Source: Gemmobacter nectariphilus (lineage in GTDB: Bacteria; Pseudomonadota; Alphaproteobacteria; Rhodobacterales; Rhodobacteraceae). From it: a stretch of 64,000 nucleotides of DNA. The position numbers were made by a program, and so were the translations under genes. The notes below the pieces were generated by a model. The model was not told the origin of the DNA and searched no databases. It saw only the letters and a program-made list of their open reading frames with translations. Shown piece after piece: positions 1 through 64,000 of this stretch (positions are counted from its first letter, which is position 1; every line of letters starts with the position of its first letter). Location of the stretch: NCBI GenBank assembly GCA_020721445.1, contig DYMU01000001.1, positions 1-64,000 of the forward strand. The letters run 5' to 3'.

Positions 1-300
1 TCGCCCTTACCGCCACCGTCATAAGATTGAAATGAACGTCAACAGACCCTAATCTTCGCGCGCGAGAGAGGAGTAAAAGAGAAACATAAACTTTCAATAG
101 TCCTGCAAATTTCAGGACCGGGCTAGACCCCTTGCATCCCCGTCCCCGCGTCCCCCGATAGCGCCTGACCGGCCGCCCGCAAACTGCGCTGGTGTTGCGC
201 GTTTCGCCACCACCGCGCGGCCCGGACGGCGCTTCTTAACCGCCCCGAGGTGTAGTTGTGGAAACCGCGCGATTGCCGCCGATTTCCCGAGGTGCGACCG
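1..300. other. non-coding leader at left window edge
   Basis: I see no convincing gene here; the reading frames are shadows. The stretch around 70-110 is AT-rich compared with its surroundings and could hold a promoter for the gene at 301. A perfect 6-bp inverted repeat with a 7-base spacer (GTCCTG...CAGGAC) lies at 100-118 and could be an operator or a small hairpin. Confidence 0.4.
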
Positions 301-897
301 ATGACCGATGAAGCCCAGCGTTTCTACCATGCCCACACCGTTTACGGCATGTTGCCGCTGTCCCGGTCTGGCCTGCGCTATCACATGGAAGAGGGTGGCG
401 CGCTGACAGGCGCATGGGCCGAGATGGGCATGGACCTTGCCCAACACGTTCCGATGGGTGGCGAGGGATCGGGGCGCGGCGGTGGCCGCATGTTTTCGGC
501 CGAGGCGGTGGTGGCGATGGTGCTGTCCTCGGAATTGATCCGGTGGGGCATCCGGCCCGCCGATGCCTTCCGTATCGGCCTGCACTTCGTCTTCAGTTTC
601 GCCGTGCCCGATGGTCAGCCCGCCCGCGCCCCCCTCTATTCCGAAGGGGAAACGCTGCTGATCGTCACCACCCGCACCCCGTGCGAGGCGGACCTGACCG
701 CACCCGGTGCAGATGGTTTCGCCATTGTGTCGGACACGGCAACCTCCAGCCTGCGGGAAGAGGCGTTGAAGGCGCGGGGCGATGAAGCCCAGCCGGTGCT
801 TCTGTTGAACCTGTCCAGCATGTGCGCCCGGATTGCGGCGCGGTTGGGTGAGCCGGTGGATACCTTCATGCGCCCGGCGGCGCGGACGGCCGCGTGA
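301..897 (+). CDS. MerR-like winged-helix protein of the phage element
   Basis: A 198-residue protein. Residues about 20-75 resemble a MerR DNA-binding domain: a segment reading LSRSGLRYHMEEGG, a glycine-rich insert, then a second segment around RMFSAEAVV that ends in IRWGIRPADAFRIG. The C-terminal half is not recognised. The ATG at 301 follows GAGGTG at a normal distance and is preferred over an upstream in-frame GTG at 256. It is the first gene in the visible part of the element and lies upstream of the capsid gene, so a regulator of element genes is a reasonable inference. The MerR match is by eye and weak. Confidence 0.6.
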   Translation: MTDEAQRFYHAHTVYGMLPLSRSGLRYHMEEGGALTGAWAEMGMDLAQHVPMGGEGSGRGGGRMFSAEAVVAMVLSSELIRWGIRPADAFRIGLHFVFSFAVPDGQPARAPLYSEGETLLIVTTRTPCEADLTAPGADGFAIVSDTATSSLREEALKARGDEAQPVLLLNLSSMCARIAARLGEPVDTFMRPAARTAA

Positions 898-1220
898 TGC
901 TGGCCGCATTCAATTCCTTTCGGGCGGGTTTGGAAGGCTTCCCGCCCGGATCAGTCGGCGCGGTTGGGGAAACCCGCGCTGGCACCTTGCGGAGTGGGAA
1001 GGCGGGGCAGGACCGTTCTTTGGTGGAAGAGCGACCCGCCTTCCCGTTCGCATCTTTGGCCCCGGCACAAATCGCCCTGGACTCGGCCCCCCACCCCCCC
1101 TTTGGGTCCTTCCCCGATATGCAACGTGGGGTAATTCGCGACCGCGTTGCTTTGGGCAGACTGAAGATTTTGCAGGGTGGGCTTTTGGGTTGGGGTTGTT
1201 GTTATGAAAGGGAAAATCGG
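898..1220 (+). other. intergenic stretch before the gene at 1221
   Basis: An open frame runs through this stretch from 894, but the predicted residues look non-protein-like and a better ribosome site (AAAGGGAA) lies just before 1221. I read it as untranslated. No clear promoter or terminator was recognised. Confidence 0.35.
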
Positions 1221-1631
1221 ATGCTGCGGCATGAGGAAAAGGCCACGCCCTCGGGGGCATCGGCCGAACAATCGGACATTGTGGCCGGGTGCCTTGCGGT
1301 CCTGATCGCGGAAACCCGCCGCCTCGGCCTGCGCCGGGATCTGGCCTTCCGCCTTCTCTGCGATGCGCCCGGCCGCATCACGGACGCCCTGTCGAAAGGG
1401 CCGGGTGCGCTGGTGGTGTGGCGCTTGGACAAAACGGCCCCGGTGGCGCTTGTCACCGAAGATGAAGGGCGGCTTCAGCGATTTGTGGCGCGGGCCGATG
1501 ACGTGGGCGCGGGTGTGCTTGGCCTCAACCCTGCGCGGATCGCGGCGGCCGTGGCGGTTTCCGGGGGCGCGGGTCTGAACCCGACCCCGGCAAAGATGGG
1601 GGGGCAGGTCCATGACCGTTCGCTTCACTGA
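1221..1631 (+). CDS. hypothetical phage-element protein
   Basis: A 136-residue protein that I do not recognise. It is Ala/Arg-rich with a helical-looking N-terminal half and no membrane segment or signal peptide. The ATG at 1221 is chosen because AAAGGGAA lies about 8 bases upstream. Its last 20 bases overlap the start of the protease-capsid gene at 1612 in another frame, which suggests translational coupling. Its place just upstream of the head genes would suit a head or packaging accessory protein, but nothing in the sequence shows that. Confidence 0.55.
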   Translation: MLRHEEKATPSGASAEQSDIVAGCLAVLIAETRRLGLRRDLAFRLLCDAPGRITDALSKGPGALVVWRLDKTAPVALVTEDEGRLQRFVARADDVGAGVLGLNPARIAAAVAVSGGAGLNPTPAKMGGQVHDRSLH

Positions 1632-3486
1632 TATGTCCGCCGGGGGCGCGGGTGCTGGGGATGCGGCAACCCGCATCGGCGCGGCCGTGCTGGCAGAGGT
1701 GCAGGCCGAAGGCAACGACCGCACCGTGGCCCTGTCCTTCAGTAGCGAGGCACCCGTGCTGCGCGACTATAGCTTCGGCCCCGGCTGGGAAGTCCTCGGC
1801 CACCGGCCCGGCGAGGTGGACCTGTCCCGCGTGGCCCTCAACGCCGTGCCCCTCTTGGCCGATCACCGCCGCACCCTCGACGGGAAGCTGGGGTCCGTGA
1901 CCTCGGCCCAGATTGTCGGGGCGCGGGGAAAGGCCACTGTGACCTTCGCCGCCACGCCCGAGGCTGACGCAATGCTTGCCCGTGTCAGGGTCGGTGAAGT
2001 TTCCTGCACGTCCGCCGGGTATGCCGCCCACGCCATGGAAGTGGTGGGCGATGCCCCGGACGGCATTCCTATCGTGCGAGTGACCAAGTGGACGCTCCTC
2101 GAAATCAGCGTGGTGGCCGCACCTGCTGACCCTTCTGTCGGCATCGGCCGATCCATCCCCGACCCCCTGAAAGGACTGACCATGACCACCCCGAACCCCG
2201 CCGCGCCGGTCAATCCGGCTCCCGCCCCGGCCACGGCCGCGATGGAAGCAACCCGCGCCGAACGCCACCGCGTCCGCGAAATCGAAGCCACCGCCCGGCA
2301 GATGAACATGCCCGGCGACATGCTGGCCGCCGCCATCGAAGACGGCACCACCCTGGCCGATTTCCAGCGCCAAGCCCTCGACTTCATCGGGTCCGACACG
2401 GGCACCGCCACGCGCCAGCGGATGCACTCGCCCGCCATCCGGCGCGGCGGGGAACGCGAATACAGCCTGATGCGCGCCATTGCCGCCGAGTATTCGGGCA
2501 ACTGGTCGGAAGCCGGTTTCGAGCGTGAGGTGGCGCAGGAAACCACCCGCGCCGTGGGCAAGTCCGCCTCGGGCTTCTATGTGCCCCCGGCCGTTCTCGG
2601 CCGCGCCGTCATCACCACGGCCACCGCGCCGCAACTGATCGGCACCGATCACATGTCGTCGGCCTTCATCGACGCCCTGCGCCCGGAGGTGGCCGTGATG
2701 GGCCTCGGGGCCACCATCCTGCCGGGCCTGGTGGAAAACGTGTCGATCCCGCGCATGGTGTCGGGCACGGCCGCCGCGTGGGTTGCGGAAGGGGCGGCTG
2801 CGGCCGAATCCTCGCCTGTCTTCGACTCGGTGCCTCTGTCGCTGAAGCAACTGTCCGCCCGCAGCCAGCTTTCGCGGCGGCAGATGAAGCAATCGCTGCC
2901 GGGGCTGGACGTGCTGTTGCGCAATGACCTGCGCCGCAGCCTTGCCATCGAACTGGACCGGGCGGCCATCGCGGGCGCGGGTAGCGCGACCGTGCCGCGC
3001 GGCATCCTGAATACCGTGGGCATCGGATCGGTTGCCATCGGCGCGAACGGCGGCGTCCCGTCCTTCCAGTTTCTCACCAAGCTGATGGCCGAGGTGGAGT
3101 CCGAGAACGTGGCGGGCACGTCCTATGGCTGGCTGACCAACCACTTTGTGAAGGGCACCCTGCTGTCGACCCAGACGGCGGACGGCGCGCAACAGATGAT
3201 CCTTCAGCGGATCGGCACCGAATGGAACATCGCGGGCCACAAGGCGGCCTTCAGCAACCTTGTGCCCGCGAACGGCACCAAGGGCACCGGCACCGCCCTG
3301 TCGTCCATCATCTTCGGCAACTGGTCGGACCTTCTGATCGGCCAGTGGGGGGGCATCGACATTGTGGTCGATGACATGACCGGGGCCGATACCGGCAACG
3401 TGCGGATTGTGGCCCATTCGGAATGGGACATCGCCGTGCGCTATGCCCAGTCCTTCGCGGCGATCACGGACGCCGTGACCACCTAA
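1612..3486 (+). CDS. fused HK97-type prohead protease and major capsid protein
   Basis: A 624-residue protein with two parts. Residues about 35-180 match the U35 prohead protease family: VPLLADHRR with candidate catalytic His85, VGEVSCTSAGY with candidate Ser131, and LLEISVVAAPADP near 163-173. Residues about 270-624 match the HK97-fold capsid: GFYVPPAVLG, AAWVAEGAAAAES, and a block of the LSRRQMKQS type. In most HK97-like phages these are two genes; here the protease would cut scaffold sequence from the capsid inside one polypeptide. An internal ATG at 2182 with its own ribosome site may give free capsid subunits. It overlaps the preceding gene by 20 bases. Confidence 0.88.
   Translation: MTVRFTDMSAGGAGAGDAATRIGAAVLAEVQAEGNDRTVALSFSSEAPVLRDYSFGPGWEVLGHRPGEVDLSRVALNAVPLLADHRRTLDGKLGSVTSAQIVGARGKATVTFAATPEADAMLARVRVGEVSCTSAGYAAHAMEVVGDAPDGIPIVRVTKWTLLEISVVAAPADPSVGIGRSIPDPLKGLTMTTPNPAAPVNPAPAPATAAMEATRAERHRVREIEATARQMNMPGDMLAAAIEDGTTLADFQRQALDFIGSDTGTATRQRMHSPAIRRGGEREYSLMRAIAAEYSGNWSEAGFEREVAQETTRAVGKSASGFYVPPAVLGRAVITTATAPQLIGTDHMSSAFIDALRPEVAVMGLGATILPGLVENVSIPRMVSGTAAAWVAEGAAAAESSPVFDSVPLSLKQLSARSQLSRRQMKQSLPGLDVLLRNDLRRSLAIELDRAAIAGAGSATVPRGILNTVGIGSVAIGANGGVPSFQFLTKLMAEVESENVAGTSYGWLTNHFVKGTLLSTQTADGAQQMILQRIGTEWNIAGHKAAFSNLVPANGTKGTGTALSSIIFGNWSDLLIGQWGGIDIVVDDMTGADTGNVRIVAHSEWDIAVRYAQSFAAITDAVTT
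2170..2184 (+). promoter_or_regulatory. internal ribosome site and start codon for capsid-only product
   Basis: AAAGGA lies six bases before an in-frame ATG at 2182 (residue 191 of the fusion). This point falls in the linker after the protease domain, where a separate capsid gene would begin. It could supply extra capsid subunits. This is inferred from position and motif only. Confidence 0.5.
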
Positions 3487-3504
3487 AGCTGATCCTGCGG
3501 CACC

Positions 3505-3533
3505 GGCCCGCCCTACCTCGGGGCGGGCCTTTC
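3505..3533 (+). terminator. hairpin terminator or attenuator after capsid gene
   Basis: A 9-bp perfect GC stem (GGCCCGCCC and GGGCGGGCC) with a 7-base loop is followed by TTTC. It lies between the capsid stop and the tail-tube start and could lower expression of the downstream gene. Confidence 0.65.
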
Positions 3534-3555
3534 TCACATTCGGAAAGGGCCAGAC

Positions 3556-3945
3556 ATGGCAATCATTCACGGAAAGGACGGGGTAGTGAAGATCGGCACG
3601 GCCGACTTTGCCCACGTCCAAAGCTGGAATCTGGACGTGACGGCCGATGTGGCCGAAGCCTACAGCATGGGCGACGACTGGAAGGACGCCGGGGTTGGCG
3701 TCAAAGGCTGGTCCGGGTCGCTGGAATGCTACTATGATCCGGCGGACACAACGCAAACCGGCCTCGATGTGGGCGACGTGGTGGCGCTGAACCTCTATCC
3801 CGGCGGCGATGCGACCGGCGCGCGCTACTTCAGCGGCAACGCGGTGGTGTCCGGGGTGCCCCTGTCGGGGGCCAAGGACGGGTGGGTGTCCGTCACCTTC
3901 AACTTCACCGGCAAGGGCGCGCTGGCCTCGGCCACCGCCGCCTGA
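3556..3945 (+). CDS. phage tail tube-like protein
   Basis: A 129-residue protein. It has the pattern of small major tail proteins: a starting segment about inert measurement of the tube (DGVVKIGTADFAHVQSWNLDV), alternating beta-rich stretches, and a C-terminal segment WVSVTFNFTGKG typical of TP901-1-like tube proteins. GGAAAGGG precedes the ATG. It follows the capsid gene as in siphophage morphogenesis modules, but no assembly chaperone, tape measure or tip gene comes after it; the next genes run on the opposite strand. The module therefore stops abruptly. Other small beta-sandwich head-tail proteins are possible. Confidence 0.7.
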   Translation: MAIIHGKDGVVKIGTADFAHVQSWNLDVTADVAEAYSMGDDWKDAGVGVKGWSGSLECYYDPADTTQTGLDVGDVVALNLYPGGDATGARYFSGNAVVSGVPLSGAKDGWVSVTFNFTGKGALASATAA

Positions 3946-4033
3946 CGGCCGCCCCAGCCCTTCGCCGCCTCTTCTGTCGTCGGGGCAAGGCGGGGCGATT
4001 GGCGGGTGCAGAAGCCTTCACGGGGGGGCGGGG

Positions 4034-4381
4034 TTAGGCGATTGCAGGGTGGCGGGCCGCAACACGGGTGATGCGGCCCGCCCTCGACCATATGGCCGGG
4101 CCTTCATCCCGGTGCGCGCGATCTTGCAGCGCAAGCAAGGCGCGGGCATGGGCAAGCTGACCCGATGCCCAGACCACGCCCTGCCGGGTCACGATGTAGC
4201 TGCCCTTGCCGACCGGATGTATGAAGCCCAGCCGCAGGGCCATGCCCACGGCCATGTCCAGCCCGAAGGGGTCAAGACCGGCGGCGCGGCCCAAGGGCAT
4301 TTCTGGCGCGTCCTGCACGGCCGCCACGGCGCAAAGGAAGTCCAGAAGGTTGCGATTGCGCAATCTGGGGGCAGCGTTCAA
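4034..4381 (-). CDS. hypothetical element protein, winged-helix-like
   Basis: A 115-residue protein that I do not recognise. It has the look of a small winged-helix protein (FGLDMAVGMALRLGFIHPVGKGSYIVT resembles a helix plus wing, residues about 40-70), followed by a short basic C-terminal region. Its start codon overlaps the stop of the upstream minus-strand gene by four bases (ATGA), so the two are translated as a pair. It is convergent with the tail-tube gene. The codon pattern and overlap support it as real, while its function is unknown. Confidence 0.6.
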   Translation of the reverse strand: MNAAPRLRNRNLLDFLCAVAAVQDAPEMPLGRAAGLDPFGLDMAVGMALRLGFIHPVGKGSYIVTRQGVVWASGQLAHARALLALQDRAHRDEGPAIWSRAGRITRVAARHPAIA

Positions 4382-4866
4382 GGTTTCACCTTTTCCCGTG
4401 CAGCCATGCGAAGCAGGCGCTCTCTCGCCACTCGCGCCAAGGGCCGATCAAGCCGAAAATCCCGGCCGGTATCGAGAATTTTCAGCGCTCCCTTCAGGTC
4501 AGACATTGCGCCAGCATCCTTGTTATGCTTGGGGTCAATCATCAATTCAGCAAAAACCAAATCAGGGTCCCAGACACAGCCTGCGACGACAAGCACTCCA
4601 CGCGCCGCGCATTCTTGCAGGCCGGTCCAAATTTCTGATTGTGACACGCGGAACATTTCTGCCTGCGCCGAAAGTCGTATCCATCCGCGAACTGCGCTCG
4701 GTTCTTCGATTGGCTCATCACCAATAAGTGGATCGGAGTCGACGGCGCACAGGAAAAAGATTGCGGCAGCGAGCCATTCATCAACGCTAATGCTCTTATC
4801 CTCAGAATGCTCAAGCCGTTCCCTCATCGCAAGAAATGCGGAAATCTCAAATTCAACTGTGCTCAT
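4378..4866 (-). CDS. hypothetical element protein
   Basis: A 162-residue, acidic N-terminal protein with no recognised family. Residues about 60-100 (RLSAQAEMFRVSQSEIWTGLQ) resemble a helix-turn-helix. The C-terminal third is basic (RDFRLDRPLARVARERL). The DNA is visibly less GC-rich than neighbouring genes, which fits recent transfer. It is divergent from the XRE regulator at 5002, with repeated operator-like sites between them, so the XRE protein may control it. It forms a coupled pair with the gene ending at 4034. Being divergent from a repressor, it may play a lysogeny or anti-repressor role, but this is inference. Confidence 0.65.
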   Translation of the reverse strand: MSTVEFEISAFLAMRERLEHSEDKSISVDEWLAAAIFFLCAVDSDPLIGDEPIEEPSAVRGWIRLSAQAEMFRVSQSEIWTGLQECAARGVLVVAGCVWDPDLVFAELMIDPKHNKDAGAMSDLKGALKILDTGRDFRLDRPLARVARERLLRMAAREKVKP

Positions 4867-4938
4867 GCTTTTTCCTTCTCTCGCTCAGGCCAAGGCGGTT
4901 GGCATTCGGTATTGATGGTTTTGCCGCGTTGCTTCATA

Positions 4939-4958
4939 GTAGCAAGGCTACCATTTCA
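4939..4958. promoter_or_regulatory. operator-like repeat, copy 1
   Basis: GTAGCAAGGCTACCATTTCA contains a perfect GTAGC/GCTAC inverted repeat. A 17 of 20 match lies 47 bases further on, between divergent genes. It is probably a binding site for the XRE protein encoded at 5002. Confidence 0.55.
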
Positions 4959-4985
4959 GAGGTGGCGCACCCCGTCAACAAAAAA

Positions 4986-5005
4986 GTAGCAGGGCTATCA
5001 TTTGA
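4986..5005. promoter_or_regulatory. operator-like repeat, copy 2
   Basis: GTAGCAGGGCTATCATTTGA is the second copy of the repeat at 4939. It overlaps the TTG start codon (5002) of the XRE gene, so binding here could block that gene's own expression. Confidence 0.55.
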
Positions 5006-5241
5006 ACGCTGTGCAATGCAAAATGGCCCGTGTCGCAACAGGGCTGGGCATCCGCGACCTAGCCGAGTTGGCGGACGTGTCACCCAACACCATTTCCCGT
5101 CTGGAACGGGGCGAAGAACTGCGGCACGGCACGATTGAAGCGATCCGCGCCGCGCTGGAAGCGGCTGGGGTGGAGTTTATAGCCGAGAACGGCGGGGGAG
5201 CCGGGGTGCGCTTGGCAAAGCCCGGCGGCGCGGGCGCATAG
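5002..5241 (+). CDS. small XRE-family (Cro/C1-type) regulator
   Basis: A 79-residue protein with one helix-turn-helix: IRDLAELADVSPNTISRLERGE at residues about 17-38, followed by TIEAIRAALEAAGVEFI and a short glycine-rich tail ending in GVRLAKP. This is the compact family common on Alphaproteobacterial elements. The TTG at 5002 is chosen because the family usually begins two residues before an alignable QC..AR segment; an ATG at 5023 is the alternative. The operator-like repeats at 4939 and 4986 suggest self-regulation and control of the divergent pair at 4034-4866. It may be the lysogeny switch of the element. Confidence 0.8.
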   Translation: MNAVQCKMARVATGLGIRDLAELADVSPNTISRLERGEELRHGTIEAIRAALEAAGVEFIAENGGGAGVRLAKPGGAGA

Positions 5242-5378
5242 CAGGCTTTCCCTAACGCCACCCTAACAAAAACCCGCCGCGCGCTTCAAATCTGCCCCGA
5301 TTTCCTTAACCGCACCTTGCTGTGTTCTGTTGCCTTTTAAGAGCATCAAGACGCTTGCAGGGCCGGGTTGAAGCGAAC

Positions 5379-5627
5379 ATGACCAAAGCCGTCAACATTC
5401 GCCACGAAGCACTTCCGCCGCCCACGCGGCGGGGGCTTCATCGTGACGAGTCGGCAGCTTACATTGGGGTCAGCGCAAATACCTTTGACAAGATGGTCGC
5501 AGACGGCCGGATGCCCCTTGCCAAACGCATTGACGGACGCAAGGTCTGGGACGTGCGCGCGCTGGATCGGTCATTTGACGCCTTGCCGGGCGGCGATGAG
5601 TCGAGCCAAGCTAACCCGTGGGATTGA
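5379..5627 (+). CDS. AlpA-like/excisionase-type DNA-binding protein
   Basis: An 82-residue protein with a winged helix-turn-helix of the AlpA/MerR-like excisionase group: RRGLHRDESAAYIGVSANTF followed by a KMVADGRMP wing and KRIDGRKVWDVRALD, residues about 17-68. Such proteins direct recombination towards excision or switch on the integrase. The ATG at 5379 is the internal start that gives the family's usual length. The integrase starts four bases after its stop, so the two are almost certainly co-transcribed. Confidence 0.78.
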   Translation: MTKAVNIRHEALPPPTRRGLHRDESAAYIGVSANTFDKMVADGRMPLAKRIDGRKVWDVRALDRSFDALPGGDESSQANPWD

Positions 5628-5631
5628 AGTC

Positions 5632-6705
5632 ATGGGTCGTTCGGTGAAGATACGGATCAAGTATGTGGTGGAAGATACAGACCGGCACGGCAACGTGCGC
5701 CTGTATCTTCGCCGCGATGGTCGGAAAGTGCGGCTGCGCGGCCCTCTGGGCGGCCCTGACTTCTGGGCCGATTATCACGCGGCCTTAGCTGACCCGACAC
5801 CCGAACCCAAGGCAAAGCCGGGGGCGCTGGTCAAAGGGTCTTTGCGGGCGTTGGTAGCCGACTACTTCAAAAGCGCCATGTTCAAGGGCCTTGACCCCAA
5901 GACGCAAGCAACCCGCCGGGGCATCCTCGAACGCTTCTGCGCCTATGTGCCTGAAGGCGGCACGACACCGGACGGGGAAAAGCCCTTTGCCGAAATGCTG
6001 CCCCGCCATATCCGCAAGCGCCGCGATGCCATGGCAGACCGGCCTGAAGCCGCGAACGGGATGGTCAAGGTTCTGCGGCAGGTCTTCAAATATGCCATGC
6101 AATACGACCTGATTGACCGGAACCCGGCAGACGGGATTGAACTTCTGAAGTCAGGTTCGGAAGGCTACCATTCGTGGAGTCTTGCCGAGATTGAAAAGTA
6201 TGAAGAGGCGCATCCTATCGGAACGGTTGCCCGGCTGGCCTTGGCCCTGGCCCTTTACACAGGCCAGCGGCGCGGCGATCTGGTGCAATTTGGCAAGCAA
6301 CACGTTCGGGATGAATGGCTGATCTTCACCCAGAACAAGGGCCGCAACCGCAACCCGATCAGGCTGGAACTGCCGATCATCCCGGCCCTGCGGCAAGTGA
6401 TTGATGCCAGCCCGACCGGCGACCTGACCTTCCTTGTGACGGGTTACGGGCGGCCCTTCACGAACAACGGATTCGGCAACCGCTTCCGGGAATGGTGCGA
6501 CAAGGCCGGGCTTGCTCATTGCAGCGTTCACGGCCTGCGGAAAGCGGCCGCCGCTAGGCTGGCGGAACTGGGCTGCACCGAGTTTGAAATCATGTCGATC
6601 ACCGGCCACCAGACCAGCAAGGAAGTGACCCGCTACACGAAGGCCGCCAGTCAAAAGACACGGGCCGCAAGTGCCCTTGTGAAGATGACAGCGGAACGGA
6701 ACTGA
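5632..6705 (+). CDS. tyrosine recombinase (phage integrase)
   Basis: A 357-residue site-specific recombinase with an N-terminal SAM-like core-binding domain (residues about 65-165) and a C-terminal catalytic domain. The catalytic set is visible: Arg213 in TGQRRGDL, Lys236 in TQNKGRN, His300 and Arg303 in HGLRKAAAARL, His326 in TGHQTSKEV, and the nucleophile Tyr335 in RYTKAAS. The ATG at 5632 is preferred; an in-frame ATG at 5596 would overlap the AlpA-like gene. It ends 91 bases before the 3' end of tRNA-Glu, which should be the attachment site. All active-site residues are present, so it looks functional. Confidence 0.93.
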   Translation: MGRSVKIRIKYVVEDTDRHGNVRLYLRRDGRKVRLRGPLGGPDFWADYHAALADPTPEPKAKPGALVKGSLRALVADYFKSAMFKGLDPKTQATRRGILERFCAYVPEGGTTPDGEKPFAEMLPRHIRKRRDAMADRPEAANGMVKVLRQVFKYAMQYDLIDRNPADGIELLKSGSEGYHSWSLAEIEKYEEAHPIGTVARLALALALYTGQRRGDLVQFGKQHVRDEWLIFTQNKGRNRNPIRLELPIIPALRQVIDASPTGDLTFLVTGYGRPFTNNGFGNRFREWCDKAGLAHCSVHGLRKAAAARLAELGCTEFEIMSITGHQTSKEVTRYTKAASQKTRAASALVKMTAERN

Positions 6706-6713
6706 AACAGAAG

Positions 6714-6750
6714 TGTCCCACTTTTTGCCGCCATGTTCGGCGGTGGGACA
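6714..6750. repeat. nested inverted repeat between integrase and tRNA-Glu
   Basis: The outer arms TGTCCCA and TGGGACA enclose inner arms CCGCC and GGCGG with an ATGTTC loop; a CTTTTTG bulge separates the left arms. It may terminate the integrase transcript or may be an integrase arm-type binding site next to the attachment site. Confidence 0.5.
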
Positions 6751-6795
6751 AAACCGAAGGTTAAGCCCAAGTAATACAACGATATTTTTGGAAGG

Positions 6796-6870
6796 TGGCA
6801 GCCCGTAGGGGAGTCGAACCCCTCTTCCCAGGTTGAAAACCTGGTGTCCTAACCGATAGACGAACGGGCC
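6796..6870 (-). tRNA. tRNA-Glu (anticodon UUC)
   Basis: The reverse strand folds as a 75-base cloverleaf with the CCA end encoded. The anticodon arm is CCAGG-TTTTCAA-CCTGG with anticodon TTC, the T arm is GAGGGGTTCGACTCCCC-like, and the D arm contains CGTCTATCGGTTAGGAC. The acceptor stem pairs throughout except for a G-U wobble at position 1-72. Its 3' end faces the integrase and is the likely integration site of the phage element. Confidence 0.93.
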
Positions 6871-6932
6871 ACGCTGTCGGTGGACGGTGTGTAGTGGCCT
6901 TCCCACTGACTCGCAAGAGGAAAAACGCATCT

Positions 6933-8681
6933 TTACGGCGCGGCAACAGCGGCGTCTTCCAGACGGAGCTGGACCTTGCTGCGCCCGCCCCAGTGATTGA
7001 CCTCCAGCCGCCCGCACAGGTGAAAGCGGCGGTGGCCAGCGTCGATCAGTGCGGGGCCAAGGGGGCCGTCAAAGGCACCAAAGGCCATCGCCTCGATGGC
7101 GGCGCCCATGCCATCCGAGATGGCAAGCTTGAGGTGCTTTTCGCCAATCCGGCGCGGGACGATCGCCACATCGGCAAAGGCAAAGCGCGGCGCCGGGGCA
7201 CCTTGGCCAAACGGCCCCGCGGCATCGATCTGCTCGATAAAGCCGGGGGTGGCGGCGGATGGCATCAGCAAGCTGTCGATCCGCATCTCGCGCGGGCCTT
7301 CGCGGCCCGCGCCTTGGCGGGCAAGAAGGTCAGACAGCCGCGCCATGGCCGCATCCAGTTGGTCACGCGCCACGGTCAACCCCGCCGCCATCCGGTGACC
7401 GCCGCCCTTGATCAGCAGCCCTTCTGCCGCCACCCGCTGCACCGCGGCACCAAGATCAACTCCTGCAACCGACCGGCCCGAGCCTTTGCCCTCGCCCCCC
7501 TCCAGCCCGATCACAATGGCGGGGCGGTTGAAGGCTTCCTTCAGCCGCGCCGCCACAATGCCGACCACGCCGGGATGCCAGCCTTCGCCCGCCGCCCAGA
7601 CCAGCGGCGCATCAAGGCCGCGCGCTTCGGCCTGTGCCATCGCCTCTTCGCGCACGGCCTCGGTCAGTACGCGCCGTTCGGTGTTCAACTGGTCCAGCCG
7701 CGCCGCCATCGCAGCGGCCGCGCGGGCGTTGTCGCTGGCCAGCAGACGCGCACCAAGGTCGGCCTGACCGATTCTGCCACCCGCGTTGACCCGTGGCCCC
7801 AGCACAAAGCCCAGCGCATAGGGCGTGGGGGCCTGTTCCATCCGCGCGACATCGGCCAGTGCCACCAACCCCACCCGCTCGCGCCGGGCCATGACGCGCA
7901 GCCCCTGCCGCACCAACGCGCGGTTGACGCCGATCAGCGGCGCCACATCGGCCACGGTGGCAAGCGCCACCAGATCCAGCATGGCCATCAGGTCAGGGCC
8001 GGTTACCCCTTCGGCGCGCAACCGACGATTTGCCTCGACCAGCATCAAGAACACCACCGAGGCCGCGCAAAGATGCGCCAGCTCACCCGACTCGTCCTGC
8101 CGGTTGGGGTTCACCACGGCCACGGCGGGCGGCAATGTCTCGGCCCCAAGGTGGTGATCCAGCACCACCACATCACATCCCGCCGCCGCGATCGGGCCAT
8201 GCGAAAGCGTGCCGCAATCGACGCAGACGATAAGGTCATGCGCCGCCCCCAAGGCCGCCATGGCAGGGACATTGGGACCATAGCCTTCGTCGATCCGGTC
8301 AGGGATATACAGCGTGGCCGTCCGCCCCATGGCGCGCAGCCAGTCAATCAGCAGCGCCGCAGACGCCCCGCCGTCAACGTCATAATCGGCAAAGACCGCA
8401 ATCCGTTCATGCGCGGTAACCGCTTTCACAAACCGCGCGGCCGCCAGCCCCATGTCGCGCAGCCGCAACGGATCGGGCAACAGCTCGCGCAGCACGGGTG
8501 AAAGGAAACCCGCCGCATCTGCCGGGGCCACGCCCCGACGGACCAGAATGTGGCACAGTGCCATCGGCAGTCGGGTGTGTTGCGCCATGGCCTCGGCCAG
8601 ACGCTCTTCCTCGACCGACGGGCCCACCCAACGGCGGCCGGTCACCGAGGCTTCGACATTCAGAAAAGCGCGCGGGATCAT
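6933..8681 (-). CDS. recJ: single-stranded-DNA-specific exonuclease RecJ
   Basis: A 582-residue 5'-3' exonuclease acting on single-stranded DNA in recombination and repair. The DHH phosphoesterase motifs are visible: FADYDVDGG near residue 80, DCGTLSHGP, VVLDHHLGAE near 160, and the DHHA1 motif with GSGRSVAG and KGGGHRMAAGL in the C-terminal half. Length is normal. The ATG at 8681 is chosen over a TTG six codons upstream. It lies downstream of glpX and hom on the same strand, an order common in Rhodobacteraceae, although a hairpin repeat separates it from glpX. Confidence 0.94.
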   Translation of the reverse strand: MIPRAFLNVEASVTGRRWVGPSVEEERLAEAMAQHTRLPMALCHILVRRGVAPADAAGFLSPVLRELLPDPLRLRDMGLAAARFVKAVTAHERIAVFADYDVDGGASAALLIDWLRAMGRTATLYIPDRIDEGYGPNVPAMAALGAAHDLIVCVDCGTLSHGPIAAAGCDVVVLDHHLGAETLPPAVAVVNPNRQDESGELAHLCAASVVFLMLVEANRRLRAEGVTGPDLMAMLDLVALATVADVAPLIGVNRALVRQGLRVMARRERVGLVALADVARMEQAPTPYALGFVLGPRVNAGGRIGQADLGARLLASDNARAAAAMAARLDQLNTERRVLTEAVREEAMAQAEARGLDAPLVWAAGEGWHPGVVGIVAARLKEAFNRPAIVIGLEGGEGKGSGRSVAGVDLGAAVQRVAAEGLLIKGGGHRMAAGLTVARDQLDAAMARLSDLLARQGAGREGPREMRIDSLLMPSAATPGFIEQIDAAGPFGQGAPAPRFAFADVAIVPRRIGEKHLKLAISDGMGAAIEAMAFGAFDGPLGPALIDAGHRRFHLCGRLEVNHWGGRSKVQLRLEDAAVAAP

Positions 8682-8750
8682 GGCAAGGGTCTGCACCAAG
8701 CCGCCGGGCGCTTCAACCCCCGACCCCGCGCTTTGGGCCGGGGTCGGAAG

Positions 8751-8819
8751 CCTCCGGCGGGGATATTTTCAGAAAGAGAAAGGTGTTTTCAGTTTTCTCT
8801 TTCCCCAAATATCCCGGGG
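8751..8819. repeat. dispersed intergenic repeat forming a long hairpin, copy pair 1
   Basis: CCTCCGGCGGGGATATTTTC with a following AGAAAGAGAAAG (8751-8782) meets an inverted partner (8793-8819), so GGATATTT pairs with AAATATCC and AAAGAGAAA with TTTCTCTTT. It lies downstream of glpX and may terminate its transcript. Related copies lie at 33733, 42140 and 44275. Confidence 0.7.
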
Positions 8820-8869
8820 TGAGGCCGCAGGCCGAGGGGCAGAGCCCCTCTGCGCCCATCCGTTCGGAC

Positions 8870-9847
8870 TCAACGGATCGGGTTGCGATAGGTCATCCGG
8901 CGCACCGAGCCGGTTTTTGACCGCATCAGGATGGTTTCCGTGGTCAGATGCTCGGGCTCGCGCTTGATCCCGGCCAGCAGGCTGCCGTCGGTGACGCCGG
9001 TGGCCGCAAAGATCACGTCGCCGCGCACCAGATCGTCGCGGGTGTAGACACGGTCAAAGTTGTCGATCCCGGCCTTGCGGGCGCGGGCGCGTTCATCATC
9101 GTTGCGAAACAGCAGTTTGCCATAGAACTGGCCGCCCATGCACTTGAGCGCGGCGGCCGCCAGCACGCCTTCGGGGGCCCCGCCCGAGCCCATGTACATG
9201 TCGATGCCCGTCAGGTGTGGTTCGGCGCAATGCATCACGCCGGCCACATCGCCATCGGTGATCAGCCGGATCGCCGCTCCGGTCGAGCGCAACTCGTCAA
9301 TCATCGCTTCGTGGCGTGGGCGTTCAAGGACGCAGACCGTGATATCCTTGGTCGAGCATCCCTTGGCCGCGGCAAGGGCCGAGACCCGTTCTGACGCTGT
9401 CATGGCAAGCGTCACGGTGCCGGGGCGATGGCCCGGACCGATGGCCAGCTTTTCCATGTAGACGTCGGGCGCATGCAGCAGGCTGCCGCGCGGGGCCATG
9501 GCGATCACTGTCAGGGCGTTGGGCATGTCCTTTGCGGTCAGCGTGGTGCCTTCCAGCGGATCAAGCGCGATATCGACCGCCGGGCCTTTGCCGGTGCCGA
9601 CCTCTTCGCCGATGAACAGCATCGGGGCCTCGTCCCGCTCGCCTTCGCCGATCACCACGACGCCGGCGATATCAAGCAGGTTCAACTGGTCGCGCATCGC
9701 GTTTACAGCGGCCTGATCGGCGGCCTTTTCGTCGCCGCGCCCCACCAGTGCCGCACTGGCAAGCGCTGCCGCTTCGGAGACGCGGGCAAGGCCCAGCGAC
9801 AGAAGGCGGTCTTGAAACTCGGCAACCTGGGTCGGGGCAACGGCCAT
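8870..9847 (-). CDS. glpX: class II fructose-1,6-bisphosphatase
   Basis: A 325-residue enzyme of the GlpX family, which removes the 1-phosphate of fructose 1,6-bisphosphate in gluconeogenesis and, in phototrophs, in the Calvin cycle. Family motifs are visible: GRGDEKAADQAAV, VVIGEGERDEAPML, the metal-site DPLEGTTLTAKDMPNAL near residues 90-106, and GSGGAPEGVLAAAAL near 190. The ATG at 9847 follows AAAGGAAAG at good spacing; an upstream in-frame start would add 15 unlikely residues. It lies 236 bases downstream of hom on the same strand. Confidence 0.95.
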   Translation of the reverse strand: MAVAPTQVAEFQDRLLSLGLARVSEAAALASAALVGRGDEKAADQAAVNAMRDQLNLLDIAGVVVIGEGERDEAPMLFIGEEVGTGKGPAVDIALDPLEGTTLTAKDMPNALTVIAMAPRGSLLHAPDVYMEKLAIGPGHRPGTVTLAMTASERVSALAAAKGCSTKDITVCVLERPRHEAMIDELRSTGAAIRLITDGDVAGVMHCAEPHLTGIDMYMGSGGAPEGVLAAAALKCMGGQFYGKLLFRNDDERARARKAGIDNFDRVYTRDDLVRGDVIFAATGVTDGSLLAGIKREPEHLTTETILMRSKTGSVRRMTYRNPIR

Positions 9848-10009
9848 GATCTTTCCTTTTATCAGGGTTTGAGCCGCCTTAGCGCGAACCATGCCTTTGC
9901 GGCAAGCGTGATGGCGCTAACAGACGCAAGGCTTGTGGCACTGCACCGTGACCAGCGCAGGGGTGTGACCTTCGGGCCGAGCCGTCCGCATCCGCCCTGT
10001 CAGCCGCGG

Positions 10010-10056
10010 ACGGGCCATCGGCCCGTTGGGGCACCTGCCCCAAAGGCAGGCCTGCC
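10010..10056. terminator. three successive GC hairpins downstream of hom
   Basis: ACGGGCC/GGCCCGT (10010-10026), GGGGCA/TGCCCC (10028-10041) and the palindrome GGCAGGCCTGCC (10045-10056) follow the hom stop on the minus strand. There is no long U run, so this may be a transcript-stabilising or weakly terminating structure. Confidence 0.4.
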
Positions 10057-10083
10057 GTTCGGCACCCAGCCCAGCCCCGTAGG

Positions 10084-11379
10084 TCACACCTCTTCGATGC
10101 GAATAGCAACGGGTGCGCCGATCAGAACGCCGGTGGTGTCGAATTGCGCCATGGCGAAGGCCACATCCGAGGGCGAGGCCTTGTGCGTGACGATCAGCAC
10201 CGTGGCCTTGTTGTCCGCCTCACCGGGTTGGTTCAACTGGCGCATCTGGTCGATCGAGATCCCGGCCTCGCCCAACGCAGTGGCGATCTTGGCCAGCGCA
10301 CCGGGTTTGTCGAGCAGCGTCATGCGCAGGTAATAGGAGGCGGGGGTGGCGGATTTGGCGGCAATCGGGGTGGCCAGAGTGCTGGCCGGGCGGCCAAAGG
10401 TGGAAACCCGGGTGCCGCGCGCGATGTCGATCACGTCGGCCATCACCGCGCTGGCGGTGGGCCCTTCGCCCGCGCCCGCACCGCGCATCACGATCTGGCC
10501 AACGCTGTCGCCTTCCAGCACCACCATGTTGGTGCCGCCCTGCAACTGGCCCAATGGGCTTTCGGCGGGCACAAGGCAGGGGGTCATCCGTTGCTCCAGC
10601 CCGCGGCCGGTCATTTGCGCAACACCCAACAGCTTGATGTGATAGCCCATATCATCGGCCAGATTGATGTCGTCGATCGACACATTGCCGATGCCTTCCA
10701 ATTCGACCTTGTCGAACGACACCTTGGTGCCAAAGGCGATGGCCGCCAGCAGCGCCAGTTTGTGGCCCGCGTCGATGCCGCCGACGTCAAGGTTCGGGTC
10801 CGCCTCCAGATAGCCCAATTGCCGGGCCTCTTCGAACACCACCTCATAGGGCAGGCCTGCGGCCTGCATCCGGGTCAGGATGTAGTTGCAGGTGCCGTTC
10901 ATCACGCCCATAACCCGGCGCATCTGATTGCCGGCCAATCCTTCGGTCAGGGTCTTGATCACCGGGATGCCGCCCGCCACCGCCGCTTCGAACCGGATCA
11001 CCCGACCCTTGGCCTCGGCGGCCTCGGCCAGGGCCTGGCCGTGATGCGCCAGCAATGCCTTGTTGGCAGTGACCACATCCTTGCCTGCCGCAATCGCGGC
11101 CTCGGTCGCCAGCTTGGCCGGGCCGTCATGGCCGCCCATCACCTCGACCAGCACATCGACATCGTCGCGCGCGGCCAGGGCAACGGGGTCTGCCTCCCAC
11201 ACAAAGCCCGACAGATCGGCGTCGCGGTTTTTCGTGCGATCCCGCGCGGATACCGCCGTGATCACCACCGGGCGACCGGCGCGAGCACTGATCAGATCGG
11301 CATGGCGCTGGATGATCTTGACGACGCCGATCCCAACCGTGCCCAACCCGGCAAGGCCAATTCGCAAGGGGGCAGACAT
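10084..11379 (-). CDS. hom: homoserine dehydrogenase
   Basis: A 431-residue enzyme that reduces aspartate semialdehyde to homoserine for threonine, methionine and isoleucine synthesis. An N-terminal NAD(P)-binding motif reads GLAGLGTVGIGVV; the substrate region shows NGTCNYILTRM and GYLEADPNLDVGGIDAGHKLALLA, where the family's catalytic Lys and Asp lie. Residues about 350-425 form an ACT domain (YYLRMTLLDKPGALAKIA), which usually binds threonine for feedback inhibition. GGAG precedes the ATG at 11379. Length and domain order are normal. It leads the hom-glpX-recJ gene order. Confidence 0.96.
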   Translation of the reverse strand: MSAPLRIGLAGLGTVGIGVVKIIQRHADLISARAGRPVVITAVSARDRTKNRDADLSGFVWEADPVALAARDDVDVLVEVMGGHDGPAKLATEAAIAAGKDVVTANKALLAHHGQALAEAAEAKGRVIRFEAAVAGGIPVIKTLTEGLAGNQMRRVMGVMNGTCNYILTRMQAAGLPYEVVFEEARQLGYLEADPNLDVGGIDAGHKLALLAAIAFGTKVSFDKVELEGIGNVSIDDINLADDMGYHIKLLGVAQMTGRGLEQRMTPCLVPAESPLGQLQGGTNMVVLEGDSVGQIVMRGAGAGEGPTASAVMADVIDIARGTRVSTFGRPASTLATPIAAKSATPASYYLRMTLLDKPGALAKIATALGEAGISIDQMRQLNQPGEADNKATVLIVTHKASPSDVAFAMAQFDTTGVLIGAPVAIRIEEV

Positions 11380-11487
11380 GGGGCACTCCGTTCGTCGTTT
11401 TGCCTGTGGTCATAGACCGTTCGCCCTGCCATGGCAACGCGAGCGACCGGGCGCATCGCAGCAAATTCTGCTAATCGGGCGGACTGC

Positions 11488-11724
11488 CTATTGGCTGCGC
11501 AGTCGGGCCGCCTTGGCGCGCAACCGGGCGGCCCGCGCCTCGACCGGGCCCACAACCTGCTGCGCCGACCCGATGGCATCGGCCTGTGCCAGAATCCCCT
11601 CGATCGGCACCAGTTCGGCGGCAGGGCCAGGGTCGGCCCGGCCCGCTGCCAGATCAGGCAGCTGGGCACAGGCCGCAAGCGCGGCACATCCGATCAGGCA
11701 GGCAAAACGGGCGAGAGGGCGCAT
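11488..11724 (-). CDS. small lipoprotein of unknown function
   Basis: A 78-residue protein with a lipoprotein signal: basic start MRPLARF, hydrophobic stretch, and lipobox CAALAAC with acylated Cys at residue 19. The mature part is Ala-rich with a helical, charged C-terminus. I do not recognise the family. It is flanked by hom and a divergent membrane protein gene. The clear lipobox supports that it is real. Confidence 0.65.
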   Translation of the reverse strand: MRPLARFACLIGCAALAACAQLPDLAAGRADPGPAAELVPIEGILAQADAIGSAQQVVGPVEARAARLRAKAARLRSQ

Positions 11725-11939
11725 TCTTGGCTTCCGGTCGTCAGGGGGCGCACAGGGTTTGTGCTGGACGAAACCCTAGAAGTCCTTGCGCAGCGGGGCA
11801 AGACAGCTTGGTTCTGCTTCAGGCATGCTTTCGCGCCTGCCACGGGCGGTTCAGGCATCGCGGCCCCTCTCGACCCGGCGGCGTGGTTCGGCTAAGGGAC
11901 CATGCCGGGGCATCGTTCCCGAGGCCGACGGAGACGCCG

Positions 11940-12443
11940 ATGACCACCCCAGATGACCGCCCTGCCATTCTGGCCGAATTGCGCGCCTCGCCGCCACGTC
12001 GTGTGGTGGGGGTGGGCGTCTTGCTGATCCTTGGCACGGCCCTGCTGTATCTGTGGCTGACACTGCCGGTTGCGGGTCTGGGCTGGACCGCGTTCTTGCT
12101 GGTTTTCGGTGGCCTGTCGCTGTGGGTGTCGCTGCGGATGTGGACGGCGACCGAAGGCCGACTGGTTCTGACCGCAGATGCCTTGTGCGACGCGCAAGGC
12201 AAGGTGCTGGCCCGGGTTGACATGGTGCGGGCCGTCAACCGCGGCGTGTTTGCCTTCAAACCCGCCGGCGGCTTTACCCTGGTGCTAAGCCAGCCAGGCC
12301 CGCGCGCATGGGCGCCGGGCCTGTGGTGGCGCATCGGCCGCCGTGTCGGGGTCGGCGGTGTCACGCACCGGCACGAAGCGCGCTACATGGCCGAAGTGCT
12401 GGACCAGTTGTGTCAGTCGCGCAATGGCACCCGGCAAGATTAG
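11940..12443 (+). CDS. small inner-membrane protein, unknown function
   Basis: A 167-residue protein with two adjacent membrane segments (residues about 22-42 and 47-66) followed by a soluble C-terminal domain with a PH-like look: RLVLTADALCDAQGKVLARVDMVRAVNRG. This layout resembles small membrane proteins with a bacterial PH-like fold, but the match is only by pattern. The ATG at 11940 follows a GGAGACG-like site. Its end overlaps the stop of the convergent Tad-like gene at 12440 by four bases. Confidence 0.7.
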   Translation: MTTPDDRPAILAELRASPPRRVVGVGVLLILGTALLYLWLTLPVAGLGWTAFLLVFGGLSLWVSLRMWTATEGRLVLTADALCDAQGKVLARVDMVRAVNRGVFAFKPAGGFTLVLSQPGPRAWAPGLWWRIGRRVGVGGVTHRHEARYMAEVLDQLCQSRNGTRQD

Positions 12444-13042
12444 CCGCAGGCCACGTTCAGCATGCAGACCTTGGGCACAAAGCGTGGCCGGGTCACCACC
12501 ACGTGTTTCTTGTCGCCCGCAAGGGGCCTGATGAAGGCATAGACGGACTCGCCCATCAAAGGCTCAAAATCGGTAACCGTCTCGACCACGACAATCGAAT
12601 CCCCATCGGCCAGGTCCGGCAGATGGCTTTCGATCGTCAAAACGCTGTCGGTTGTCAGCGGGGCAAGCGACCCGCCGCTGGCGCGTGACCAGATCACTTC
12701 GTATTTGTCGTTGGTGCCGTTGTAGAAAATACTGGTGACCCGCGTTTCGGTTGGCAGGCTTGGACCCATCATATAGTCCATCGTGCCGAACAGGCCTTCG
12801 ACATAGGTCTCGGACACCGGGGCGAATTCCCGGGTGATCAGGTCCGATATCGTGTAGGCCGCCTTTTGCGACCGGTTCACCACATCCCAGGCATCCCAGT
12901 AGGTGTAGGTGCCCATGATGGCGAACAGATACAGCGGAAACATCACGATCATTTCCGCCGCCATCAGACCGTCTTCTTCGCGGGCAAAGCCGCGACAGGT
13001 CATCTTCATGAAATCCGAGATACGCTTCATTTGTTCACCCAT
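12440..13042 (-). CDS. TadE/TadF-like pilus assembly protein
   Basis: A 200-residue protein with the TadE-like signature: a basic start, then EEDGLMAAEMIVMFPLYLFAIMGTYTYW, in which a charged stretch and a conserved Glu precede one membrane segment at residues about 28-48. The remainder is predicted extracytoplasmic. Such pseudopilin-like proteins help assemble Flp/Tad pili. It is the last of three minus-strand genes of the same type. No Tad ATPase, secretin or pilin gene is next to them. Confidence 0.72.
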   Translation of the reverse strand: MGEQMKRISDFMKMTCRGFAREEDGLMAAEMIVMFPLYLFAIMGTYTYWDAWDVVNRSQKAAYTISDLITREFAPVSETYVEGLFGTMDYMMGPSLPTETRVTSIFYNGTNDKYEVIWSRASGGSLAPLTTDSVLTIESHLPDLADGDSIVVVETVTDFEPLMGESVYAFIRPLAGDKKHVVVTRPRFVPKVCMLNVACG

Positions 13043-13050
13043 ACCCGTCC

Positions 13051-13590
13051 CTACGACGGCTCGTTCACGAAGGCAGTGATCGAGGCAATGCTGATCCTGC
13101 CCGACGTGTCCTTTTTCAACTGACGGCCGAACATCATGTTGGGGAAAAGCACCGGAATATTGACACAGGCCCGCACCAGCATGATTTCATTCTGACGACC
13201 GGGATCGAAGGTCACCGATGGCTGCATATTTTCGTCATCGTTGTTCACGCAGGCCACCGGGGTGGCCGGCATTGCCCAGGTGGTGGTCGACACCGGCCGC
13301 ATGTCGATCATCAACTGGTCAGCGCAATCATTGATGATCCGCGCCCGGTTGCAGATTGCCGTTTTCAGCTTGTCCGGCGAAGGTTCACTTACCATGCCCA
13401 GCCGGATTTCACGCATCGACACATCCAGCGCATGGTCCAGCATCACCGACTTGATCTGCATGATGCCAAGTTCGATTGCCCAGAAGAAAAATCCCAGGAA
13501 CACCGGAAAGAACAGGGCGAACTCGATGGCTGCCAGTCCCTTCTCGTCCTTGCGGAACCGGCGAAACATTAGGGCGATGCGGCGTGTCAT
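13051..13590 (-). CDS. TadE-like pilus assembly protein
   Basis: A 179-residue protein with FRKDEKGLAAIEFALFFPVFLGFFFW at residues about 13-38, the classic TadE start in which a Glu follows the processing glycine and precedes a membrane helix. The rest has several Cys and is expected outside the cytoplasm. Its start overlaps the stop of the TadG-like gene (13587-13590), and the next gene starts eight bases after its stop, so the three form one transcription unit. Confidence 0.82.
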   Translation of the reverse strand: MTRRIALMFRRFRKDEKGLAAIEFALFFPVFLGFFFWAIELGIMQIKSVMLDHALDVSMREIRLGMVSEPSPDKLKTAICNRARIINDCADQLMIDMRPVSTTTWAMPATPVACVNNDDENMQPSVTFDPGRQNEIMLVRACVNIPVLFPNMMFGRQLKKDTSGRISIASITAFVNEPS

Positions 13591-15203
13591 TGGGTCAACT
13601 TCAACTGGCTGATGTTGGTGGCGATGGACCGGAAGGCGGTGCGGATCTCAAGCCCGGCGGCGTTGAAGTAATGGGCCGGAGAGCTTGCGCAATTGGAGAT
13701 TGCCGTCTGGCCGGGCGGCGGGGCCTCGAACGCGATGCCGTAGACAATCACATCCTCGGCATGGGCCGCGCTGCATACCTGCTGCAACTGGCTGTTCTTG
13801 GCCGCCGGAGCCACAAACGTGCGAAACATTTGCTGCACTTGCGTCAGGGTCATATTTACAAGGGGATTGTCGAAGAAGTATTTTTCCACGGCCGGCACGC
13901 TACGTTTGGCCCAAACCTGTTCCCAGGTCTGCTGGACGGGGTTGGTGCCGATCGGAGTCGCATACCACCCTGTGTAATAAGTCTTGCTGCCGACAGTTGC
14001 TGTGGCAGGAAGGTAATAGGGCTTGCTGGTGCCCACATTGTGATAGACGGTATATACATCATTATCAGCGCGCCAGATGTTCGATGTGCCTGTGCGGAAC
14101 CCATCGTTGATGTAGCCGTGTTGAACGTTTTCACCATCGGTCATCAGGACAACAATCTTCATCGCCTCCCGGTCACCATAGCCAAAAGGACGATTGCCGA
14201 ACGAGGCCGGGGTTTTCCCATCGGCCACAGCGGCGTCAACCATCGGCGCACCCGCCGGATCCAGCAGTGACATGCCCCACTTCATACCCAGATGGATAGA
14301 GGTGTTACCTTTGGCCGAGAGGCCGTTGATGTGGTTTTTCAGCGCCGTACTATCATTGGTTGGCGCAAGAACCATGTTGTTCGTGGCCTTGATGCAAGGG
14401 ATGTAGCTGATGCCCGGCAAATCTTTTGCACTGGAAGCAGAAAGGTCGTTGGAATCGGCGTAGGCCGCCACCGGATAGTTGGCCGTCGCCGGAATCCCGA
14501 GCTGACCGAAACTTTCCGGCGGCAGGTCGAAACAATTCGCATCCGTGATGTTGTGGTCGTCAACCCGATTGACAAAAACATCCTGCAGATACTGCGGCAG
14601 ATTGACCTGGGCATTATACGGCACGATCGCCATGGAAATCCGGTTTTCGGCATCCTGATCCAGCACCGTATCGACAAATTCCGTTGCCGCCGTTTTCAGG
14701 TTTGTCAGCTTCGTTCCGGACATCGACCCCGACACGTCCAGCACCAGCACAATCTCGATGTTGTTGATCCGCTGTTCGGCGCGCGACTTGGCGTTGGCGC
14801 TCAGCTTGAGTTTGTTTTCCAGATCCCAAAGGTTCATGAAGGTCGGTGTCAGCACAATCTGGGCCTCGGTCGACACGACGGAGGAGTTCAAGGTTTTTTC
14901 CGTCACCACCGACTTCAGGCTGTCGCCAAGACCGGCCTTGTTGAAATAATCGACGACCACGGCGTTGGAATCGCTGGCTTGCGTCAACGACGCGGCGGCA
15001 AGCGTGGCACGGTCTGACGTCTGTTGCAGCTTGGTGCGCGTGGTTTCAAACTGGATGATGTCAAGGCCAAAGCCGGCAAGCGCCAGCATCATCGTCATGA
15101 CGATCACGGTGAAGACAACGATCTGGCCATCTTCGTCTTTGGCAAACCGCTGCATTGGGCGCGGTGAAATGGTTTTGGCAGCAATTTTAACGACGCGGTC
15201 CAT
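13587..15203 (-). CDS. TadG-like pilus protein with VWA domain
   Basis: A 538-residue protein. Residues about 24-50 (DEDGQIVVFTVIVMTMMLAL) are the TadG/TadE N-terminal membrane segment. A von Willebrand A domain starts at about 150 with a complete MIDAS motif DVSGSMSG (156-163) and continues with MTDGENVQHG in the middle of the protein. The family usually assists Tad pilus assembly or surface adhesion and needs a divalent metal. The ATG at 15203 is chosen over upstream in-frame codons because the membrane segment then starts normally. It is the first gene of the three-gene unit. Confidence 0.85.
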   Translation of the reverse strand: MDRVVKIAAKTISPRPMQRFAKDEDGQIVVFTVIVMTMMLALAGFGLDIIQFETTRTKLQQTSDRATLAAASLTQASDSNAVVVDYFNKAGLGDSLKSVVTEKTLNSSVVSTEAQIVLTPTFMNLWDLENKLKLSANAKSRAEQRINNIEIVLVLDVSGSMSGTKLTNLKTAATEFVDTVLDQDAENRISMAIVPYNAQVNLPQYLQDVFVNRVDDHNITDANCFDLPPESFGQLGIPATANYPVAAYADSNDLSASSAKDLPGISYIPCIKATNNMVLAPTNDSTALKNHINGLSAKGNTSIHLGMKWGMSLLDPAGAPMVDAAVADGKTPASFGNRPFGYGDREAMKIVVLMTDGENVQHGYINDGFRTGTSNIWRADNDVYTVYHNVGTSKPYYLPATATVGSKTYYTGWYATPIGTNPVQQTWEQVWAKRSVPAVEKYFFDNPLVNMTLTQVQQMFRTFVAPAAKNSQLQQVCSAAHAEDVIVYGIAFEAPPPGQTAISNCASSPAHYFNAAGLEIRTAFRSIATNISQLKLTQ

Positions 15204-15564
15204 GCTCTCTGGTCCCCTAAATGCCACAAGAGCCGCCCCCACGGTCTTCTGGCCACACGATACACCTTCCATAGGGCGCACCAAGCAGGGCAAAATTGTG
15301 GCAAATGCCGATGGCCGGGGAATCGCCGCGGGGCACAGGAAACGATCCGGGCCTTTGCAGATTATTGTCGACCAATCGGTAACAGAACAGAATACGCTGC
15401 ATCGGGGCCGGACAGATGCCGACCTTGGCAATGGCGAAGGGCACGCAAATCGATTCGCATTTTCTGCATCTCTCGTCACCTTTTGCTGTGAAGCTGGCGC
15501 GATCCCGCGTTAGGCTTGCCGCAGGCGCAGGATATCTGCGCCTTGCCTGACGGGAGGGACTGGC
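15204..15564. promoter_or_regulatory. divergent intergenic region, Tad-like genes and glutamate dehydrogenase
   Basis: This 361-base stretch separates two divergent genes and should hold both promoters. It is less GC-rich than the coding DNA. GGGAGGGA precedes the dehydrogenase ATG. I see no clear operator and no RNA gene. Confidence 0.5.
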
Positions 15565-16995
15565 ATGCAAACGGATCAAGAGACGAGTTTTCGCGACTCG
15601 GTCGATCTGATGGTCAATCGTGCCATGCGGCTGATGGACCTCAGCCCCGGGCTGGAGCAGAAGATCAGGGTCTGCAATTCAACCTACATCGTGCGCTTTG
15701 GGGTGCGTCTGCGCGGCAAGATCGAAACCTTCACCGGCTACCGCTCGGTGCATTCCGAACATATGGAACCGGTCAAGGGCGGCATCCGCTATGCGCTGTC
15801 AGTCAGTCAGGATGAGGTGGAGGCGCTGGCCGCACTGATGACCTACAAATGCGCGCTGGTGGAAACGCCGTTTGGCGGCTCTAAGGGCGGGTTGTGCATC
15901 GACCCCCGCGCTTGGGAAGAACATGAACTGGAACAGATCACCCGCCGCTTTGCCTATGAGCTGATCAAGCGCAACCTGATCCACCCTGCACAGAACGTCC
16001 CCGCCCCCGACATGGGCACCGGCGAGCGGGAAATGGCCTGGATCGCCGATCAATACATGCGGATGAACACCACCGACATCAACGGCCGTGCCTGCGTGAC
16101 CGGCAAGCCGCCGCATGCGGGGGGCATTCAGGGCCGGGTCGAGGCGACGGGGCGCGGCGTGCAATACGCGCTGCGTGCGTTCTTCCGCTATCCGGAAGAC
16201 ACCGCCAAGGCCGGCCTGTCGGGCGGGCTGGAGGGCAAGCGGGTGATCGTGCAGGGCCTTGGCAACGTCGGCTATCACGCGGCCAAGTTCCTGTCCGAGG
16301 AAGACGGCTGCACCATCACCGCGGTGATCGAACGCGACGGCGCCTTGCACGATGATCGGGGGCTGTGCATCGAAGACATCCGGCAATGGATGGTGAAACG
16401 CGGCAGCATCAAGGGCTATCCCTCGGCGGCCTATATCGAAGATGGCACCGCCTTGCTTGAGGCCGAGTGTGACATCCTGATCCCCGCCGCCCTGGAAGGC
16501 GTGATCCACATGGGCAATGCGCCCCGGATCAAGGCCCCGCTGATCATCGAGGCGGCAAATGGACCGATCACCTTTGGCGCGGATGAGATCTTGCGCGAAA
16601 AGGGTGTGGTCATCATTCCCGACATGTTTGCCAATGCGGGCGGGGTCACGGTCAGCTATTTCGAATGGGTCAAGAACCTGTCGCACATCCGCTTTGGCCG
16701 AATGCAACGCCGCGCCGAAGAGGCCCGCTCGTTGCTGCTGGTGGAAGAGCTGGAGCGGCTTTCTGCCGACAAGGGCCTGGGCTGGACCCTGACCGAAGAT
16801 TTCAAGGACCGGTTCCTGACCGGGTCGGATGAACTGGCACTGGTGCGATCAGGGCTGGATGACACCATGCGCACCGCCTATCAGGCGATGCGCGCGGTCT
16901 GGCACGGGCGCGACGATGTCGATGACCTGCGCACCGCCGCCTATATCGTGTCGATCGACCGGGTGGCAAAAGCCTATCGGTCCAAGGGGTTGTAA
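15565..16995 (+). CDS. gdhA: glutamate dehydrogenase family enzyme
   Basis: A 476-residue Glu/Leu/Phe/Val dehydrogenase that interconverts glutamate and 2-oxoglutarate plus ammonia. Substrate motifs are visible: VKGGIRYA with the Lys near residue 73, ALVETPFGGSKGGL with the catalytic Lys near 111, and PAPDMGTGEREMAW with the conserved Asp. The nucleotide domain shows VIVQGLGNVGYHAAKFL near 229-245. It ends in a normal hexamer-type C-terminus. Cofactor preference cannot be read safely. The gene stands alone and has a strong ribosome site, GGGAGGGA. Confidence 0.92.
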   Translation: MQTDQETSFRDSVDLMVNRAMRLMDLSPGLEQKIRVCNSTYIVRFGVRLRGKIETFTGYRSVHSEHMEPVKGGIRYALSVSQDEVEALAALMTYKCALVETPFGGSKGGLCIDPRAWEEHELEQITRRFAYELIKRNLIHPAQNVPAPDMGTGEREMAWIADQYMRMNTTDINGRACVTGKPPHAGGIQGRVEATGRGVQYALRAFFRYPEDTAKAGLSGGLEGKRVIVQGLGNVGYHAAKFLSEEDGCTITAVIERDGALHDDRGLCIEDIRQWMVKRGSIKGYPSAAYIEDGTALLEAECDILIPAALEGVIHMGNAPRIKAPLIIEAANGPITFGADEILREKGVVIIPDMFANAGGVTVSYFEWVKNLSHIRFGRMQRRAEEARSLLLVEELERLSADKGLGWTLTEDFKDRFLTGSDELALVRSGLDDTMRTAYQAMRAVWHGRDDVDDLRTAAYIVSIDRVAKAYRSKGL

Positions 16996-17076
16996 GGCAA
17001 AGACAGCAACGCTGCACCGCAAAGGCCGCCCCACGGTCCCGGCCGGCACCGCGCGGGTCTGGCACTGGCCGTCGTG

Positions 17077-17634
17077 TCAGTAAAAACCGACCTCGCGCAC
17101 GTCGATCTGGGCGTCGTGGTCGCGGCCATAGGCGACCACGGCCACTGATGTCAGGCCACCGGGCCGGGGAACCGAGCGCAACAGCGCGCCCGAGGCGGCA
17201 AAGGCGGTGAACGGCAGCCGCACCTCGGCCCAGTTCGGCGTCACGTCAAAGCCCGCCTGATAATACTGCCATGGCAACAGCGTGCCCTTTGCCCGCAAAT
17301 GCACGAAATAGCGCTGCGAATTGCCACGCACCACCAGCCGCACGCCGGTTGTGCCCTCGGGCGGTGGGGTGGCAAGGTCCAGTCGCATCTGGATGAACCC
17401 GCCCCGGTTGGCGGTGCTGACGCGGCCGGTCATCCGGCCAAAGCTGGCCCCATCCTCGGTCAGGAACACCACCTGCCCCGATGAGACGCCGCCCATCACG
17501 CTATCCGTAAAGAACCGCCAGCCGGTTTCGGGCTGCATGGTGAAATCCTTGACCAACGGCGCGTCCGCCTGCGCGGGCTGCAAGGTCATAGCACAAAAAA
17601 CCAGCGCAAACATGAAGCAGATCAAACGGCGCAT
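17077..17634 (-). CDS. secreted CIA30-domain protein
   Basis: A 185-residue protein with a signal peptide (residues 1-25, MRRLICFMFALVFC... cleaved near AQA-D). The mature part matches the CIA30 fold (complex I intermediate-associated protein 30 family): WRFFTDSVMGGVSSGQV, FGRMTGRVSTANRGGFIQMR and a C-terminal DVREVGFY. The ATG at 17634 follows GGAGGGAATGAGG. It is the last gene downstream of the photolyase-like operon, 58 bases after DUF427. Bacterial members are of unknown function, and a role in complex I assembly should not be assumed. Confidence 0.82.
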   Translation of the reverse strand: MRRLICFMFALVFCAMTLQPAQADAPLVKDFTMQPETGWRFFTDSVMGGVSSGQVVFLTEDGASFGRMTGRVSTANRGGFIQMRLDLATPPPEGTTGVRLVVRGNSQRYFVHLRAKGTLLPWQYYQAGFDVTPNWAEVRLPFTAFAASGALLRSVPRPGGLTSVAVVAYGRDHDAQIDVREVGFY

Positions 17635-17692
17635 CAAAACCTCATTCCCTCCGGCCCCTGCCAGACCGCCTGTGGCGGCCGAGGGCCACGTT

Positions 17693-18166
17693 TCACCAAT
17701 GCCGCGTGCCGGGCGCACCCTTGATCTGGCCATCCAGATTGGGGGTGACCCAGCCGCCATAGAAATCACCCGGTTGCGGGACCACACGCAGATCACCCAC
17801 CCAGGCTTCGTCCATCAGCCCGGCGTAAAACGCCACATAACCCGCCAAGGCGGCAAAGCGCGGCGTCGGGCGGTCATAGGCCCATGCGGCACGCGGCGTC
17901 ACGGTCCCCCCTGCCAGCACATCGAAATAGCGCGCAACGCCCTTCCATTCGCAAAAGCTGCTGCCCGGCACGGGGCGAAGGCTGGCCTGCACATCGTCAG
18001 GCGGCAGGTAATAGGTCGGCGCGTGGTGGGTTTCCAACACCCGCAGTGCGCGGGTCGTTTCGGCCACCAGCACACCGCCATGCCGGATGAGGATGCGCTG
18101 TGCCACAGGTTCCAGCGCGGGCGGGCGCGGGTAGGACTGCACGTTTTCGCGCGGCAGATCGGTCAT
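17693..18166 (-). CDS. DUF427 protein
   Basis: A 157-residue protein of the DUF427 family, recognisable from ETTRALRVLETHHAPTYYLPPDDV, FCEWKGVARYFDV and RAAWAYDRPTP near residues 35-100. Biochemical function is unknown. Its start overlaps the stop of the UbiG-like methyltransferase (ATGA, 18163-18166), so the two are coupled. Its place in an operon headed by a photolyase-like flavoprotein hints at a light or oxidative-stress role, which is inference. Confidence 0.88.
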   Translation of the reverse strand: MTDLPRENVQSYPRPPALEPVAQRILIRHGGVLVAETTRALRVLETHHAPTYYLPPDDVQASLRPVPGSSFCEWKGVARYFDVLAGGTVTPRAAWAYDRPTPRFAALAGYVAFYAGLMDEAWVGDLRVVPQPGDFYGGWVTPNLDGQIKGAPGTRHW

Positions 18167-18912
18167 GGTGCGCCCCCTGCCCCGGCCATCTTTCTGGCCT
18201 CCCCGTCCGTGGCAAGCCCCGGCTTGCGCGCCAGCCCCATGTACAGGACCGCCGTCAGCGGCAACGGGCCAAAGGTCAGGTCAAACCGGCGGTTGACCCC
18301 GCGCGGCCCCAACCCGGTGATCGGGCCGGGCACCAGCCCCGCCCCTTGCAGCGCGCGCTGCAACTCGGCCGGCTTGATGAACATCGCCGGATCATGCGTG
18401 CCGCGCGGCAACAGGCGCAGCAGGTCTTCGGCAATCGTGATGGTGGCAAGGCTTGCCAGCGGATTGCGGTTGATCGTGTCATACAAGAACAACCCGCCGG
18501 GGCGCAGAACCCGCGCCACCTCGGCCAGCACCTTGTGCAGGTCCGTCACATGCTCCAGCACATCGACACAGACCACGGCATCAAAGGCGGCGGCGTCATA
18601 GGGCAGTGCCTCGCCCACCCCGACATCATAGCCGATGCGCAAGCCCTGGCTGCGGGCGTGGCTGCGGGCGGCGGCAATCGCCTCGGCCGCCGGGTCGATG
18701 CCGGTGACGTTGGCCCCGCGCGACGCCATCGCCTCGGCCATGAAGCCACCGGCACAGCCCAGATCCAGCACCGTCTTGCCCTGCCAGTCGATCCGGGCGT
18801 CAAACCAGCGCAGCCGCCCCGGCACAAGGTTCTTCAAGGTGCGCACCCAGCGGATATCATCCGACCACCAACTGTCGGCCGCCTTGTCGTAGATGGTCAG
18901 ATCATTGCGCAT
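18163..18912 (-). CDS. UbiG-like SAM-dependent methyltransferase
   Basis: A 249-residue class I methyltransferase. SAM motif I is VLDLGCAGGFMAEAMA (residues about 60-75), motif II GIDPAAEAIAAAR, and motif IV CVDVLEHV; YDTINRNPLASL and LRALQGAGL are typical of UbiG, the O-methyltransferase of ubiquinone synthesis. The N-terminus (IYDKAADSWWSDDIRWVRTL) differs from housekeeping UbiG, so this may be a paralogue with another substrate. The ATG at 18912 overlaps the membrane methyltransferase by 11 bases. Confidence 0.78.
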   Translation of the reverse strand: MRNDLTIYDKAADSWWSDDIRWVRTLKNLVPGRLRWFDARIDWQGKTVLDLGCAGGFMAEAMASRGANVTGIDPAAEAIAAARSHARSQGLRIGYDVGVGEALPYDAAAFDAVVCVDVLEHVTDLHKVLAEVARVLRPGGLFLYDTINRNPLASLATITIAEDLLRLLPRGTHDPAMFIKPAELQRALQGAGLVPGPITGLGPRGVNRRFDLTFGPLPLTAVLYMGLARKPGLATDGEARKMAGAGGAP

Positions 18913-19726
18913 CTTGGCGGTCCTTTGCGGGCAGAAGGCGGGGCACGGCATAGGGCACCCGGTCACGATAGCGTTGGAACCGCATGCCATAGCGCGCCGC
19001 AAACCGGCGTTCCTTAAGGCGCGGGGCCAGCAGGCAATAGGCGGTATAGCTGACCGCCAGAACCAGTTGATCCGGCGTCCAGACCGGCACCGTCCACAGC
19101 GTCAGCGCAAAGGCCACATAGATCGGCTGGCGGATCAGCGCGAACAGCCCTTGCGTCGGCATGTCGGGAAACACCGGCCGGATGCGCGCCATCAGCGACA
19201 TCCAGCCCAAGGCCCCCGACTGCACCTCGGCCCCGGCATCAAAGCTGGCCTTGATCAGCAACAGCCAGCTTGCGCCGTAGGCGCTGGTGATCATCCACAA
19301 CATTGCCCCTTCGGCCTGCCACCAGACAATGCCCGACGGCGTCCACAGCGCAAACAGCGCCAGCAGTTGCGCCGATGCGATCAGGGCATAGGTGGTGCTG
19401 GCCAGTGTTGCGCCATGCGGACCGGGGATCAGACGGGCAAGCGCGCGGCCACCCGGCCCGGTCAACAGCAGCGAATGCACCAGCGGGAACTGCACGATCA
19501 GCGCCGCATTGGCCAGCGCCGCCCATGGCCAAGGCACGCGGCCAAGGCTTTGCGACAGGCCGAAAAACATCGCCACGATCATTGCCAGCACTCCGGCGGC
19601 GAACATCGCATGGGTCAGCGCGCCCATCGTCAGGGCCAGCGCAATGCGCCCCGTGCCCGGTGGCGGCGGCACCGCCGCGCGGATCAGGCCGATCAGCCGG
19701 GCGATGCGCGGGTCAGACAGCATCAT
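18902..19726 (-). CDS. membrane methyltransferase-like protein (NnrU/MddA/ICMT type)
   Basis: A 274-residue integral membrane protein with about six membrane segments. The C-terminal third resembles isoprenylcysteine-type and methanethiol methyltransferases: ALIRQPIYVAFALTLW, YTAYCLLAPRLKERRFAARYG and YRDRVPYAVPRL, where family members bind SAM. NnrU, MddA and ICMT all share this region, so the substrate is not decided. It overlaps the photolyase-like gene by four bases upstream and the UbiG-like gene by 11 bases downstream. Confidence 0.72.
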   Translation of the reverse strand: MMLSDPRIARLIGLIRAAVPPPPGTGRIALALTMGALTHAMFAAGVLAMIVAMFFGLSQSLGRVPWPWAALANAALIVQFPLVHSLLLTGPGGRALARLIPGPHGATLASTTYALIASAQLLALFALWTPSGIVWWQAEGAMLWMITSAYGASWLLLIKASFDAGAEVQSGALGWMSLMARIRPVFPDMPTQGLFALIRQPIYVAFALTLWTVPVWTPDQLVLAVSYTAYCLLAPRLKERRFAARYGMRFQRYRDRVPYAVPRLLPAKDRQDAQ

Positions 19727-20943
19727 GCCGGCACCATCTGGTCAAGGATGCGCGGGATCTGCTGCTTGACCTTGAAAAACCCGGCGGTGGCATGCGGCCA
19801 GATCGCCATATCCCAATCGCGCCGCCATTCGGTCAGGGTGATGCCCTTGGCGGTCAGATAGGGGGTGGCCTCGGCGATCCAGTCTTGCAGCGGGCCGCGC
19901 GTGACATAGGGCGTCGCGATCTGCACAGCCCCCGCCGCTGCCGCCCATTTGGCCAGCACCTCGGAGTGTTCGGCCTGCAACGGCACCGGCACCACGCCCG
20001 CCCGCAGGGCGGCATCGGTCAGGGCGGCGGCCTCAAACTGCACAACCGCCTCGGCCACCGGCAAGGGCGAGCGCAAGGGGCTGGCCGCAAGCGTCGCCGC
20101 GGTGCGGATATCCAAGGCCGCCAGATTGAAATCCTGCACACAGCAGTCTTCATCGGTGATCAACAGCGCCGTGGGTTGGCCGGGTTTTGGTGCCGTAATG
20201 GCGCGCAGGGGCAGCACGGGGGGCAATCCGTCAGGCTCGGTCGCCTCAAGCCCTTGCGTCACCTCGGCCAGATCGCCGGGCCGTGGCGAAAAACGACCGC
20301 CGGTAAAGGTGGTGATGTTGTCGGCCCGCGCCGGATAGGGTTTGCCGCGCGTGTGCAGCCCCGCCGCCCAACGCCAGCCCAGCGTGTTGGAGGCCGCATC
20401 CCCATCCAGCAGGTGCCGATAAAAGAAATCCGCCCCCAGCCGCCACGGCAGGTCCAGCGTGAAGATCCAGATCGAGGCAAACCACATCCGGGCATGGTTG
20501 TGCAGATAGCCGGTTTCAACCAGTTCCGCGGCCCAGGCATCAAAACAGTCCAGCCCGGTCTGGCCATCCATCGCCCGTTCCACATCGCGGCGCAGGCGGC
20601 GGTCACGGTCAAGGGCGGCCAGATCGGCCTGCAAACCGTGGCAATAGCTGGTCCAGACCTGCGGGCGGCGTTCCAGCCAACCCTTGAAATAGCCCCGCCA
20701 GATCACCTCTTCGACAAACTTTTCAGCGGCGTCCGGGCCATGTGCCGCCAGCGCTGCCGCAACCACCTCTTGCTCGGTCACCAGCCTGCGACGGATATAG
20801 GGCGACAGCACCGACACGGCCTTGTGCCGACCCGCGCCATGGTCATGGTTGCGGCCATTGGCATAGCGTCGGCCCATGGCCGGGGCAAAGGCCTGCATTG
20901 CGGCCAAGCCTTTCGCGCGGGTGGCGGTGAAGATCTGGGTCAT
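19723..20943 (-). CDS. photolyase/cryptochrome-like flavoprotein with FAD domain first
   Basis: A 406-residue protein. Residues about 45-215 match the FAD-binding domain of photolyases: VLSPYIRRRLVTEQEV, FVEEVIWRGYFKGWLE, TGYLHNHARMWFAS, and LLDGDAASNTLGWRWAAG. In usual photolyases an alpha/beta antenna domain precedes this. Here only about 45 residues precede it, while residues about 255-400 after it (TALLITDEDCC, then alternating helices and strands) look like such an alpha/beta domain. The order appears swapped. The ATG at 20943 is chosen because upstream residues look non-coding. It heads a five-gene operon with overlapping reading frames. Confidence 0.82.
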   Translation of the reverse strand: MTQIFTATRAKGLAAMQAFAPAMGRRYANGRNHDHGAGRHKAVSVLSPYIRRRLVTEQEVVAAALAAHGPDAAEKFVEEVIWRGYFKGWLERRPQVWTSYCHGLQADLAALDRDRRLRRDVERAMDGQTGLDCFDAWAAELVETGYLHNHARMWFASIWIFTLDLPWRLGADFFYRHLLDGDAASNTLGWRWAAGLHTRGKPYPARADNITTFTGGRFSPRPGDLAEVTQGLEATEPDGLPPVLPLRAITAPKPGQPTALLITDEDCCVQDFNLAALDIRTAATLAASPLRSPLPVAEAVVQFEAAALTDAALRAGVVPVPLQAEHSEVLAKWAAAAGAVQIATPYVTRGPLQDWIAEATPYLTAKGITLTEWRRDWDMAIWPHATAGFFKVKQQIPRILDQMVPA

Positions 20944-21092
20944 GGCTGCCTTGTCCTGCTGCGTCAGTGCAAAGCTGTTGCGCGCAGAGGCAAAATCAAC
21001 AGATGCCGCGCCACCTGCGCCAAAACGCACCGCCCCCAACCCCCGGAACGCCACCCGGTTGCAGGCCAGAAATCATGGTCGGTCAGACAAGC

Positions 21093-21168
21093 TGGTGGGT
21101 GATGAGAGACTCGAACTCCCGACATCCTCGGTGTAAACGAGGCGCTCTACCAACTGAGCTAATCACCC
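21093..21168 (-). tRNA. tRNA-Val (anticodon UAC)
   Basis: The reverse strand folds as a 76-base cloverleaf with encoded CCA. The acceptor stem GGGTGAT pairs with ATCACCC, the D arm has GCTCAGTTGGTAGAGC, the anticodon arm is CCTCG-TTTACAC-CGAGG with anticodon TAC, and the T loop is TTCGAGT. Confidence 0.95.
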
Positions 21169-21320
21169 GACAAAGGTCGTCTAATGGCTTCGCGTCAGCC
21201 TGACAAGGGCCCCGGTCCAAAAAGGCACAGCCGTTCGGGCGGATCGTTTCTGGCAAGTGGCGGTGACAACGGATGTTGCGCCGATGCCGTCCAAGGCCTG
21301 ACACCTGTCCCAGCGGTCCG

Positions 21321-22505
21321 TCAAGCCCGGGTCACGTCGTGTCCGTAAAGCCAGTCAAAGCGGTTCAGCGCGAAATCGGGGGCAAGGCTGCTGCCCAAGC
21401 GCAGGCCCAGATGGGCCAGACCGCGCAACGGGCCGGACAGGTGGTAGGCGCGGGCATTGGTATTGGCCGCCGCGACAATCCTGGTGCAGCGCGGGGCACG
21501 TGCCGCCTGATAGGCGGCAAGGCCGGCGGCCTGCGTGTCGTGACGGGCCAGACTGTCGGCCAGCACCCAGGCATCCTCCAGCGCCATGCAGGCGCCTTGC
21601 GCCAGAAACGGCAGCGTCGGATGCGCCGCGTCGCCCAGGATCGCCACGGCACCGGCCGCTTGCACCGCCTGCCAGCGCCGCGCAACCGGGTGGCGAAACA
21701 GCCCCCACAGCCAGACATCCTGAACCTGATCCAGCCAGCCCTGCACCCGCGGGCAAAAGCCTTCAAACGCCATCTGCACGTCCATCTTGTCGTCGCGCAG
21801 GTTCCAGCCTTCTTCGACCCAGCGTTCGCGCTCTTCCACCGCCACAATGTTGCGCAGCGTGCCGCCGCGCATCGGATAGCTGACCAGATGCCGCCCCGGC
21901 CCCATGAACACCTCGGCCAGGTCCGGCACACCCGGCACTTCAGGAATGATGGTGCGCCAGGCGACCTGACGGGTAAAGACGGGCGCTGCCTTGCCTTGCA
22001 ATGCTTCGCGGGTCTTGGAATGCAGCCCGTCGGCCCCGATCAACAGGCCGGTCTCGCCCCGGTCGCCGGTTTCGGTGCGCCACGCCGGGCGCGGGCCGGA
22101 CAGATCCACCTCGGCCACCCGCTGCAACAGGCGCAAGGTCACCCCGACGTCACGCGCGCCCTCCAGCAGCAGGGCAATCAGATCGGCGCGGTGCAGAAAA
22201 TGATAGCCCTGATCGGGCCGCGCCCGCGCCACGTCCAGCCGCACCACCAGATCGCCCGACGGGCCATCGCGCAACTCGACCGCCCGGGCGCGCATCGAGG
22301 CGGTTTCCAACGCCTCGCCCAGCCCCAATGCGCGCAGCACCACCGCGCCATTCGGGCTGACCTGCAACCCGGCCCCGACTTCGCGCACCGCATCGGCCTG
22401 TTCCAGCACGGTGACCTGCGCCCCGCGCAACGCCAAGGCCCGCGCCACCGCCAGCCCCGCAACCCCTGCCCCCAGAACGGTGACCTCTTGGCCGATCAAG
22501 CTCAT
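21321..22505 (-). CDS. FAD-dependent monooxygenase (salicylate hydroxylase type)
   Basis: A 394-residue flavoprotein of the group A hydroxylase family. The dinucleotide motif VLGAGVAGLAVARAL (residues about 10-24), LIGADGLHSKTREAL (the DG motif, about 155-169) and AILGDAAHPTLPFLAQGACMALEDA (GD motif, about 290) are all present. Such enzymes use NAD(P)H and oxygen to hydroxylate aromatic or related rings. The substrate cannot be told from sequence. It stands alone between tRNA-Val and dksA on the same strand. Confidence 0.88.
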   Translation of the reverse strand: MSLIGQEVTVLGAGVAGLAVARALALRGAQVTVLEQADAVREVGAGLQVSPNGAVVLRALGLGEALETASMRARAVELRDGPSGDLVVRLDVARARPDQGYHFLHRADLIALLLEGARDVGVTLRLLQRVAEVDLSGPRPAWRTETGDRGETGLLIGADGLHSKTREALQGKAAPVFTRQVAWRTIIPEVPGVPDLAEVFMGPGRHLVSYPMRGGTLRNIVAVEERERWVEEGWNLRDDKMDVQMAFEGFCPRVQGWLDQVQDVWLWGLFRHPVARRWQAVQAAGAVAILGDAAHPTLPFLAQGACMALEDAWVLADSLARHDTQAAGLAAYQAARAPRCTRIVAAANTNARAYHLSGPLRGLAHLGLRLGSSLAPDFALNRFDWLYGHDVTRA

Positions 22506-22638
22506 CTTCGTTTTCCTTCCTTGGCTTCGGCTTGGGCTTTGGCTGTCCGTGAAGCAAAACGCCGGACCCTTCGGCCCGGCGTCACGATTTCATCCTCAGA
22601 CCCGCGCGACAAGCACGCATATCCGCGCGCCGGATCGG

Positions 22639-23061
22639 CTATTCCTCACGGTGCACCTTTTCGCGGCGTTCATGCTTTTCCTGGGCTTCCAAGGTCATCG
22701 TGGCGATCGGCCGGGCATCCAGACGCTTCAGGCTGATCGGCTCGCCGCTCATTTCGCAATAGCCGTATTCGCCACTGTCGATCCGGCGCAGGGCGGCGTC
22801 GATCTTCGACACCAGCTTGCGCTGACGGTCGCGGGTGCGCAATTCCAGCGCGCGGTCGGTTTCCTCGCTGGCCCGGTCGGCGATATCGGGCACGTTGCGG
22901 GCGCTTGTTTGCAGATTGTCGATGGTTTCGGCACTTTGGCTGAGCAATTCCTGTTTCCAGGTAACCAATTTGCGGCGGAAATACTCAAGCTGCCGTTCAT
23001 TCATGAAAGGCTCACTCTCGGCAGGGCGATAATCTTCCGGCAGGAACAATTCTGGCTTCAT
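22639..23061 (-). CDS. dksA: DksA-family transcription factor with degenerate zinc site
   Basis: A 140-residue RNA polymerase-binding factor that works with ppGpp. The coiled-coil tip motif is DIADRAS with Asp59 and Asp62, equivalent to the catalytic-tip Asp pair of E. coli DksA. The C-terminal globular part reads YGYCEMSGEPISLKRLDARPIATM; only Cys102 of the four zinc Cys remains, a pattern known in Rhodobacter-type DksA homologues. The ATG at 23061 follows GGAGAG. It is monocistronic and divergent from the MoxR gene. Confidence 0.93.
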   Translation of the reverse strand: MKPELFLPEDYRPAESEPFMNERQLEYFRRKLVTWKQELLSQSAETIDNLQTSARNVPDIADRASEETDRALELRTRDRQRKLVSKIDAALRRIDSGEYGYCEMSGEPISLKRLDARPIATMTLEAQEKHERREKVHREE

Positions 23062-23272
23062 AGCAGCACTCTCCAATGGCCCGGAGCGCGCCGCCAGGTG
23101 GGCATCTGACATGGCGCTCTCCTGTTGGCCGTGCACGTAGCCCGTTTTGACCGGCTTGTCACTAGGCTTTGTAGGTCCATGGCCCGCTTGCAAAACCTTG
23201 CGAGCCCCGCGCCAAGCCGCTAGGTCGAAGGCGGAATGCGCAGCATTGGATGCGCAGTATACGGGGGCCAGG

Positions 23273-24130
23273 ATGCCAGCACAGTTTACCGGCAGCGCCA
23301 GCTATGTTGCCAGCAAGGATCTGTCGATCGCGGTCAATGCAGCCGTCACGTTGCAGCGCCCTTTGCTGGTCAAGGGCGAACCCGGCACCGGCAAGACCGA
23401 ACTGGCGCGTCAGGTGGCCGACAGTCTGGGGATGGAGCTGATCGAATGGCATGTGAAATCCACCACCAAGGCGCAACAGGGCCTTTATGAATACGACGCC
23501 GTCAGCCGCCTGCGCGACAGCCAGTTGGGCCCCGGACTTGGCGGTGAGCGGGTGCATGACGTGGCCAATTACATCCGCCGCGGCAAGCTGTGGCAGGCGT
23601 TTGACGCCCCTGCCCGCGTGGTCTTGCTGATCGACGAGGTCGACAAGGCCGACATCGAGTTTCCCAACGACCTGTTGCAGGAACTCGACCGGATGGAGTT
23701 TCATGTCTACGAAACCGGCCAGACCATTCGCGCCCGACACCGGCCCGTGGTCATCATCACCTCGAACAATGAAAAGGAACTGCCCGACGCCTTTTTGCGG
23801 CGGTGTTTTTTCCACTACATCCGCTTTCCCGACGAGGCCACGCTGCGCGAAATCGTCAAGGTGCATTTCCCGCAGATCAAAGAGGCCTTGCTGACCACCG
23901 CCCTGACGCAATTTCTTGAGCTGCGCGAAACGCCGGGGCTGAAGAAAAAGCCGTCCACCAGCGAAGTGCTGGATTGGCTGAAGCTGTTGCTGGCCGAAGA
24001 CCTTGCGCCCGAAGACCTGAGGCGCGATGGCAAGGCAATGCTGCCAAAGCTGTATGGCGCGCTGCTGAAGACCGAGCAGGACGTGCAACTGTTTGAGCGG
24101 ATCGCCTTCATGGCGCGGGGCAACCGTTAG
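23273..24130 (+). CDS. MoxR-type AAA+ ATPase
   Basis: A 285-residue AAA+ ATPase. The Walker A motif is GEPGTGKT (35-42), Walker B LLIDEVDKAD (118-127), sensor IITSNNEKELPDAFLRRCFF with the arginine finger. MoxR proteins act as chaperones together with VWA proteins. A CoxE-like VWA gene follows at 26255, so the two probably form such a pair, with a DUF2927 lipoprotein gene between them. The ATG at 23273 is used in preference to a longer upstream frame. Confidence 0.9.
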   Translation: MPAQFTGSASYVASKDLSIAVNAAVTLQRPLLVKGEPGTGKTELARQVADSLGMELIEWHVKSTTKAQQGLYEYDAVSRLRDSQLGPGLGGERVHDVANYIRRGKLWQAFDAPARVVLLIDEVDKADIEFPNDLLQELDRMEFHVYETGQTIRARHRPVVIITSNNEKELPDAFLRRCFFHYIRFPDEATLREIVKVHFPQIKEALLTTALTQFLELRETPGLKKKPSTSEVLDWLKLLLAEDLAPEDLRRDGKAMLPKLYGALLKTEQDVQLFERIAFMARGNR

Positions 24131-24626
24131 CGCGCCGGCGGCATCGCCACCGAATCGCACTGGTTTGGCCGGGGCTTGGCGGACGTTTCGCAGCCGGGAC
24201 ATCACACGCCGCACGACCAGCGTAACATTCTGAAATATTTCGCAATGTCCTGTGGATAAATCGAGTGGGCCGGACCGGCGCTTCCGCCATGGGTAGACTT
24301 GGCACCGCCAGCGGTTTTCGCATCATTGACACAATGCCGCCGCCTTGCCGACATGCGGGCTGTGTTGACAGGCTTGGTCCCCTGCCGCAGCCGGAGCCCG
24401 CATGGTCCCTGTCGCCCCGCCCAAAACCCGCCCCTGCCACCGCCTTGGGGGATGTGTTTCGGCTATGGGCAATCTGCGGTCAGGGCCGGTCCGGATGAGG
24501 AACGGAACCCGGGGGGCCTGCGAAACTGACACTTGGTCCGGCGGTCCGGTTCCTTCCGGGCCCCTGCCACTCAATGAAACCGGGGGCTTGTGCCGCGATC
24601 CCTCGTGCAACAGAGCTGCCACTCTC
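24131..24626 (+). other. 496-base intergenic region with no recognised gene
   Basis: Short frames exist on both strands but none looks coding. TTGACA occurs at about 24326, and another TTGACA lies near 24365, possible -35 elements for the DUF2927 gene, though no good -10 was seen. I compared it by eye with SRP RNA, 6S and RNase P consensus pieces and found no match. An AT-richer stretch lies at about 24220-24260. Confidence 0.4.
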
Positions 24627-26006
24627 ATGCGCCAATGTCTGCCGCTTGCCGCCTTCCTCGCCGCGACAGCCCTGACCGCCTGCGGGCCCGTGCCCTCGGC
24701 CGAGGTGTCGAAGGGCTTGGCCTATGACCGCGTCACCGACCCCGCGTTGCCCGCGATGCCAAGCTTTGCCAGTGGCCCTGCCGTCGGGGCCACGCGGTCG
24801 AACGCGGCGATGGCCGTCGATTTTCTGGACCTTGCATTTCGGATGGAAAGCGGGCGCGCCCTGCCAGTGCTGACCCGGTTCGAAGGCCCGATCACCGTGG
24901 CCCTGACCGGCGATATCCCGGCCTCGGCCGTTCCCGAACTGGCCCGCCTGATCGCCCGGTTCCGCGCCGAGGCCGGGCTTGACATCCGCCAGACCAGCGG
25001 GCCCGCCTCGATCACTGTCGATTTCCAGCCCAAGTCGGCGCTGCGCCGTGCCGTGCCCTCGGCGGCCTGTTTCGTGGTGCCCGGCGTGCGCTCGCTGCAA
25101 GACTACAGTGCCGCCCGCCGTGGCGCGGCCGTCGATTGGGCGCGGCTGCAACGCCGCGAACAGGTTGCCGTCATCGCCCCGTCCGACAGCAGCCCACAAG
25201 AGCTGCGCGACTGCCTGCACGAAGAACTGGCGCAGGCCATGGGCCCGCTGAACGACCTGTTCCGCCTGCCGGATTCGGTGTTCAACGACGACAATTTCCA
25301 TTCGGTGCTGACCGGCTTTGACATGCTGATGCTGCGGGTTCATTACGCCCCCGAATTGCGCTCGGGCATGACCCGGGCCGAGGTCGCGGCCCGCCTGCCG
25401 GGCATACTGGCGCGCGTCAATCCGGCCGGTGCGGCGGTCAGTGGCACGGCGGGGCAGATCAGCCCGCGCGCTTGGGTTGCTGCCGCGGAAACCGCGTTTG
25501 GCGCGCGCGGCAGCACCGCGGCCAGCCAGTCTGCCGCCGCGCGGATGATCAGCGTCGCCCAAGCGCAAGGCTGGACCGACGGGCGCCTTGCCTTCAGCCA
25601 CTTTGCCAGGGGCCGCGCCCTGACCGGAACCGATGCCCCCGGGGCCATCGTCGCCTATACCCGCGCCGCGCAGATCTGGCGCACCCAGCCCGGGGCGCAG
25701 ATCCACACCGCCCATGTCGATATGCAGCTTTCGGCCTTTGCCCTGTCCTCGGGGCAGTTTGCACGGGTTCTTGCGCTGACCGACCGTGCCATTCCGGTCG
25801 CCCGCAGCCACCAGAACGCGGCGCTGCTGGCCTCGCTGCTGGCGATGCGGGCCGAGGCGCTGGAGGCCACGGGACGGCACGCAGCGGCACAAAAGGCCCG
25901 GCTCGACAGTCTGGGTTGGGCGCGCTATGCGTTCGGGTCAGAGGTTCTGGTGCGGGCGCGGTTGTCCGATATCCGCGCCCTCGCCATGCGGGGCGCGCGG
26001 GGCTAA
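24627..26006 (+). CDS. DUF2927 lipoprotein
   Basis: A 459-residue lipoprotein with signal LPLAAFLAATALTAC; Cys18 or so is the acylation site. The DUF2927 domain shows CLHEELAQAMGPLNDLFRLPDSVFNDDNF followed by LTGFDMLMLRVHY in the central part (residues about 200-240), a region with a protease-like HE motif in this family. The C-terminal third is helical and TPR-like. It sits between the MoxR and VWA genes, a setting seen often in Rhodobacteraceae. Function is unknown. Confidence 0.85.
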   Translation: MRQCLPLAAFLAATALTACGPVPSAEVSKGLAYDRVTDPALPAMPSFASGPAVGATRSNAAMAVDFLDLAFRMESGRALPVLTRFEGPITVALTGDIPASAVPELARLIARFRAEAGLDIRQTSGPASITVDFQPKSALRRAVPSAACFVVPGVRSLQDYSAARRGAAVDWARLQRREQVAVIAPSDSSPQELRDCLHEELAQAMGPLNDLFRLPDSVFNDDNFHSVLTGFDMLMLRVHYAPELRSGMTRAEVAARLPGILARVNPAGAAVSGTAGQISPRAWVAAAETAFGARGSTAASQSAAARMISVAQAQGWTDGRLAFSHFARGRALTGTDAPGAIVAYTRAAQIWRTQPGAQIHTAHVDMQLSAFALSSGQFARVLALTDRAIPVARSHQNAALLASLLAMRAEALEATGRHAAAQKARLDSLGWARYAFGSEVLVRARLSDIRALAMRGARG

Positions 26007-26048
26007 GCCATCGGCCCGCCCTGCCGGGGAACAGGCAAGGGGTGGCGG

Positions 26049-26216
26049 ATGATCGGTCTGGCGGGTTTGGTGCTTGGCGGCCTGTTCGGCGCAACCGTCG
26101 CAAGAAGGCGCGGCGGCAGCGGCCTTGACGTGGCAAAGGATACCGCAGGCTTTGGCATAGCCTTTGGCCTGCTGGGGGCGGTCGTCACGATCTTTGCCGA
26201 ACGCGTGCTGGGCTGA
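26049..26216 (+). CDS. 55-residue small membrane protein
   Basis: A short gene encoding about 55 residues: MIGLAGLVLGGLFGATVARR, then a polar middle GGSGLDVAKD, then a second hydrophobic segment GFGIAFGLLGAVVTIFAE. Two membrane segments joined by a basic loop. A GGGGTGGCGG-like ribosome site precedes it. It lies between DUF2927 and the VWA gene on the same strand with short gaps. The pattern of alternating Gly and hydrophobic residues and the operon position support it as real. Confidence 0.68.
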   Translation: MIGLAGLVLGGLFGATVARRRGGSGLDVAKDTAGFGIAFGLLGAVVTIFAERVLG

Positions 26217-26254
26217 TGAGCGCTTTGCCGCTAAAGCTTCGCGAGGAATAGCCG

Positions 26255-27436
26255 ATGTTCCTGCCGTTCTTCGACATCCTGCGCCGGTCGGGCATTCCGG
26301 TGTCCTTGCGCGAATACCTGTCGCTTCTGGAAGGCATGGCCGCAGGTCTGGTGACCTATGATGTCGAGGGGTTCTACTACCTGTCGCGCACCGCGCTGGT
26401 AAAGGACGAACGCCACCTTGACCGCTTTGACCGCGCCTTTGCCCAGGCGTTTGAAGGGCTGGAGGCAATCACCCCCGATCAGGTGCTGGACGCCACCCGC
26501 CTGCCCCGCGACTGGCTGGAAAAGCTGGCCGAGCGCCACCTGACGCCGCAAGAGCGCGCCGAGATACAGGCGCTTGGCGGTTTTGACGCGCTGATGGACA
26601 CTCTGAAAAAGCGGCTGGAAGAGCAGAAGGGCCGCCATCAGGGCGGCAACACTTGGATCGGCACCGCCGGCACCAGCCCGTTTGGCGCTTACGGCTACAA
26701 CCCCGAGGGCGTGCGGATCGGCCAAGACGAAAGCCGCCACCAGCGCGCGGTCAAGGTCTGGGACAAGCGGGTGTTCCGCAATCTTGATGACCGGGTGGAG
26801 TTGGGCACCCGCAACATCAAGATCGCGCTGCGGTCCTTGCGCCGTTGGGCCCGCGACGGCGCCGCGCAAGAATTTGATCTGGAAGGCACGGTGCGCGAAA
26901 CCGCCCGCAACGGCTGGCTTGACGTGCAAACCCGGCCCGAGCGGCGCAACGCGGTGAAGGTCTTGTTGTTTCTGGACGTGGGCGGCAGCATGGACCCCTA
27001 TATCCGCGTGCTGGAAGAGCTGTTCAGCGCCGCAAGATCCGAGTTCAAGCACCTGATCCCGTTCTATTTTCACAACTGCCTGTATGAGGGCGTCTGGCGC
27101 GACAATGCCCGTCGCTGGGATGCGCAGACCCCGACCGCCGAGGTGTTGCGCAGCTATGGCGCGGACTATCGCTGCATCTTTGTCGGCGACGCCGCGATGT
27201 CGCCTTATGAAATCCTGCACCCCGGCGGGGCCAATGAACACTGGAACCCCGAAAGTGGGCAGGTCTGGCTGCAACGCGCCTGCACGCACTGGCCGCATCA
27301 TCTGTGGATCAACCCGGTGCCCGAGGCGCATTGGCAATATACCCAGTCCACCCGGCTGATCCGTGATATCTTCGATCAGCGCATGGTGCCGATGACGTTG
27401 GAAGGCATCGCCCGCGGCCTGAGGGAAATCAGATGA
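26255..27436 (+). CDS. CoxE-like VWA-domain protein, MoxR partner
   Basis: A 393-residue VWA protein. The N-terminal part is helical (residues 1-125, FLPFFDILRRSGIPVSLREY). The VWA domain begins near 235 with VLLFLDVGGSMDPYI; the metal site is DVGGS instead of DxSGS, as usual in this family. It continues with FYFHNCLYEGVW and an ending FDQRMVPMTLEGIARGLREI. With MoxR it should form an AAA-VWA chaperone couple that inserts metals or remodels membrane or periplasmic complexes. GAGGAA precedes the ATG. It overlaps the next gene by four bases. Confidence 0.9.
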   Translation: MFLPFFDILRRSGIPVSLREYLSLLEGMAAGLVTYDVEGFYYLSRTALVKDERHLDRFDRAFAQAFEGLEAITPDQVLDATRLPRDWLEKLAERHLTPQERAEIQALGGFDALMDTLKKRLEEQKGRHQGGNTWIGTAGTSPFGAYGYNPEGVRIGQDESRHQRAVKVWDKRVFRNLDDRVELGTRNIKIALRSLRRWARDGAAQEFDLEGTVRETARNGWLDVQTRPERRNAVKVLLFLDVGGSMDPYIRVLEELFSAARSEFKHLIPFYFHNCLYEGVWRDNARRWDAQTPTAEVLRSYGADYRCIFVGDAAMSPYEILHPGGANEHWNPESGQVWLQRACTHWPHHLWINPVPEAHWQYTQSTRLIRDIFDQRMVPMTLEGIARGLREIR

Positions 27437-27789
27437 GCCTGATCCGCCGCCACCCTATTCTGACCCTGACCTTCGCGCTTGCGCTTGTGCTGACGCTGTT
27501 CTTTGCCGTGCGCTTTACGGTGCAGGTGGTCTATTGGTCGAACCCCGACCATCGCAACCAGCAGGTGCAACCTTGGATGACCGTCGGCTATATCGGCAAA
27601 AGCTGGGGCCTGCCCGCGCGCGAGATTGATGCCATGGCCGGCCTGCCGCCGCCGCAAAGGGGCAGGCCGGCATCGCTACAGCAGATTGCGCGCGACCGTG
27701 GGGTGCCGGTGGCCGAGGTCATTGCCCAGGTGGAAAGCGCGCTGGCGGTGTTGCTGGCGCAGCGGGCGCTGGAACAGGTCAGCCCCTGA
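27433..27789 (+). CDS. small membrane-anchored protein of unknown function
   Basis: A 118-residue protein with one N-terminal membrane anchor (residues about 8-32, PILTLTFALALVLTLFF) and a soluble part containing PWMTVGYIGKSWGLP and a C-terminal LQQIARDRGVPVAEVIAQVESAL. Its ATG overlaps the stop of the VWA gene, and its stop abuts the DedA start at 27789. Co-translation with the VWA gene suggests a part in the same process. I do not recognise the family. Confidence 0.72.
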   Translation: MSLIRRHPILTLTFALALVLTLFFAVRFTVQVVYWSNPDHRNQQVQPWMTVGYIGKSWGLPAREIDAMAGLPPPQRGRPASLQQIARDRGVPVAEVIAQVESALAVLLAQRALEQVSP

Positions 27790-28379
27790 TGACCGATTGG
27801 GTTCTGGCAGCCGTGCCCATCTATGGGCCGTGGCTGGTGGCGATTGTCACCTTCCTGTCCTGTCTTGCGCTGCCGGTGCCCGCGTCGATCCTGATGCTGA
27901 CCGCAGGCGGCTTTGCCGCGGCGGGCGATCTGGTGTTGTGGCAGGTGGTGGCGGGCGCGCTGCTGGGGGCGGTGGCGGGGGATCAGGCCGGGTATTGGGC
28001 CGCGCGCCTTGGTGGGGCGGCACTATTGGACCGCGCCGCCACCGGCGCGCGCGCTGCCCTGATCGCCCGCGCGCAGGCGCTGATCGCCGCCAAGGGGGCG
28101 ATGGCGGTGTTCCTGTCGCGCTGGCTGGTCAGCCCGCTGGGCCCCTATGCCAATCTTGTGACCGGGGCCACCCGCTTTGGCTGGCTGACCTTCACCATCG
28201 CGGGCGTCGTGGGCGAAGCGGTCTGGGTCGCCGTCTACACCGGCGCGGGCTACAGCTTTGGCGGCAATCTGCAGGCGGCCACCGAATTTGCAGGCTCGAT
28301 CCTTGGCTTTCTGGCGGCGGGGGCGGTGGCGCTTGGCCTTGGCTGGTGGCTGTGGACGCTTGCACAACGCGGTGAGTGA
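27789..28379 (+). CDS. DedA/VTT-family membrane protein
   Basis: A 196-residue polytopic membrane protein of the DedA group. Characteristic stretches include LALPVPASILMLTAGGFAAAG, GAVAGDQAGYWAARLGG, FLSRWLVSPLGPYANLVTG and GEAVWVAVYTGAGYSFGG. The family moves phospholipid carriers and affects membrane homeostasis. Its start shares one base with the end of the upstream gene. It is somewhat short compared with usual DedA proteins but keeps the core. Confidence 0.88.
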   Translation: MTDWVLAAVPIYGPWLVAIVTFLSCLALPVPASILMLTAGGFAAAGDLVLWQVVAGALLGAVAGDQAGYWAARLGGAALLDRAATGARAALIARAQALIAAKGAMAVFLSRWLVSPLGPYANLVTGATRFGWLTFTIAGVVGEAVWVAVYTGAGYSFGGNLQAATEFAGSILGFLAAGAVALGLGWWLWTLAQRGE

Positions 28380-28418
28380 CCCTTTCCCTTTTGCATCAAC
28401 CGCCCCATATTCTGCCGC

Positions 28419-29126
28419 ATGATCAAGTTGCTTCCCATCCTTCTGGCCGTCGGCTATGCGCTGTTGATGTGGCGTTTTTCGGTGTGGCGCACCGCGCGGG
28501 TGCTTGATGCACAAAGCAAGCCCCTGACCGACCCCTCCATCACCCGGCTGGCCGACCAGATGGCCGCCGCGCTGGACATTCCGGCGATCAAGGTCAGCGT
28601 GTTTGAAATTGACGCCGTCAATGGCCTTGCCGCCCCCGATGGCCGCATCTTCCTGACACGTGGCTTTCTGAACCGCAAGGCGCGTGGCGAGGTGACGGCC
28701 GAAGAACTGGCGGCGGTCATCGCGCATGAATTGGGCCATGTCGCGCTTGGCCACACCCGGCGGCGGATGATCGATTTCACCGGGCAGAATGCGGTGTTCC
28801 TGATGCTGTCGGCGCTGCTGAACCGTTTTATCCCGATCATCGGCGTCTGGATCGCCAGCATGATCTCGACCGCGCTGATGGCCCGCATGTCGCGGCGCGA
28901 TGAATTCGAGGCCGACGCCTATGCCTCGGCGCTGCTGGTCAAATCCGGCATCGGCACCGCGCCGCAAAAATCACTGTTCCGCAAGTTGCAGGCGCTGACC
29001 GACAATGCCGGTGCCGGGGTGCCCGCCTGGCTGTTAAGCCACCCGAAAACCGATGATCGCATCGCCGCGATCGAGGCGGCCGAGGCGCGCTGGTCTACCC
29101 CGCCACGGCCTTTGCCAGACGATTGA
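28419..29126 (+). CDS. M48-family zinc metalloprotease
   Basis: A 235-residue HtpX/Ste24-like protease. The zinc site is HELGH (103-107), with the third ligand Glu164 in RRDEFEADAY. An N-terminal membrane segment is at residues about 4-20, and a hydrophobic hairpin lies near 125-155. Family members degrade damaged or misassembled membrane proteins. It follows DedA closely. Its last 32 bases overlap the convergent PIN gene, an arrangement that could let the two antisense transcripts interfere. Confidence 0.88.
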   Translation: MIKLLPILLAVGYALLMWRFSVWRTARVLDAQSKPLTDPSITRLADQMAAALDIPAIKVSVFEIDAVNGLAAPDGRIFLTRGFLNRKARGEVTAEELAAVIAHELGHVALGHTRRRMIDFTGQNAVFLMLSALLNRFIPIIGVWIASMISTALMARMSRRDEFEADAYASALLVKSGIGTAPQKSLFRKLQALTDNAGAGVPAWLLSHPKTDDRIAAIEAAEARWSTPPRPLPDD

Positions 29127-29637
29127 GCCTGGCGCGCTTGAGCAGCGATTTCAACGTGAACTCCTGTCCCGCCATCCGGCATGCCGTGGCGTGGACACGC
29201 GCCACCACCTCGCCCACCACAGCCGGGTGATGCGACCACATTTCCCACAAAAACCCATCCGGGTCGCGGCGTTTCAGGCCCTCTTCGGCCAGCAGGTGAT
29301 GCGGGAAATCCACGGCGTTGAAGGTCACGATCACATCGGCGTGGCTGGCAATCGCCACGGCCAGCACATGCACGTCATTGGGGTCGGGCAGCAACAGGCG
29401 CGCTTCAAGCCCGGGTTGCGCGCGGGTCATGGCGTGGGGGAATGCCCGGCGCATCGCCGCCGCCTCGGCCTCGGCAATCACCTGCGCCGCTGGCCCCAGC
29501 TTGACGGTGGCCCGCACCCATTCGTTCAGGATGCGTTCGGAAAACACCGGCTCATACAGCCCGGCGCTTGCGCAGCCCGACAAGATCTCACGCAGGACGG
29601 TGGGATAGAGCACGCAGGCGTCCAGCACCGCCTTCAT
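29095..29637 (-). CDS. PIN-domain nuclease-like protein
   Basis: A 180-residue PIN-domain protein. Acidic active-site positions are visible: Asp7 in VLDACVLYPT, Glu near residue 38 in ILNEWVRAT, Asp in LLPDPNDVHVLAVAI near 89, and FNAVDFP near 108. The PIN fold cuts RNA and in toxin pairs acts as VapC. No antitoxin gene is next to it; the neighbours are an M48 protease (overlapping 32 bases tail to tail) and an rRNA methyltransferase. It belongs to a larger solitary PIN group and need not be a toxin. Confidence 0.8.
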   Translation of the reverse strand: MKAVLDACVLYPTVLREILSGCASAGLYEPVFSERILNEWVRATVKLGPAAQVIAEAEAAAMRRAFPHAMTRAQPGLEARLLLPDPNDVHVLAVAIASHADVIVTFNAVDFPHHLLAEEGLKRRDPDGFLWEMWSHHPAVVGEVVARVHATACRMAGQEFTLKSLLKRARLNRLAKAVAG

Positions 29638-29719
29638 GCCGCGCGCCTATCCGGCGGCACCCGTCGTGGCGCAGGCCCGCGCAATGACCGACCGACAGAA
29701 GCCAAATAGCCCCCCCGCA

Positions 29720-30952
29720 TCAGCCATCCAGCCGGAAGAACAGCGCCTTCAGATACCCCGACTCGGCCAGTTGCGGCAGCATCGGGTGGTCTGGCCCGGC
29801 AAAGCCGGTGTGGATCAGTTGCGCCCGCCGCCCGCCCCGCCCGATACCGCGCCCGCAGGCGTTGCGAAACGATGCCAGATCGGCGGCATGGCTGCACGAA
29901 CACAGGCCCAGATAGCCGCCCGGCGCCACCAAGGGGGCTGCCAGCCGTGCCAGCCGTTCATAGGCGCGCAATCCCGCCTCCAGCGCCGGTTTCGCGGGCG
30001 CAAAGGCGGGCGGATCGCAGATCACCAGATCAAAGCGTGCCCCTTCCGCGCCCAAAGCCTCCAGCACATCAAAGGCATCGCCCTGCCGCGTGGCAAAGCG
30101 CGCCGCAACCCCCATCGCGGCGGCACCCTCTTGTGCCAAGGCAAGGGCCGGGGCCGACCCATCCACCGCCAAGGCGCTGTGTGCCCCCGCCGCAAGACAG
30201 GACAGACCAAAGCCGCCGACGTGGCTGAACATGTCCAGCACCGTTGCCCCCTTGGCCAGACGGGCGGCAAAGGCGTGGTTCGGGCGCTGGTCAAAGAACA
30301 ACCCGGTCTTCTGCCCGCCCACCAGATCGGCCATATACAATGCGCCATTCATCGGCACCGTCAGCGGCCCGGCCAAAGCGCCCGAAACCACGGCCACCTC
30401 TTCGGTCAGACCTTCCAAGCCCCGCGCCCGGCCCGAGGCGTTCTTGACCACCGTCGTCACCCCGGTCACGTCGCGCAACGCGCCCACCAGCGCGTCCAGA
30501 TGCGCCTCGGCCCAGGCAGCATTGGGCTGCACCACCGCCACATCGCCAAAGCGGTCAATCACCACGCCGGGCAGGCCATCGGCCTCGGCATGCACCAGCC
30601 GGTAGAACGGCGCATCAAACAGCCGCGCCCGCATGTCCTGCGCCCGCGCGATCCGCGCGGCAAACCATGCCCGGTCAATCACCGCGTCCACATCGCGGTC
30701 CAGCATCCGGCAGATGATCTTTGACTTGGGGTTGACCGTCACCAGACCCAGCGGCCGCCGTTCGCCATCTTCCAGCACCGCAAGCGCGCCGGGGGCAAGG
30801 CTTTGGGTGCGCCTGTCGGTCACCAGCTCATCGGCATAGACCCAAGGAAAGCCATGGCGGATCGCCCGCGCCTCGGCCTTTGGTTTCAGGCGCACAACGG
30901 CAAGGCTGTGCGGGTTCTCTTCGGGGGCGTCATGCGCAAGCGGAGGGGTCAT
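29720..30952 (-). CDS. rlmI: RlmI-like 23S rRNA cytosine methyltransferase
   Basis: A 410-residue SAM-dependent RNA methyltransferase. A PUA domain at the N-terminus (HGFPWVYADELV, residues about 35-46), a central EEHAD-type region (FYRLVHAEADGLPGVVIDRFG), SAM motif I VLDMFSHVGGFGLSCL and catalytic DPPAF are visible. RlmI makes m5C at position 1962 of 23S rRNA in E. coli. Two adjacent in-frame ATG codons exist; 30952 gives six bases from the GGGAGG site, 30955 only three. Confidence 0.88.
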   Translation of the reverse strand: MTPPLAHDAPEENPHSLAVVRLKPKAEARAIRHGFPWVYADELVTDRRTQSLAPGALAVLEDGERRPLGLVTVNPKSKIICRMLDRDVDAVIDRAWFAARIARAQDMRARLFDAPFYRLVHAEADGLPGVVIDRFGDVAVVQPNAAWAEAHLDALVGALRDVTGVTTVVKNASGRARGLEGLTEEVAVVSGALAGPLTVPMNGALYMADLVGGQKTGLFFDQRPNHAFAARLAKGATVLDMFSHVGGFGLSCLAAGAHSALAVDGSAPALALAQEGAAAMGVAARFATRQGDAFDVLEALGAEGARFDLVICDPPAFAPAKPALEAGLRAYERLARLAAPLVAPGGYLGLCSCSHAADLASFRNACGRGIGRGGRRAQLIHTGFAGPDHPMLPQLAESGYLKALFFRLDG

Positions 30953-31008
30953 CATCCGCCTCCCTTACCGCATCTTCGCGGCTTCGGAAATGCCCGTCGC
31001 GCCTGTTG

Positions 31009-31680
31009 TCAGTTCGACAGCACCGACGGGTTGCTCAGCGCACGGCTGATCAGCATCGGATCGGTCACTGGCGTGGACAATTCGCGCCGGATCACCTGCG
31101 CCAGCTGCTCCACCACCACCACCCGCTGGCTGCGGCCCATCCGTTCTTCGGCCACCGCCCTGCTGCCACCGGCGGCCTTGGCATCGGCCACAACCGGGCG
31201 CGGACCGTCCAGCACGGCGCCGGTCTGGGCGTCGGTCACGGTCATCAGGAAATGCATCGAATGGGTGCCGCCCACCGTGTAGCGGGTTTTTTCGGTCACC
31301 GAATGGAACCGCGTCACCTCAATATCGACCACCACCTTGCGGCCACGGGTCATGGCGCCCGTCGCACGGTCAGTCGCTTCCTTGAAGATCGACGTGACCT
31401 GAGCATGGCGGTTGCCGACCGGCTCGCCGCGCCAGACAATGTCCGCGATCGGAAAATAGACATTGGCTTCTGACACCTTCAGGCGATCGGGCACCGAAAT
31501 GCGAACGTCTTCGACATCATATTGCGCCGCCAGCACCTGACGGACCTCGGTCAGGGCGGCATCGGGGCGACCTTGGGTTCCCAGCGACATCACCGTGTCC
31601 GACCGGGTGGCGGGCGCGCTGCCTGCACAGGCCGCCAGAACCGTGGTCACAGCCAGCATCGGGAACAAAAGCGTTTTCAT
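31009..31680 (-). CDS. lipoprotein of unknown function
   Basis: A 223-residue lipoprotein with signal KTLLFPMLAVTTVLAAC and acylated Cys near residue 18. The mature part is soluble with mixed beta and alpha character (ISVPDRLKVSEANVYFPIADIVWRGEP, RFHSVTEKTRYTVGGTHSMHF). I do not recognise the family by name. The ATG at 31680 is chosen because GGAGGAT lies 8-10 bases upstream. It is divergent from edd with a 239-base gap. Confidence 0.78.
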   Translation of the reverse strand: MKTLLFPMLAVTTVLAACAGSAPATRSDTVMSLGTQGRPDAALTEVRQVLAAQYDVEDVRISVPDRLKVSEANVYFPIADIVWRGEPVGNRHAQVTSIFKEATDRATGAMTRGRKVVVDIEVTRFHSVTEKTRYTVGGTHSMHFLMTVTDAQTGAVLDGPRPVVADAKAAGGSRAVAEERMGRSQRVVVVEQLAQVIRRELSTPVTDPMLISRALSNPSVLSN

Positions 31681-31859
31681 TGCCAGATCCTCCGCAGGGA
31701 TTCTCCCCGTCATCTGGTATGGTGGCGCGCAAAGGTGGCAACAATGCGCTGCAATCACGCCAAAAGTACGAAAATGCGGCGGTAATCTTGCCCAAGCTGC
31801 CCGATCTGGCGCTACACTTCGCAACAACCGCTTGCGCGGCAATTTGCCCCCGGTCAGGT

Positions 31860-31873
31860 TGTTAGCGCTATCA
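31860..31873. promoter_or_regulatory. LacI-family-type palindrome upstream of edd
   Basis: TGTTAGCGCTATCA is a palindrome with a central GCGC and a single mismatch, as in operators of many LacI-family sugar regulators. It lies 47 bases before the edd start, where a repressor would act. The regulator gene is not in the window. Confidence 0.5.
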
Positions 31874-31919
31874 GTTTCTGGTAAACCAAACCAACCCGAC
31901 GCACCGAAAGAGGCCCACC

Positions 31920-33725
31920 ATGCCGCTGCACCCAATGATCGCCCGCGTCACCGACCGCATCCGCGCGCGCAGCGATGGCCCGCGCAGCGCCTATCTGGCC
32001 CGGATGGCGGCGGCGGTTCAGACTGGCCCGTCGCGCAGCCACCTGACCTGCGGCAATCAGGCCCATGCTTATGCCGCGATGGACACCGACAAGCCCAGCC
32101 TTGCCACCACCCGCGCGCCCAATATCGGCATCGTCACCGCCTATAATGACATGTTGTCCGCGCATCAGCCGTTTGAACGCTATCCCGACCTGATCCGCAG
32201 CGCCGCCCGCGCCGCCGGGGCCACGGCTCAGGTCGCAGGCGGCGTGCCCGCCATGTGTGACGGCGTGACCCAAGGCCAGCCGGGAATGGAACTGTCGCTG
32301 TTTTCGCGCGATGTGATCGCCCTTGCCGCCGGGATCGCGCTGAGCCACAACACCTTCGACGCAGCCCTTTACCTTGGCGTCTGTGACAAGATCGTGCCCG
32401 GCCTGATCATCGCCGCCGCCAGCTTTGGCCATATCCCCGCCGTCTTTGTCCCCGCGGGTCCAATGACCAGCGGCATCCCGAACGATGAAAAATCCGCCGT
32501 CCGCAACGCCTATGCCGAAGGTCGCGCCAGCCGCGAACAGCTGATGGCCGCCGAGATGGCCAGCTACCACGGCCCCGGCACCTGCACCTTCTACGGCACC
32601 GCCAACACCAACCAGATGCTGATGGAGTTCATGGGCCTGCACCTGCCCGGCGCCAGTTTCATCACCCCCGGCACGCCCTTGCGCGAGGCGCTGACCGTGG
32701 CCGCCGTGGAACGTGCGGCCCAGATCACCGCGCTTGGCAATGATTTCCGCCCGGCGGGCGAGATCCTTGACGAACGGGCTTACGTCAACGGCCTTGTCGG
32801 GCTGATGGCGACGGGCGGGTCGACCAATCTTGTGCTGCACCTGCCCGCCATGGCCCGCGCCTCTGGCGTGATCCTCGATCTGCAAGACTTTGCCGATATC
32901 TCGGAAGTGGTGCCGCTGATGGCCAAGGTCTATCCCAACGGTCTGGCCGACGTGAACCATTTCCACGCCGCAGGCGGGTTGCAATTCCTGATCAACCAAC
33001 TGCTTGACGCAGGCCTGCTGCACGAAGACGCCAAAACCATCGCAGGCGAAGGGTTGTCGGCCTACCGACAGGAAGCCACGCTGAAAGACGGCAAGCTGGG
33101 CTGGCAGGACGGCCCGCGCGACAGTCTGAACGAAAAGATCGTCCGCCCCGCCAGCAACCCGTTTGCAGCGCACGGCGGCCTGACCCAACTGTCCGGCAAC
33201 CTGGGCCGCGGCGTGATCAAGATCTCCGCCGTCGCCCCCGAGCGTCACATCATCGAAGCCCCCGCCCGCATTTTCCACACCCAGGACGCGGTCAAAGCCG
33301 CGTTCAAAGCGGGCGAGTTCACCTCTAACACCGTGGTTGTCGTCCGCTTCCAGGGCCCCAGCGCCAATGGCATGCCGGAACTGCACTCGCTCACCCCCAC
33401 GCTGTCGGTGTTGCAAGACCGCGGCCTGCGGGTCGCCCTTGTTACCGATGGCCGCATGTCCGGGGCCAGCGGCAAAGTGCCCGCCGCCATCCATGTCTCG
33501 CCCGAGGCCGCCAAGGGGGGGCCGCTGGCCCGGCTGCGCGACGGCGACATCATCCGGCTTGACGCGACCAACGGCAGCCTCACCGTGCTGGCCGACGATT
33601 TCGACAGCCGCCCCGCCGTCACCATCGACCTTTCGGCCAACCGCCATGGCATCGGACGCGATCTGTTCGAGGCGTTCCGTCAGAATGTCGGCACCGCCGA
33701 TGCCGGTGCTAGCGTGCTGCTCTGA
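31920..33725 (+). CDS. edd: 6-phosphogluconate dehydratase
   Basis: A 601-residue iron-sulfur dehydratase of the IlvD/Edd family, first enzyme specific to the Entner-Doudoroff pathway (6-phosphogluconate to KDPG). Visible motifs: [49 protein letters not shown] with cluster Cys, [14 protein letters not shown], and [26 protein letters not shown] precedes the ATG. The following eda is co-oriented, 82 bases downstream. A LacI-type palindrome lies upstream. Length is normal. Confidence 0.96.
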
Positions 33726-33732
33726 TCTTTGC

Positions 33733-33765
33733 ATTTCCTCTTGGCAAAAATACCCCCGCCGGAGG
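33733..33765. repeat. dispersed intergenic repeat, copy 2
   Basis: TTTCCTCTTGGCAAAAATAC with a following CCCCGCCGGAGG is the reverse-orientation match of the element at 8751. It lies between edd and eda. Confidence 0.55.
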
Positions 33766-33807
33766 CTCCCGTTCTTCCCACCCTCGCCCCGTTACAGGAC
33801 CATTCCC

Positions 33808-34449
33808 ATGACCCCCACTGAGCAATCCACCCGCGCGCTTGCCGTCTGCCGCCTTGCCCCCGTCGTGCCGGTGCTGGTGATCGACGACCTTGCCCATGCT
33901 GTGCCGCTCGCCCAAGCGCTTGTCGCCGGCTGCCTGCCGGCGCTTGAGGTGACGCTGCGCACGCCGTGCGCGCTGGACGCGATCCGCGCCATGTCGCAGG
34001 TGCCGGGTGGTGTCGTCGGGGCAGGCACGCTGCTGACCCCCGCCGATGTCAAGGCCGCCAAGGCCGCCGGTGCCACCTTCGGCGTGTCGCCCGGTGCCAC
34101 CCAACGCCTGCTGGATGCCTGCGCCGAACACGACCTGCCGCTTTTGCCCGGTGCGGTGACCGCCTCCGAGGTGATGGCGCTTTTGGAAATGGGCTATACG
34201 GTGCAAAAGTTCTTTCCGGCCGAGCAAGCGGGGGGTGCGGCTTTTCTGAAATCCATCGGCGCGCCGATCCCTCAGGTCGGCTTTTGCCCCACCGGCGGCA
34301 TCAGCCTGAAAAACGCGACCGATTACCTGTCGCTGAAAAACGTCCTCTGCGTCGGCGGCTCCTGGGTTGCCCCGAAAGACGACATGGCGCGCGGCGATTG
34401 GGCCGCCATCACCACCCTGGCGGCAGAGGCTGCTGGCCTGCGCGGTTAG
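33808..34449 (+). CDS. eda: KDPG aldolase
   Basis: A 213-residue class I aldolase that splits KDPG to pyruvate and glyceraldehyde 3-phosphate. The catalytic Glu is in ALEVTLRTP (near residue 46), the Schiff-base Lys in YTVQKFFPAE (near residue 134), and the phosphate site is FCPTGGISL. The ATG at 33808 is the family-typical start. With edd it completes the Entner-Doudoroff pair. Its stop overlaps the end of a convergent small gene at 34446. Confidence 0.95.
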   Translation: MTPTEQSTRALAVCRLAPVVPVLVIDDLAHAVPLAQALVAGCLPALEVTLRTPCALDAIRAMSQVPGGVVGAGTLLTPADVKAAKAAGATFGVSPGATQRLLDACAEHDLPLLPGAVTASEVMALLEMGYTVQKFFPAEQAGGAAFLKSIGAPIPQVGFCPTGGISLKNATDYLSLKNVLCVGGSWVAPKDDMARGDWAAITTLAAEAAGLRG

Positions 34450-34724
34450 TCCCGGGTCGCACCGCCGACCCGTGCCCCCCGCCCGCCCTTGCGCTGCGGC
34501 GGCGCGGCGGGGGTAAGGGCGGCGGTTAGAACCCGGCTCATCGGGTGGTCGGCGTCGGCCCCATACTCGGCCAGCACCACCCGCAGGGCATCGCCACTGT
34601 CAATCCCGGGCTTCAGGCTCAGCGCCCAGTCGATAAAGATCGACCGGCATTCGCCGTCGCTGATCCCCTCGATCCGGTAGCTTTCCCGCACCAACCCCTT
34701 GGGGTCCGCCTCATCCAGCCGCAT
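34446..34724 (-). CDS. small conserved-looking protein, unknown function
   Basis: A 92-residue protein beginning MRLDEADPKGLVRESYRIEG and ending in a Pro/Arg-rich tail. The body (GECRSIFIDWALSLKPGID) is compact and not membrane-bound. I recognise it only as a type that recurs in Rhodobacteraceae next to glnE, without a function. Its start overlaps the glnE stop by 14 bases, which implies coupling. It is convergent with eda. Confidence 0.65.
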   Translation of the reverse strand: MRLDEADPKGLVRESYRIEGISDGECRSIFIDWALSLKPGIDSGDALRVVLAEYGADADHPMSRVLTAALTPAAPPQRKGGRGARVGGATRD

Positions 34725-37515
34725 CACGCCTCTCCCCATCTTCTCCCCCTTGCATCTGGGCCGAGATCACCCTCTCGGCAAGCCCTGTCGCCGCCTCCAG
34801 CCGCGCGGTCAGGCTTTCGGCGCTGGTCTCGCCGGTTTCGCGCAGCAAGAATGCCCGCCCGCCCTCGCCCAACTCGGCCATGTCCAGCGCGCCTTCGGTC
34901 AACAGCCGGGTGCCGCATTGCAACCGCCACAGCAGCCGATAGGCATCCAGCAGTGCCGCCTGATCTGCCGCTGACAGGCCCGCCGCAGCGCCCGCCGCAA
35001 TCTGGCGCTCGACACCGCGTGCCGGGCTGCCCGCCATCAGGCAGACCATCTGTGCGCATAATTCCACATCCATCAGCCGGCCGGCACCGTTCTTTGCCTC
35101 CCAACTGCCCTTGGCCGGTTTGGCCTCTTGCAGCCGCTTGCGCATTGCCGCCACATCGGCGCGCACCGTTTCGCCCTTGCCCTTGCGGGCCAGAAGATCG
35201 CGGCGGACCGCCTCGACCTCGGCTGCCAGCGTGGCCTCGCCCACCAGCACCCGCGCGCGGGTCAGCGCCAGATGTTCCCAGGTCCAGGCCTCGGTTTCTT
35301 GATAGCTGACAAAGCTTTGCAGGCTGGTCGCCACCGGCCCCTGCCGCCCGGACGGGCGCAACCGCATGTCCACCTCGTAAAGCCGCCCCTCGGCCATCTG
35401 CGCGGTCAGCGCCGTGACCATGGCCTGCGTCAGCCGCGCATAATAGGGGCGCGTCGCCAAAGGCTTTGGCCCGGACGACTCCTCTACCCCTGCCGCGTCA
35501 TAGATCATGATCAGGTCCAGATCAGACCCTGCGTTCAACCGCTGCGCCCCCATCGACCCCATGCCGATCAGCACCGCGCCGCGCCCCGGCATCGGGCCGT
35601 GCTTGCGGGCAAATTCGGCGGCCACCACCGGCCAAAGCGCGGCCACCACCGCATCGGCCAGATCGGCATAGGATTTGCCGGCCTCGAATGCGTCGATCAA
35701 CCCGCGCAGATGGTGCACCCCGACCCTAAAATGCCATTCGCGCGTCCAGCGTCGTGCGGCATCCAGCTTCTTTTCGTAATCCGGCACCTCGGCCAGCACC
35801 TGCGCCAGTTCAGTCCGCAGCGCCGCCATTCCCGGCCAGGCCGCCCAGAAACTGCCGCCGATCACCGCATCCAGCACGGCCGCATTGCGCGACAAATGCC
35901 GTGCCAACCGGGGCGAGGTGCCTGCGATGTCGATGATCAGGGCAATCAGCGTCGGGTTGGCCTCGAACAGGCTGAAAATCTGCACCCCGGCGGGCAGACC
36001 GGCCAGAAACCCGTCCAGCGCGCGCAATGCCTCGTCCGGGTTGGCGGCGCGTTGCAACTCGCGCAACAATTGCGGCCGCAAGCGCCGGAAGATCGCCTGC
36101 GCCCGGTCCGACCGCAAGGCGGGATAGTGCTGCCAGCCCTGCACGATCACCTTCGCCGCATCCGACAGGTCCGGCCCGGCCTCGGCCTGACCCGGCGCAA
36201 AGAAGCCTTCGGTCAGGCGGTCTACCCGGGCCAGACGGTCCAGCAGATCGGCGCGGAAACTGGCGTCGTCCTGACCACAAAAGGCGGCGATCCGCGCGAC
36301 GCCCTCGGCAGTGATCGGCATATCGTGGGTTTGCGCGTCGTTCACCATCTGCAAGCGATGCTCGACCTCGCGGTGCGCGCGGTAGAGCAAGGTCAGCTCT
36401 TGCGCCACCTCGGGCGGGATCCAGCCCTTTGCCGCCAAGGCAGCCAGCCCCCCCACCGTGGTGCGGTCGCGCAAAGCCGGATCGCGCCCCCCGGCAATCA
36501 ACTGCCGGGTCTGGGTGAAAAACTCGATCTCGCGAATACCACCCTGACCCAGCTTCATGTTGTGGCCTTCGACCGTGACCTGGCCGTTCAAGCCGCGATG
36601 TTCGCGGATGCGCAGGCGCATGTCATGCGCATCCTGAATCGCGGCAAAATCCAGATGCTTGCGCCAGACAAACGGCGTCAGCGTCTTCAGAAACCGCGCG
36701 CCCGCCGCCAGATCGCCGCCACAGGGCCGCGCCTTGATATAGGCCGCGCGCTCCCATGTGCGGCCGACGCTTTCGTAATAGGATTCCGCCGCTGCCATCG
36801 ACAGGCAGACCGGCGTCACGCTTGCATCGGGGCGCAGGCGCAGATCGGTGCGAAACACATAGCCGTCGCCGGTCAGGTCCGACAACATCGCCGCCATCTT
36901 GCGCGTAACGCGGATGAATGCGGCACGCGCCTCTTGTTCCGCGCCCTGATAGCTTGTTTCGTCAAACAGGCAGATCAGGTCGATATCAGAGGAATAGTTC
37001 AGCTCGCCCGCCCCCATCTTGCCCATCGCCAGACTGATCATCCCGCCCGCCGTCGCGGCATCGTCAGGCCCCGCCCCCGGAAGTTTGCCGCGCCGGATCT
37101 CTTCGGCCACCAAGGTCACCATCGACAGATGCACGGCCCGGTCGGCCAGATCGGTCAAGGCGCCCGTCACCGTCTCCAGCGGCCAGACGCCGCCCAGATC
37201 GCACAGCGCGGTCAACAGGGCCAGCCGCCGCTTGGCCAGCCGCAGCCCCGTGCCAAGGCCATCCAGCGGCAACGCGTCCAGCCGGGCCAGTTCCGCCGCC
37301 AGCACGGTTTCCGGCGCTTGCTGCACGGCGTCGCGCAGCCATGGCGCTTCGTGGCCCATCAGGGATTTCAGATAGGGGCTGCACGCGGCGGTATTGGCCA
37401 AAAGCGCCGCCACATCGGGGCCAAGATCGGCAAAGGCCGCCCGCACCTCATCAGCGGCAGCACGATCATGCGGGCGGGGCAAGCGGGTCAGGCGCGCGGA
37501 AAATTCGGTCATCAT
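34711..37515 (-). CDS. glnE: bifunctional glutamine synthetase adenylyltransferase/adenylyl-removing enzyme
   Basis: A 934-residue protein with two nucleotidyltransferase domains. The N-terminal domain has NYSSDIDLICLFD (adenylyl-removing type) and the C-terminal domain has GAQRLNAGSDLDLIMIYD (adenylylating type); a regulatory region lies between. It sets glutamine synthetase activity in response to PII protein. The start is placed at 37515 where MMTEF begins; a TTG 12 codons earlier is possible. Neither start has a strong ribosome site. Length fits the family. Confidence 0.95.
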   Translation of the reverse strand: MMTEFSARLTRLPRPHDRAAADEVRAAFADLGPDVAALLANTAACSPYLKSLMGHEAPWLRDAVQQAPETVLAAELARLDALPLDGLGTGLRLAKRRLALLTALCDLGGVWPLETVTGALTDLADRAVHLSMVTLVAEEIRRGKLPGAGPDDAATAGGMISLAMGKMGAGELNYSSDIDLICLFDETSYQGAEQEARAAFIRVTRKMAAMLSDLTGDGYVFRTDLRLRPDASVTPVCLSMAAAESYYESVGRTWERAAYIKARPCGGDLAAGARFLKTLTPFVWRKHLDFAAIQDAHDMRLRIREHRGLNGQVTVEGHNMKLGQGGIREIEFFTQTRQLIAGGRDPALRDRTTVGGLAALAAKGWIPPEVAQELTLLYRAHREVEHRLQMVNDAQTHDMPITAEGVARIAAFCGQDDASFRADLLDRLARVDRLTEGFFAPGQAEAGPDLSDAAKVIVQGWQHYPALRSDRAQAIFRRLRPQLLRELQRAANPDEALRALDGFLAGLPAGVQIFSLFEANPTLIALIIDIAGTSPRLARHLSRNAAVLDAVIGGSFWAAWPGMAALRTELAQVLAEVPDYEKKLDAARRWTREWHFRVGVHHLRGLIDAFEAGKSYADLADAVVAALWPVVAAEFARKHGPMPGRGAVLIGMGSMGAQRLNAGSDLDLIMIYDAAGVEESSGPKPLATRPYYARLTQAMVTALTAQMAEGRLYEVDMRLRPSGRQGPVATSLQSFVSYQETEAWTWEHLALTRARVLVGEATLAAEVEAVRRDLLARKGKGETVRADVAAMRKRLQEAKPAKGSWEAKNGAGRLMDVELCAQMVCLMAGSPARGVERQIAAGAAAGLSAADQAALLDAYRLLWRLQCGTRLLTEGALDMAELGEGGRAFLLRETGETSAESLTARLEAATGLAERVISAQMQGGEDGERRDAAG

Positions 37516-37614
37516 GGCATCAGCTTTGGCCAATGCGGCAAGCCGGGTCAATCGTTTGTGCAGGTGCGGGGTGTTGCGTCGCAGGCCCAGTGCGCAGCGG
37601 CCAACAGTCCGACA

Positions 37615-38475
37615 TCAACCCGTGGGCGCGTCGGTGTCGTGGAACGACACTCCCTGTCGGGCCGCCAGATCGCAGAAAAACTGCCATGCAACGCGGCCCG
37701 AACGCGCGCCACGGGTGGCTTGCCATTCAATGGCCTCGGCGCGCAACCGATCCTCGGGCACCGCAACACCGTAAGCCGCGCAATAGCCGCGGATCATCGC
37801 CAGATAATCATCCTGCGAACAGGGGTGAAAGCCCAGCCACAGACCAAAGCGGTCGGACAGCGACACCTTTTCCTCTACCGCCTCGGACGGGTTGATGGCC
37901 GAGGACCGTTCGTTTTCGATCATGTCGCGCGGCATCAGATGGCGGCGGTTCGACGTGGCATAGAGCAGCACATTGTCGGGCCGGCCCTCGATGCCACCAT
38001 CCAGCACAGCTTTGAGCGATTTGTAATGCTGGTCATCATGGCTGAACGACAGGTCATCGCAAAACAGGATGAACCGCGCGTCTGCCCCGCGCAGATGCGC
38101 CAGCAGGCGCTGCACCGATGGCAGGTCTTCACGCGCCAGTTCCACGATCTTCAAGCTGTGCCCTTCGGCCACCACCCGGCCATGCACCGCCTTGACCAGG
38201 GATGACTTTCCCATCCCCCGCGCGCCCCACAGCAGCGCATTGTTGGCAGGCAGGCCGCGCGTAAAATGCCGGGTGTTGTCCAGCAGCGTGTCGCGGACGC
38301 GGTTGACGCCGATCAGCAGCGACAGGTCCACGCGCGCGACCCGCGCCACAGGCTCCAGCCGGTCAGGGTCGGTGTGCCAGGCAAAGGCATCGGCAGCGGC
38401 AAAATCAGGCGCTGCACGCGGCGCCGGGGCCAAGCGTTCCAGCGCGGCGGCGATGCGGTCCAAGGCGTCGCTCAT
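37615..38475 (-). CDS. DUF815 AAA-type ATP-binding protein
   Basis: A 286-residue P-loop protein. Walker A is LLWGARGMGKSSL (near residue 85), Walker B FILFCDDLSF, and the family-marking stretch is YATSNRRHLMPRDMIENE followed by LSDRFGLWLGFH. DUF815 proteins are common in Proteobacteria but the client is unknown. Its start overlaps the tatC stop by four bases, so it may be expressed with the Tat export genes. Confidence 0.88.
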   Translation of the reverse strand: MSDALDRIAAALERLAPAPRAAPDFAAADAFAWHTDPDRLEPVARVARVDLSLLIGVNRVRDTLLDNTRHFTRGLPANNALLWGARGMGKSSLVKAVHGRVVAEGHSLKIVELAREDLPSVQRLLAHLRGADARFILFCDDLSFSHDDQHYKSLKAVLDGGIEGRPDNVLLYATSNRRHLMPRDMIENERSSAINPSEAVEEKVSLSDRFGLWLGFHPCSQDDYLAMIRGYCAAYGVAVPEDRLRAEAIEWQATRGARSGRVAWQFFCDLAARQGVSFHDTDAPTG

Positions 38476-39383
38476 GGCTCAATATCGTCTTCTTCGGGGT
38501 CTTCCCACAGGCCTTGGGCGCGCAATTCGGCCTCACGCTTCTTCTCGATCCGGCGGATCAGGAAGATCGACACCTCGTACAGCGGATAGACTGCGAAAAA
38601 CAGGATAAGCTGGCTCATCACGTCAGGCGGTGTCACCAGCGCGGCCACGATCAGGATCAACACCATGGCGTATTTGCGCGTGCCCGACAGGCCCGCCGAG
38701 GTGACAAGCCCTGCCTTGCCCATCAGCGTCAGCAGCACCGGCAGTTGAAAACACAACCCAAAGGCAATGATCAGCTTCAGCGAGATATCCAGCGTCTCAT
38801 TGACCTTGCCCTGAAACACGATGTCGATGCCTTTGCTTTCCACCGCCTCGGTCAGCGGCGTGGCGACCGTGGCATCGGAAATCGGCGCGTCAGAAATCGC
38901 GGGCAAGATCGCCGACACGATCGACGACGCATCGGCAAAGCCCAGAAAGAACGTCATCGCAAGGGGCGTCACGACATAGTGCGAAAACACCGCCCCGACG
39001 ACGAACAGCGCAGGCGACGCGATGATGAACGGCAAGAATGCCGCCTTTTCATTGCGATACAGCCCCGGCGCCACAAACCGCCACATCTGGTAGGCGATCA
39101 CCGGAAACGACACCGCCAGCCCCGCCACCACCGAAATATGCACCAGCGTGAAGAAATATTCCTGCGGTGCTGTGTATTGCATCACCGGGTTCGGGTTCCC
39201 CAGACTGCGCATCGCCTCTTCGATCGGGTTCAGCAGGAAATCGAGGATCGGCTCGGCCACCACAAAGCACAGCAGCATCGCAATGATGAACGCGCTGGCC
39301 GCCCAGATCAGGCGGTTGCGCAATTCGGCCAGATGTTCGATCAGCGGGGCCGAACTGTCGTCAATGTCATCGGTCTTGGTCAT
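38472..39383 (-). CDS. tatC: Sec-independent protein translocase TatC
   Basis: A 303-residue inner-membrane protein with six membrane segments. N-terminal APLIEHLAELRNRLIWA is the TatC signature (twin-arginine signal binding), and the motif FVAPGLYRNEKAAFLPFI lies near residue 110. The C-terminal tail after the last segment is long and charged. TatC is the receptor of the twin-arginine pathway for folded proteins. It overlaps tatB by four bases and DUF815 by four bases. A long insertion (about residues 150-180) lies between segments. Confidence 0.95.
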   Translation of the reverse strand: MTKTDDIDDSSAPLIEHLAELRNRLIWAASAFIIAMLLCFVVAEPILDFLLNPIEEAMRSLGNPNPVMQYTAPQEYFFTLVHISVVAGLAVSFPVIAYQMWRFVAPGLYRNEKAAFLPFIIASPALFVVGAVFSHYVVTPLAMTFFLGFADASSIVSAILPAISDAPISDATVATPLTEAVESKGIDIVFQGKVNETLDISLKLIIAFGLCFQLPVLLTLMGKAGLVTSAGLSGTRKYAMVLILIVAALVTPPDVMSQLILFFAVYPLYEVSIFLIRRIEKKREAELRAQGLWEDPEEDDIEP

Positions 39384-39862
39384 GCATCTGCCTTGGGTGT
39401 GCTATCATCGGGGCTGGCGGGCATCGCCATTGGGTCCGCCGCAGGCGTGGGGCGCGCCAAGGCCGCCACCGCGTCCTCGGCCACGGCCTTGCGCGCGGCC
39501 TGCGCCTCAGCCAGGGCCTGCGTCGCCGGGCCGGGCGTGGCCTCTGCCGTGTTCGGCTTGGCCGTCGGACGCGGCGTGCTCTTCAGCGGATCCCACTTTT
39601 CGAACTTGTCGGTCGCTTCCTTGATCGCGTCCAGCCCCATCGACTTGGCCGAAGTCACCGACCGAAGATCCTTGGCAACATCCTTCACCCCGGCTTCATC
39701 CGCCGCGGCTTCCATCGCACGCGAGAAGTCACGCGCCATCACCCGCATCTTGGCGGTGAACTTGCCAAGGCTGCGAAACAACCCCGGCAGGTCTTTCGGG
39801 CCAATCACGATCAACGCGACAATCCCGATCACCAAGAGTTCCGACATTCCAAGGTCAAACAT
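39380..39862 (-). CDS. tatB: twin-arginine translocase subunit TatB
   Basis: A 160-residue protein with the TatB start MFDLGMSELLVIGIVALIVIG and the hinge GPKDLPGLFRSLGKF, then an amphipathic helix and a Pro/Ala-rich tail. TatB works with TatC in binding twin-arginine signals. The conserved Glu at position 8 is present. It lies 36 bases after tatA and overlaps tatC by four. Confidence 0.94.
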   Translation of the reverse strand: MFDLGMSELLVIGIVALIVIGPKDLPGLFRSLGKFTAKMRVMARDFSRAMEAAADEAGVKDVAKDLRSVTSAKSMGLDAIKEATDKFEKWDPLKSTPRPTAKPNTAEATPGPATQALAEAQAARKAVAEDAVAALARPTPAADPMAMPASPDDSTPKADA

Positions 39863-39898
39863 GACGCGCGCCTTTCACTACCGGGCCAGGGCCGCGCC

Positions 39899-40117
39899 TC
39901 AGACCTTGTCCTTGTCGGCCTCGGGCGTCACATCGCGTGCGGTCGTGGCGGTGGGGGCGGCTTCAAGCTCTTCGGTGCTGTCCTTGACGCCTTTCTTGAA
40001 GGCGGTGATGCCCTTGCCGACCTCACCCATCAGGGACGAAATCTTGCCGCGCCCGAACAGGACCAGCACGACGACAGCGATAAGAAGAAGGCCGGGAAGG
40101 CCGATGTTGTTCAGCAT
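39899..40117 (-). CDS. tatA: twin-arginine translocase subunit TatA
   Basis: A 72-residue pore-forming Tat subunit. It has a membrane helix [16 protein letters not shown], the hinge [16 protein letters not shown] and an amphipathic helix KAFKKGV-like segment, then an acidic tail. The ATG at 40117 is chosen over a longer frame because the family starts just before the membrane helix. It heads the tatABC unit. Confidence 0.94.
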
Positions 40118-40241
40118 GGGATGTTCCTTTTGCAAAAGCCGGGCCAAGGGGGCCACACCTGTATTGGCGTCCATTTAGACCTGTCGCTACGCGGTTCATA
40201 GCCCTGATCCCTGCGGCACAGGGGGCATTGCGTGCAGGTAG

Positions 40242-40259
40242 CTGACAGCTATATGTCAG
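40242..40259. promoter_or_regulatory. perfect palindrome before the WYL regulator gene
   Basis: CTGACAGCTATATGTCAG has 6-base arms CTGACA and TGTCAG around GCTATA, 22 bases before the regulator start. It lies between the divergent tatA and WYL genes and is likely an operator for the WYL protein. Confidence 0.6.
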
Positions 40260-40281
40260 TTGCCCCCTGTTGGAATATGCG

Positions 40282-40968
40282 ATGCGCCGCACCGACCGCC
40301 TGTTCGATCTGATCCAGATATTGCGCGACGGACGCTTGCACCGTGCGACCGAGATGGCCGCACGCCTGAACGTGTCGGTGCGCACCATCTGGCGCGACAT
40401 GGCCACGCTGATGGCCAGCGGCCTGCCGGTCGAGGGTGAACGCGGCGTGGGCTACATCCTGCGCGCGCCGATCACCCTGCCGCCGATGATCCTGACCGGG
40501 GCCGAGCTTGACGCCCTGCGCCTGGGTGTGCGGCTGGTGGCCGAAGGCACGGATGCCGGGCTTGCCCGCGCCGCCAAGGGCCTTGCCACCAAGATCGCCA
40601 GCGTCACCCCCGCCCCGCCCGAAGGCGACGGCGACGATCTGTTCGTGTTCACCGGGCAGGAAACCAACCGCGCCACCGCGCATCTGCCGCTGATCCGCAA
40701 GGCGATCCGGGCGCATGAGCGGCTGACCATCACCTATATCGACCCCGAGGGCCGCGAGACGCATCGCGATATCCGGCCCCTTGCGCTGGAAATGGCGTCA
40801 CGGATCTGGACCCTTGCCGCCTGGTGCGAGGCGCGCGGCGGCTTTCGCAGCTTTCGGATCGACCGCATCGCCGCCTGCACCCCGACAGGGGAACGGTTTG
40901 GCCTTGAACCGGGCCGCGGCCTTGCCGACTACCGCGCCCATATGGCCGAAGGATCCACCCCGCCCTAA
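40282..40968 (+). CDS. HTH and WYL-domain transcription regulator
   Basis: A 228-residue regulator. The N-terminal helix-turn-helix is RLFDLIQILRDGRLHRATEMAARLNVSVRTIWRD-type (residues about 5-38, HTH_11/DeoR-like), and the C-terminal half is a WYL domain in which the triad reads WTL (SRIWTLAAWCEA) followed by FRSFRIDRIAAC. WYL domains sense ligands or nucleic acid. The ATG at 40282 fits the family; a TTG at 40270 is possible. An exact palindrome upstream suggests self-control. Its stop overlaps the convergent ABC gene. Confidence 0.88.
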   Translation: MRRTDRLFDLIQILRDGRLHRATEMAARLNVSVRTIWRDMATLMASGLPVEGERGVGYILRAPITLPPMILTGAELDALRLGVRLVAEGTDAGLARAAKGLATKIASVTPAPPEGDGDDLFVFTGQETNRATAHLPLIRKAIRAHERLTITYIDPEGRETHRDIRPLALEMASRIWTLAAWCEARGGFRSFRIDRIAACTPTGERFGLEPGRGLADYRAHMAEGSTPP

Positions 40969-42047
40969 CGCGCCGGAAACACGAAACAGCGGTCGCGCCG
41001 GATCATCAGCCACAAAGCGGTGCCCGGCTTGGGCAAGAACACCCCCGGCACCGATGCGGTCAGGGTGCTGCCGTCAAACTCCATCCGGAACTCCACCAGA
41101 CTCTCGCGCCCCAGATAGCGCGCCCGAACCACCGTGCCGCGCGCCGGCGTGCCATCCATCGGCGTCGGGTTCGGCCCGCGCCCGGCGCGGTCAAAATCGA
41201 TCTTCAGATGCTGCGGACGGATCACGATCTCCACCATCGCCCCATCGCCATGACCCGGCGTCAGGAAGACCCCGAACGGCGTTTCGGTCAGCGCCCCCCG
41301 CGACACACCCCGAATCACATTGATGTCGCTGAAAAACGCTGCCGCCGCCTTGTCCACCGGCGCGTTGTAGACGTTGTAGGGCGCGCCCTGCTGAACCACC
41401 TGCCCGTCGCGCATCAGGGCAATCTCGTCGGCCATCCGCATCGCCTCGTCGGGCTCGTGCGTGACCAGCACCACCGCCGTGCCCTCATCCTTCAGGATGT
41501 CGAGCGTCACATCGCGGATGCCATCGCGCAACCGGTTGTCCAGCCCCGAAAACGGCTCGTCCATCAACATCACCCTGGGGCGCGGTGCAAGCGCCCGGGC
41601 CAGTGCCACGCGCTGCTGCTCGCCCCCCGACAACTGGTGCGGATGCTTGGACCCAAAGCCCGCCAGATTGACCCGCTCCAGCAACTCGCCCACCCGCGCC
41701 GCCTTTGCCGCCCGGTCGCCCTTCAGCCCGAAGCCGACATTTTCCGCCACCGTCAAATGCGGAAACAGCGCAAAGTCCTGAAACATCAGGCCCACCGACC
41801 GCGCCTCGGGTGGCAGATGGCGGTTGGGCGCGGCAACCTCGACCCCGTCGATCGCAATCCGCCCGGCCTCAAGCCGCTCCACCCCGGCAATCATCCGCAA
41901 GGTGGTGGACTTGCCGCATCCCGACGGCCCCAGCAGACAGGTCACCTGCCCCGCCGCCACCCGCAGCGACACATCATCCACCACGGCGCGGCCCGCAAAG
42001 GACCGGCGCAGATGATCGACCACAAGACGTGGCGCGGGGTGCGGCAT
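40965..42047 (-). CDS. ABC transporter ATP-binding protein (iron/spermidine type)
   Basis: A 360-residue ATPase. Walker A is GPSGCGKST (40-48), the signature LSGGEQQRVALARAL, Walker B VMLMDEP, and a TOBE-type regulatory domain fills residues about 275-360 (VEIVIRPQHLKI). It resembles FbpC/PotA families for ferric iron or polyamine import. No permease or binding-protein gene is near, so it is an orphan here and its substrate is undecided. The ATG at 42047 follows the hydrophobic start of a longer frame. Confidence 0.88.
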   Translation of the reverse strand: MPHPAPRLVVDHLRRSFAGRAVVDDVSLRVAAGQVTCLLGPSGCGKSTTLRMIAGVERLEAGRIAIDGVEVAAPNRHLPPEARSVGLMFQDFALFPHLTVAENVGFGLKGDRAAKAARVGELLERVNLAGFGSKHPHQLSGGEQQRVALARALAPRPRVMLMDEPFSGLDNRLRDGIRDVTLDILKDEGTAVVLVTHEPDEAMRMADEIALMRDGQVVQQGAPYNVYNAPVDKAAAAFFSDINVIRGVSRGALTETPFGVFLTPGHGDGAMVEIVIRPQHLKIDFDRAGRGPNPTPMDGTPARGTVVRARYLGRESLVEFRMEFDGSTLTASVPGVFLPKPGTALWLMIRRDRCFVFPAR

Positions 42048-42139
42048 CGGTTTTCCCACAAATTTTCTCAACTTTCCCTAGCAGCCCGGACCAAGCAGGG
42101 CAAGACGGACCCCCACCGCCCAAGCCTGCCCCACACCGC

Positions 42140-42170
42140 TTTCTCTTTCAAAAAATATCCCCGCCGGAGG
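42140..42170. repeat. dispersed intergenic repeat, copy 3
   Basis: TTTCTCTTTCAAAAAATATC with a following CCCGCCGGAGG, the reverse-orientation copy of the element at 8751. It lies between the ABC gene and the dehydrogenase gene on the minus strand. Confidence 0.6.
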
Positions 42171-42275
42171 CCCCGCCCGAGGAGACGCGCGCCCCGCGCG
42201 CGACGTGACAAAGGCCTTGCGCCGCAGGCGCTCGTCTTGATCCGCTGCGTCAGCAGTCACCGCGTCACGCGCCCC

Positions 42276-43055
42276 TCAGATCGTCGCGTTGGTGGCACCG
42301 CCATCCAGCAAGATGTTCTGCCCGACGATGAACCCGGCATGGACCGAGCACAGATAGGCACAGGCCGCGCCGAACTCGGCGGCGGTGCCATAGCGCCGGG
42401 CGGGGATGGTGGCAAAGCGGCGGGCGCGGGCCTCGTCCATCGTGATGCCCTCGGCCTTGACCACCGCGCCATCAAGGGATGTGGCGCGGTCGGTGTCATG
42501 GATGCCGGGCAGCAGGTTGTTGATCGTTACCCCCGATGGGGCCACCTGCCGCGCGGTGCCCGCAACATAGCCAGTCAGCCCGGTGCGGGCGGCATTCGAC
42601 AGGCCCAGTTGCGGGATCGGCGCCTTGACCGACTGGCTGGTGATGTTGACCACCCGGCCCCAGCCGCGGCCCATCATCCCCGGCAGCAATGCGGTCATCA
42701 ACGCAATCGGCGTCAGCATGTTGGCATCCAGCGCCCGGATGAAATCGTCCCGGTCCCAGTCGCTCCACAGCCCCGGCGGCGGGCCGCCGGCGTTGGTGAC
42801 CAGAATATCCACCGCGCCCGCCGCGGCCAGCACCTGCGCCCGGCCGGCGTCCAAGGTGATGTCGACCGCCACCGTCACCACCTGCACGCCATGCGCGGCA
42901 CGGATCGCTGCCGCCGTGTCCTCCAGCGCCGCAGCCCCCCGCGCATTCAGCACCAGATCAACCCCGGCGGCGGCAAGCGCCTCGGCACAGCCGCGCCCCA
43001 ACCCCTTCGAGCTTGCACAGACCAATGCACGCTTTCCCCTGATCCCCAGATCCAT
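42276..43055 (-). CDS. short-chain dehydrogenase/reductase
   Basis: A 259-residue Rossmann oxidoreductase. The cofactor motif is ALVCASSKGLGRGCAEAL (residues about 9-26), followed by LVTNAGGPPPG and the catalytic region NITSQSVKAPIPQLGLSNAARTG. Where most family members have YxxxK, this has SNAARTG, so the usual Tyr is absent, as in the 3-oxoacyl reductase-like subgroup with GGPPPG. The ATG at 43055 is six bases from GGGGAG; an ATG at 43061 would be too close. Substrate is unknown. Confidence 0.88.
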   Translation of the reverse strand: MDLGIRGKRALVCASSKGLGRGCAEALAAAGVDLVLNARGAAALEDTAAAIRAAHGVQVVTVAVDITLDAGRAQVLAAAGAVDILVTNAGGPPPGLWSDWDRDDFIRALDANMLTPIALMTALLPGMMGRGWGRVVNITSQSVKAPIPQLGLSNAARTGLTGYVAGTARQVAPSGVTINNLLPGIHDTDRATSLDGAVVKAEGITMDEARARRFATIPARRYGTAAEFGAACAYLCSVHAGFIVGQNILLDGGATNATI

Positions 43056-43121
43056 CGCCATCTCCCCAATTTTGCCTCATATCGGTAGCAGGCTGTGCCC
43101 GGGGTGCAAGCCCCGCCAATG

Positions 43122-43158
43122 TTGACGCAAGGATCGCACCCGGCTATGCGACCCTTGC
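43122..43158 (+). promoter_or_regulatory. promoter-like hexamers overlapped by a 12-base inverted repeat
   Basis: TTGACG at 43122 and TATGCG 17 bases on look like a -35/-10 pair. A 12-base inverted repeat with one mismatch (GCAAGGATCGCA and TGCGACCCTTGC, 8-base spacer) overlies them at 43127-43158. This fits a repressor site on the promoter of the Hint gene. Confidence 0.5.
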
Positions 43159-43220
43159 GATTGTGCAAGCTGACCCGCCGGTTTTTCAGGTCAAACTCGG
43201 ATTTCATCAGGCCCATCATC

Positions 43221-44228
43221 ATGTCGATACCCGGCCCCAGCGTTCCCAGCCACGCCTGTCAAGTGCTGCCTTCACAGGCGGTCTACGTGATCCATGGCGT
43301 CAATGGTGGCGATGCGCTTGGCGACCCCGACGAGGTGTGTCTGGGCGATATCTACACGCTGGAAGCCGGTGTCGCCCCGCTGCGCCTGGTCCTGACACAT
43401 GGCGCCGAGGGGCAGACCGTGGCCGAGGGCAGCCAGATCGGCACCGCGGGTCAGGCCGTCCGGCTGGTGGCGCGCTATACGCTGATGGCCCCCGATGGCG
43501 ACAAGATCGACCTTTTGCTGATGCGGCTTGATGGCGGTGACCGGGTGGTGCTGCCGCTGTCGCCGATGACCTCGACCGCCGATTACACGCTGCTTGATGT
43601 CGACGATGCCCCCCAACAGGTGCGGCTTGCCGATCTGCTGTGCGTCTCGTTTGCCCGCGGCACCATGATCACCCTGGCCGACGGCCGCCAATGCCCGATC
43701 GAACGCCTGACGGCTGGCGAGAAGGTGCTGACCCGCGACCATGGCCCGCAGCCACTGCGCTGGCTGGGCAAGGCCACCTTGCGCGCGCAAGGCGCCTTTG
43801 CGCCGGTGGTGATCACCGCCGGAACGCTTGGCAACACCGGCGATCTGATCGTCAGCCCGCATCACCGGATTTTCCTGTATCAACGCCAGCGCCGCGCCGG
43901 GTTGCAGACCTCGGAGCTGTTGGTGCAGGCCAAGCATCTGGTCGATGATGAAACCGTGTTCCAGCGGCCGGGCGGTTTTGTCGACTACTACTCGCTGGTG
44001 TTTGACAAGCACGAGATCATCTATGCCGAGGGCGTGCCTGCCGAAAGCCTGATGGTGAATGATGCCACCCTGTGCCGTCTTCCCGCCGAGATGGCCGAAG
44101 ACGTGAAGGCCCGCTTTCCCGGTCTGGCGCAAGTGCAGCACTTTGGCACCGAGGCCAGCCGCCAGTTTCTGGACGAGCTGGGCCGTTACGCCCTGTATCG
44201 CCCGCGCCGGGGGGCCGACGGCAAGTAA
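43221..44228 (+). CDS. Hint-domain (hedgehog/intein-type) protein
   Basis: A 335-residue protein. Residues about 136-270 form a Hint-like domain: LLCVSFARGTMITLADG with candidate catalytic Cys141, then IERLTAGEKVLTRDHGPQPLRWLGK and VSPHHRIFLYQ with a conserved His pair. This Hint_2 group in Rhodobacteraceae usually sits at the end of secreted or surface proteins. The N-terminal 135 residues are beta-rich and not recognised. No signal peptide was seen. The ATG at 43221 is used. Its function is unknown; self-cleavage is possible only if Cys141 is active. Confidence 0.8.
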   Translation: MSIPGPSVPSHACQVLPSQAVYVIHGVNGGDALGDPDEVCLGDIYTLEAGVAPLRLVLTHGAEGQTVAEGSQIGTAGQAVRLVARYTLMAPDGDKIDLLLMRLDGGDRVVLPLSPMTSTADYTLLDVDDAPQQVRLADLLCVSFARGTMITLADGRQCPIERLTAGEKVLTRDHGPQPLRWLGKATLRAQGAFAPVVITAGTLGNTGDLIVSPHHRIFLYQRQRRAGLQTSELLVQAKHLVDDETVFQRPGGFVDYYSLVFDKHEIIYAEGVPAESLMVNDATLCRLPAEMAEDVKARFPGLAQVQHFGTEASRQFLDELGRYALYRPRRGADGK

Positions 44229-44255
44229 GCGGCCACGCGGCTTGCACCGACAGGA

Positions 44256-44303
44256 CCGGGGGCCTTGCCCCCGGACCCCCAGGATATTTGCAGAAAGAGA
44301 AAG
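44256..44303. repeat. hairpin plus dispersed intergenic repeat, copy 4
   Basis: A perfect 8-base hairpin (CCGGGGGC-CTT-GCCCCCGG, 44256-44274) is followed by ACCCCCAGGATATTTGCAGA and an AAGAGAAAG end. It matches the element at 8751 and lies between the Hint gene and prfC, where it may act as a terminator. Confidence 0.6.
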
Positions 44304-44361
44304 CCATACCAGGATTGTTCTGGCGATGGACGGGGGCGGTGGTTTGCGCTATGGCGCAGCC

Positions 44362-45960
44362 ATGTCAGATAATCGCCCCCAACTGCCGCCCGAAATCGCC
44401 CGCAGGCGAACCTTTGCGATCATTTCGCACCCCGATGCGGGCAAGACCACGCTGACCGAAAAGTTCCTGCTGTTCGGCGGTGCCATCCAGATGGCAGGGC
44501 AAGTGCGCGCCAAGGGCGAGGCCCGGCGCACGCGGTCTGACTTCATGAAGATGGAACAGGAACGCGGCATTTCGGTCTCGGCCTCGGCGATGTCGTTTGA
44601 CTATCGGCAGTTCCGCTTCAATCTGGTGGACACGCCGGGCCACTCGGATTTTTCCGAAGACACCTATCGCACCCTGACGGCGGTGGATGCCGCGATCATG
44701 GTGATTGACGGCGCGAAAGGCGTGGAATCCCAGACCCGCAAGCTGTTTGAGGTCTGCCGTCTGCGCGACCTGCCGATCCTGACATTTTGCAACAAGATGG
44801 ACCGCGAGTCCCGCGATGTGTTCGAGATCATCGACGAGATTCAGGAAAATCTGGCGATTGACGTGACGCCCGCAAGCTGGCCCATCGGGGTGGGGCGCGA
44901 GTTTATCGGGGCTTACGACCTGCTGCATGACCGGCTGGAGATCATGGACCGCGCCGACCGCAACAAGGTGGCAGAATCGATCCAGATTTCGGGGCTGGAT
45001 GACCCCAAGCTGGCCGATCACGTGCCGCCAGAGTTGCTCAAGAAGTTCCGCGAAGACCTTGAGATGGCGCGGGAATTGCTGCCGGCCTTTGACCGCGCAT
45101 CGTTTCTGAACGGGTCAATGACGCCGATCTGGTTCGGCTCGGCGATCAACTCGTTCGGGGTCAAGGAATTGATGGATGGCATGGGCGAATATGGCCCCGA
45201 GCCGCAGCCGCAGCGTGCCGCCGAGCGCGAGATTGCCCCCGAAGAACCCACCGTGACCGGTTTTGTGTTCAAGGTGCAGGCCAACATGGACCCAAAGCAC
45301 CGCGACCGCGTGGCCTTTGTGCGCCTTGCCAGTGGCCATTTCGAGCGCGGCATGAAGCTGACCCATGTGCGCACCAAAAAGCCGATGGCGGTGGCCAACC
45401 CGGTGATGTTTCTGGCCGCCGACCGCGAACTGGCCGAAGAGGCCTGGGCCGGTGACATCATCGGCATCCCGAACCACGGGCAGTTGCGCATTGGCGACGC
45501 GCTGACCGAAGGCGAGGCCCTGCGCTTTACCGGCATTCCGTCCTTTGCGCCCGAACTGCTGCAAGGCGTGCGCGCGATGGACCCGATGAAAGCCAAGCAT
45601 CTGGAAAAGGCGCTGACCCAGTTTGCCGAGGAAGGCGCCGCCAAGGTGTTCAAGCCGATGATCGGGTCGGGCTATATCGTCGGCGTGGTGGGGGCGTTGC
45701 AGTTCGAGGTGCTGGCCAGCCGGATCGAGCAGGAATATGGCCTGCCAGTGCGGTTTGAACCCAGCCAGTTCAAATCGGCGCGCTGGATCAAGGGTCCAAA
45801 GGCCGAGATGGAGAAACTGATCAACATCAACAAGCAACACATCGCCACCGACCATGACGGCGACCATGTCTTCCTGACCCGCCTGCAATGGGACATCGAC
45901 CGCGTGGTGCGCGACTATCCCGAGGTGCGGCTGACCGCGACCAAGGACATGATGGTGTGA
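44362..45960 (+). CDS. prfC: peptide chain release factor 3
   Basis: A 532-residue GTPase that recycles RF1 and RF2 from the ribosome. G1 motif is SHPDAGKTT, G3 VDTPGHSDFSEDTYRTL, G4 CNKMDRESRD; the G2 region is ERGISVSASAMSF. C-terminal domains typical of RF3 follow (VFKPMIGSGYIVGVVGALQFEVL). The ATG at 44362 is in frame with a longer 5' extension that looks non-coding. A strong hairpin terminator lies 10 bases after its stop. Confidence 0.96.
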   Translation: MSDNRPQLPPEIARRRTFAIISHPDAGKTTLTEKFLLFGGAIQMAGQVRAKGEARRTRSDFMKMEQERGISVSASAMSFDYRQFRFNLVDTPGHSDFSEDTYRTLTAVDAAIMVIDGAKGVESQTRKLFEVCRLRDLPILTFCNKMDRESRDVFEIIDEIQENLAIDVTPASWPIGVGREFIGAYDLLHDRLEIMDRADRNKVAESIQISGLDDPKLADHVPPELLKKFREDLEMARELLPAFDRASFLNGSMTPIWFGSAINSFGVKELMDGMGEYGPEPQPQRAAEREIAPEEPTVTGFVFKVQANMDPKHRDRVAFVRLASGHFERGMKLTHVRTKKPMAVANPVMFLAADRELAEEAWAGDIIGIPNHGQLRIGDALTEGEALRFTGIPSFAPELLQGVRAMDPMKAKHLEKALTQFAEEGAAKVFKPMIGSGYIVGVVGALQFEVLASRIEQEYGLPVRFEPSQFKSARWIKGPKAEMEKLININKQHIATDHDGDHVFLTRLQWDIDRVVRDYPEVRLTATKDMMV

Positions 45961-45970
45961 AAACGGGAAA

Positions 45971-45992
45971 GGCACCCAATTGCTTGGGTGCC
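45971..45992. terminator. bidirectional hairpin terminator
   Basis: A perfect 9-base stem GGCACCCAA/TTGGGTGCC with a 4-base loop lies between convergent prfC and the VWA gene. On the minus strand it is followed by TTTCCCGTTTT. Confidence 0.85.
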
Positions 45993-46021
45993 CTTGAAAG
46001 TTCTGTAAGCTGATCAAGCGA

Positions 46022-47176
46022 TCAGGCGGCCTTGCGACGACGCGCCATCGCGCCCAAACCAGCCAGCGCACCCAGCATCATCAAGCCAGCGGCAGGCAGT
46101 GGAACGGCGGAAACCGTGAAGCTGTCACGTTCGCTTGCAACGATACCACCATCGACCAAAGCATGGGTCGAAAACACAGAGTCGCCAGCAGCGAGGCGTT
46201 CGAAGGTCACGTCGAAGGTGAACGTACGGTCGACCGTACGGTCATATGCGCCGGTTGCGGTGGCCCCGGAACAGGCGCCGATGTCTGCACCGGTGCAGAC
46301 CACCGAAACGCCGATCTCCGGCAGGCCAGCCCCCAGATCGCTGACGGTCACGTCGCTGTAGGTGGCAAAGCCTGCCGTTATGCCCGCCGTGATGTCGTCC
46401 ACAATATCACCCGGAGTGGTCGTGCTGGCAAAGGCGGTGCCGCCCAGCGTTTCGATGGCACTGTTGAAGCTGCCGCCAAAGCTGTAGTCCAAGCCGAACA
46501 GCTTGACGCCATCAGCGGACAGCGCGGCAAGCGCATTCGCCGCAGTCGAGATCGGCAGACCGTCCTGGTTGTCGAAAGCATCGCAAGTCAGGCCCGAAGT
46601 CCCGCCCGCCTCGCCGCAGGCGCTGGTCTTGAAGCCGATATCACCGAACACGAACATGAACCGGGTCGAACCCGGGCGCCATGACAGGTTTTCTGCCGCC
46701 AACTCGATGCCGTTCACGCCATTTTCCGGACCGTCGCCGCCACCATCGGGAATGTTAAGGGTCACCGCGTTGATTGCGGCAATCGAGGTCGCAGTATCGG
46801 TGGTCACGTCCTGGTTGATGACAAGGCCGGGCGCGGTGGAGCCTGCAGGGGCAGTGGGAAGGCGGGCCGCTTCGGAATAGACCCCGACGCTGGCGGCAAC
46901 GTCACCGAAATCGGCAAGCGACGAGAAAATATCTGCGGCAGCGGCTTTTGCGCCGCTGATCACCCCACCCATGCTGCCCGACGTGTCGAACAGAAAGTGG
47001 ATGTCGATCAATGCGCCGGTCGGACCCGAGGCTTCCACGACAACCGTCTTGGAGATTGTGACGCTGTCGCCCACGGCCAGTTCGGCCGAGTAAGTCAGCG
47101 GCGAAATGCTGTCCGCAAGTGCCCCACCCGCGCCGAATATCAGCGCCGATGTCGCGACGGCATATTTGAAGTACAT
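46022..47176 (-). CDS. VWA-domain surface protein with VPLPA-CTERM sorting tail
   Basis: A 384-residue secreted protein. It has a signal peptide (residues 1-22) and a VWA domain with MIDAS motif DTSGSMGG (64-71) and a later SGLTCDAF/Cys-rich loop. The end, residues 358-384, is a VPLPA-CTERM anchor: VPLPAAGLMMLGALAGLGAM followed by RRRKAA. Exosortase (XrtD-type) systems process such tails and anchor the protein at the surface. A AGGAGATCTCCT palindrome overlies its ribosome site. No exosortase gene is in this window. Confidence 0.9.
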   Translation of the reverse strand: MYFKYAVATSALIFGAGGALADSISPLTYSAELAVGDSVTISKTVVVEASGPTGALIDIHFLFDTSGSMGGVISGAKAAAADIFSSLADFGDVAASVGVYSEAARLPTAPAGSTAPGLVINQDVTTDTATSIAAINAVTLNIPDGGGDGPENGVNGIELAAENLSWRPGSTRFMFVFGDIGFKTSACGEAGGTSGLTCDAFDNQDGLPISTAANALAALSADGVKLFGLDYSFGGSFNSAIETLGGTAFASTTTPGDIVDDITAGITAGFATYSDVTVSDLGAGLPEIGVSVVCTGADIGACSGATATGAYDRTVDRTFTFDVTFERLAAGDSVFSTHALVDGGIVASERDSFTVSAVPLPAAGLMMLGALAGLGAMARRRKAA

Positions 47177-47501
47177 AGGAGATCTCCTCGTCTCAAAAAT
47201 GAAAATTGTTCAATCGTCTTCGGTTTTCGGCCAGACATGTTGCATTGCCTGCCGACAACCGGATACCCAAACACCCTTTACCACATCATTCATCAAGCCA
47301 AACGACAGGCAAACCCAAGATCGCCGCGCCAGATTGACCTTGCGGCAAGGCTCTCACGAATGGTTAATTCTGTCAATTTTAAGTGATTAGAATGGCGCGG
47401 CCGAAAAATTTCCCGAAAAATTAAGCTCATGCACGGCAAAAGTAGACACCGATCACGTCAGTTTGCTACCCTTCTTGCAGATTTGAGGAGTGTTCCATGC
47501 C
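47177..47501. promoter_or_regulatory. AT-rich divergent intergenic region
   Basis: This 325-base stretch lies between the divergent VWA and TPR genes and is clearly AT-richer than the coding DNA, especially about 47355-47435. It should contain both promoters. The palindrome AGGAGATCTCCT (47177-47188) contains the ribosome site of the VWA gene. No RNA gene seen. Confidence 0.5.
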
Positions 47502-49046
47502 ATGGCCCGTGCGAATCACATACTGACGGCATTACTTGTCGCGCTGCTGTCCACGGCGACCGCGGCCAAGTCGGCAAATGTCGATTTCGAGGATCTGCTA
47601 GCCCCGTCCCAACAGGATCTCGACAAGGTTCCGGCACTTGCGATGATCGGCACAAAGCTTGATGCCGGCCAAAAGCTCCAGTTAAGGCAAGCCTTGGTGC
47701 TTTTCGGCAAGAGTGAGTTTGCCCAAGCCGAGATCATCGCCAGAAGGTTGACCGAGGTCGCGCCCCAAGAGCCGGACGCCTGGTACCTGTTTGGCCTACT
47801 CCTTGCGAACCTGGACCGCAGGGAAGAGGCGGTGGTTGCTTTGGACGAGGCGACCAAACGATATGAAGTCAATTCCGATCCACTTGTCATCAAAGGTGAC
47901 CTTCTGTTGTCCATGGGGCAAAGCCAGTCCGCAGTTGCGGCATGGGAAATGGCCACTCAGCGCGACCCGGCCAATTGGCGTGCGCAGGAGCGACTTGCAG
48001 CCCAGGCAGAACAATCCGGCGACTTGGCCGAGGCCAGACGACGCTATGAACAGTCGATCAGCGCTTCGGGTGCAAGGCGCAGTTTCCCCCGGCTGCAATT
48101 GGCCCGGCTTGCCCTTCTGTCGGCACAGCCCGAAGCGGTAGAGCAATGGCTGAAGGAAATCGCGGCAAGCGAGAACGCCCCCGATGAGGCATTGGATTAC
48201 CTGTCACGCGCCTTCATCGCACAAGATCGGCTTGGCGAGGCAGAACCGTTGCTGATCCGTCTTGTCGAGCGGGGGACCACTGCCCGCGCCTTTCCCAATC
48301 TGGCACGCATTCTTTTGACCCGACAACAGGTGGCCGAGGCGGAAGCGTTGATGGCACGGGCAGCAAAAGTGTTTCCAGACAACGCCGATATTTTGCTGGA
48401 ACAGGGCCGCATCCTGGGTGCTGTCGGAAAATATGACGATGCGATTGCTGCATTTGAAGCGGGGCTGTCCAAGGCACCGGGCAACCGCGCCCTTTTGAAT
48501 GCGGCCAGCTTGGCCAAAGCCCGGTCGGGTGCCATCGTGGATGCCGTGGCTTTCGCGCAAGAGGCCGTGCGCCAAGCGGATGCCAGCACGGGCGACAGGG
48601 TATGGTTGGCGGGCTTGCTGGAACAGACGGGCGCCGCCGCCGATGCCGAAGCACTCTATCGTCAGATCCTCGAGACCGAGCCGGAGAACTGGCTGGTGCT
48701 GAACAATCTTGCCAGCCTGCTGACCGCAACTGATCCGCAGGCGGCCTTGGCTTTGGCAGAAAAGGCTTTCGCGCTGCAGCCGCAGTCCGTCTCCGTGGGC
48801 GACACCTTGGGATGGGCCCAGTTCAAAACGGGCCGAATTGATGCCGCCTTGGCCACTTACCAGTCACTGCGCAGCACATCCCCTGATACGCCTTTGCTCG
48901 CGTATCGGATGGGTCTGATACTGGCAAGCACGGGACGAGCCGCAGAAGCCAAGGCGCATCTTGAAGAGGCGCTGCAGAAGGATCCGACCTCAACCTACAG
49001 CGAGATGTCCCGAATGGCATTGGAAGGCAAACCGATCTCACCCTGA
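47502..49046 (+). CDS. exported TPR-repeat protein
   Basis: A 514-residue protein with a signal peptide (residues 1-25) followed by about ten TPR-type helical repeats (residues about 70-500), for example PDAWYLFGLLLANLDRREEA and WLVLNNLASLLTATDPQAAL. It resembles the TPR lipoprotein of exosortase/PEP-CTERM systems (PrsT-like) but has no lipobox. GAGGAG lies upstream of the ATG at 47502. It is divergent from the VPLPA-CTERM protein gene, which hints at a related surface role, by position only. Slightly lower GC than core neighbours. Confidence 0.8.
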   Translation: MARANHILTALLVALLSTATAAKSANVDFEDLLAPSQQDLDKVPALAMIGTKLDAGQKLQLRQALVLFGKSEFAQAEIIARRLTEVAPQEPDAWYLFGLLLANLDRREEAVVALDEATKRYEVNSDPLVIKGDLLLSMGQSQSAVAAWEMATQRDPANWRAQERLAAQAEQSGDLAEARRRYEQSISASGARRSFPRLQLARLALLSAQPEAVEQWLKEIAASENAPDEALDYLSRAFIAQDRLGEAEPLLIRLVERGTTARAFPNLARILLTRQQVAEAEALMARAAKVFPDNADILLEQGRILGAVGKYDDAIAAFEAGLSKAPGNRALLNAASLAKARSGAIVDAVAFAQEAVRQADASTGDRVWLAGLLEQTGAAADAEALYRQILETEPENWLVLNNLASLLTATDPQAALALAEKAFALQPQSVSVGDTLGWAQFKTGRIDAALATYQSLRSTSPDTPLLAYRMGLILASTGRAAEAKAHLEEALQKDPTSTYSEMSRMALEGKPISP

Positions 49047-49186
49047 CGCGGATCATGTGACAGGTTTGCGCTGACCCGCCACCGTGGTGTCGTCTGAGTT
49101 TTGCATCACCGTCGCCCATGGTTCGTCCGCCTGTCACCAGCGGGACGTATGCCAACAGACATCCATGACCCATGAAGGAGTGTCCG

Positions 49187-50545
49187 ATGTCTTTTCGCCA
49201 TGCCCTTGCCTCGACCGCAATTCTGGCCGTTCTCGCCGCGCCCGCCTTGGCCGAGGATACGTTTCCCGCAACCTTGGCGGGACATGCCGTGTTGCCCGCG
49301 ATGACCTTGATCCCCGCCCCGGCCGATGCACCTGCCGACGCGCAGGTCTCGGGCAAGTTCACCGGGGCCAAGCGCAACATGAAACCGGGGTCAATGATGG
49401 GCGACACCGGCGGCATGCATGGCAAGCGCCAGACCGGGCTGATGCTGCCGTTTGAGGGCCAGCCGGTGCAGGGCTTTTCCGGCTATGCGATGAACCGGGC
49501 CGAAGATGGCTCGATCTACATGCTGACCGACAACGGTTTTGGCGCCAAGGGCAACTCGCCCGACGCGCTGCTGATGTTCCACAAGATGAACCCGAACTTC
49601 GAGACTGGCGCGATCGAAATGCGCCAGACCGTGTTTATGGCCGACCCGGACCACAAGGTGCCGTTCCGCATTGCCTATGAAGGCACGACCGAACGCTATC
49701 TGACCGGAGCAGACTTCGACATCGAAAGCATCCAGCTGGTCAATGGCGAGCTGTGGTTCGGCGACGAGTTCGGCCCCTATCTGATCCGCACCACGCTGGA
49801 CGGCAAGGTGCTGGACGTGTTCGCCACCATGAAAGGCGAGGCCGAAGTGAAGGGCGCCGATACCCCCGGCATCTCGGCCACGTCGGTTGCGGGCAAGGAT
49901 TGGGTCGTTCCCCGGTCAGGCGGCTATGAAGGCATGGCGCTGCAACCGGGCACCAACCTGCTGTGGGCGCTGTTCGAAAAGCCGCTGCTGGGCGAGGGTG
50001 GCAAACCCGAGGGCACCTTCCTGCGCGCGCTTGCGTTTGACCCGGCCAAAGGCGCATGGACCGGGCAGGAATTCAAGTTCCCGCTTGCCGAAGGCGCCAC
50101 CGCGATTGGCGATTTCAATTTTGTCGACGACACCCGCGCGATGATCATCGAGCGAGACAACGGCGAAGGTGATCCGTCGCTGAAATGCGCGGGCGATCCG
50201 AGGCCAGACTGCTTTCCGATGCCGGCCATGGTCAAGCGCATCGTGATGATCGACACGGCAACCGTTGACGCCGATGGCTTTGTCCGCCGTATCGGCCATA
50301 TCGATCTGATGGCGATTGCCGACCCAAAGGGCCTGAACCGGCTGGAAACCGTCGCCAAGCGCGATCTGGCGGGCACCATGACCTTCCCGTTCTTCACCAT
50401 CGAAGACGTGATGAAGGTGGATGACACCCATATCCTTGTCGGCAACGACAACAACCTGCCCTTTTCTTCGGGCCGCAAACTGAACGCCGCCGCCGATAAC
50501 GAGGCGATGTTGCTGGAGGTTACCGAATTCCTGGCTGCCAAGTAG
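49187..50545 (+). CDS. periplasmic esterase-like protein of phytase-like family
   Basis: A 452-residue protein with signal peptide (residues 1-22, cleaved near ALA-ED). The rest matches the esterase-like activity of phytase family (a beta-propeller type): FSGYAMNRAEDGSIYMLTDNGFG, FDIESIQLVNGELWFGDEFGPYLI, GGYEGMALQPGTN, and DFNFVDDTRAMIIERDNGEGD. GAAGGAG precedes the ATG at 49187. Substrate unknown; a role in phosphate-ester use is possible. A strong terminator follows. Confidence 0.87.
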   Translation: MSFRHALASTAILAVLAAPALAEDTFPATLAGHAVLPAMTLIPAPADAPADAQVSGKFTGAKRNMKPGSMMGDTGGMHGKRQTGLMLPFEGQPVQGFSGYAMNRAEDGSIYMLTDNGFGAKGNSPDALLMFHKMNPNFETGAIEMRQTVFMADPDHKVPFRIAYEGTTERYLTGADFDIESIQLVNGELWFGDEFGPYLIRTTLDGKVLDVFATMKGEAEVKGADTPGISATSVAGKDWVVPRSGGYEGMALQPGTNLLWALFEKPLLGEGGKPEGTFLRALAFDPAKGAWTGQEFKFPLAEGATAIGDFNFVDDTRAMIIERDNGEGDPSLKCAGDPRPDCFPMPAMVKRIVMIDTATVDADGFVRRIGHIDLMAIADPKGLNRLETVAKRDLAGTMTFPFFTIEDVMKVDDTHILVGNDNNLPFSSGRKLNAAADNEAMLLEVTEFLAAK

Positions 50546-50553
50546 CGACCCTG

Positions 50554-50590
50554 CCGGACGGGGGCAAACTGCCCCCCTCCGGTCTTTTCC
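50554..50590 (+). terminator. intrinsic terminator of the phytase-like gene
   Basis: CCGGA...GGGGGCA pairs with TGCCCCC...TCCGG around an AAC loop (50554-50582), one bulge on each side, followed by TCTTTTCC. Confidence 0.82.
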
Positions 50591-50736
50591 GAGCAGTTGA
50601 AATACCCGAAGGCCTTGACCGGCGCTGGCTTTGGCGGTATTTGGGCTTCGTGCCACTGTGGCAAAGACGCCGGGGCGCCCGGAACAGCAGCGTCCCTTCA
50701 TTTCTTGCGGGCCGATCCCGCATCTAAAGGACGCTA

Positions 50737-52290
50737 ATGATAAAGTTTTCCGATCTCGCGCTCGATCCGCGCGTATTGCAAGCCGTGATTGACACGGGAT
50801 ACGAGACCCCTACCCCGATTCAGGCACAGGCAATCCCCTTCGCTCTTGAAGGCCGGGATGTGTTGGGCATTGCCCAGACCGGCACCGGCAAGACCGCCAG
50901 CTTCGTGCTGCCGATGATCACCCGCCTTGGCCGGGGTCGGGCGCGGGCGCGGATGCCGCGCAGCCTTGTGCTGTGCCCCACGCGCGAACTGGCGGCACAG
51001 GTGGCCGAAAACTTCGACACCTATGCCAAGCACACCAAACTGACCAAGGCGCTGCTGATCGGCGGCGTGTCGTTTGGTGAACAGGACAAGCTGATTGACC
51101 GTGGCGTCGATGTGCTGATTGCCACGCCGGGCCGTCTGCTGGACCATTTCGAGCGCGGCAAACTGCTGCTGACCGGGGTCGAGATCATGGTGGTCGATGA
51201 AGCCGACCGGATGCTGGACATGGGCTTTATCCCCGATATCGAGCGCATCTTCCAACTGACGCCCTTCACCCGCCAGACGCTGTTTTTCAGCGCCACCATG
51301 GCCCCCGAGATCGAGCGGATCACCAACACCTTCCTGACCAACCCGGCCAAGGTGCAGGTCGAACGGCAGAATTCTGCCTCGACCACCATCGAACAGGCGC
51401 TGATCCAGTTCACACCATCGCGCAAGGACCGGACATTCACCGAAAAGCGCGCCGTGCTGCGGGCGCTGATCAAGGGCGAGGCCGAGGGCTGCACCAACGC
51501 CATCATCTTTTGCAACCGCAAGATGGATGTGGATGTGGTCGCCAAGTCGCTGAAATCGCACGGTTTCAATGCGGCTCCGATCCACGGCGATCTGGAACAA
51601 TCGCAGCGGATGAAAACGCTGGATTCGTTCCGCGATGGGTCATTGCACCTGCTGGTGGCGTCGGATGTGGCGGCACGCGGGCTTGATATCCCGGCGGTCA
51701 GCCATGTGTTCAACTTCGACGTGCCCTCGCACCCCGAAGATTACGTGCACCGCATTGGCCGGACTGGCCGCGCCGGGCGGTTGGGCAAGGCCTATACCAT
51801 CGCCGTTCCGAATGATGACAAGTACCTGAGCGCCATCGAAAGTCTGGTGAAACTGCCGATCCCGCGCGGGGTTGTTCCCGAAGGCGCGTTGGAAGGCTTG
51901 GGCGATGCGCCCGACCGTCCGCGCGAAGACCGGGGTGGCGACAAGCGCGGTGGTCGTGACCGCGAGCGTGGGCGTGACCGCGACCGCCGGCCAAAGCGCG
52001 GTGAAAACGCCGCCCCCGCCAGTATGGTGCCATTGGACCTGGCGGCAGTGCCCGAGGCTGTGGCCGAAGCCGGACCTGCCCCGCGCCGCGATGACCGCTC
52101 GATGGATCGTCGCGATGACCGCCAACCCGAGCGTCGGGATGACCGGCGCGACCGCCGCGATGATCGGCGCGATTCCGGTGTCGTCGGCATGGGCGACCAT
52201 GTGCCCGACTTTATCCTTCGCAGCTTCAAGATCGCCTCTGTCACCGCCGATGAACCGGAAGACGAACCGGTGACCGGCACCGAAGGCTGA
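50737..52290 (+). CDS. rhlE: RhlE-type DEAD-box RNA helicase
   Basis: A 517-residue helicase. Motif I is AQTGTGKT (46-53), DEAD is 154-157 in VVDEADRML, then SATMAPE and ARGLDIPAVSHVFNFD, HRIGRTGRAGRLG. The Q motif GYETPTPIQAQ is near 21-31. After about residue 370 the tail is rich in Arg, Asp and Pro, with many RDDR/DRRDD repeats, likely flexible RNA contact. It acts in ribosome assembly or RNA turnover. It stands alone between two terminators. Confidence 0.93.
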   Translation: MIKFSDLALDPRVLQAVIDTGYETPTPIQAQAIPFALEGRDVLGIAQTGTGKTASFVLPMITRLGRGRARARMPRSLVLCPTRELAAQVAENFDTYAKHTKLTKALLIGGVSFGEQDKLIDRGVDVLIATPGRLLDHFERGKLLLTGVEIMVVDEADRMLDMGFIPDIERIFQLTPFTRQTLFFSATMAPEIERITNTFLTNPAKVQVERQNSASTTIEQALIQFTPSRKDRTFTEKRAVLRALIKGEAEGCTNAIIFCNRKMDVDVVAKSLKSHGFNAAPIHGDLEQSQRMKTLDSFRDGSLHLLVASDVAARGLDIPAVSHVFNFDVPSHPEDYVHRIGRTGRAGRLGKAYTIAVPNDDKYLSAIESLVKLPIPRGVVPEGALEGLGDAPDRPREDRGGDKRGGRDRERGRDRDRRPKRGENAAPASMVPLDLAAVPEAVAEAGPAPRRDDRSMDRRDDRQPERRDDRRDRRDDRRDSGVVGMGDHVPDFILRSFKIASVTADEPEDEPVTGTEG

Positions 52291-52309
52291 CAGGGCAACA
52301 GCGCGTTGC

Positions 52310-52358
52310 GCTGCGTCGGATGCGCGGTCTCAGACCGCAACCCGACGCAGCGTTTTTT
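52310..52358 (+). terminator. intrinsic terminator of the helicase gene
   Basis: A 10-base perfect stem (GCTGCGTCGG/CCGACGCAGC) encloses an inner GCGGTCT/AGACCGC stem and is followed by GTTTTTT. A strong rho-independent terminator. Confidence 0.92.
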
Positions 52359-52409
52359 GCAGCGCGCCCTTGCCGATGACCAAATGCAACAGCAAACGAC
52401 AGGCCGGCC

Positions 52410-54050
52410 TTAGCCCAACAGAGCCTTGGCCGCCTGCCGTGCCGCGTCACTGATCGTATCGCCCGCAAGCATGCGGCCAATCTCTTCGATCCGCGCCTCG
52501 GGCGACAGGGCGGTGACGGTGGACAGGGTTTGCCCGGCCTCGACCCGCTTTTCCACCCGCCAGTGATGCGCGCCAAGGGCGGCCACCTGCGGGCTGTGGG
52601 TCACCACCAGCACCTGCGCGGTATCCGACAACAGCTTCAGCCGCCGCCCCACGGCATCGGCGGTTGCCCCGCCCACGCCACGGTCGATCTCGTCAAAGAT
52701 CATCGTCAGGCCGGGCGTATCGCCGGTCAGGCAGACCTTCAGCGCCAGCAGAAAGCGGCTAAGTTCCCCGCCCGAGGCGATGCGGTTCAGCGCACCCGCA
52801 GGTGCGCCGGGGTTGGTGGCCACGGTGAAGGTCACCTCATCGGCACCATCCGGGCCCGGCTCGGCCTTGGTCACCGCGGTGCTGAACACCGCGCGTTCCA
52901 TCTTCAACGGCGCCAGTTCGGCGGCCATGGCGGTGTCCAGCCTGCGCGCTGCCGCCGTCCGGGTTTGCGTCAGGCGGCCGGCCTCGGTCTTCCACGCGGC
53001 CTCGGCCTGGGTCACCGCCTTTTGCAAGCGGTCGATGCCTGCCTCGCCACTGTCCAGCGCGGCCAGACGGGCCCGCAGCCGATCTGCAAAGTCACCCAGA
53101 TCATCGGGCAGCACCGCGTGCTTGCGGGCAAGGGCGCGAATGGCAAACAGCCGCTCTTCGATCGCCTCCAACTCGCCGGGGTTCACATCAAGGCCACGCA
53201 GGCAGGTTTCCACCCCGGCCTGCGCCTCGGACACCTCGATCAGCGCACGGCCAATGGCGGCCAGCGGCGCATCCAGCGCGCCATCTGCCCGGTCTGCCGC
53301 GCCCTCCAGCCAGCGGGTCGCATCGCGCAACGCAGCTTCGGCCCCGTCATCCGACAGCATCTGCAAGGCGCGGGCCACATCGGCGCGAATGCGTTCAGCC
53401 CCCTGCATTGCCCGGCGGCGGGCGTCCAGCGTGGCCTCTTCGCCCGGTTCGGGGTTCAGTTTGTCCAACTCGGCCACGGCATGGCGCAGGAAATCTTCCT
53501 CGGCCCGCGCGGCAGTCAGCGCCGCTTCGGCCTCGGCCAAGGCTGTACGCGCCTTGCGCGCGACCGCCCACGCCGTGCGACAGGCAGACAGGTCAACCCC
53601 GGCAAAGGCATCGAGCAAGGCCCGATGGCCGCGCGGGTTCAACAATCCCCGGTCATCCTGCTGGCCATGCAGTTCCACCAACACGTCCGACAGCGCCCGC
53701 AACACCTCACCCGACACCCGGCGGTCGTTGACATAGGCCGTCTTGCGGCCATCGGCGCTGTTCACCCGGCGCAGGATCAGGTCATCTTCCGCCTCGATCC
53801 CGGCCTCTTCCAGCACGCGGCAGGCGGCATGGCCCGATGGCAGGTCAAACACGGCCGTCACCTCGCCCTGTGCGGCACCCGCGCGCACCAGTTCGGCCCT
53901 GCCGCGCCAGCCCAGCACAAACCCCAGCGCGTCCAACAGGATCGACTTGCCCGCCCCGGTTTCACCGGTCAGCACATTCAGGCCCGGCCCCAGATCAAGG
54001 GTCAGCCGGTCAATGATCAGCACATCGCGGATATCAAGCGAACGGAGCAT
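52410..54050 (-). CDS. recN: DNA repair protein RecN
   Basis: A 546-residue SMC-like ATPase for double-strand break repair. Walker A is GETGAGKS (29-36) after FVLGWRGRAELVR; the centre is coiled-coil; the C-terminal signature is RIASGGELSRFLLALK and Walker B LTMIFDEIDRGVGG near residues 430-445. Domain order and length are normal. Co-oriented behind bamD, as is usual in Alphaproteobacteria. Confidence 0.95.
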   Translation of the reverse strand: MLRSLDIRDVLIIDRLTLDLGPGLNVLTGETGAGKSILLDALGFVLGWRGRAELVRAGAAQGEVTAVFDLPSGHAACRVLEEAGIEAEDDLILRRVNSADGRKTAYVNDRRVSGEVLRALSDVLVELHGQQDDRGLLNPRGHRALLDAFAGVDLSACRTAWAVARKARTALAEAEAALTAARAEEDFLRHAVAELDKLNPEPGEEATLDARRRAMQGAERIRADVARALQMLSDDGAEAALRDATRWLEGAADRADGALDAPLAAIGRALIEVSEAQAGVETCLRGLDVNPGELEAIEERLFAIRALARKHAVLPDDLGDFADRLRARLAALDSGEAGIDRLQKAVTQAEAAWKTEAGRLTQTRTAAARRLDTAMAAELAPLKMERAVFSTAVTKAEPGPDGADEVTFTVATNPGAPAGALNRIASGGELSRFLLALKVCLTGDTPGLTMIFDEIDRGVGGATADAVGRRLKLLSDTAQVLVVTHSPQVAALGAHHWRVEKRVEAGQTLSTVTALSPEARIEEIGRMLAGDTISDAARQAAKALLG

Positions 54051-54086
54051 CGGTCATCCCGTAGGACGGGGATCACCCCGCCGAAA

Positions 54087-54929
54087 TCACAGCCATTCGC
54101 CCTTGATCATCTGGCGATAGACGGTGCGCAGCCAACTGTCACCCTTGGCCTCGGGCGCCAGACCCCGGCCCTTCAGCAGGTTGAAGCTGTCCTGATAGAA
54201 CGGCGACGACTGATAGTTGAAGCCCAGAATGGCCGCCGCCGTCTGCGCCTCGGACGTCAGGCCAAGGCCCAGATAGGACTCGACCAGACGGTGCAACGCC
54301 TCGGCGGTGTGGGTGGTGGTCTGGAAATCCTGCACCACGGTGCGAAAGCGGTTGATGGCCGCCGTATAGTTGCGCCGTTTCAGGTAATAGCGCCCGATCT
54401 CCATCTCTTTGCCGGCCAGATGGTCAAAGGCAAGTTCGAACTTCAGCATCGCCGAGCGGGCATAATCGCTGTCGGGATATTGCTCGATCACGCCGCGCAT
54501 CGCTTGCAGCGCCTGAAAGGTCAGGCCCTGATCACGGCCGACTTCGTCGATCTGGTCATAATAGGACAGCGCCATCAGATAGGCGGCATAAGGCACGTCC
54601 TCGTCGCCGGGATAGGTGTCCAAGAAACGCTGCGCCGTCGACCGGGCCTCTTCGTATTCCTTGGCCTTGTGCTGGCTGAACGCCTGCATGATCAGCGCCC
54701 GCTTGGACCATTCGGAATAGGGATAAAGCCGCTCGACCTCCTGGAAGTAGCGGATCGCCTCTTTCGGTTTCGAACCGGACTCCAGTTCCAGTTCCCCGCG
54801 CTTGTAGATCGCTTCGGCGGTCAGCGTTTCAAGCGCCGCCTCACGTGACCCGCCGCCCGAGCACGCCGCAAGAATCGAGGCCAGAAGTGCGATGCCGACC
54901 CACTGCACCCCTGATTTTCCGCCTGCCAT
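54087..54929 (-). CDS. bamD: outer-membrane protein assembly factor BamD
   Basis: A 280-residue lipoprotein of the BAM complex that inserts outer-membrane beta barrels. The lipobox is LASILAAC, with acylated Cys near residue 23, then five TPR-like repeats: IYKRGELELESGSKPKEAIRYFQEVERLYPYSE and KRRNYTAAINRFRTVVQDF are the BamD hallmarks. The ATG at 54929 is chosen for the signal peptide; an ATG at 54944 is possible. It lies between lpxC and recN on the same strand. Confidence 0.92.
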   Translation of the reverse strand: MAGGKSGVQWVGIALLASILAACSGGGSREAALETLTAEAIYKRGELELESGSKPKEAIRYFQEVERLYPYSEWSKRALIMQAFSQHKAKEYEEARSTAQRFLDTYPGDEDVPYAAYLMALSYYDQIDEVGRDQGLTFQALQAMRGVIEQYPDSDYARSAMLKFELAFDHLAGKEMEIGRYYLKRRNYTAAINRFRTVVQDFQTTTHTAEALHRLVESYLGLGLTSEAQTAAAILGFNYQSSPFYQDSFNLLKGRGLAPEAKGDSWLRTVYRQMIKGEWL

Positions 54930-55058
54930 CGTCTGTCTATCCATCAAACTGTCTGGAAAGTGACCGGTAAACGACATCACCTTCACCCTGTTGGTCTTTG
55001 TCCTAGCACAGAAAAATTGGCGGCGCAAAACGCCTTTATCGCGGGCATCACGCGGATG

Positions 55059-56018
55059 TCAGGCCGTTGCGGGAAGGTCGCGCCGATGCACACCCATACC
55101 GGGCAATTTGCCCACGGTCTGGCCGCTGCATTCCACCATCCGCCACGCGGTCGGATCGGCAAAAAGCGCGCGCAGCAAGCGGTTTGTCATCGCATGACCC
55201 GCCCGCACGCCGGTATAGCGCCCCAGGATCGGTCCGCCCGCCAGATACAGATCTCCCATGGCATCCAGCATCTTGTGACGCACGGGCTCATCGGCATGGC
55301 GCAGACCGCCCGGCGACAGCACCCGGTCGCCTTCAAACACCACCGCATTTTCCAGCGTGCCGCCAAGCGCCAGACCATTGGCGCGCATGGCGTCCACATC
55401 GGACTGGCGGCAGAACGTCCGACTGTCGGACAATTCGCGCACGAAAGCCCCGTTTGCCAGATTCAGATGCTTGGACTGCGCGCCGATGGCGACATCGTCA
55501 AACTGGATGCGAAAATCAATTTCCAGCATGTCGGCAGGGTCAAGGCGGGCCATCGCCTCGCCTTCCGACACCTCGACCCGTTTCAGCACACGGATCGCAC
55601 GGATCGGTGCCGCTTGCTCGATCAGGCCGCGCGCCAAAAAGCCCTGCACGAAGGGCATGGCCGAGCCATCCAGAATGGGCACCTCGGGGCCGTCAATCTC
55701 GATCACGGCGTTGTGGATCGCGCACCCTGCCAAGGCGGCCATCAGATGCTCGATGGTAGACACCTCGGTGCCCGCCCCATTGCGCACCAGAGTGCACAAA
55801 CGCGACGGCACCACATTATCCCACTGGGCGGCAATCATGGCGTCGCGCACCGGCAGGTCCGTGCGCTTGAACCAGATGCCATAATCCGCCGAGGCAGGAC
55901 GCACCACCATGCGCACCGGCGCGCCAGAGTGCAAACCCCGGCCTTCAAACACAACGGCGGATTTCAGCGTATTCTGCAAGGATGGCCCTCTGGCTTTGGA
56001 TTGCGACACAACCGGCAT
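55059..56018 (-). CDS. lpxC: UDP-3-O-acyl-N-acetylglucosamine deacetylase
   Basis: A 319-residue zinc enzyme, first committed step of lipid A synthesis. Zinc ligands are His91 (STIEHLMAAL), His248 and Asp252 (HKMLDAMGD), and the catalytic base His275 is in AGHAMTNRLL. FCRQSDVDAM and LGGTLENAVVFEGD are typical. It follows ftsZ in the same orientation, the common alphaproteobacterial order; a terminator separates them. Confidence 0.97.
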   Translation of the reverse strand: MPVVSQSKARGPSLQNTLKSAVVFEGRGLHSGAPVRMVVRPASADYGIWFKRTDLPVRDAMIAAQWDNVVPSRLCTLVRNGAGTEVSTIEHLMAALAGCAIHNAVIEIDGPEVPILDGSAMPFVQGFLARGLIEQAAPIRAIRVLKRVEVSEGEAMARLDPADMLEIDFRIQFDDVAIGAQSKHLNLANGAFVRELSDSRTFCRQSDVDAMRANGLALGGTLENAVVFEGDRVLSPGGLRHADEPVRHKMLDAMGDLYLAGGPILGRYTGVRAGHAMTNRLLRALFADPTAWRMVECSGQTVGKLPGMGVHRRDLPATA

Positions 56019-56120
56019 TTCTCCGATCGTTAAAAGTAATTAAGAAGTTTCGGACGGGAATCCAACTCACGCTTTGTGACGGCACGTTACATTCAAAAAA
56101 TCCAGCAACACACTGTTTTC

Positions 56121-56154
56121 AAAAGAAAAGGCCCGCAAGACTTGCGGGCCTTTT
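56121..56154. terminator. strong terminator downstream of ftsZ
   Basis: A perfect 10-base stem GGCCCGCAAG/CTTGCGGGCC with a one-base centre (a tight A) lies between AAAAGAAAA and TTTT, so it can act on either strand; it closes ftsZ on the minus strand. Confidence 0.9.
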
Positions 56155-56175
56155 CGCGGTTGTTACAAGACCAGC

Positions 56176-57795
56176 TCAGTTCGCCTGACGGCGCAGGAAG
56201 GCCGGTATCTCGATCCGTTCCTGATCTGCGCTCAACTCTGGCTCTTCATCATAGGACGTGACGGGCGGTTGCTGGCGCGCAGGTGCCGGGCGATCCGAAG
56301 CTTGCTGCTCATGCCCGCCACCGGCCATGCGGTTGATCAAAGACCCGATGCCAAAGCGCGCCCGCCCCTGATCGACCGGCGGCTTGGCCGCGACAGGTGC
56401 GGGTTGCGGCGCGGCGGCGGCGGGGCGCTGATGCAGCGACGAACCACGCGAAACCGCGGCTTGCAACCGGGCCAGGGCTTCGGGCGACGGGCTGCCCGGG
56501 GCGCGCGGGCGCGGGGCCACGAAAGCGGCCGCATCATCCGTCATCGGAACCGACCGGGACATCGGCGCCTGGGCTGCGGGCTGCGGGCGATAGGCGGGCG
56601 CGGGCAACTCGTCGGCCTGATCGTCGGCTTCGGGCGCGTAGGATGGCGCACGATCCACCGCATCAAACAGTTGCGGCTGTTGCGGGGCGGGCTGAACCGG
56701 TTGCGGTGCGGCCTCCGCCCGCGCTTGTGGTGCAACGGCTTCGGGCTGCGGGGCGGGGGCCACGAAATGGCCGGGCAGCGGCGCCGCCATCGACCGGCGC
56801 GCCACCGGCTGTTCGGCTTTGGCAACCGCCACGTCAATGCCGGTCGCAACCACCGACACCCGCAAGGTGCCTTCCATGCTGACATCCAGCGTCGAGCCAA
56901 CGATGATATTGGCGTCGGGGTCCACTTTCTCGCGGATGATGTTTGCGGCCTCATCCAGCTCGAACAAGGTGAGATCATAGCCGCCTGTGATGTTGATCAA
57001 GACACCCTTGGCGCCGTTCAGGCTGATTTCATCCAGAAGCGGGTTGGCAATCGCCTTCTCGGCGGCCTGCACGGCGCGGTTGTCGCCGGTGGCCTCGCCG
57101 GTGCCCATCATCGCCTTGCCCATCTCGTCCATCACGGCGCGGACATCTGCGAAATCAAGGTTGATCAGGCCCGGCCGCACCATCAGGTCGGTCACGCCCT
57201 TGACGCCCTGATACAGCACGTCATCGGCCATAGCGAAAGCTTCGGTAAAGGTGGTGCGTTCGTTGGCCAGCCGGAACAGGTTCTGGTTCGGGATGATGAT
57301 CAGGGTGTCGACCACCTTTTGCAGCGCCTCGATGCCGTCTTCGGCCTGCTTCATCCGCTTGGCACCCTCGAACTGGAACGGCTTGGTCACCACGCCAACG
57401 GTCAGCACCCCCAATTCGCGCGCGGCCTGCGCGATGATCGGGGCGGCCCCGGTGCCGGTGCCACCGCCCATGCCGGCGGTGATGAAACACATATGCGCGC
57501 CGGCCAGGTGATCGACTATCTCTTCAATGGTTTCCTCGGCAGCGGCGGCCCCCACGGTCGGGCGCGCACCGGCCCCAAGACCTTCGGTGACCTTGATCCC
57601 CATCTGGATCTTGGCGGTCGCCTTCGACTGTTGCAGCGCCTGCGCGTCGGTGTTTGCCACCACGAACTCAACCCCTTCAAGGTTTTGTTCGATCATGTTG
57701 TTGACCGCGTTTCCACCTGCCCCGCCGACACCGAACACGGTGATCCGGGGCTTCAGCTCTTCGCGCTGCGCGTTCACGATGAAGTTGAGTGCCAT
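56176..57795 (-). CDS. ftsZ: cell division protein FtsZ
   Basis: A 539-residue tubulin-like GTPase that forms the division ring. The tubulin signature GGGTGTG is at 110-116, with NTDAQAL and the T7 loop [11 protein letters not shown] further on. The globular core ends near 325. A Pro/Ala/Gln-rich linker of about 200 residues follows, much longer than in enteric FtsZ, then the conserved peptide [11 protein letters not shown]. The ATG at 57795 is the standard start. It is last of the ftsQ-ftsA-ftsZ group. Confidence 0.97.
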
Positions 57796-58021
57796 TGCCT
57801 GTCCGCCTGTCTTTTGTTGTGCTGCCAGAGGGGTTTCTTGCTGCCGTTGCTTACCTTGACCGAAGCGGCGCCCGTGTCCCGCGCGCACCTGCCCCGAGTT
57901 ATCCCCTAGAATATCCACATGCCGCCCCGTCGTCACGAAAAAAACACCGGAAAGCCCACAAAATATGGGGGTTCGTGGCAAATTATCAGCGGTATTTCGC
58001 CGCCCGCGCAGGATGTGGGGG

Positions 58022-59353
58022 TTACCAGTTGTCTTTGAACCATTTCACCACCCGCTTGAGCGACCGCGCCGGATAGCGTTCGGTCGGAATTTCGAAATCC
58101 CACCATTCGTCTTGCGGGTGCGCCGCGAACAGGCACAGCCCCACGGCGGACGAAAACGCAGCCCCCGTCGCCGCCTGTGGCAGGCCCTGCACCCGCAGCG
58201 GACGCCCCAGACGCACCCGCTGGCCAAGGATACGGCTGGCCAGCCCGTCAAGACCGGGGATCTGGCTTGCGCCGCCGGTCAACACGATCTGCTGGCTGGG
58301 CAGGCTGTCAAACCCGGCCGCATCCAGCCGCTCGCGCACCTCTTCCAGAATCTCTTCGACCCGCGGCCGCATGATGCCGATCAACTCGGTCCGGCTGATC
58401 TGGCGGCGGTCCTTTTCCCAGTCGCCACTGTCGCCGCCCACTTCGATCATCTCGCGGTCATCCATGCCGGTGGCATGCACGCCGCCATGCTTGGTCTTGA
58501 TCCGCTCGGCCACCGCCATCGGCACCATCAGGCCCTTGGAAATATCGGACGTAACGTGATCGCCCCCCATCCGCACGGCATCGGCATAGATCATGTGCTT
58601 CTTGATGAAGATCGAAATCCCGCTGGACCCGCCGCCCATGTCGATGCAGGCCGCCCCCAGTTCCTGTTCATCCTCGACCAGCGAGGAAATTCCCGAGACA
58701 TAGGCCGACGACGCCATGCCCGCCAGTTCCAGATCGCAGCGCTGGATGCAGTGCAAAATGTTCTGCACCACCGTTCCGTCGATCGACAACAGGTGCATGT
58801 CGGTGGCCAGACGGTTGCCGATCTGCCCGCGCGGATCGCCAAGGCCCGAGCGGTGATCCAGCGCAAAGTTCACCGGCTGGGCGTGCAACACCTCGCGCCC
58901 CTGGCCGATGTCGGGCACGTCACAGGCCGCCAGCACGCGCGCCACGTCCTGTTCGGTCACGACACTGTCTTCCAACTCGATCTCGCCCGCCAGACCATAG
59001 CTTCGGGGTTCCGCCCCCGAAAAGCAGGCGATCACATGGTCAACCCGGACATTGGCCATCTTCTGCGCCGCCTGCACCGCGGTGCGCACCGCACGTTCGG
59101 TTTCCGCCATCACCGAGATTTCGCCAAAGCGCACCCCGCGCGACCGCGTTGTCGCCGCCCCGATCACCCGGAACGAAGACTGCCCGGCCATCGGACCGAC
59201 AGTTTCGTCGCCAAAGCCCTGCACCCCGTCAAAGCGCAGGATCAGGCAGGCAATCTTTGACGTGCCGATATCCAGAATGGCGATGACGCCGCGTTGCATG
59301 GCGGCGCGGCGCATGTTCCGCATCGCACGTTGCGCCTGATAGAGGTCGGTCAT
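58022..59353 (-). CDS. ftsA: cell division protein FtsA
   Basis: A 443-residue actin-like ATPase that tethers FtsZ to the membrane. ATPase motifs [15 protein letters not shown] near residue 24 and [16 protein letters not shown] (near 235), and [11 protein letters not shown], are visible. The C-terminus ends in an amphipathic-helix-like stretch [14 protein letters not shown]. The start overlaps the ftsQ stop by four bases. Normal length. Confidence 0.95.
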
Positions 59354-60240
59354 AGCTGGCTCCCACTGGTGTCGATGCCCTGCGATTGGCGAAGCTGGTT
59401 CAGCGCGAACGGCGCCAGTCGCAGCACGGGGCGGTGATCGGTACGAAGGTCAACGGCTAGAATATCGCGGCCCAAAAGGTCGCCTGCCTGATGCAGCGCG
59501 ATCAACCGCTCGATGGCGGCAATCGGCTTTTCTTCGGGCAGCAGGATGCGTTGGTTGCGGTCCAGCACCACATCCCAACGCCGGTCGCCCACCCGCACCA
59601 GACCCCGCAGCCGTGGCAGGATCGGTGCGGCGGCGGCCAGCAGGGCAAGCGCCTCGGCGGCGGCACTGTCGGCCCCTTCCCCTGCGATGATCGGCAGGTC
59701 GGGCCGGTCGGTGCGCGCGGCAAGGCTGGCCACCCGATGCCCGTCGGCATCCAGCATCTCGATCCCGGTCTCGGTGCGCCACAGCAGGGCGGGCACGCGC
59801 TCGGTGATCGCCACCTCCAGCACCCCGCCTGACCGCACCATCAGATCGGCGCGGGCAACGGCATCAAGGTCTTGTATCCGGGCGCGGACGGCGGTCAGGT
59901 CAATGTCGAACGACGACAGCGGCAGCGTCAAAGCCAGCCGCGCCCGCACCGCATCTGCCAACTCTGGCGAGGCCCCCACGACAGACACAAGGCGCACCAT
60001 GAATTCGGGCCGGTTCTGGAACTGTTCGCGCACCCCGGCAATGCCCCCCGAAATCGCCGCGCGCCGGGCCGGATCGGCCAGAAACACCCCGGCCACCGAC
60101 ACCAGCACAAAGGCGGGCAGGCCCACACGGAACAGCGTCCGGAACACCGGCGTCAGCCACAACCGCTGCATCCGGTAGGCCCATTTCGTGGGTGCCGGAT
60201 CGACGCGAAGCGCAGGGCGGCGGGCACTTAGCGGTTGCAT
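59350..60240 (-). CDS. ftsQ: cell division protein FtsQ
   Basis: A 296-residue single-span membrane protein. The membrane segment is [17 protein letters not shown] near residue 40. Then a POTRA-type domain ([43 protein letters not shown]) and an [13 protein letters not shown] element follow. It links divisome proteins in the periplasm. Its start lies inside the end of ddl (13-base overlap), implying coupling. Confidence 0.92.
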
Positions 60241-61145
60241 GAGGCATCCTCGACAATCCAGGCACACAGGTCGGGAAAGCTGATGCCCACATGCGCGGCC
60301 TGTTCGGGTGACAGCGAGGTGGGCGTCATCCCCGGCTGGGTGTTGGTTTCCAGCAGGATCAGACCCTCCAGACCCCGGCTTTCGTCCCAGCGAAAATCGG
60401 TCCGGCTTAGACCGCGACAGCCAAGGGCGCGATGCGCACGCAAGGCATGATCGCGGCAGGCCGCGTCAATTTCGGCGGGGATATTCGCAGGCAATTCGTG
60501 CCGGCTGCCGCCGGGTTTGTATTTGGCATCATAATCATACCAGCCCTCGGTCAGGATATCGGTCACGCCAAGCGCGCGCTCGCCCATCACGCTGACCGAC
60601 ATCTCGCGTCCGGGGGCATAGGCCTCGACCATCACCATCGCGGGCATGCTGTCGGCCAGTCGCGGCGCGTTACTGCCCGGATGCACGATATAGACGCCGA
60701 CGGACGAGCCTTCGTTGTTGGGCTTGACCACATAGGGTGGCGGCAGAACATGCGTCGCCTCGACCGCAGCGCGCGGCACCAGCACCGAACGCATCACCGG
60801 CAGACCCGCGGCGCGATAAACATCCTTGGTGCGCTGCTTGTCCATCGCAAGGCTGGAGGCCAGGACGCCGGAATGGGTGTAGGGGATCTGCAACCACTCC
60901 AAGATGCCCTGCACGCAGCCATCTTCGCCCCAGCGGCCATGCAGCGCGTTGAAGGCAACATCGGGCCGGATTTCGATCAGCCGTGCAGGCAGGTCGGGGC
61001 CACAATCGACCTCAACCACGTCATACCCTGCCTCGCGTAGCGCATTTGCACAGGCACGACCTGTTACCAAGGACACCTCCCGCTCAGCGGAAAAGCCCCC
61101 CATCAATACCGCCACGCGGGACACCTTGCCAGATGCACCCGCCAT
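60228..61145 (-). CDS. ddl: D-alanine--D-alanine ligase
   Basis: A 305-residue ATP-grasp ligase that joins two D-alanines for peptidoglycan. [51 protein letters not shown] and [19 protein letters not shown] are the family landmarks. It lies in the usual murB-ddl-ftsQ order on the minus strand and overlaps ftsQ. Confidence 0.95.
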
Positions 61146-61182
61146 TTACTGCCTCGCAGGCCACTTTGGGCCCTTATTCTTG

Positions 61183-62109
61183 TTATTCTGCGGCCGGTTC
61201 ACCGACCCGCATTATCTCCCAGTCTAGCGTGATCCCACTGGTTTGGAAAACCCTTTTTCGCACCTCTTCGCCCAGATTTTCCAGATCGGCGGCGGTGGCG
61301 CCCCCGGTGTTGATCAGAAAATTGGAATGCAGCGGGCTGATCTGCGCACCGCCAAGGGTTGCGCCACGCATGCCTGCGTCATCAATCACCTTCCACGCCT
61401 TCAACTCGTGGCTGTCATCGGCCTGCCCGGTCGAGGAATGCCCGACCGGGTTGCGAAAGGTTGACCCGGCGCTGCGGTCCTTTGTGGGTTGGCTGGCGTC
61501 GCGCCGGGCGATCTGCTGCGCCATCCGCTCGGCCAATGCCGCGGGGTCGCCTTTCGGCGCGCGAAAGCTCGCCGCAACGATGACCGCGCCGTCGGGCAGG
61601 TCCGACTGGCGATAGCGCAGGTTCAGGGCTGACGCGGGCAGCGTTTCAACCCGCCCGTCGCGCTGCACCACGCGCACGCTGTCCAGCACATCGGCCAAAT
61701 AAGACCCATAGCAGCCCGCGTTCATCCGCACGGCCCCGCCGATGCTGCCCGGAATGGTTCGCAGAAAAGTCAGGTCCAGCCCTGCCTCGGCGGCGCGGCG
61801 GGCGACATGGCCATCCAGCGCAGCGGCCCCGGCGATCACCGCATCGCCCCGGACATCAATGCCATTGAACCCCCGCCCCAGCCGGATCACCACTGCTCGC
61901 AAGCCGCCATCGCGCACGATCAGGTTGCTGCCCACGCCCATCGGGAACACGGCGATTTCGGGCGACAGGGCCGCCAGAAAGGCCGCAAGATCGGCCTCAT
62001 CCTCGGGCTGGAACAACCAGTCCGCAGGCCCGCCCACCCGCAGCCATGTGAGGTCTGCCAAAGGTCGGTTCGGGGTCAGGGTACCGCGGGGTTGGGGGAT
62101 ATGCGTCAT
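61183..62109 (-). CDS. murB: UDP-N-acetylenolpyruvoylglucosamine reductase
   Basis: A 308-residue FAD enzyme that reduces enolpyruvyl-UDP-GlcNAc to UDP-MurNAc. Residues [13 protein letters not shown] (about 57-69) bind FAD, and [15 protein letters not shown] follows; the catalytic Ser of the family lies in [11 protein letters not shown], and [14 protein letters not shown] and [14 protein letters not shown] complete it. It is type I in length. Confidence 0.94.
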
Positions 62110-62196
62110 GACCCTTGGTATCCGCGACGCCCCCCCATTTGCAAGAGAGGGCGGGCATAGTCGACTGCACCCGCTCTCTCTTTCCGTGCGCCGGGA

Positions 62197-62580
62197 TTAC
62201 AGCCAGTAAGGCGTGACACCATAGAAATCATCGCTGCGCTTTTGCCAGTCACTGCTGACGCCCCAATCGTCATCCAGCGTCGGCGCCTTCTCACGCTGCT
62301 CTTTGCACAGGTCGGTGACATAGCCATCCCGCTGGCCGTCATACCGCAACATGGCAAAGGGAATGGCGTGATGACCACCACCAAGACCAAGAAATCCGCC
62401 GAATTCCAGGATGCCATAAACCGTGCGGCCCGAGGCGGTGTCGATCATCACGTCGTCGATACGCCCCAAATCGTCGCCCGTCGGGCTGTAGACAAGGGTG
62501 CCCTGGATCGACCGGGCCGAGATCAGGAGGGTGCCGTTTGCCACGGTGGATGCGTTGGCGTCGCGGTTTTGGGTTTGCAT
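62197..62580 (-). CDS. PRC-barrel domain protein
   Basis: A 127-residue protein with one PRC-barrel domain: SARSIQGTLVYSPTGDDLGRIDDVMID-type stretch (residues about 20-47) and TVYGILEFGGFLGLGGGHHA, ending in PYWL. In alphaproteobacteria such small PRC proteins bind to stress or envelope partners. The ATG at 62580 is used. It is divergent from the small membrane protein at 62803. Confidence 0.82.
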   Translation of the reverse strand: MQTQNRDANASTVANGTLLISARSIQGTLVYSPTGDDLGRIDDVMIDTASGRTVYGILEFGGFLGLGGGHHAIPFAMLRYDGQRDGYVTDLCKEQREKAPTLDDDWGVSSDWQKRSDDFYGVTPYWL

Positions 62581-62802
62581 GGGTCGTGCTCCTTGATGGG
62601 CAGACCAGAAACGAGTGACCGGATGGTCTGCGTCCTGCTGAAGGAACGCGGCAAAGCCCGCAGGGGTTCCACCTCCCTGCACCCCGACCCGGCCCATCCC
62701 GCGGCCTTTACCTGTTGCGCGCGCCATCCAGCAGTGCGCCAGGGGGAACCAATTCAGCCACTCGGACGTTTTGTCGTCAACGCCCAAACAAAGGAGAACG
62801 CC

Positions 62803-63102
62803 ATGGCTTTCCCATATCTGCGATCCGTAATCCTGCCGATTGCCGTCACCTGTATTGCCGGGGTTGTGATTATTGCCGGGCTGTCTGCCGGTTTCTATGG
62901 CTGGCAGGTTTTTGCCGCTGCGGGCGTTGTCGGCCTTGCGGTTGGTGTGCCGTTCGGGCTGTGGAACGTGCGCCGGATGCGCGCCAGCACGCCGCTTGTG
63001 CGCCCGGAAAGCCCGACCATGGATCCCAGCGCCTCGGCCCGTGAGGTCAACCCGCGCCGCGCCGAACCCTATCCACCTGCGGTTGATCAAGGGCAGCCCT
63101 GA
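62803..63102 (+). CDS. small two-segment membrane protein
   Basis: A 99-residue protein with two membrane segments (residues about 8-28 and 34-54) and a polar C-terminal tail with PESPTMDPSAS. AAAGGAG is at ideal distance from the ATG. It ends three bases before the DUF2484 gene on the opposite strand. Function is unknown; it is the only plus-strand gene within the mur/fts block. Confidence 0.7.
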   Translation: MAFPYLRSVILPIAVTCIAGVVIIAGLSAGFYGWQVFAAAGVVGLAVGVPFGLWNVRRMRASTPLVRPESPTMDPSASAREVNPRRAEPYPPAVDQGQP

Positions 63103-63105
63103 CCG

Positions 63106-63366
63106 CTACCCCTTGGCCTGATCATCGCGTTTTCGCGTCAGCCAGCGCCAGAGGTGGATCAGCGGCCAGCGCAGCACGCTTGCCCCGGCGGCAAGGATCA
63201 GCAGGCCAAGGATCGGGCCGCTTTGCCAGGTGACCCAGCCGACCAGCGGGATGCCAATCGCGATTAGCACGAAGGCCGCGCGCCAGTGATGGTCGCGGCT
63301 GGGCAGCATGGCGATGATGTTGGCCGCAACCAACCAGACCAGTGCGCCGGTCAGCGCCGGGGTCAT
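63106..63366 (-). CDS. DUF2484 membrane protein
   Basis: An 86-residue small membrane protein with three hydrophobic segments ([45 protein letters not shown]) and a basic end. It matches the DUF2484 group that lies between murC and murB in Rhodobacteraceae. Its start overlaps the murC stop by four bases, so it is translated with murC. Its role in wall synthesis is unproven. Confidence 0.85.
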
Positions 63367-64000
63367 GCCGCCTTGCCCATCAGCCGGGCGGGCAGATTGT
63401 TGGCCCAGGTGCTGATGGTGCCCGCGCCAAGGCAGACGAAGATATCGCCCGGCCTTGCCTGTTCGCGAAACAGGCGGGCAAGGTCGGCCTCGTCGATCAC
63501 CGCGCGGGCGTGGCGGTGGCCATGCGCGATCAGCCCCGCCACCAGATCGTCGCGGCTGGCACCGGGAATGGGGTCTTCGCCCGCGGCATAGACCTCGGCG
63601 ATGCCGGCCACATCGGCCTCGTTGAAGCAGGTGCAGAAATCCTCAAACAGCGACGACAGCCGGGTATAGCGGTGCGGCTGGTGCACGGCGATGACGCGGC
63701 CCTTGGTCGATTGCCGTGCGGCGCGCAGCACGGCGGCAATCTCGACCGGATGGTGGCCGTAATCGTCGATGATGGTCACGCCGTTGACTTCGGCCACCTT
63801 GGTGAAGCGGCGGTTGACCCCGGCGAACCCGGCCAGCGCCTCGCGGATTTCGTCTTTTTTCATGCCCAGATGGCGGGCGACAGCCACCGCAGAAAGGGCG
63901 TTCGACACGTTGTGATCGCCCGGCATTGGCAGGGTGCAACCTTCAATTTTCGAACCTTCGCCTTCATTGTTCAGCAAGATGTCAAAGTGCGCTATGCCAT
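63363..64000 (-). CDS. murC: UDP-N-acetylmuramate--L-alanine ligase, C-terminal part
   Basis: The C-terminal 212 residues of MurC; the frame runs open past the right edge, so the start and ATP-binding region are missing. Landmarks are [53 protein letters not shown] and a C-terminal [14 protein letters not shown]. It is the head of the visible murC-murB-ddl-fts series. Confidence 0.93.

Follow-up and report, generated by a model that had tools for sequence, protein, structure and literature searches.

A putative five-gene operon headed by a NewPHL-type photolyase, with gene families that track reaction-centre genes in Rhodobacterales

A set of five genes headed by a photolyase of the NewPHL type was found in the window, i.e. 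the whole stretch of 64,000 nucleotides of Gemmobacter nectariphilus DNA that was analysed, and the families of all five genes track photosynthetic reaction-centre genes within the order of this organism, as supported by genome counts. We consider it about an even chance (probability roughly 0.5) that the set is an accessory light-stress protection cassette of an anoxygenic phototroph. The photolyase class itself is already known; what is new is the cassette and possibly its link with phototrophy.

Organization of the operon

The sequence-only reading had described an operon of five genes with overlaps of 4, 11 and 4 bases, and both the reading frames (Table 1) and the overlaps were recovered at the positions proposed for them. 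The photolyase and MddL genes share 4 nt (ATGA), the MddL and UbiG-like genes 11 nt and the UbiG-like and DUF427 genes 4 nt, but only four of the five genes overlap since the CIA30 gene starts 58 bp past the end of the DUF427 gene. We infer that the five genes are co-transcribed and form an operon. All five are under purifying selection, with dN/dS values of 0.09-0.26 in 15 out of 15 comparisons (five genes in three relatives), and none of them therefore resembles a chance reading frame. A tRNA-Val gene is found 149 bp upstream of the operon on the same strand, no match to a sigma-70-type promoter was found in 16900-21400, and no regulator gene was seen in the operon.

Table 1. The five reading frames of the operon, spanning positions 17077-20943 of the window
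Product	Position	Strand	Length (aa)	Match
NewPHL-type photolyase (predicted)	19723..20943	-	406	FAD_binding_7 3e-23 (Pfam)
MddA-like membrane methyltransferase-like protein, named MddL	18902..19726	-	274	NF045656 78.8 bits
UbiG-like class I SAM methyltransferase	18163..18912	-	249	Methyltransf_11 1.1e-26; TIGR01983 161 bits
DUF427 (PF04248) protein	17693..18166	-	157	Pfam 9.5e-32
CIA30-domain (PF08547) protein	17077..17634	-	185	Pfam 1.8e-20; N-terminal signal-like segment

The photolyase

In structure models the FAD domain of the photolyase comes first (residues 1-239) and is followed by a probable antenna-like α/β domain (residues 248-406), in agreement with the reversed domain order that had been proposed. 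The model of residues 1-238 superposes on residues 171-420 of the photolyase 2j07 with a Z-score of 15.9, and the C-terminal domain, when folded alone, matches residues 5-172 of 1np7 (Z 9.8, 148 of 159 residues aligned), the ten best VIA rows being all photolyases or cryptochromes. The match to 1np7 is however a tie, at less than one Z unit, with that to the top-scoring universal stress protein, 2pfs (Z 8.9, 109 residues), and in Foldseek Cam1 ranks at the top (9.6e-4), with photolyases following from 1.3e-3. Sequence profiles of this domain gave no signal, PF00875 being matched in just one of 48 rows (0.055); HH-align against class I antenna domains gave a probability of 0.5%, inside the range of 20 column shuffles, alignment with FeS-type and other photolyases stayed below 1%, and our own profile alignment scored 15.9, less than the top shuffles and less than the reversed control (17.8). 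The sequence comparisons thus failed to prove the domain swap, which is probable as regards the antenna part and is based on the predicted folds together with the published class.

The positions matching E274, W277, N341, M345, W359, N378, W382 and W384 of E. coli PhrB, residues which we take to belong to the photolyase active site, are invariant in 48 rows, an alignment from which the frame of L034 was left out since it holds a stop. Furthermore, W190 and W167 form a tryptophan dyad equivalent to E. coli W382 and W359, likewise invariant, and the W306 position is occupied by Arg in the window protein. No cysteine is invariant among these rows, C267 alone being nearly so, and a CxxC cluster after the FAD domain is absent from the window photolyase, a point in which the Deinococcus protein P0001 differs. 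The protein, which the sequence-only reading regarded as a permuted flavoprotein lacking a function, is thus assigned to a known class, NewPHL, and would be expected to repair cyclobutane pyrimidine dimers (CPDs), by class preference in single-stranded DNA. Two candidates for novelty were rejected: the permuted photolyase as a new type, which is the known NewPHL, and split FAD/α/β gene pairs, which are the known phr4/phr5/phr6.

The methyltransferases, DUF427 and CIA30

Two methyltransferase-like proteins, one MddA-like and one UbiG-like, correspond to the two methyltransferases that had been noticed. MddL has no Pfam match and occurs in 13 of 101 relatives. The UbiG-like enzyme scores above the equivalog cut-off of TIGR01983 (103 bits) over profile positions 5-208 of 228, matches 4kdc_A at 3.2e-37, and keeps in 39 rows a GTHD..FI.P.EL stretch which is presumably UbiG-like. 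The best UbiG of the host genome is found elsewhere, on contig 45, where it covers the whole profile with 284 bits, and the operon copy is thus probably a paralogue. The DUF427 protein scores 109.1 bits against a Pfam gathering cut-off of 22.1 and matches 3djm_A (8.4e-10); a beta-tent fold is ascribed to its family in the part of the source available. The CIA30 protein scores 74 bits against a cut-off of 24, and its hydrophobic segment at residues 4-22 makes the proposed secretion probable.

Gene neighbourhoods in relatives

Co-occurrence in other genomes had been set beforehand as a refuting test for the operon, and all five genes were found in identical order at two loci (L130 and L128) and also at L129, L036 and L046, where an additional renalase gene follows that of the photolyase. 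The neighbourhoods of relatives are recurrent and mosaic, with added genes for an ABC1/UbiB-like kinase, a renalase homologue, DUF393 and DUF4149. The host genome holds no full renalase homologue, only one weak match (E 2.8e-4) at a contig end, and its ABC1 homologue is found away from the operon on contig 17 (51%), where none of the tracked partners occurs in the 13 kb fetched.

Association with reaction-centre genes

Co-occurrence was assessed in 341 genomes of the order, 142 of them with reaction-centre genes (PF00124), at E-value cut-offs of 1e-60 for NewPHL, 1e-50 for the UbiG-like enzyme and 1e-20 for PF00124, kinship being handled by genus counting only. Reaction-centre genes are present in 108 of the 141 NewPHL carriers as against 34 of the 200 non-carriers, in 40 of the 45 carriers of the UbiG-like enzyme and in 45 of the 49 MddL carriers, a set obtained from 55 genomes at 1e-15 by dropping six weak or partial rows (G120, G148, G161, G172, G197 and G350); with these restored the count is 48 of 55. 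CIA30 was found in 30 of 40 genomes with and 9 of 40 without reaction-centre genes, and DUF427 in 12 of 40 and 1 of 40, respectively. These last counts cover 80 genomes out of the 341, for the most part the lower-numbered half of 160 that had been drawn at random rather than a new random sample. The light link that had been suggested is thus supported by all five families.

The only negative controls for the phototrophy test were DUF427 and CIA30, meant in part as such, and both proved linked. The host genome itself has two PF00124 matches. A PF00124 match is found 10-11 kb from MddL in four genomes, which all belong to genus g89; at one of these loci (L204) bchP and idi are present and MddL adjoins an ABC1/UbiB-like gene. 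A point against the association is that a reaction-centre match is missing in four MddL carriers, two of which (G021 and G266) have large versions of the cluster.

Upstream regions were searched with consensus forms that we assume for PpsR, Fnr and RpoE. The PpsR motif TGT-N12-ACA occurred once in 121 NewPHL upstreams against a shuffle mean of 3.0 and is thus unenriched, the Fnr-like motif was found in none of these, and the RpoE-like motif in none of them and in one of 65 MddL upstreams. CTTGAA occurred 14 times in the 121 NewPHL upstreams (mean 7.0, sd 2.9), which is too weak for use.

Function of the cassette

In a light-stress cassette, reduced FAD in the N-terminal domain of the photolyase, fed by the two-tryptophan chain, would split CPDs in single-stranded DNA under near-UV or blue light, and the genes that follow would handle other light damage at the membrane. 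MddL and the UbiG-like enzyme might methylate a membrane-borne lipid, at a guess of quinone or phenol type, DUF427 may be a small ligand-binding protein, CIA30 would work in the periplasm, and light would induce the operon. A bolder version, which seems rather unlikely, sees the operon as one arm of an accessory module of anoxygenic photosynthesis that has yet to be described. In it the methyltransferase pair, together with its ABC1/UbiB-like and renalase partners, would produce a methylated membrane lipid of quinone or phenol type shielding the photosynthetic membrane, and synthesis of this lipid would be co-translated with single-strand DNA photorepair.

It is possible, if doubtful, that the methyltransferase pair is instead the core, contributing to phototrophy a step in the biosynthesis or tailoring of a quinone, carotenoid or chlorophyll-related lipid, and that the photolyase joined it since both are useful in light. 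Indeed the two enzymes occur together in 34 of the 341 genomes (p 1e-25), within 6 kb of each other in 27 of these, NewPHL is present in just 7 of 40 fetched MddL neighbourhoods, and both the high share of reaction-centre genes among MddL carriers and the ABC1/UbiB-like neighbour of MddL at the bchP-idi locus point the same way. However, NewPHL tracks the reaction centre on its own and adjoins renalase or ABC1 genes without MddL, e.g. at L047, L055 and L065, and MddL is missing from 97 of the 142 reaction-centre genomes and is therefore not an essential phototrophy step.

The association of NewPHL with its partners is loose, since any tracked partner lies within 6 kb at only 29 of 80 loci (15 among the 48 loci whose two flanks each reach 5 kb or more) and since the partner label requires at least nine changes on the NewPHL tree (46 rows, of which 17 have a partner within 3 kb and 29 have none). 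Such mosaic gain and loss would fit small, co-directional, light-related genes gathered by drift and gene transfer without a shared function, but this is improbable given that the density of first partner hits over the 80 loci, 211 per Mb at up to 1.5 kb from the photolyase, drops to 64 between 1.5 and 3 kb, to 8 between 3 and 5 kb and to 0 between 5 and 8 kb, that close spacing is kept in relatives, and that the same partners recur in differing orders. In Peteryoungia (Rhizobiaceae) and Ruegeria, for instance, ABC1 genes stand next to the photolyase. Sulfur methylation, likewise raised by the sequence-only reading, is unlikely, and a volatile-sulfur system in which MddL would be a genuine MddA converting methanethiol to dimethylsulfide is very improbable: the MddA model NF045656 is its sole NCBIfam match (3.5e-22), but the score is well below the equivalog cut-off of 270 bits, and the recurrent partners identified, without a dedicated search for sulfur genes, are non-sulfur genes.

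With the light-stress cassette as the preferred reading, one lifestyle, anoxygenic phototrophy, ties a characterised photolyase class to four families of unknown or uncertain role, and the functions of the MddA-like, DUF427 and CIA30 proteins thereby become testable in culturable bacteria, among them Pseudorhodobacter antarcticus, which has the full cluster. If the methyltransferases do modify a lipid of the photosynthetic membrane, current maps would lack a protective pathway.

Comparison with known systems

NewPHL (Emmerich et al. 2020) is described as a class of photolyases acting on CPDs in DNA that is single-stranded (PMC13274461, PMC8948257, PMC9426592), with members in Dinoroseobacter shibae, Methylobacterium mesophilicum, Erythrobacter litoralis and Rhodospirillum centenum (PMC13274461); the D. 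shibae protein has a tryptophan dyad, not a triad (PMC8948257), and Phr7 is given as being without the Fe-S cysteine set (PMC9426592). As far as these texts extend, the class has in common with the window protein a leading FAD domain, a short antenna-like domain at the end, the tryptophan dyad, the absence of the Fe-S cysteine set and contact residues of the class I CPD type, whereas the window protein heads a multi-gene operon with methyltransferases and is known from sequence and model alone. Phr4/Phr5 and Phr6 of marine Synechococcus and Cyanobium, encoded by one or two genes, likewise have the FAD/antenna order reversed, but according to the accessible text they carry the Fe-S cysteines that the window photolyase lacks as a set (PMC9426592).

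The operon enzyme passes the UbiG family cut-off but reaches only 161 bits versus 284 for the other UbiG of the genome and belongs to a different operon, and MddL is a distant homologue of the methanethiol methyltransferase MddA, far under its equivalog cut-off. A further parallel involves UfaM, which we take to be a methyltransferase. In the excerpted description of a LitR-controlled region of Pseudomonas, light-inducible genes for a photolyase, an FAD-dependent oxidoreductase and UfaM lie near one another, a likeness to the cassette, and the region has as its own features PhrB, a short-chain dehydrogenase, hypothetical genes and the LitR regulator (PMC9758184).

Operon layout and the photolyase

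The five families of the operon follow one another in the order given in the table, and dN/dS is 0.09-0.26 for all five genes against each of three relatives. The sole family match of the membrane protein, hereafter MddL, is a weak one to the MddA model, and the DUF427 protein has a solved relative, 3djm.

Pfam places the FAD domain of the photolyase at residues 76-209 of 406, and sequence profiles alone gave no signal for a domain swap. In the AlphaFold2 model (mean pLDDT 95.1, alignment of 48 sequences) residues 1-238 align with the FAD part of photolyases of known structure (2j07 residues 171-420, Z 15.9), while residues 248-406, modelled alone at pLDDT 93.9, have as their best structural match the N-terminal antenna half of 1np7 (residues 5-172, Z 9.8, 148 of 159 residues), all ten of their top structural rows being photolyases or cryptochromes. 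The universal stress protein 2pfs follows less than one Z unit behind over a shorter stretch (Z 8.9, 109 residues), a gap that counts as a tie under the rule of the structure-comparison tool, and Foldseek ranks Cam1 first for the C-terminal domain (9.6e-4), with photolyases from rank 2 (1.3e-3). By these structural matches, the FAD and antenna halves are most likely swapped.

The positions of E. coli E274, W277, N341, M345, W359, D372, N378, W382 and W384 are invariant in the 48 rows, that of R342 is His, and the third Trp position of the triad is Arg in the window protein. As far as described, NewPHLs or SPLs repair CPDs in single-stranded DNA and have an inverted domain topology (PMC13274461), the D. 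shibae protein has a Trp dyad only (PMC8948257), and the forms include FAD plus Z-domain as well as a split or fused Fe-S form (PMC9426592). The residue pattern together with the swapped halves fits the NewPHL class as these sources describe it. The view in the sequence-only reading that the flavoprotein lacks a function does not hold.

Coordinates of the operon and of related loci
Feature	Location	Strand	Junction or overlap
Operon, five genes	window, 20943 down to 17077	minus
tRNA-Val	149 bp upstream of operon	minus
1, photolyase FAD domain		minus	4 nt overlap with 2
2, MddA-like membrane protein		minus	11 nt overlap with 3
3, UbiG-like class I methyltransferase		minus	4 nt overlap with 4
4, DUF427		minus	58 bp gap to 5
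5, CIA30		minus
Second NewPHL copy, window genome	contig 28, L111:4960-6162
Partial or broken partner match	L007:1280-1483
Split reversed photolyase	L236:2399-3690		4 nt
Split reversed photolyase	L240:2961-4182		8 nt (mechanical starts)
Split reversed photolyase	L241:2471-3597		4 nt (mechanical starts)
Split reversed photolyase	L243, about 2447-4239
Fused FAD-first protein	L237:2381-3748
Fused FAD-first protein	L238:2339-3709
Fused FAD-first protein	L239:2423-3598
Fused FAD-first protein	L244:2613-3878
NewPHL near FeS-type (6-4) photolyase-like gene (by eye)	L181:12023-14988

Neighbourhoods in relatives

The neighbourhood survey used mechanical gene calls, supported by tblastn searches with the proteins of the window as queries, and many of its loci come from MAGs. 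The cluster is larger in relatives than in the window: two loci (L129, L046) carry one run of ABC1 kinase, photolyase, renalase homologue, MddL, UbiG-like, DUF427 and CIA30 genes, and a third (L128, kinase PF03109) has the same run without renalase. The renalase homologue of L044 matches solved renalase 4zcc_A over residues 2-307 of 310 (2.1e-33), and the L204 kinase is UbiB-like, yet below the UbiB cut-off. ABC1 adjoins the photolyase in Peteryoungia and stands in reverse order in Ruegeria TM1040; DUF393 (DCC1-like) and DUF4149 genes also recur.

At least one of the six partner families tracked lies within 6 kb at 29 of 80 NewPHL loci on genome contigs, at 15/48 where both flanks reach at least 5 kb, and at 19/28 where identity is at least 70%; there are 211 partners per Mb in the first 1.5 kb and none at 5-8 kb. 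Mapped on the NewPHL tree, having a partner requires at least 9 changes, fewer than in every one of 500 shuffles, so the trait is clustered yet has frequently been acquired or lost. Partial or broken MddL, UbiG-like, renalase, DUF427 or ABC1 matches beside an intact photolyase (L007, L043, L050, L040) point to genes decaying where they stand or to assembly of low quality.

Among 341 genomes of the order, six weak or partial MddL matches having been dropped, MddL occurs in 49 and the close UbiG-like gene in 45; the two coincide in 34 genomes (Fisher 1e-25), within 6 kb of each other in 27. MddL also shares 11 genomes with the closer of the NewPHL subfamilies (61% identity or more), in 7 of them within 6 kb (p 4e-4), and a NewPHL match is found in 7 of the 40 MddL neighbourhoods examined. 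The other UbiG of the window genome is on contig 45 (284 bits).

Link to phototrophy

The species that PMC13274461 names as having NewPHL, Dinoroseobacter shibae, Methylobacterium mesophilicum, Erythrobacter litoralis and Rhodospirillum centenum, are phototrophs. PF00124 reaction-centre genes are present in 142/341 genomes, including the window's own (contig 15), and in 108/141 NewPHL carriers against 34/200 non-carriers (p 6e-29), 45/49 MddL carriers (p 3e-15), 40/45 UbiG-like carriers (p 2e-12) and 18/27 carriers of the closer NewPHL subfamily (p 0.008). DUF427 (E <=1e-25) and CIA30 (E <=1e-10), tested in 80 of the 341 genomes, 40 with and 40 without reaction-centre genes, occur in 12 vs 1 and 30 vs 9, respectively. 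Counting by genus, the one phylogenetic control applied, gives the same direction (NewPHL p 3e-9, MddL 9e-6, UbiG-like 2e-6, CIA30 2e-5, DUF427 0.04). The operon families thus track reaction-centre genes, and the light connection suggested earlier from the sequence is supported.

In four genomes of one genus, g89 (G198, G344, G361, G408), MddL lies 10-11 kb from a reaction-centre match; at L204, the locus of G361, idi, bchP and an ABC1 gene are present. Four MddL carriers (G021, G168, G266, G291) have no reaction-centre match, and G021 and G266 among them have large cluster versions, so the cassette can be present before phototrophy is gained or after it is lost.

Proposed function

The simplest account of the operon is a light-stress kit, in which NewPHL would carry out DNA photorepair and its neighbours would act as membrane- and redox-related enzymes. 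Sulfur methylation, an option of the sequence-only reading, is disfavoured because MddL falls below the MddA cut-off; a quinone- or phenol-type lipid is the preferred putative methylation substrate, in view of the UbiG-like signature and of the ABC1/UbiB-like gene that recurs in the neighbourhoods. DUF427 is described as having a β-tent fold, as in MsrB and the CULT domain of cereblon (PMC4287342), and the CIA30 protein is, from its sequence, probably exported.

Other photolyase arrangements

The second NewPHL copy of the window genome is 44% identical and adjoins ClpX- and ClpP-like genes, as do members of its subfamily at L013-L015, L018, L020, L022-L025, L028 and L030 (names by eye); tracked partners are absent from the short flanks examined. 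At seven loci of Natronohydrobacter and Rhodobacteraceae MAGs (L053, L066, L068, L070, L072, L085, L103) a MutL-like gene read in the same direction precedes the photolyase, directly or one gene away, and itself follows zinc-peptidase-like genes (names by eye). FeS-type (6-4) photolyase-like genes (name by eye) lie near NewPHL at L009, L032, L039 and L076 as well as L181.

The fused FAD-first proteins come from two Deinococcus plasmids, Persicobacter, where a class I-like photolyase ORF is next (by eye), and one genome of the window's class. In the split arrangement, found in Deinococcus and genomes of the window's class, an SPL-size FAD gene is followed by a small alpha/beta-domain-like gene, and P0002 of this set matches PF00875 at 2.3e-4, below the cut-off. 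These split reversed photolyases resemble phr4/phr5 of Synechococcus.
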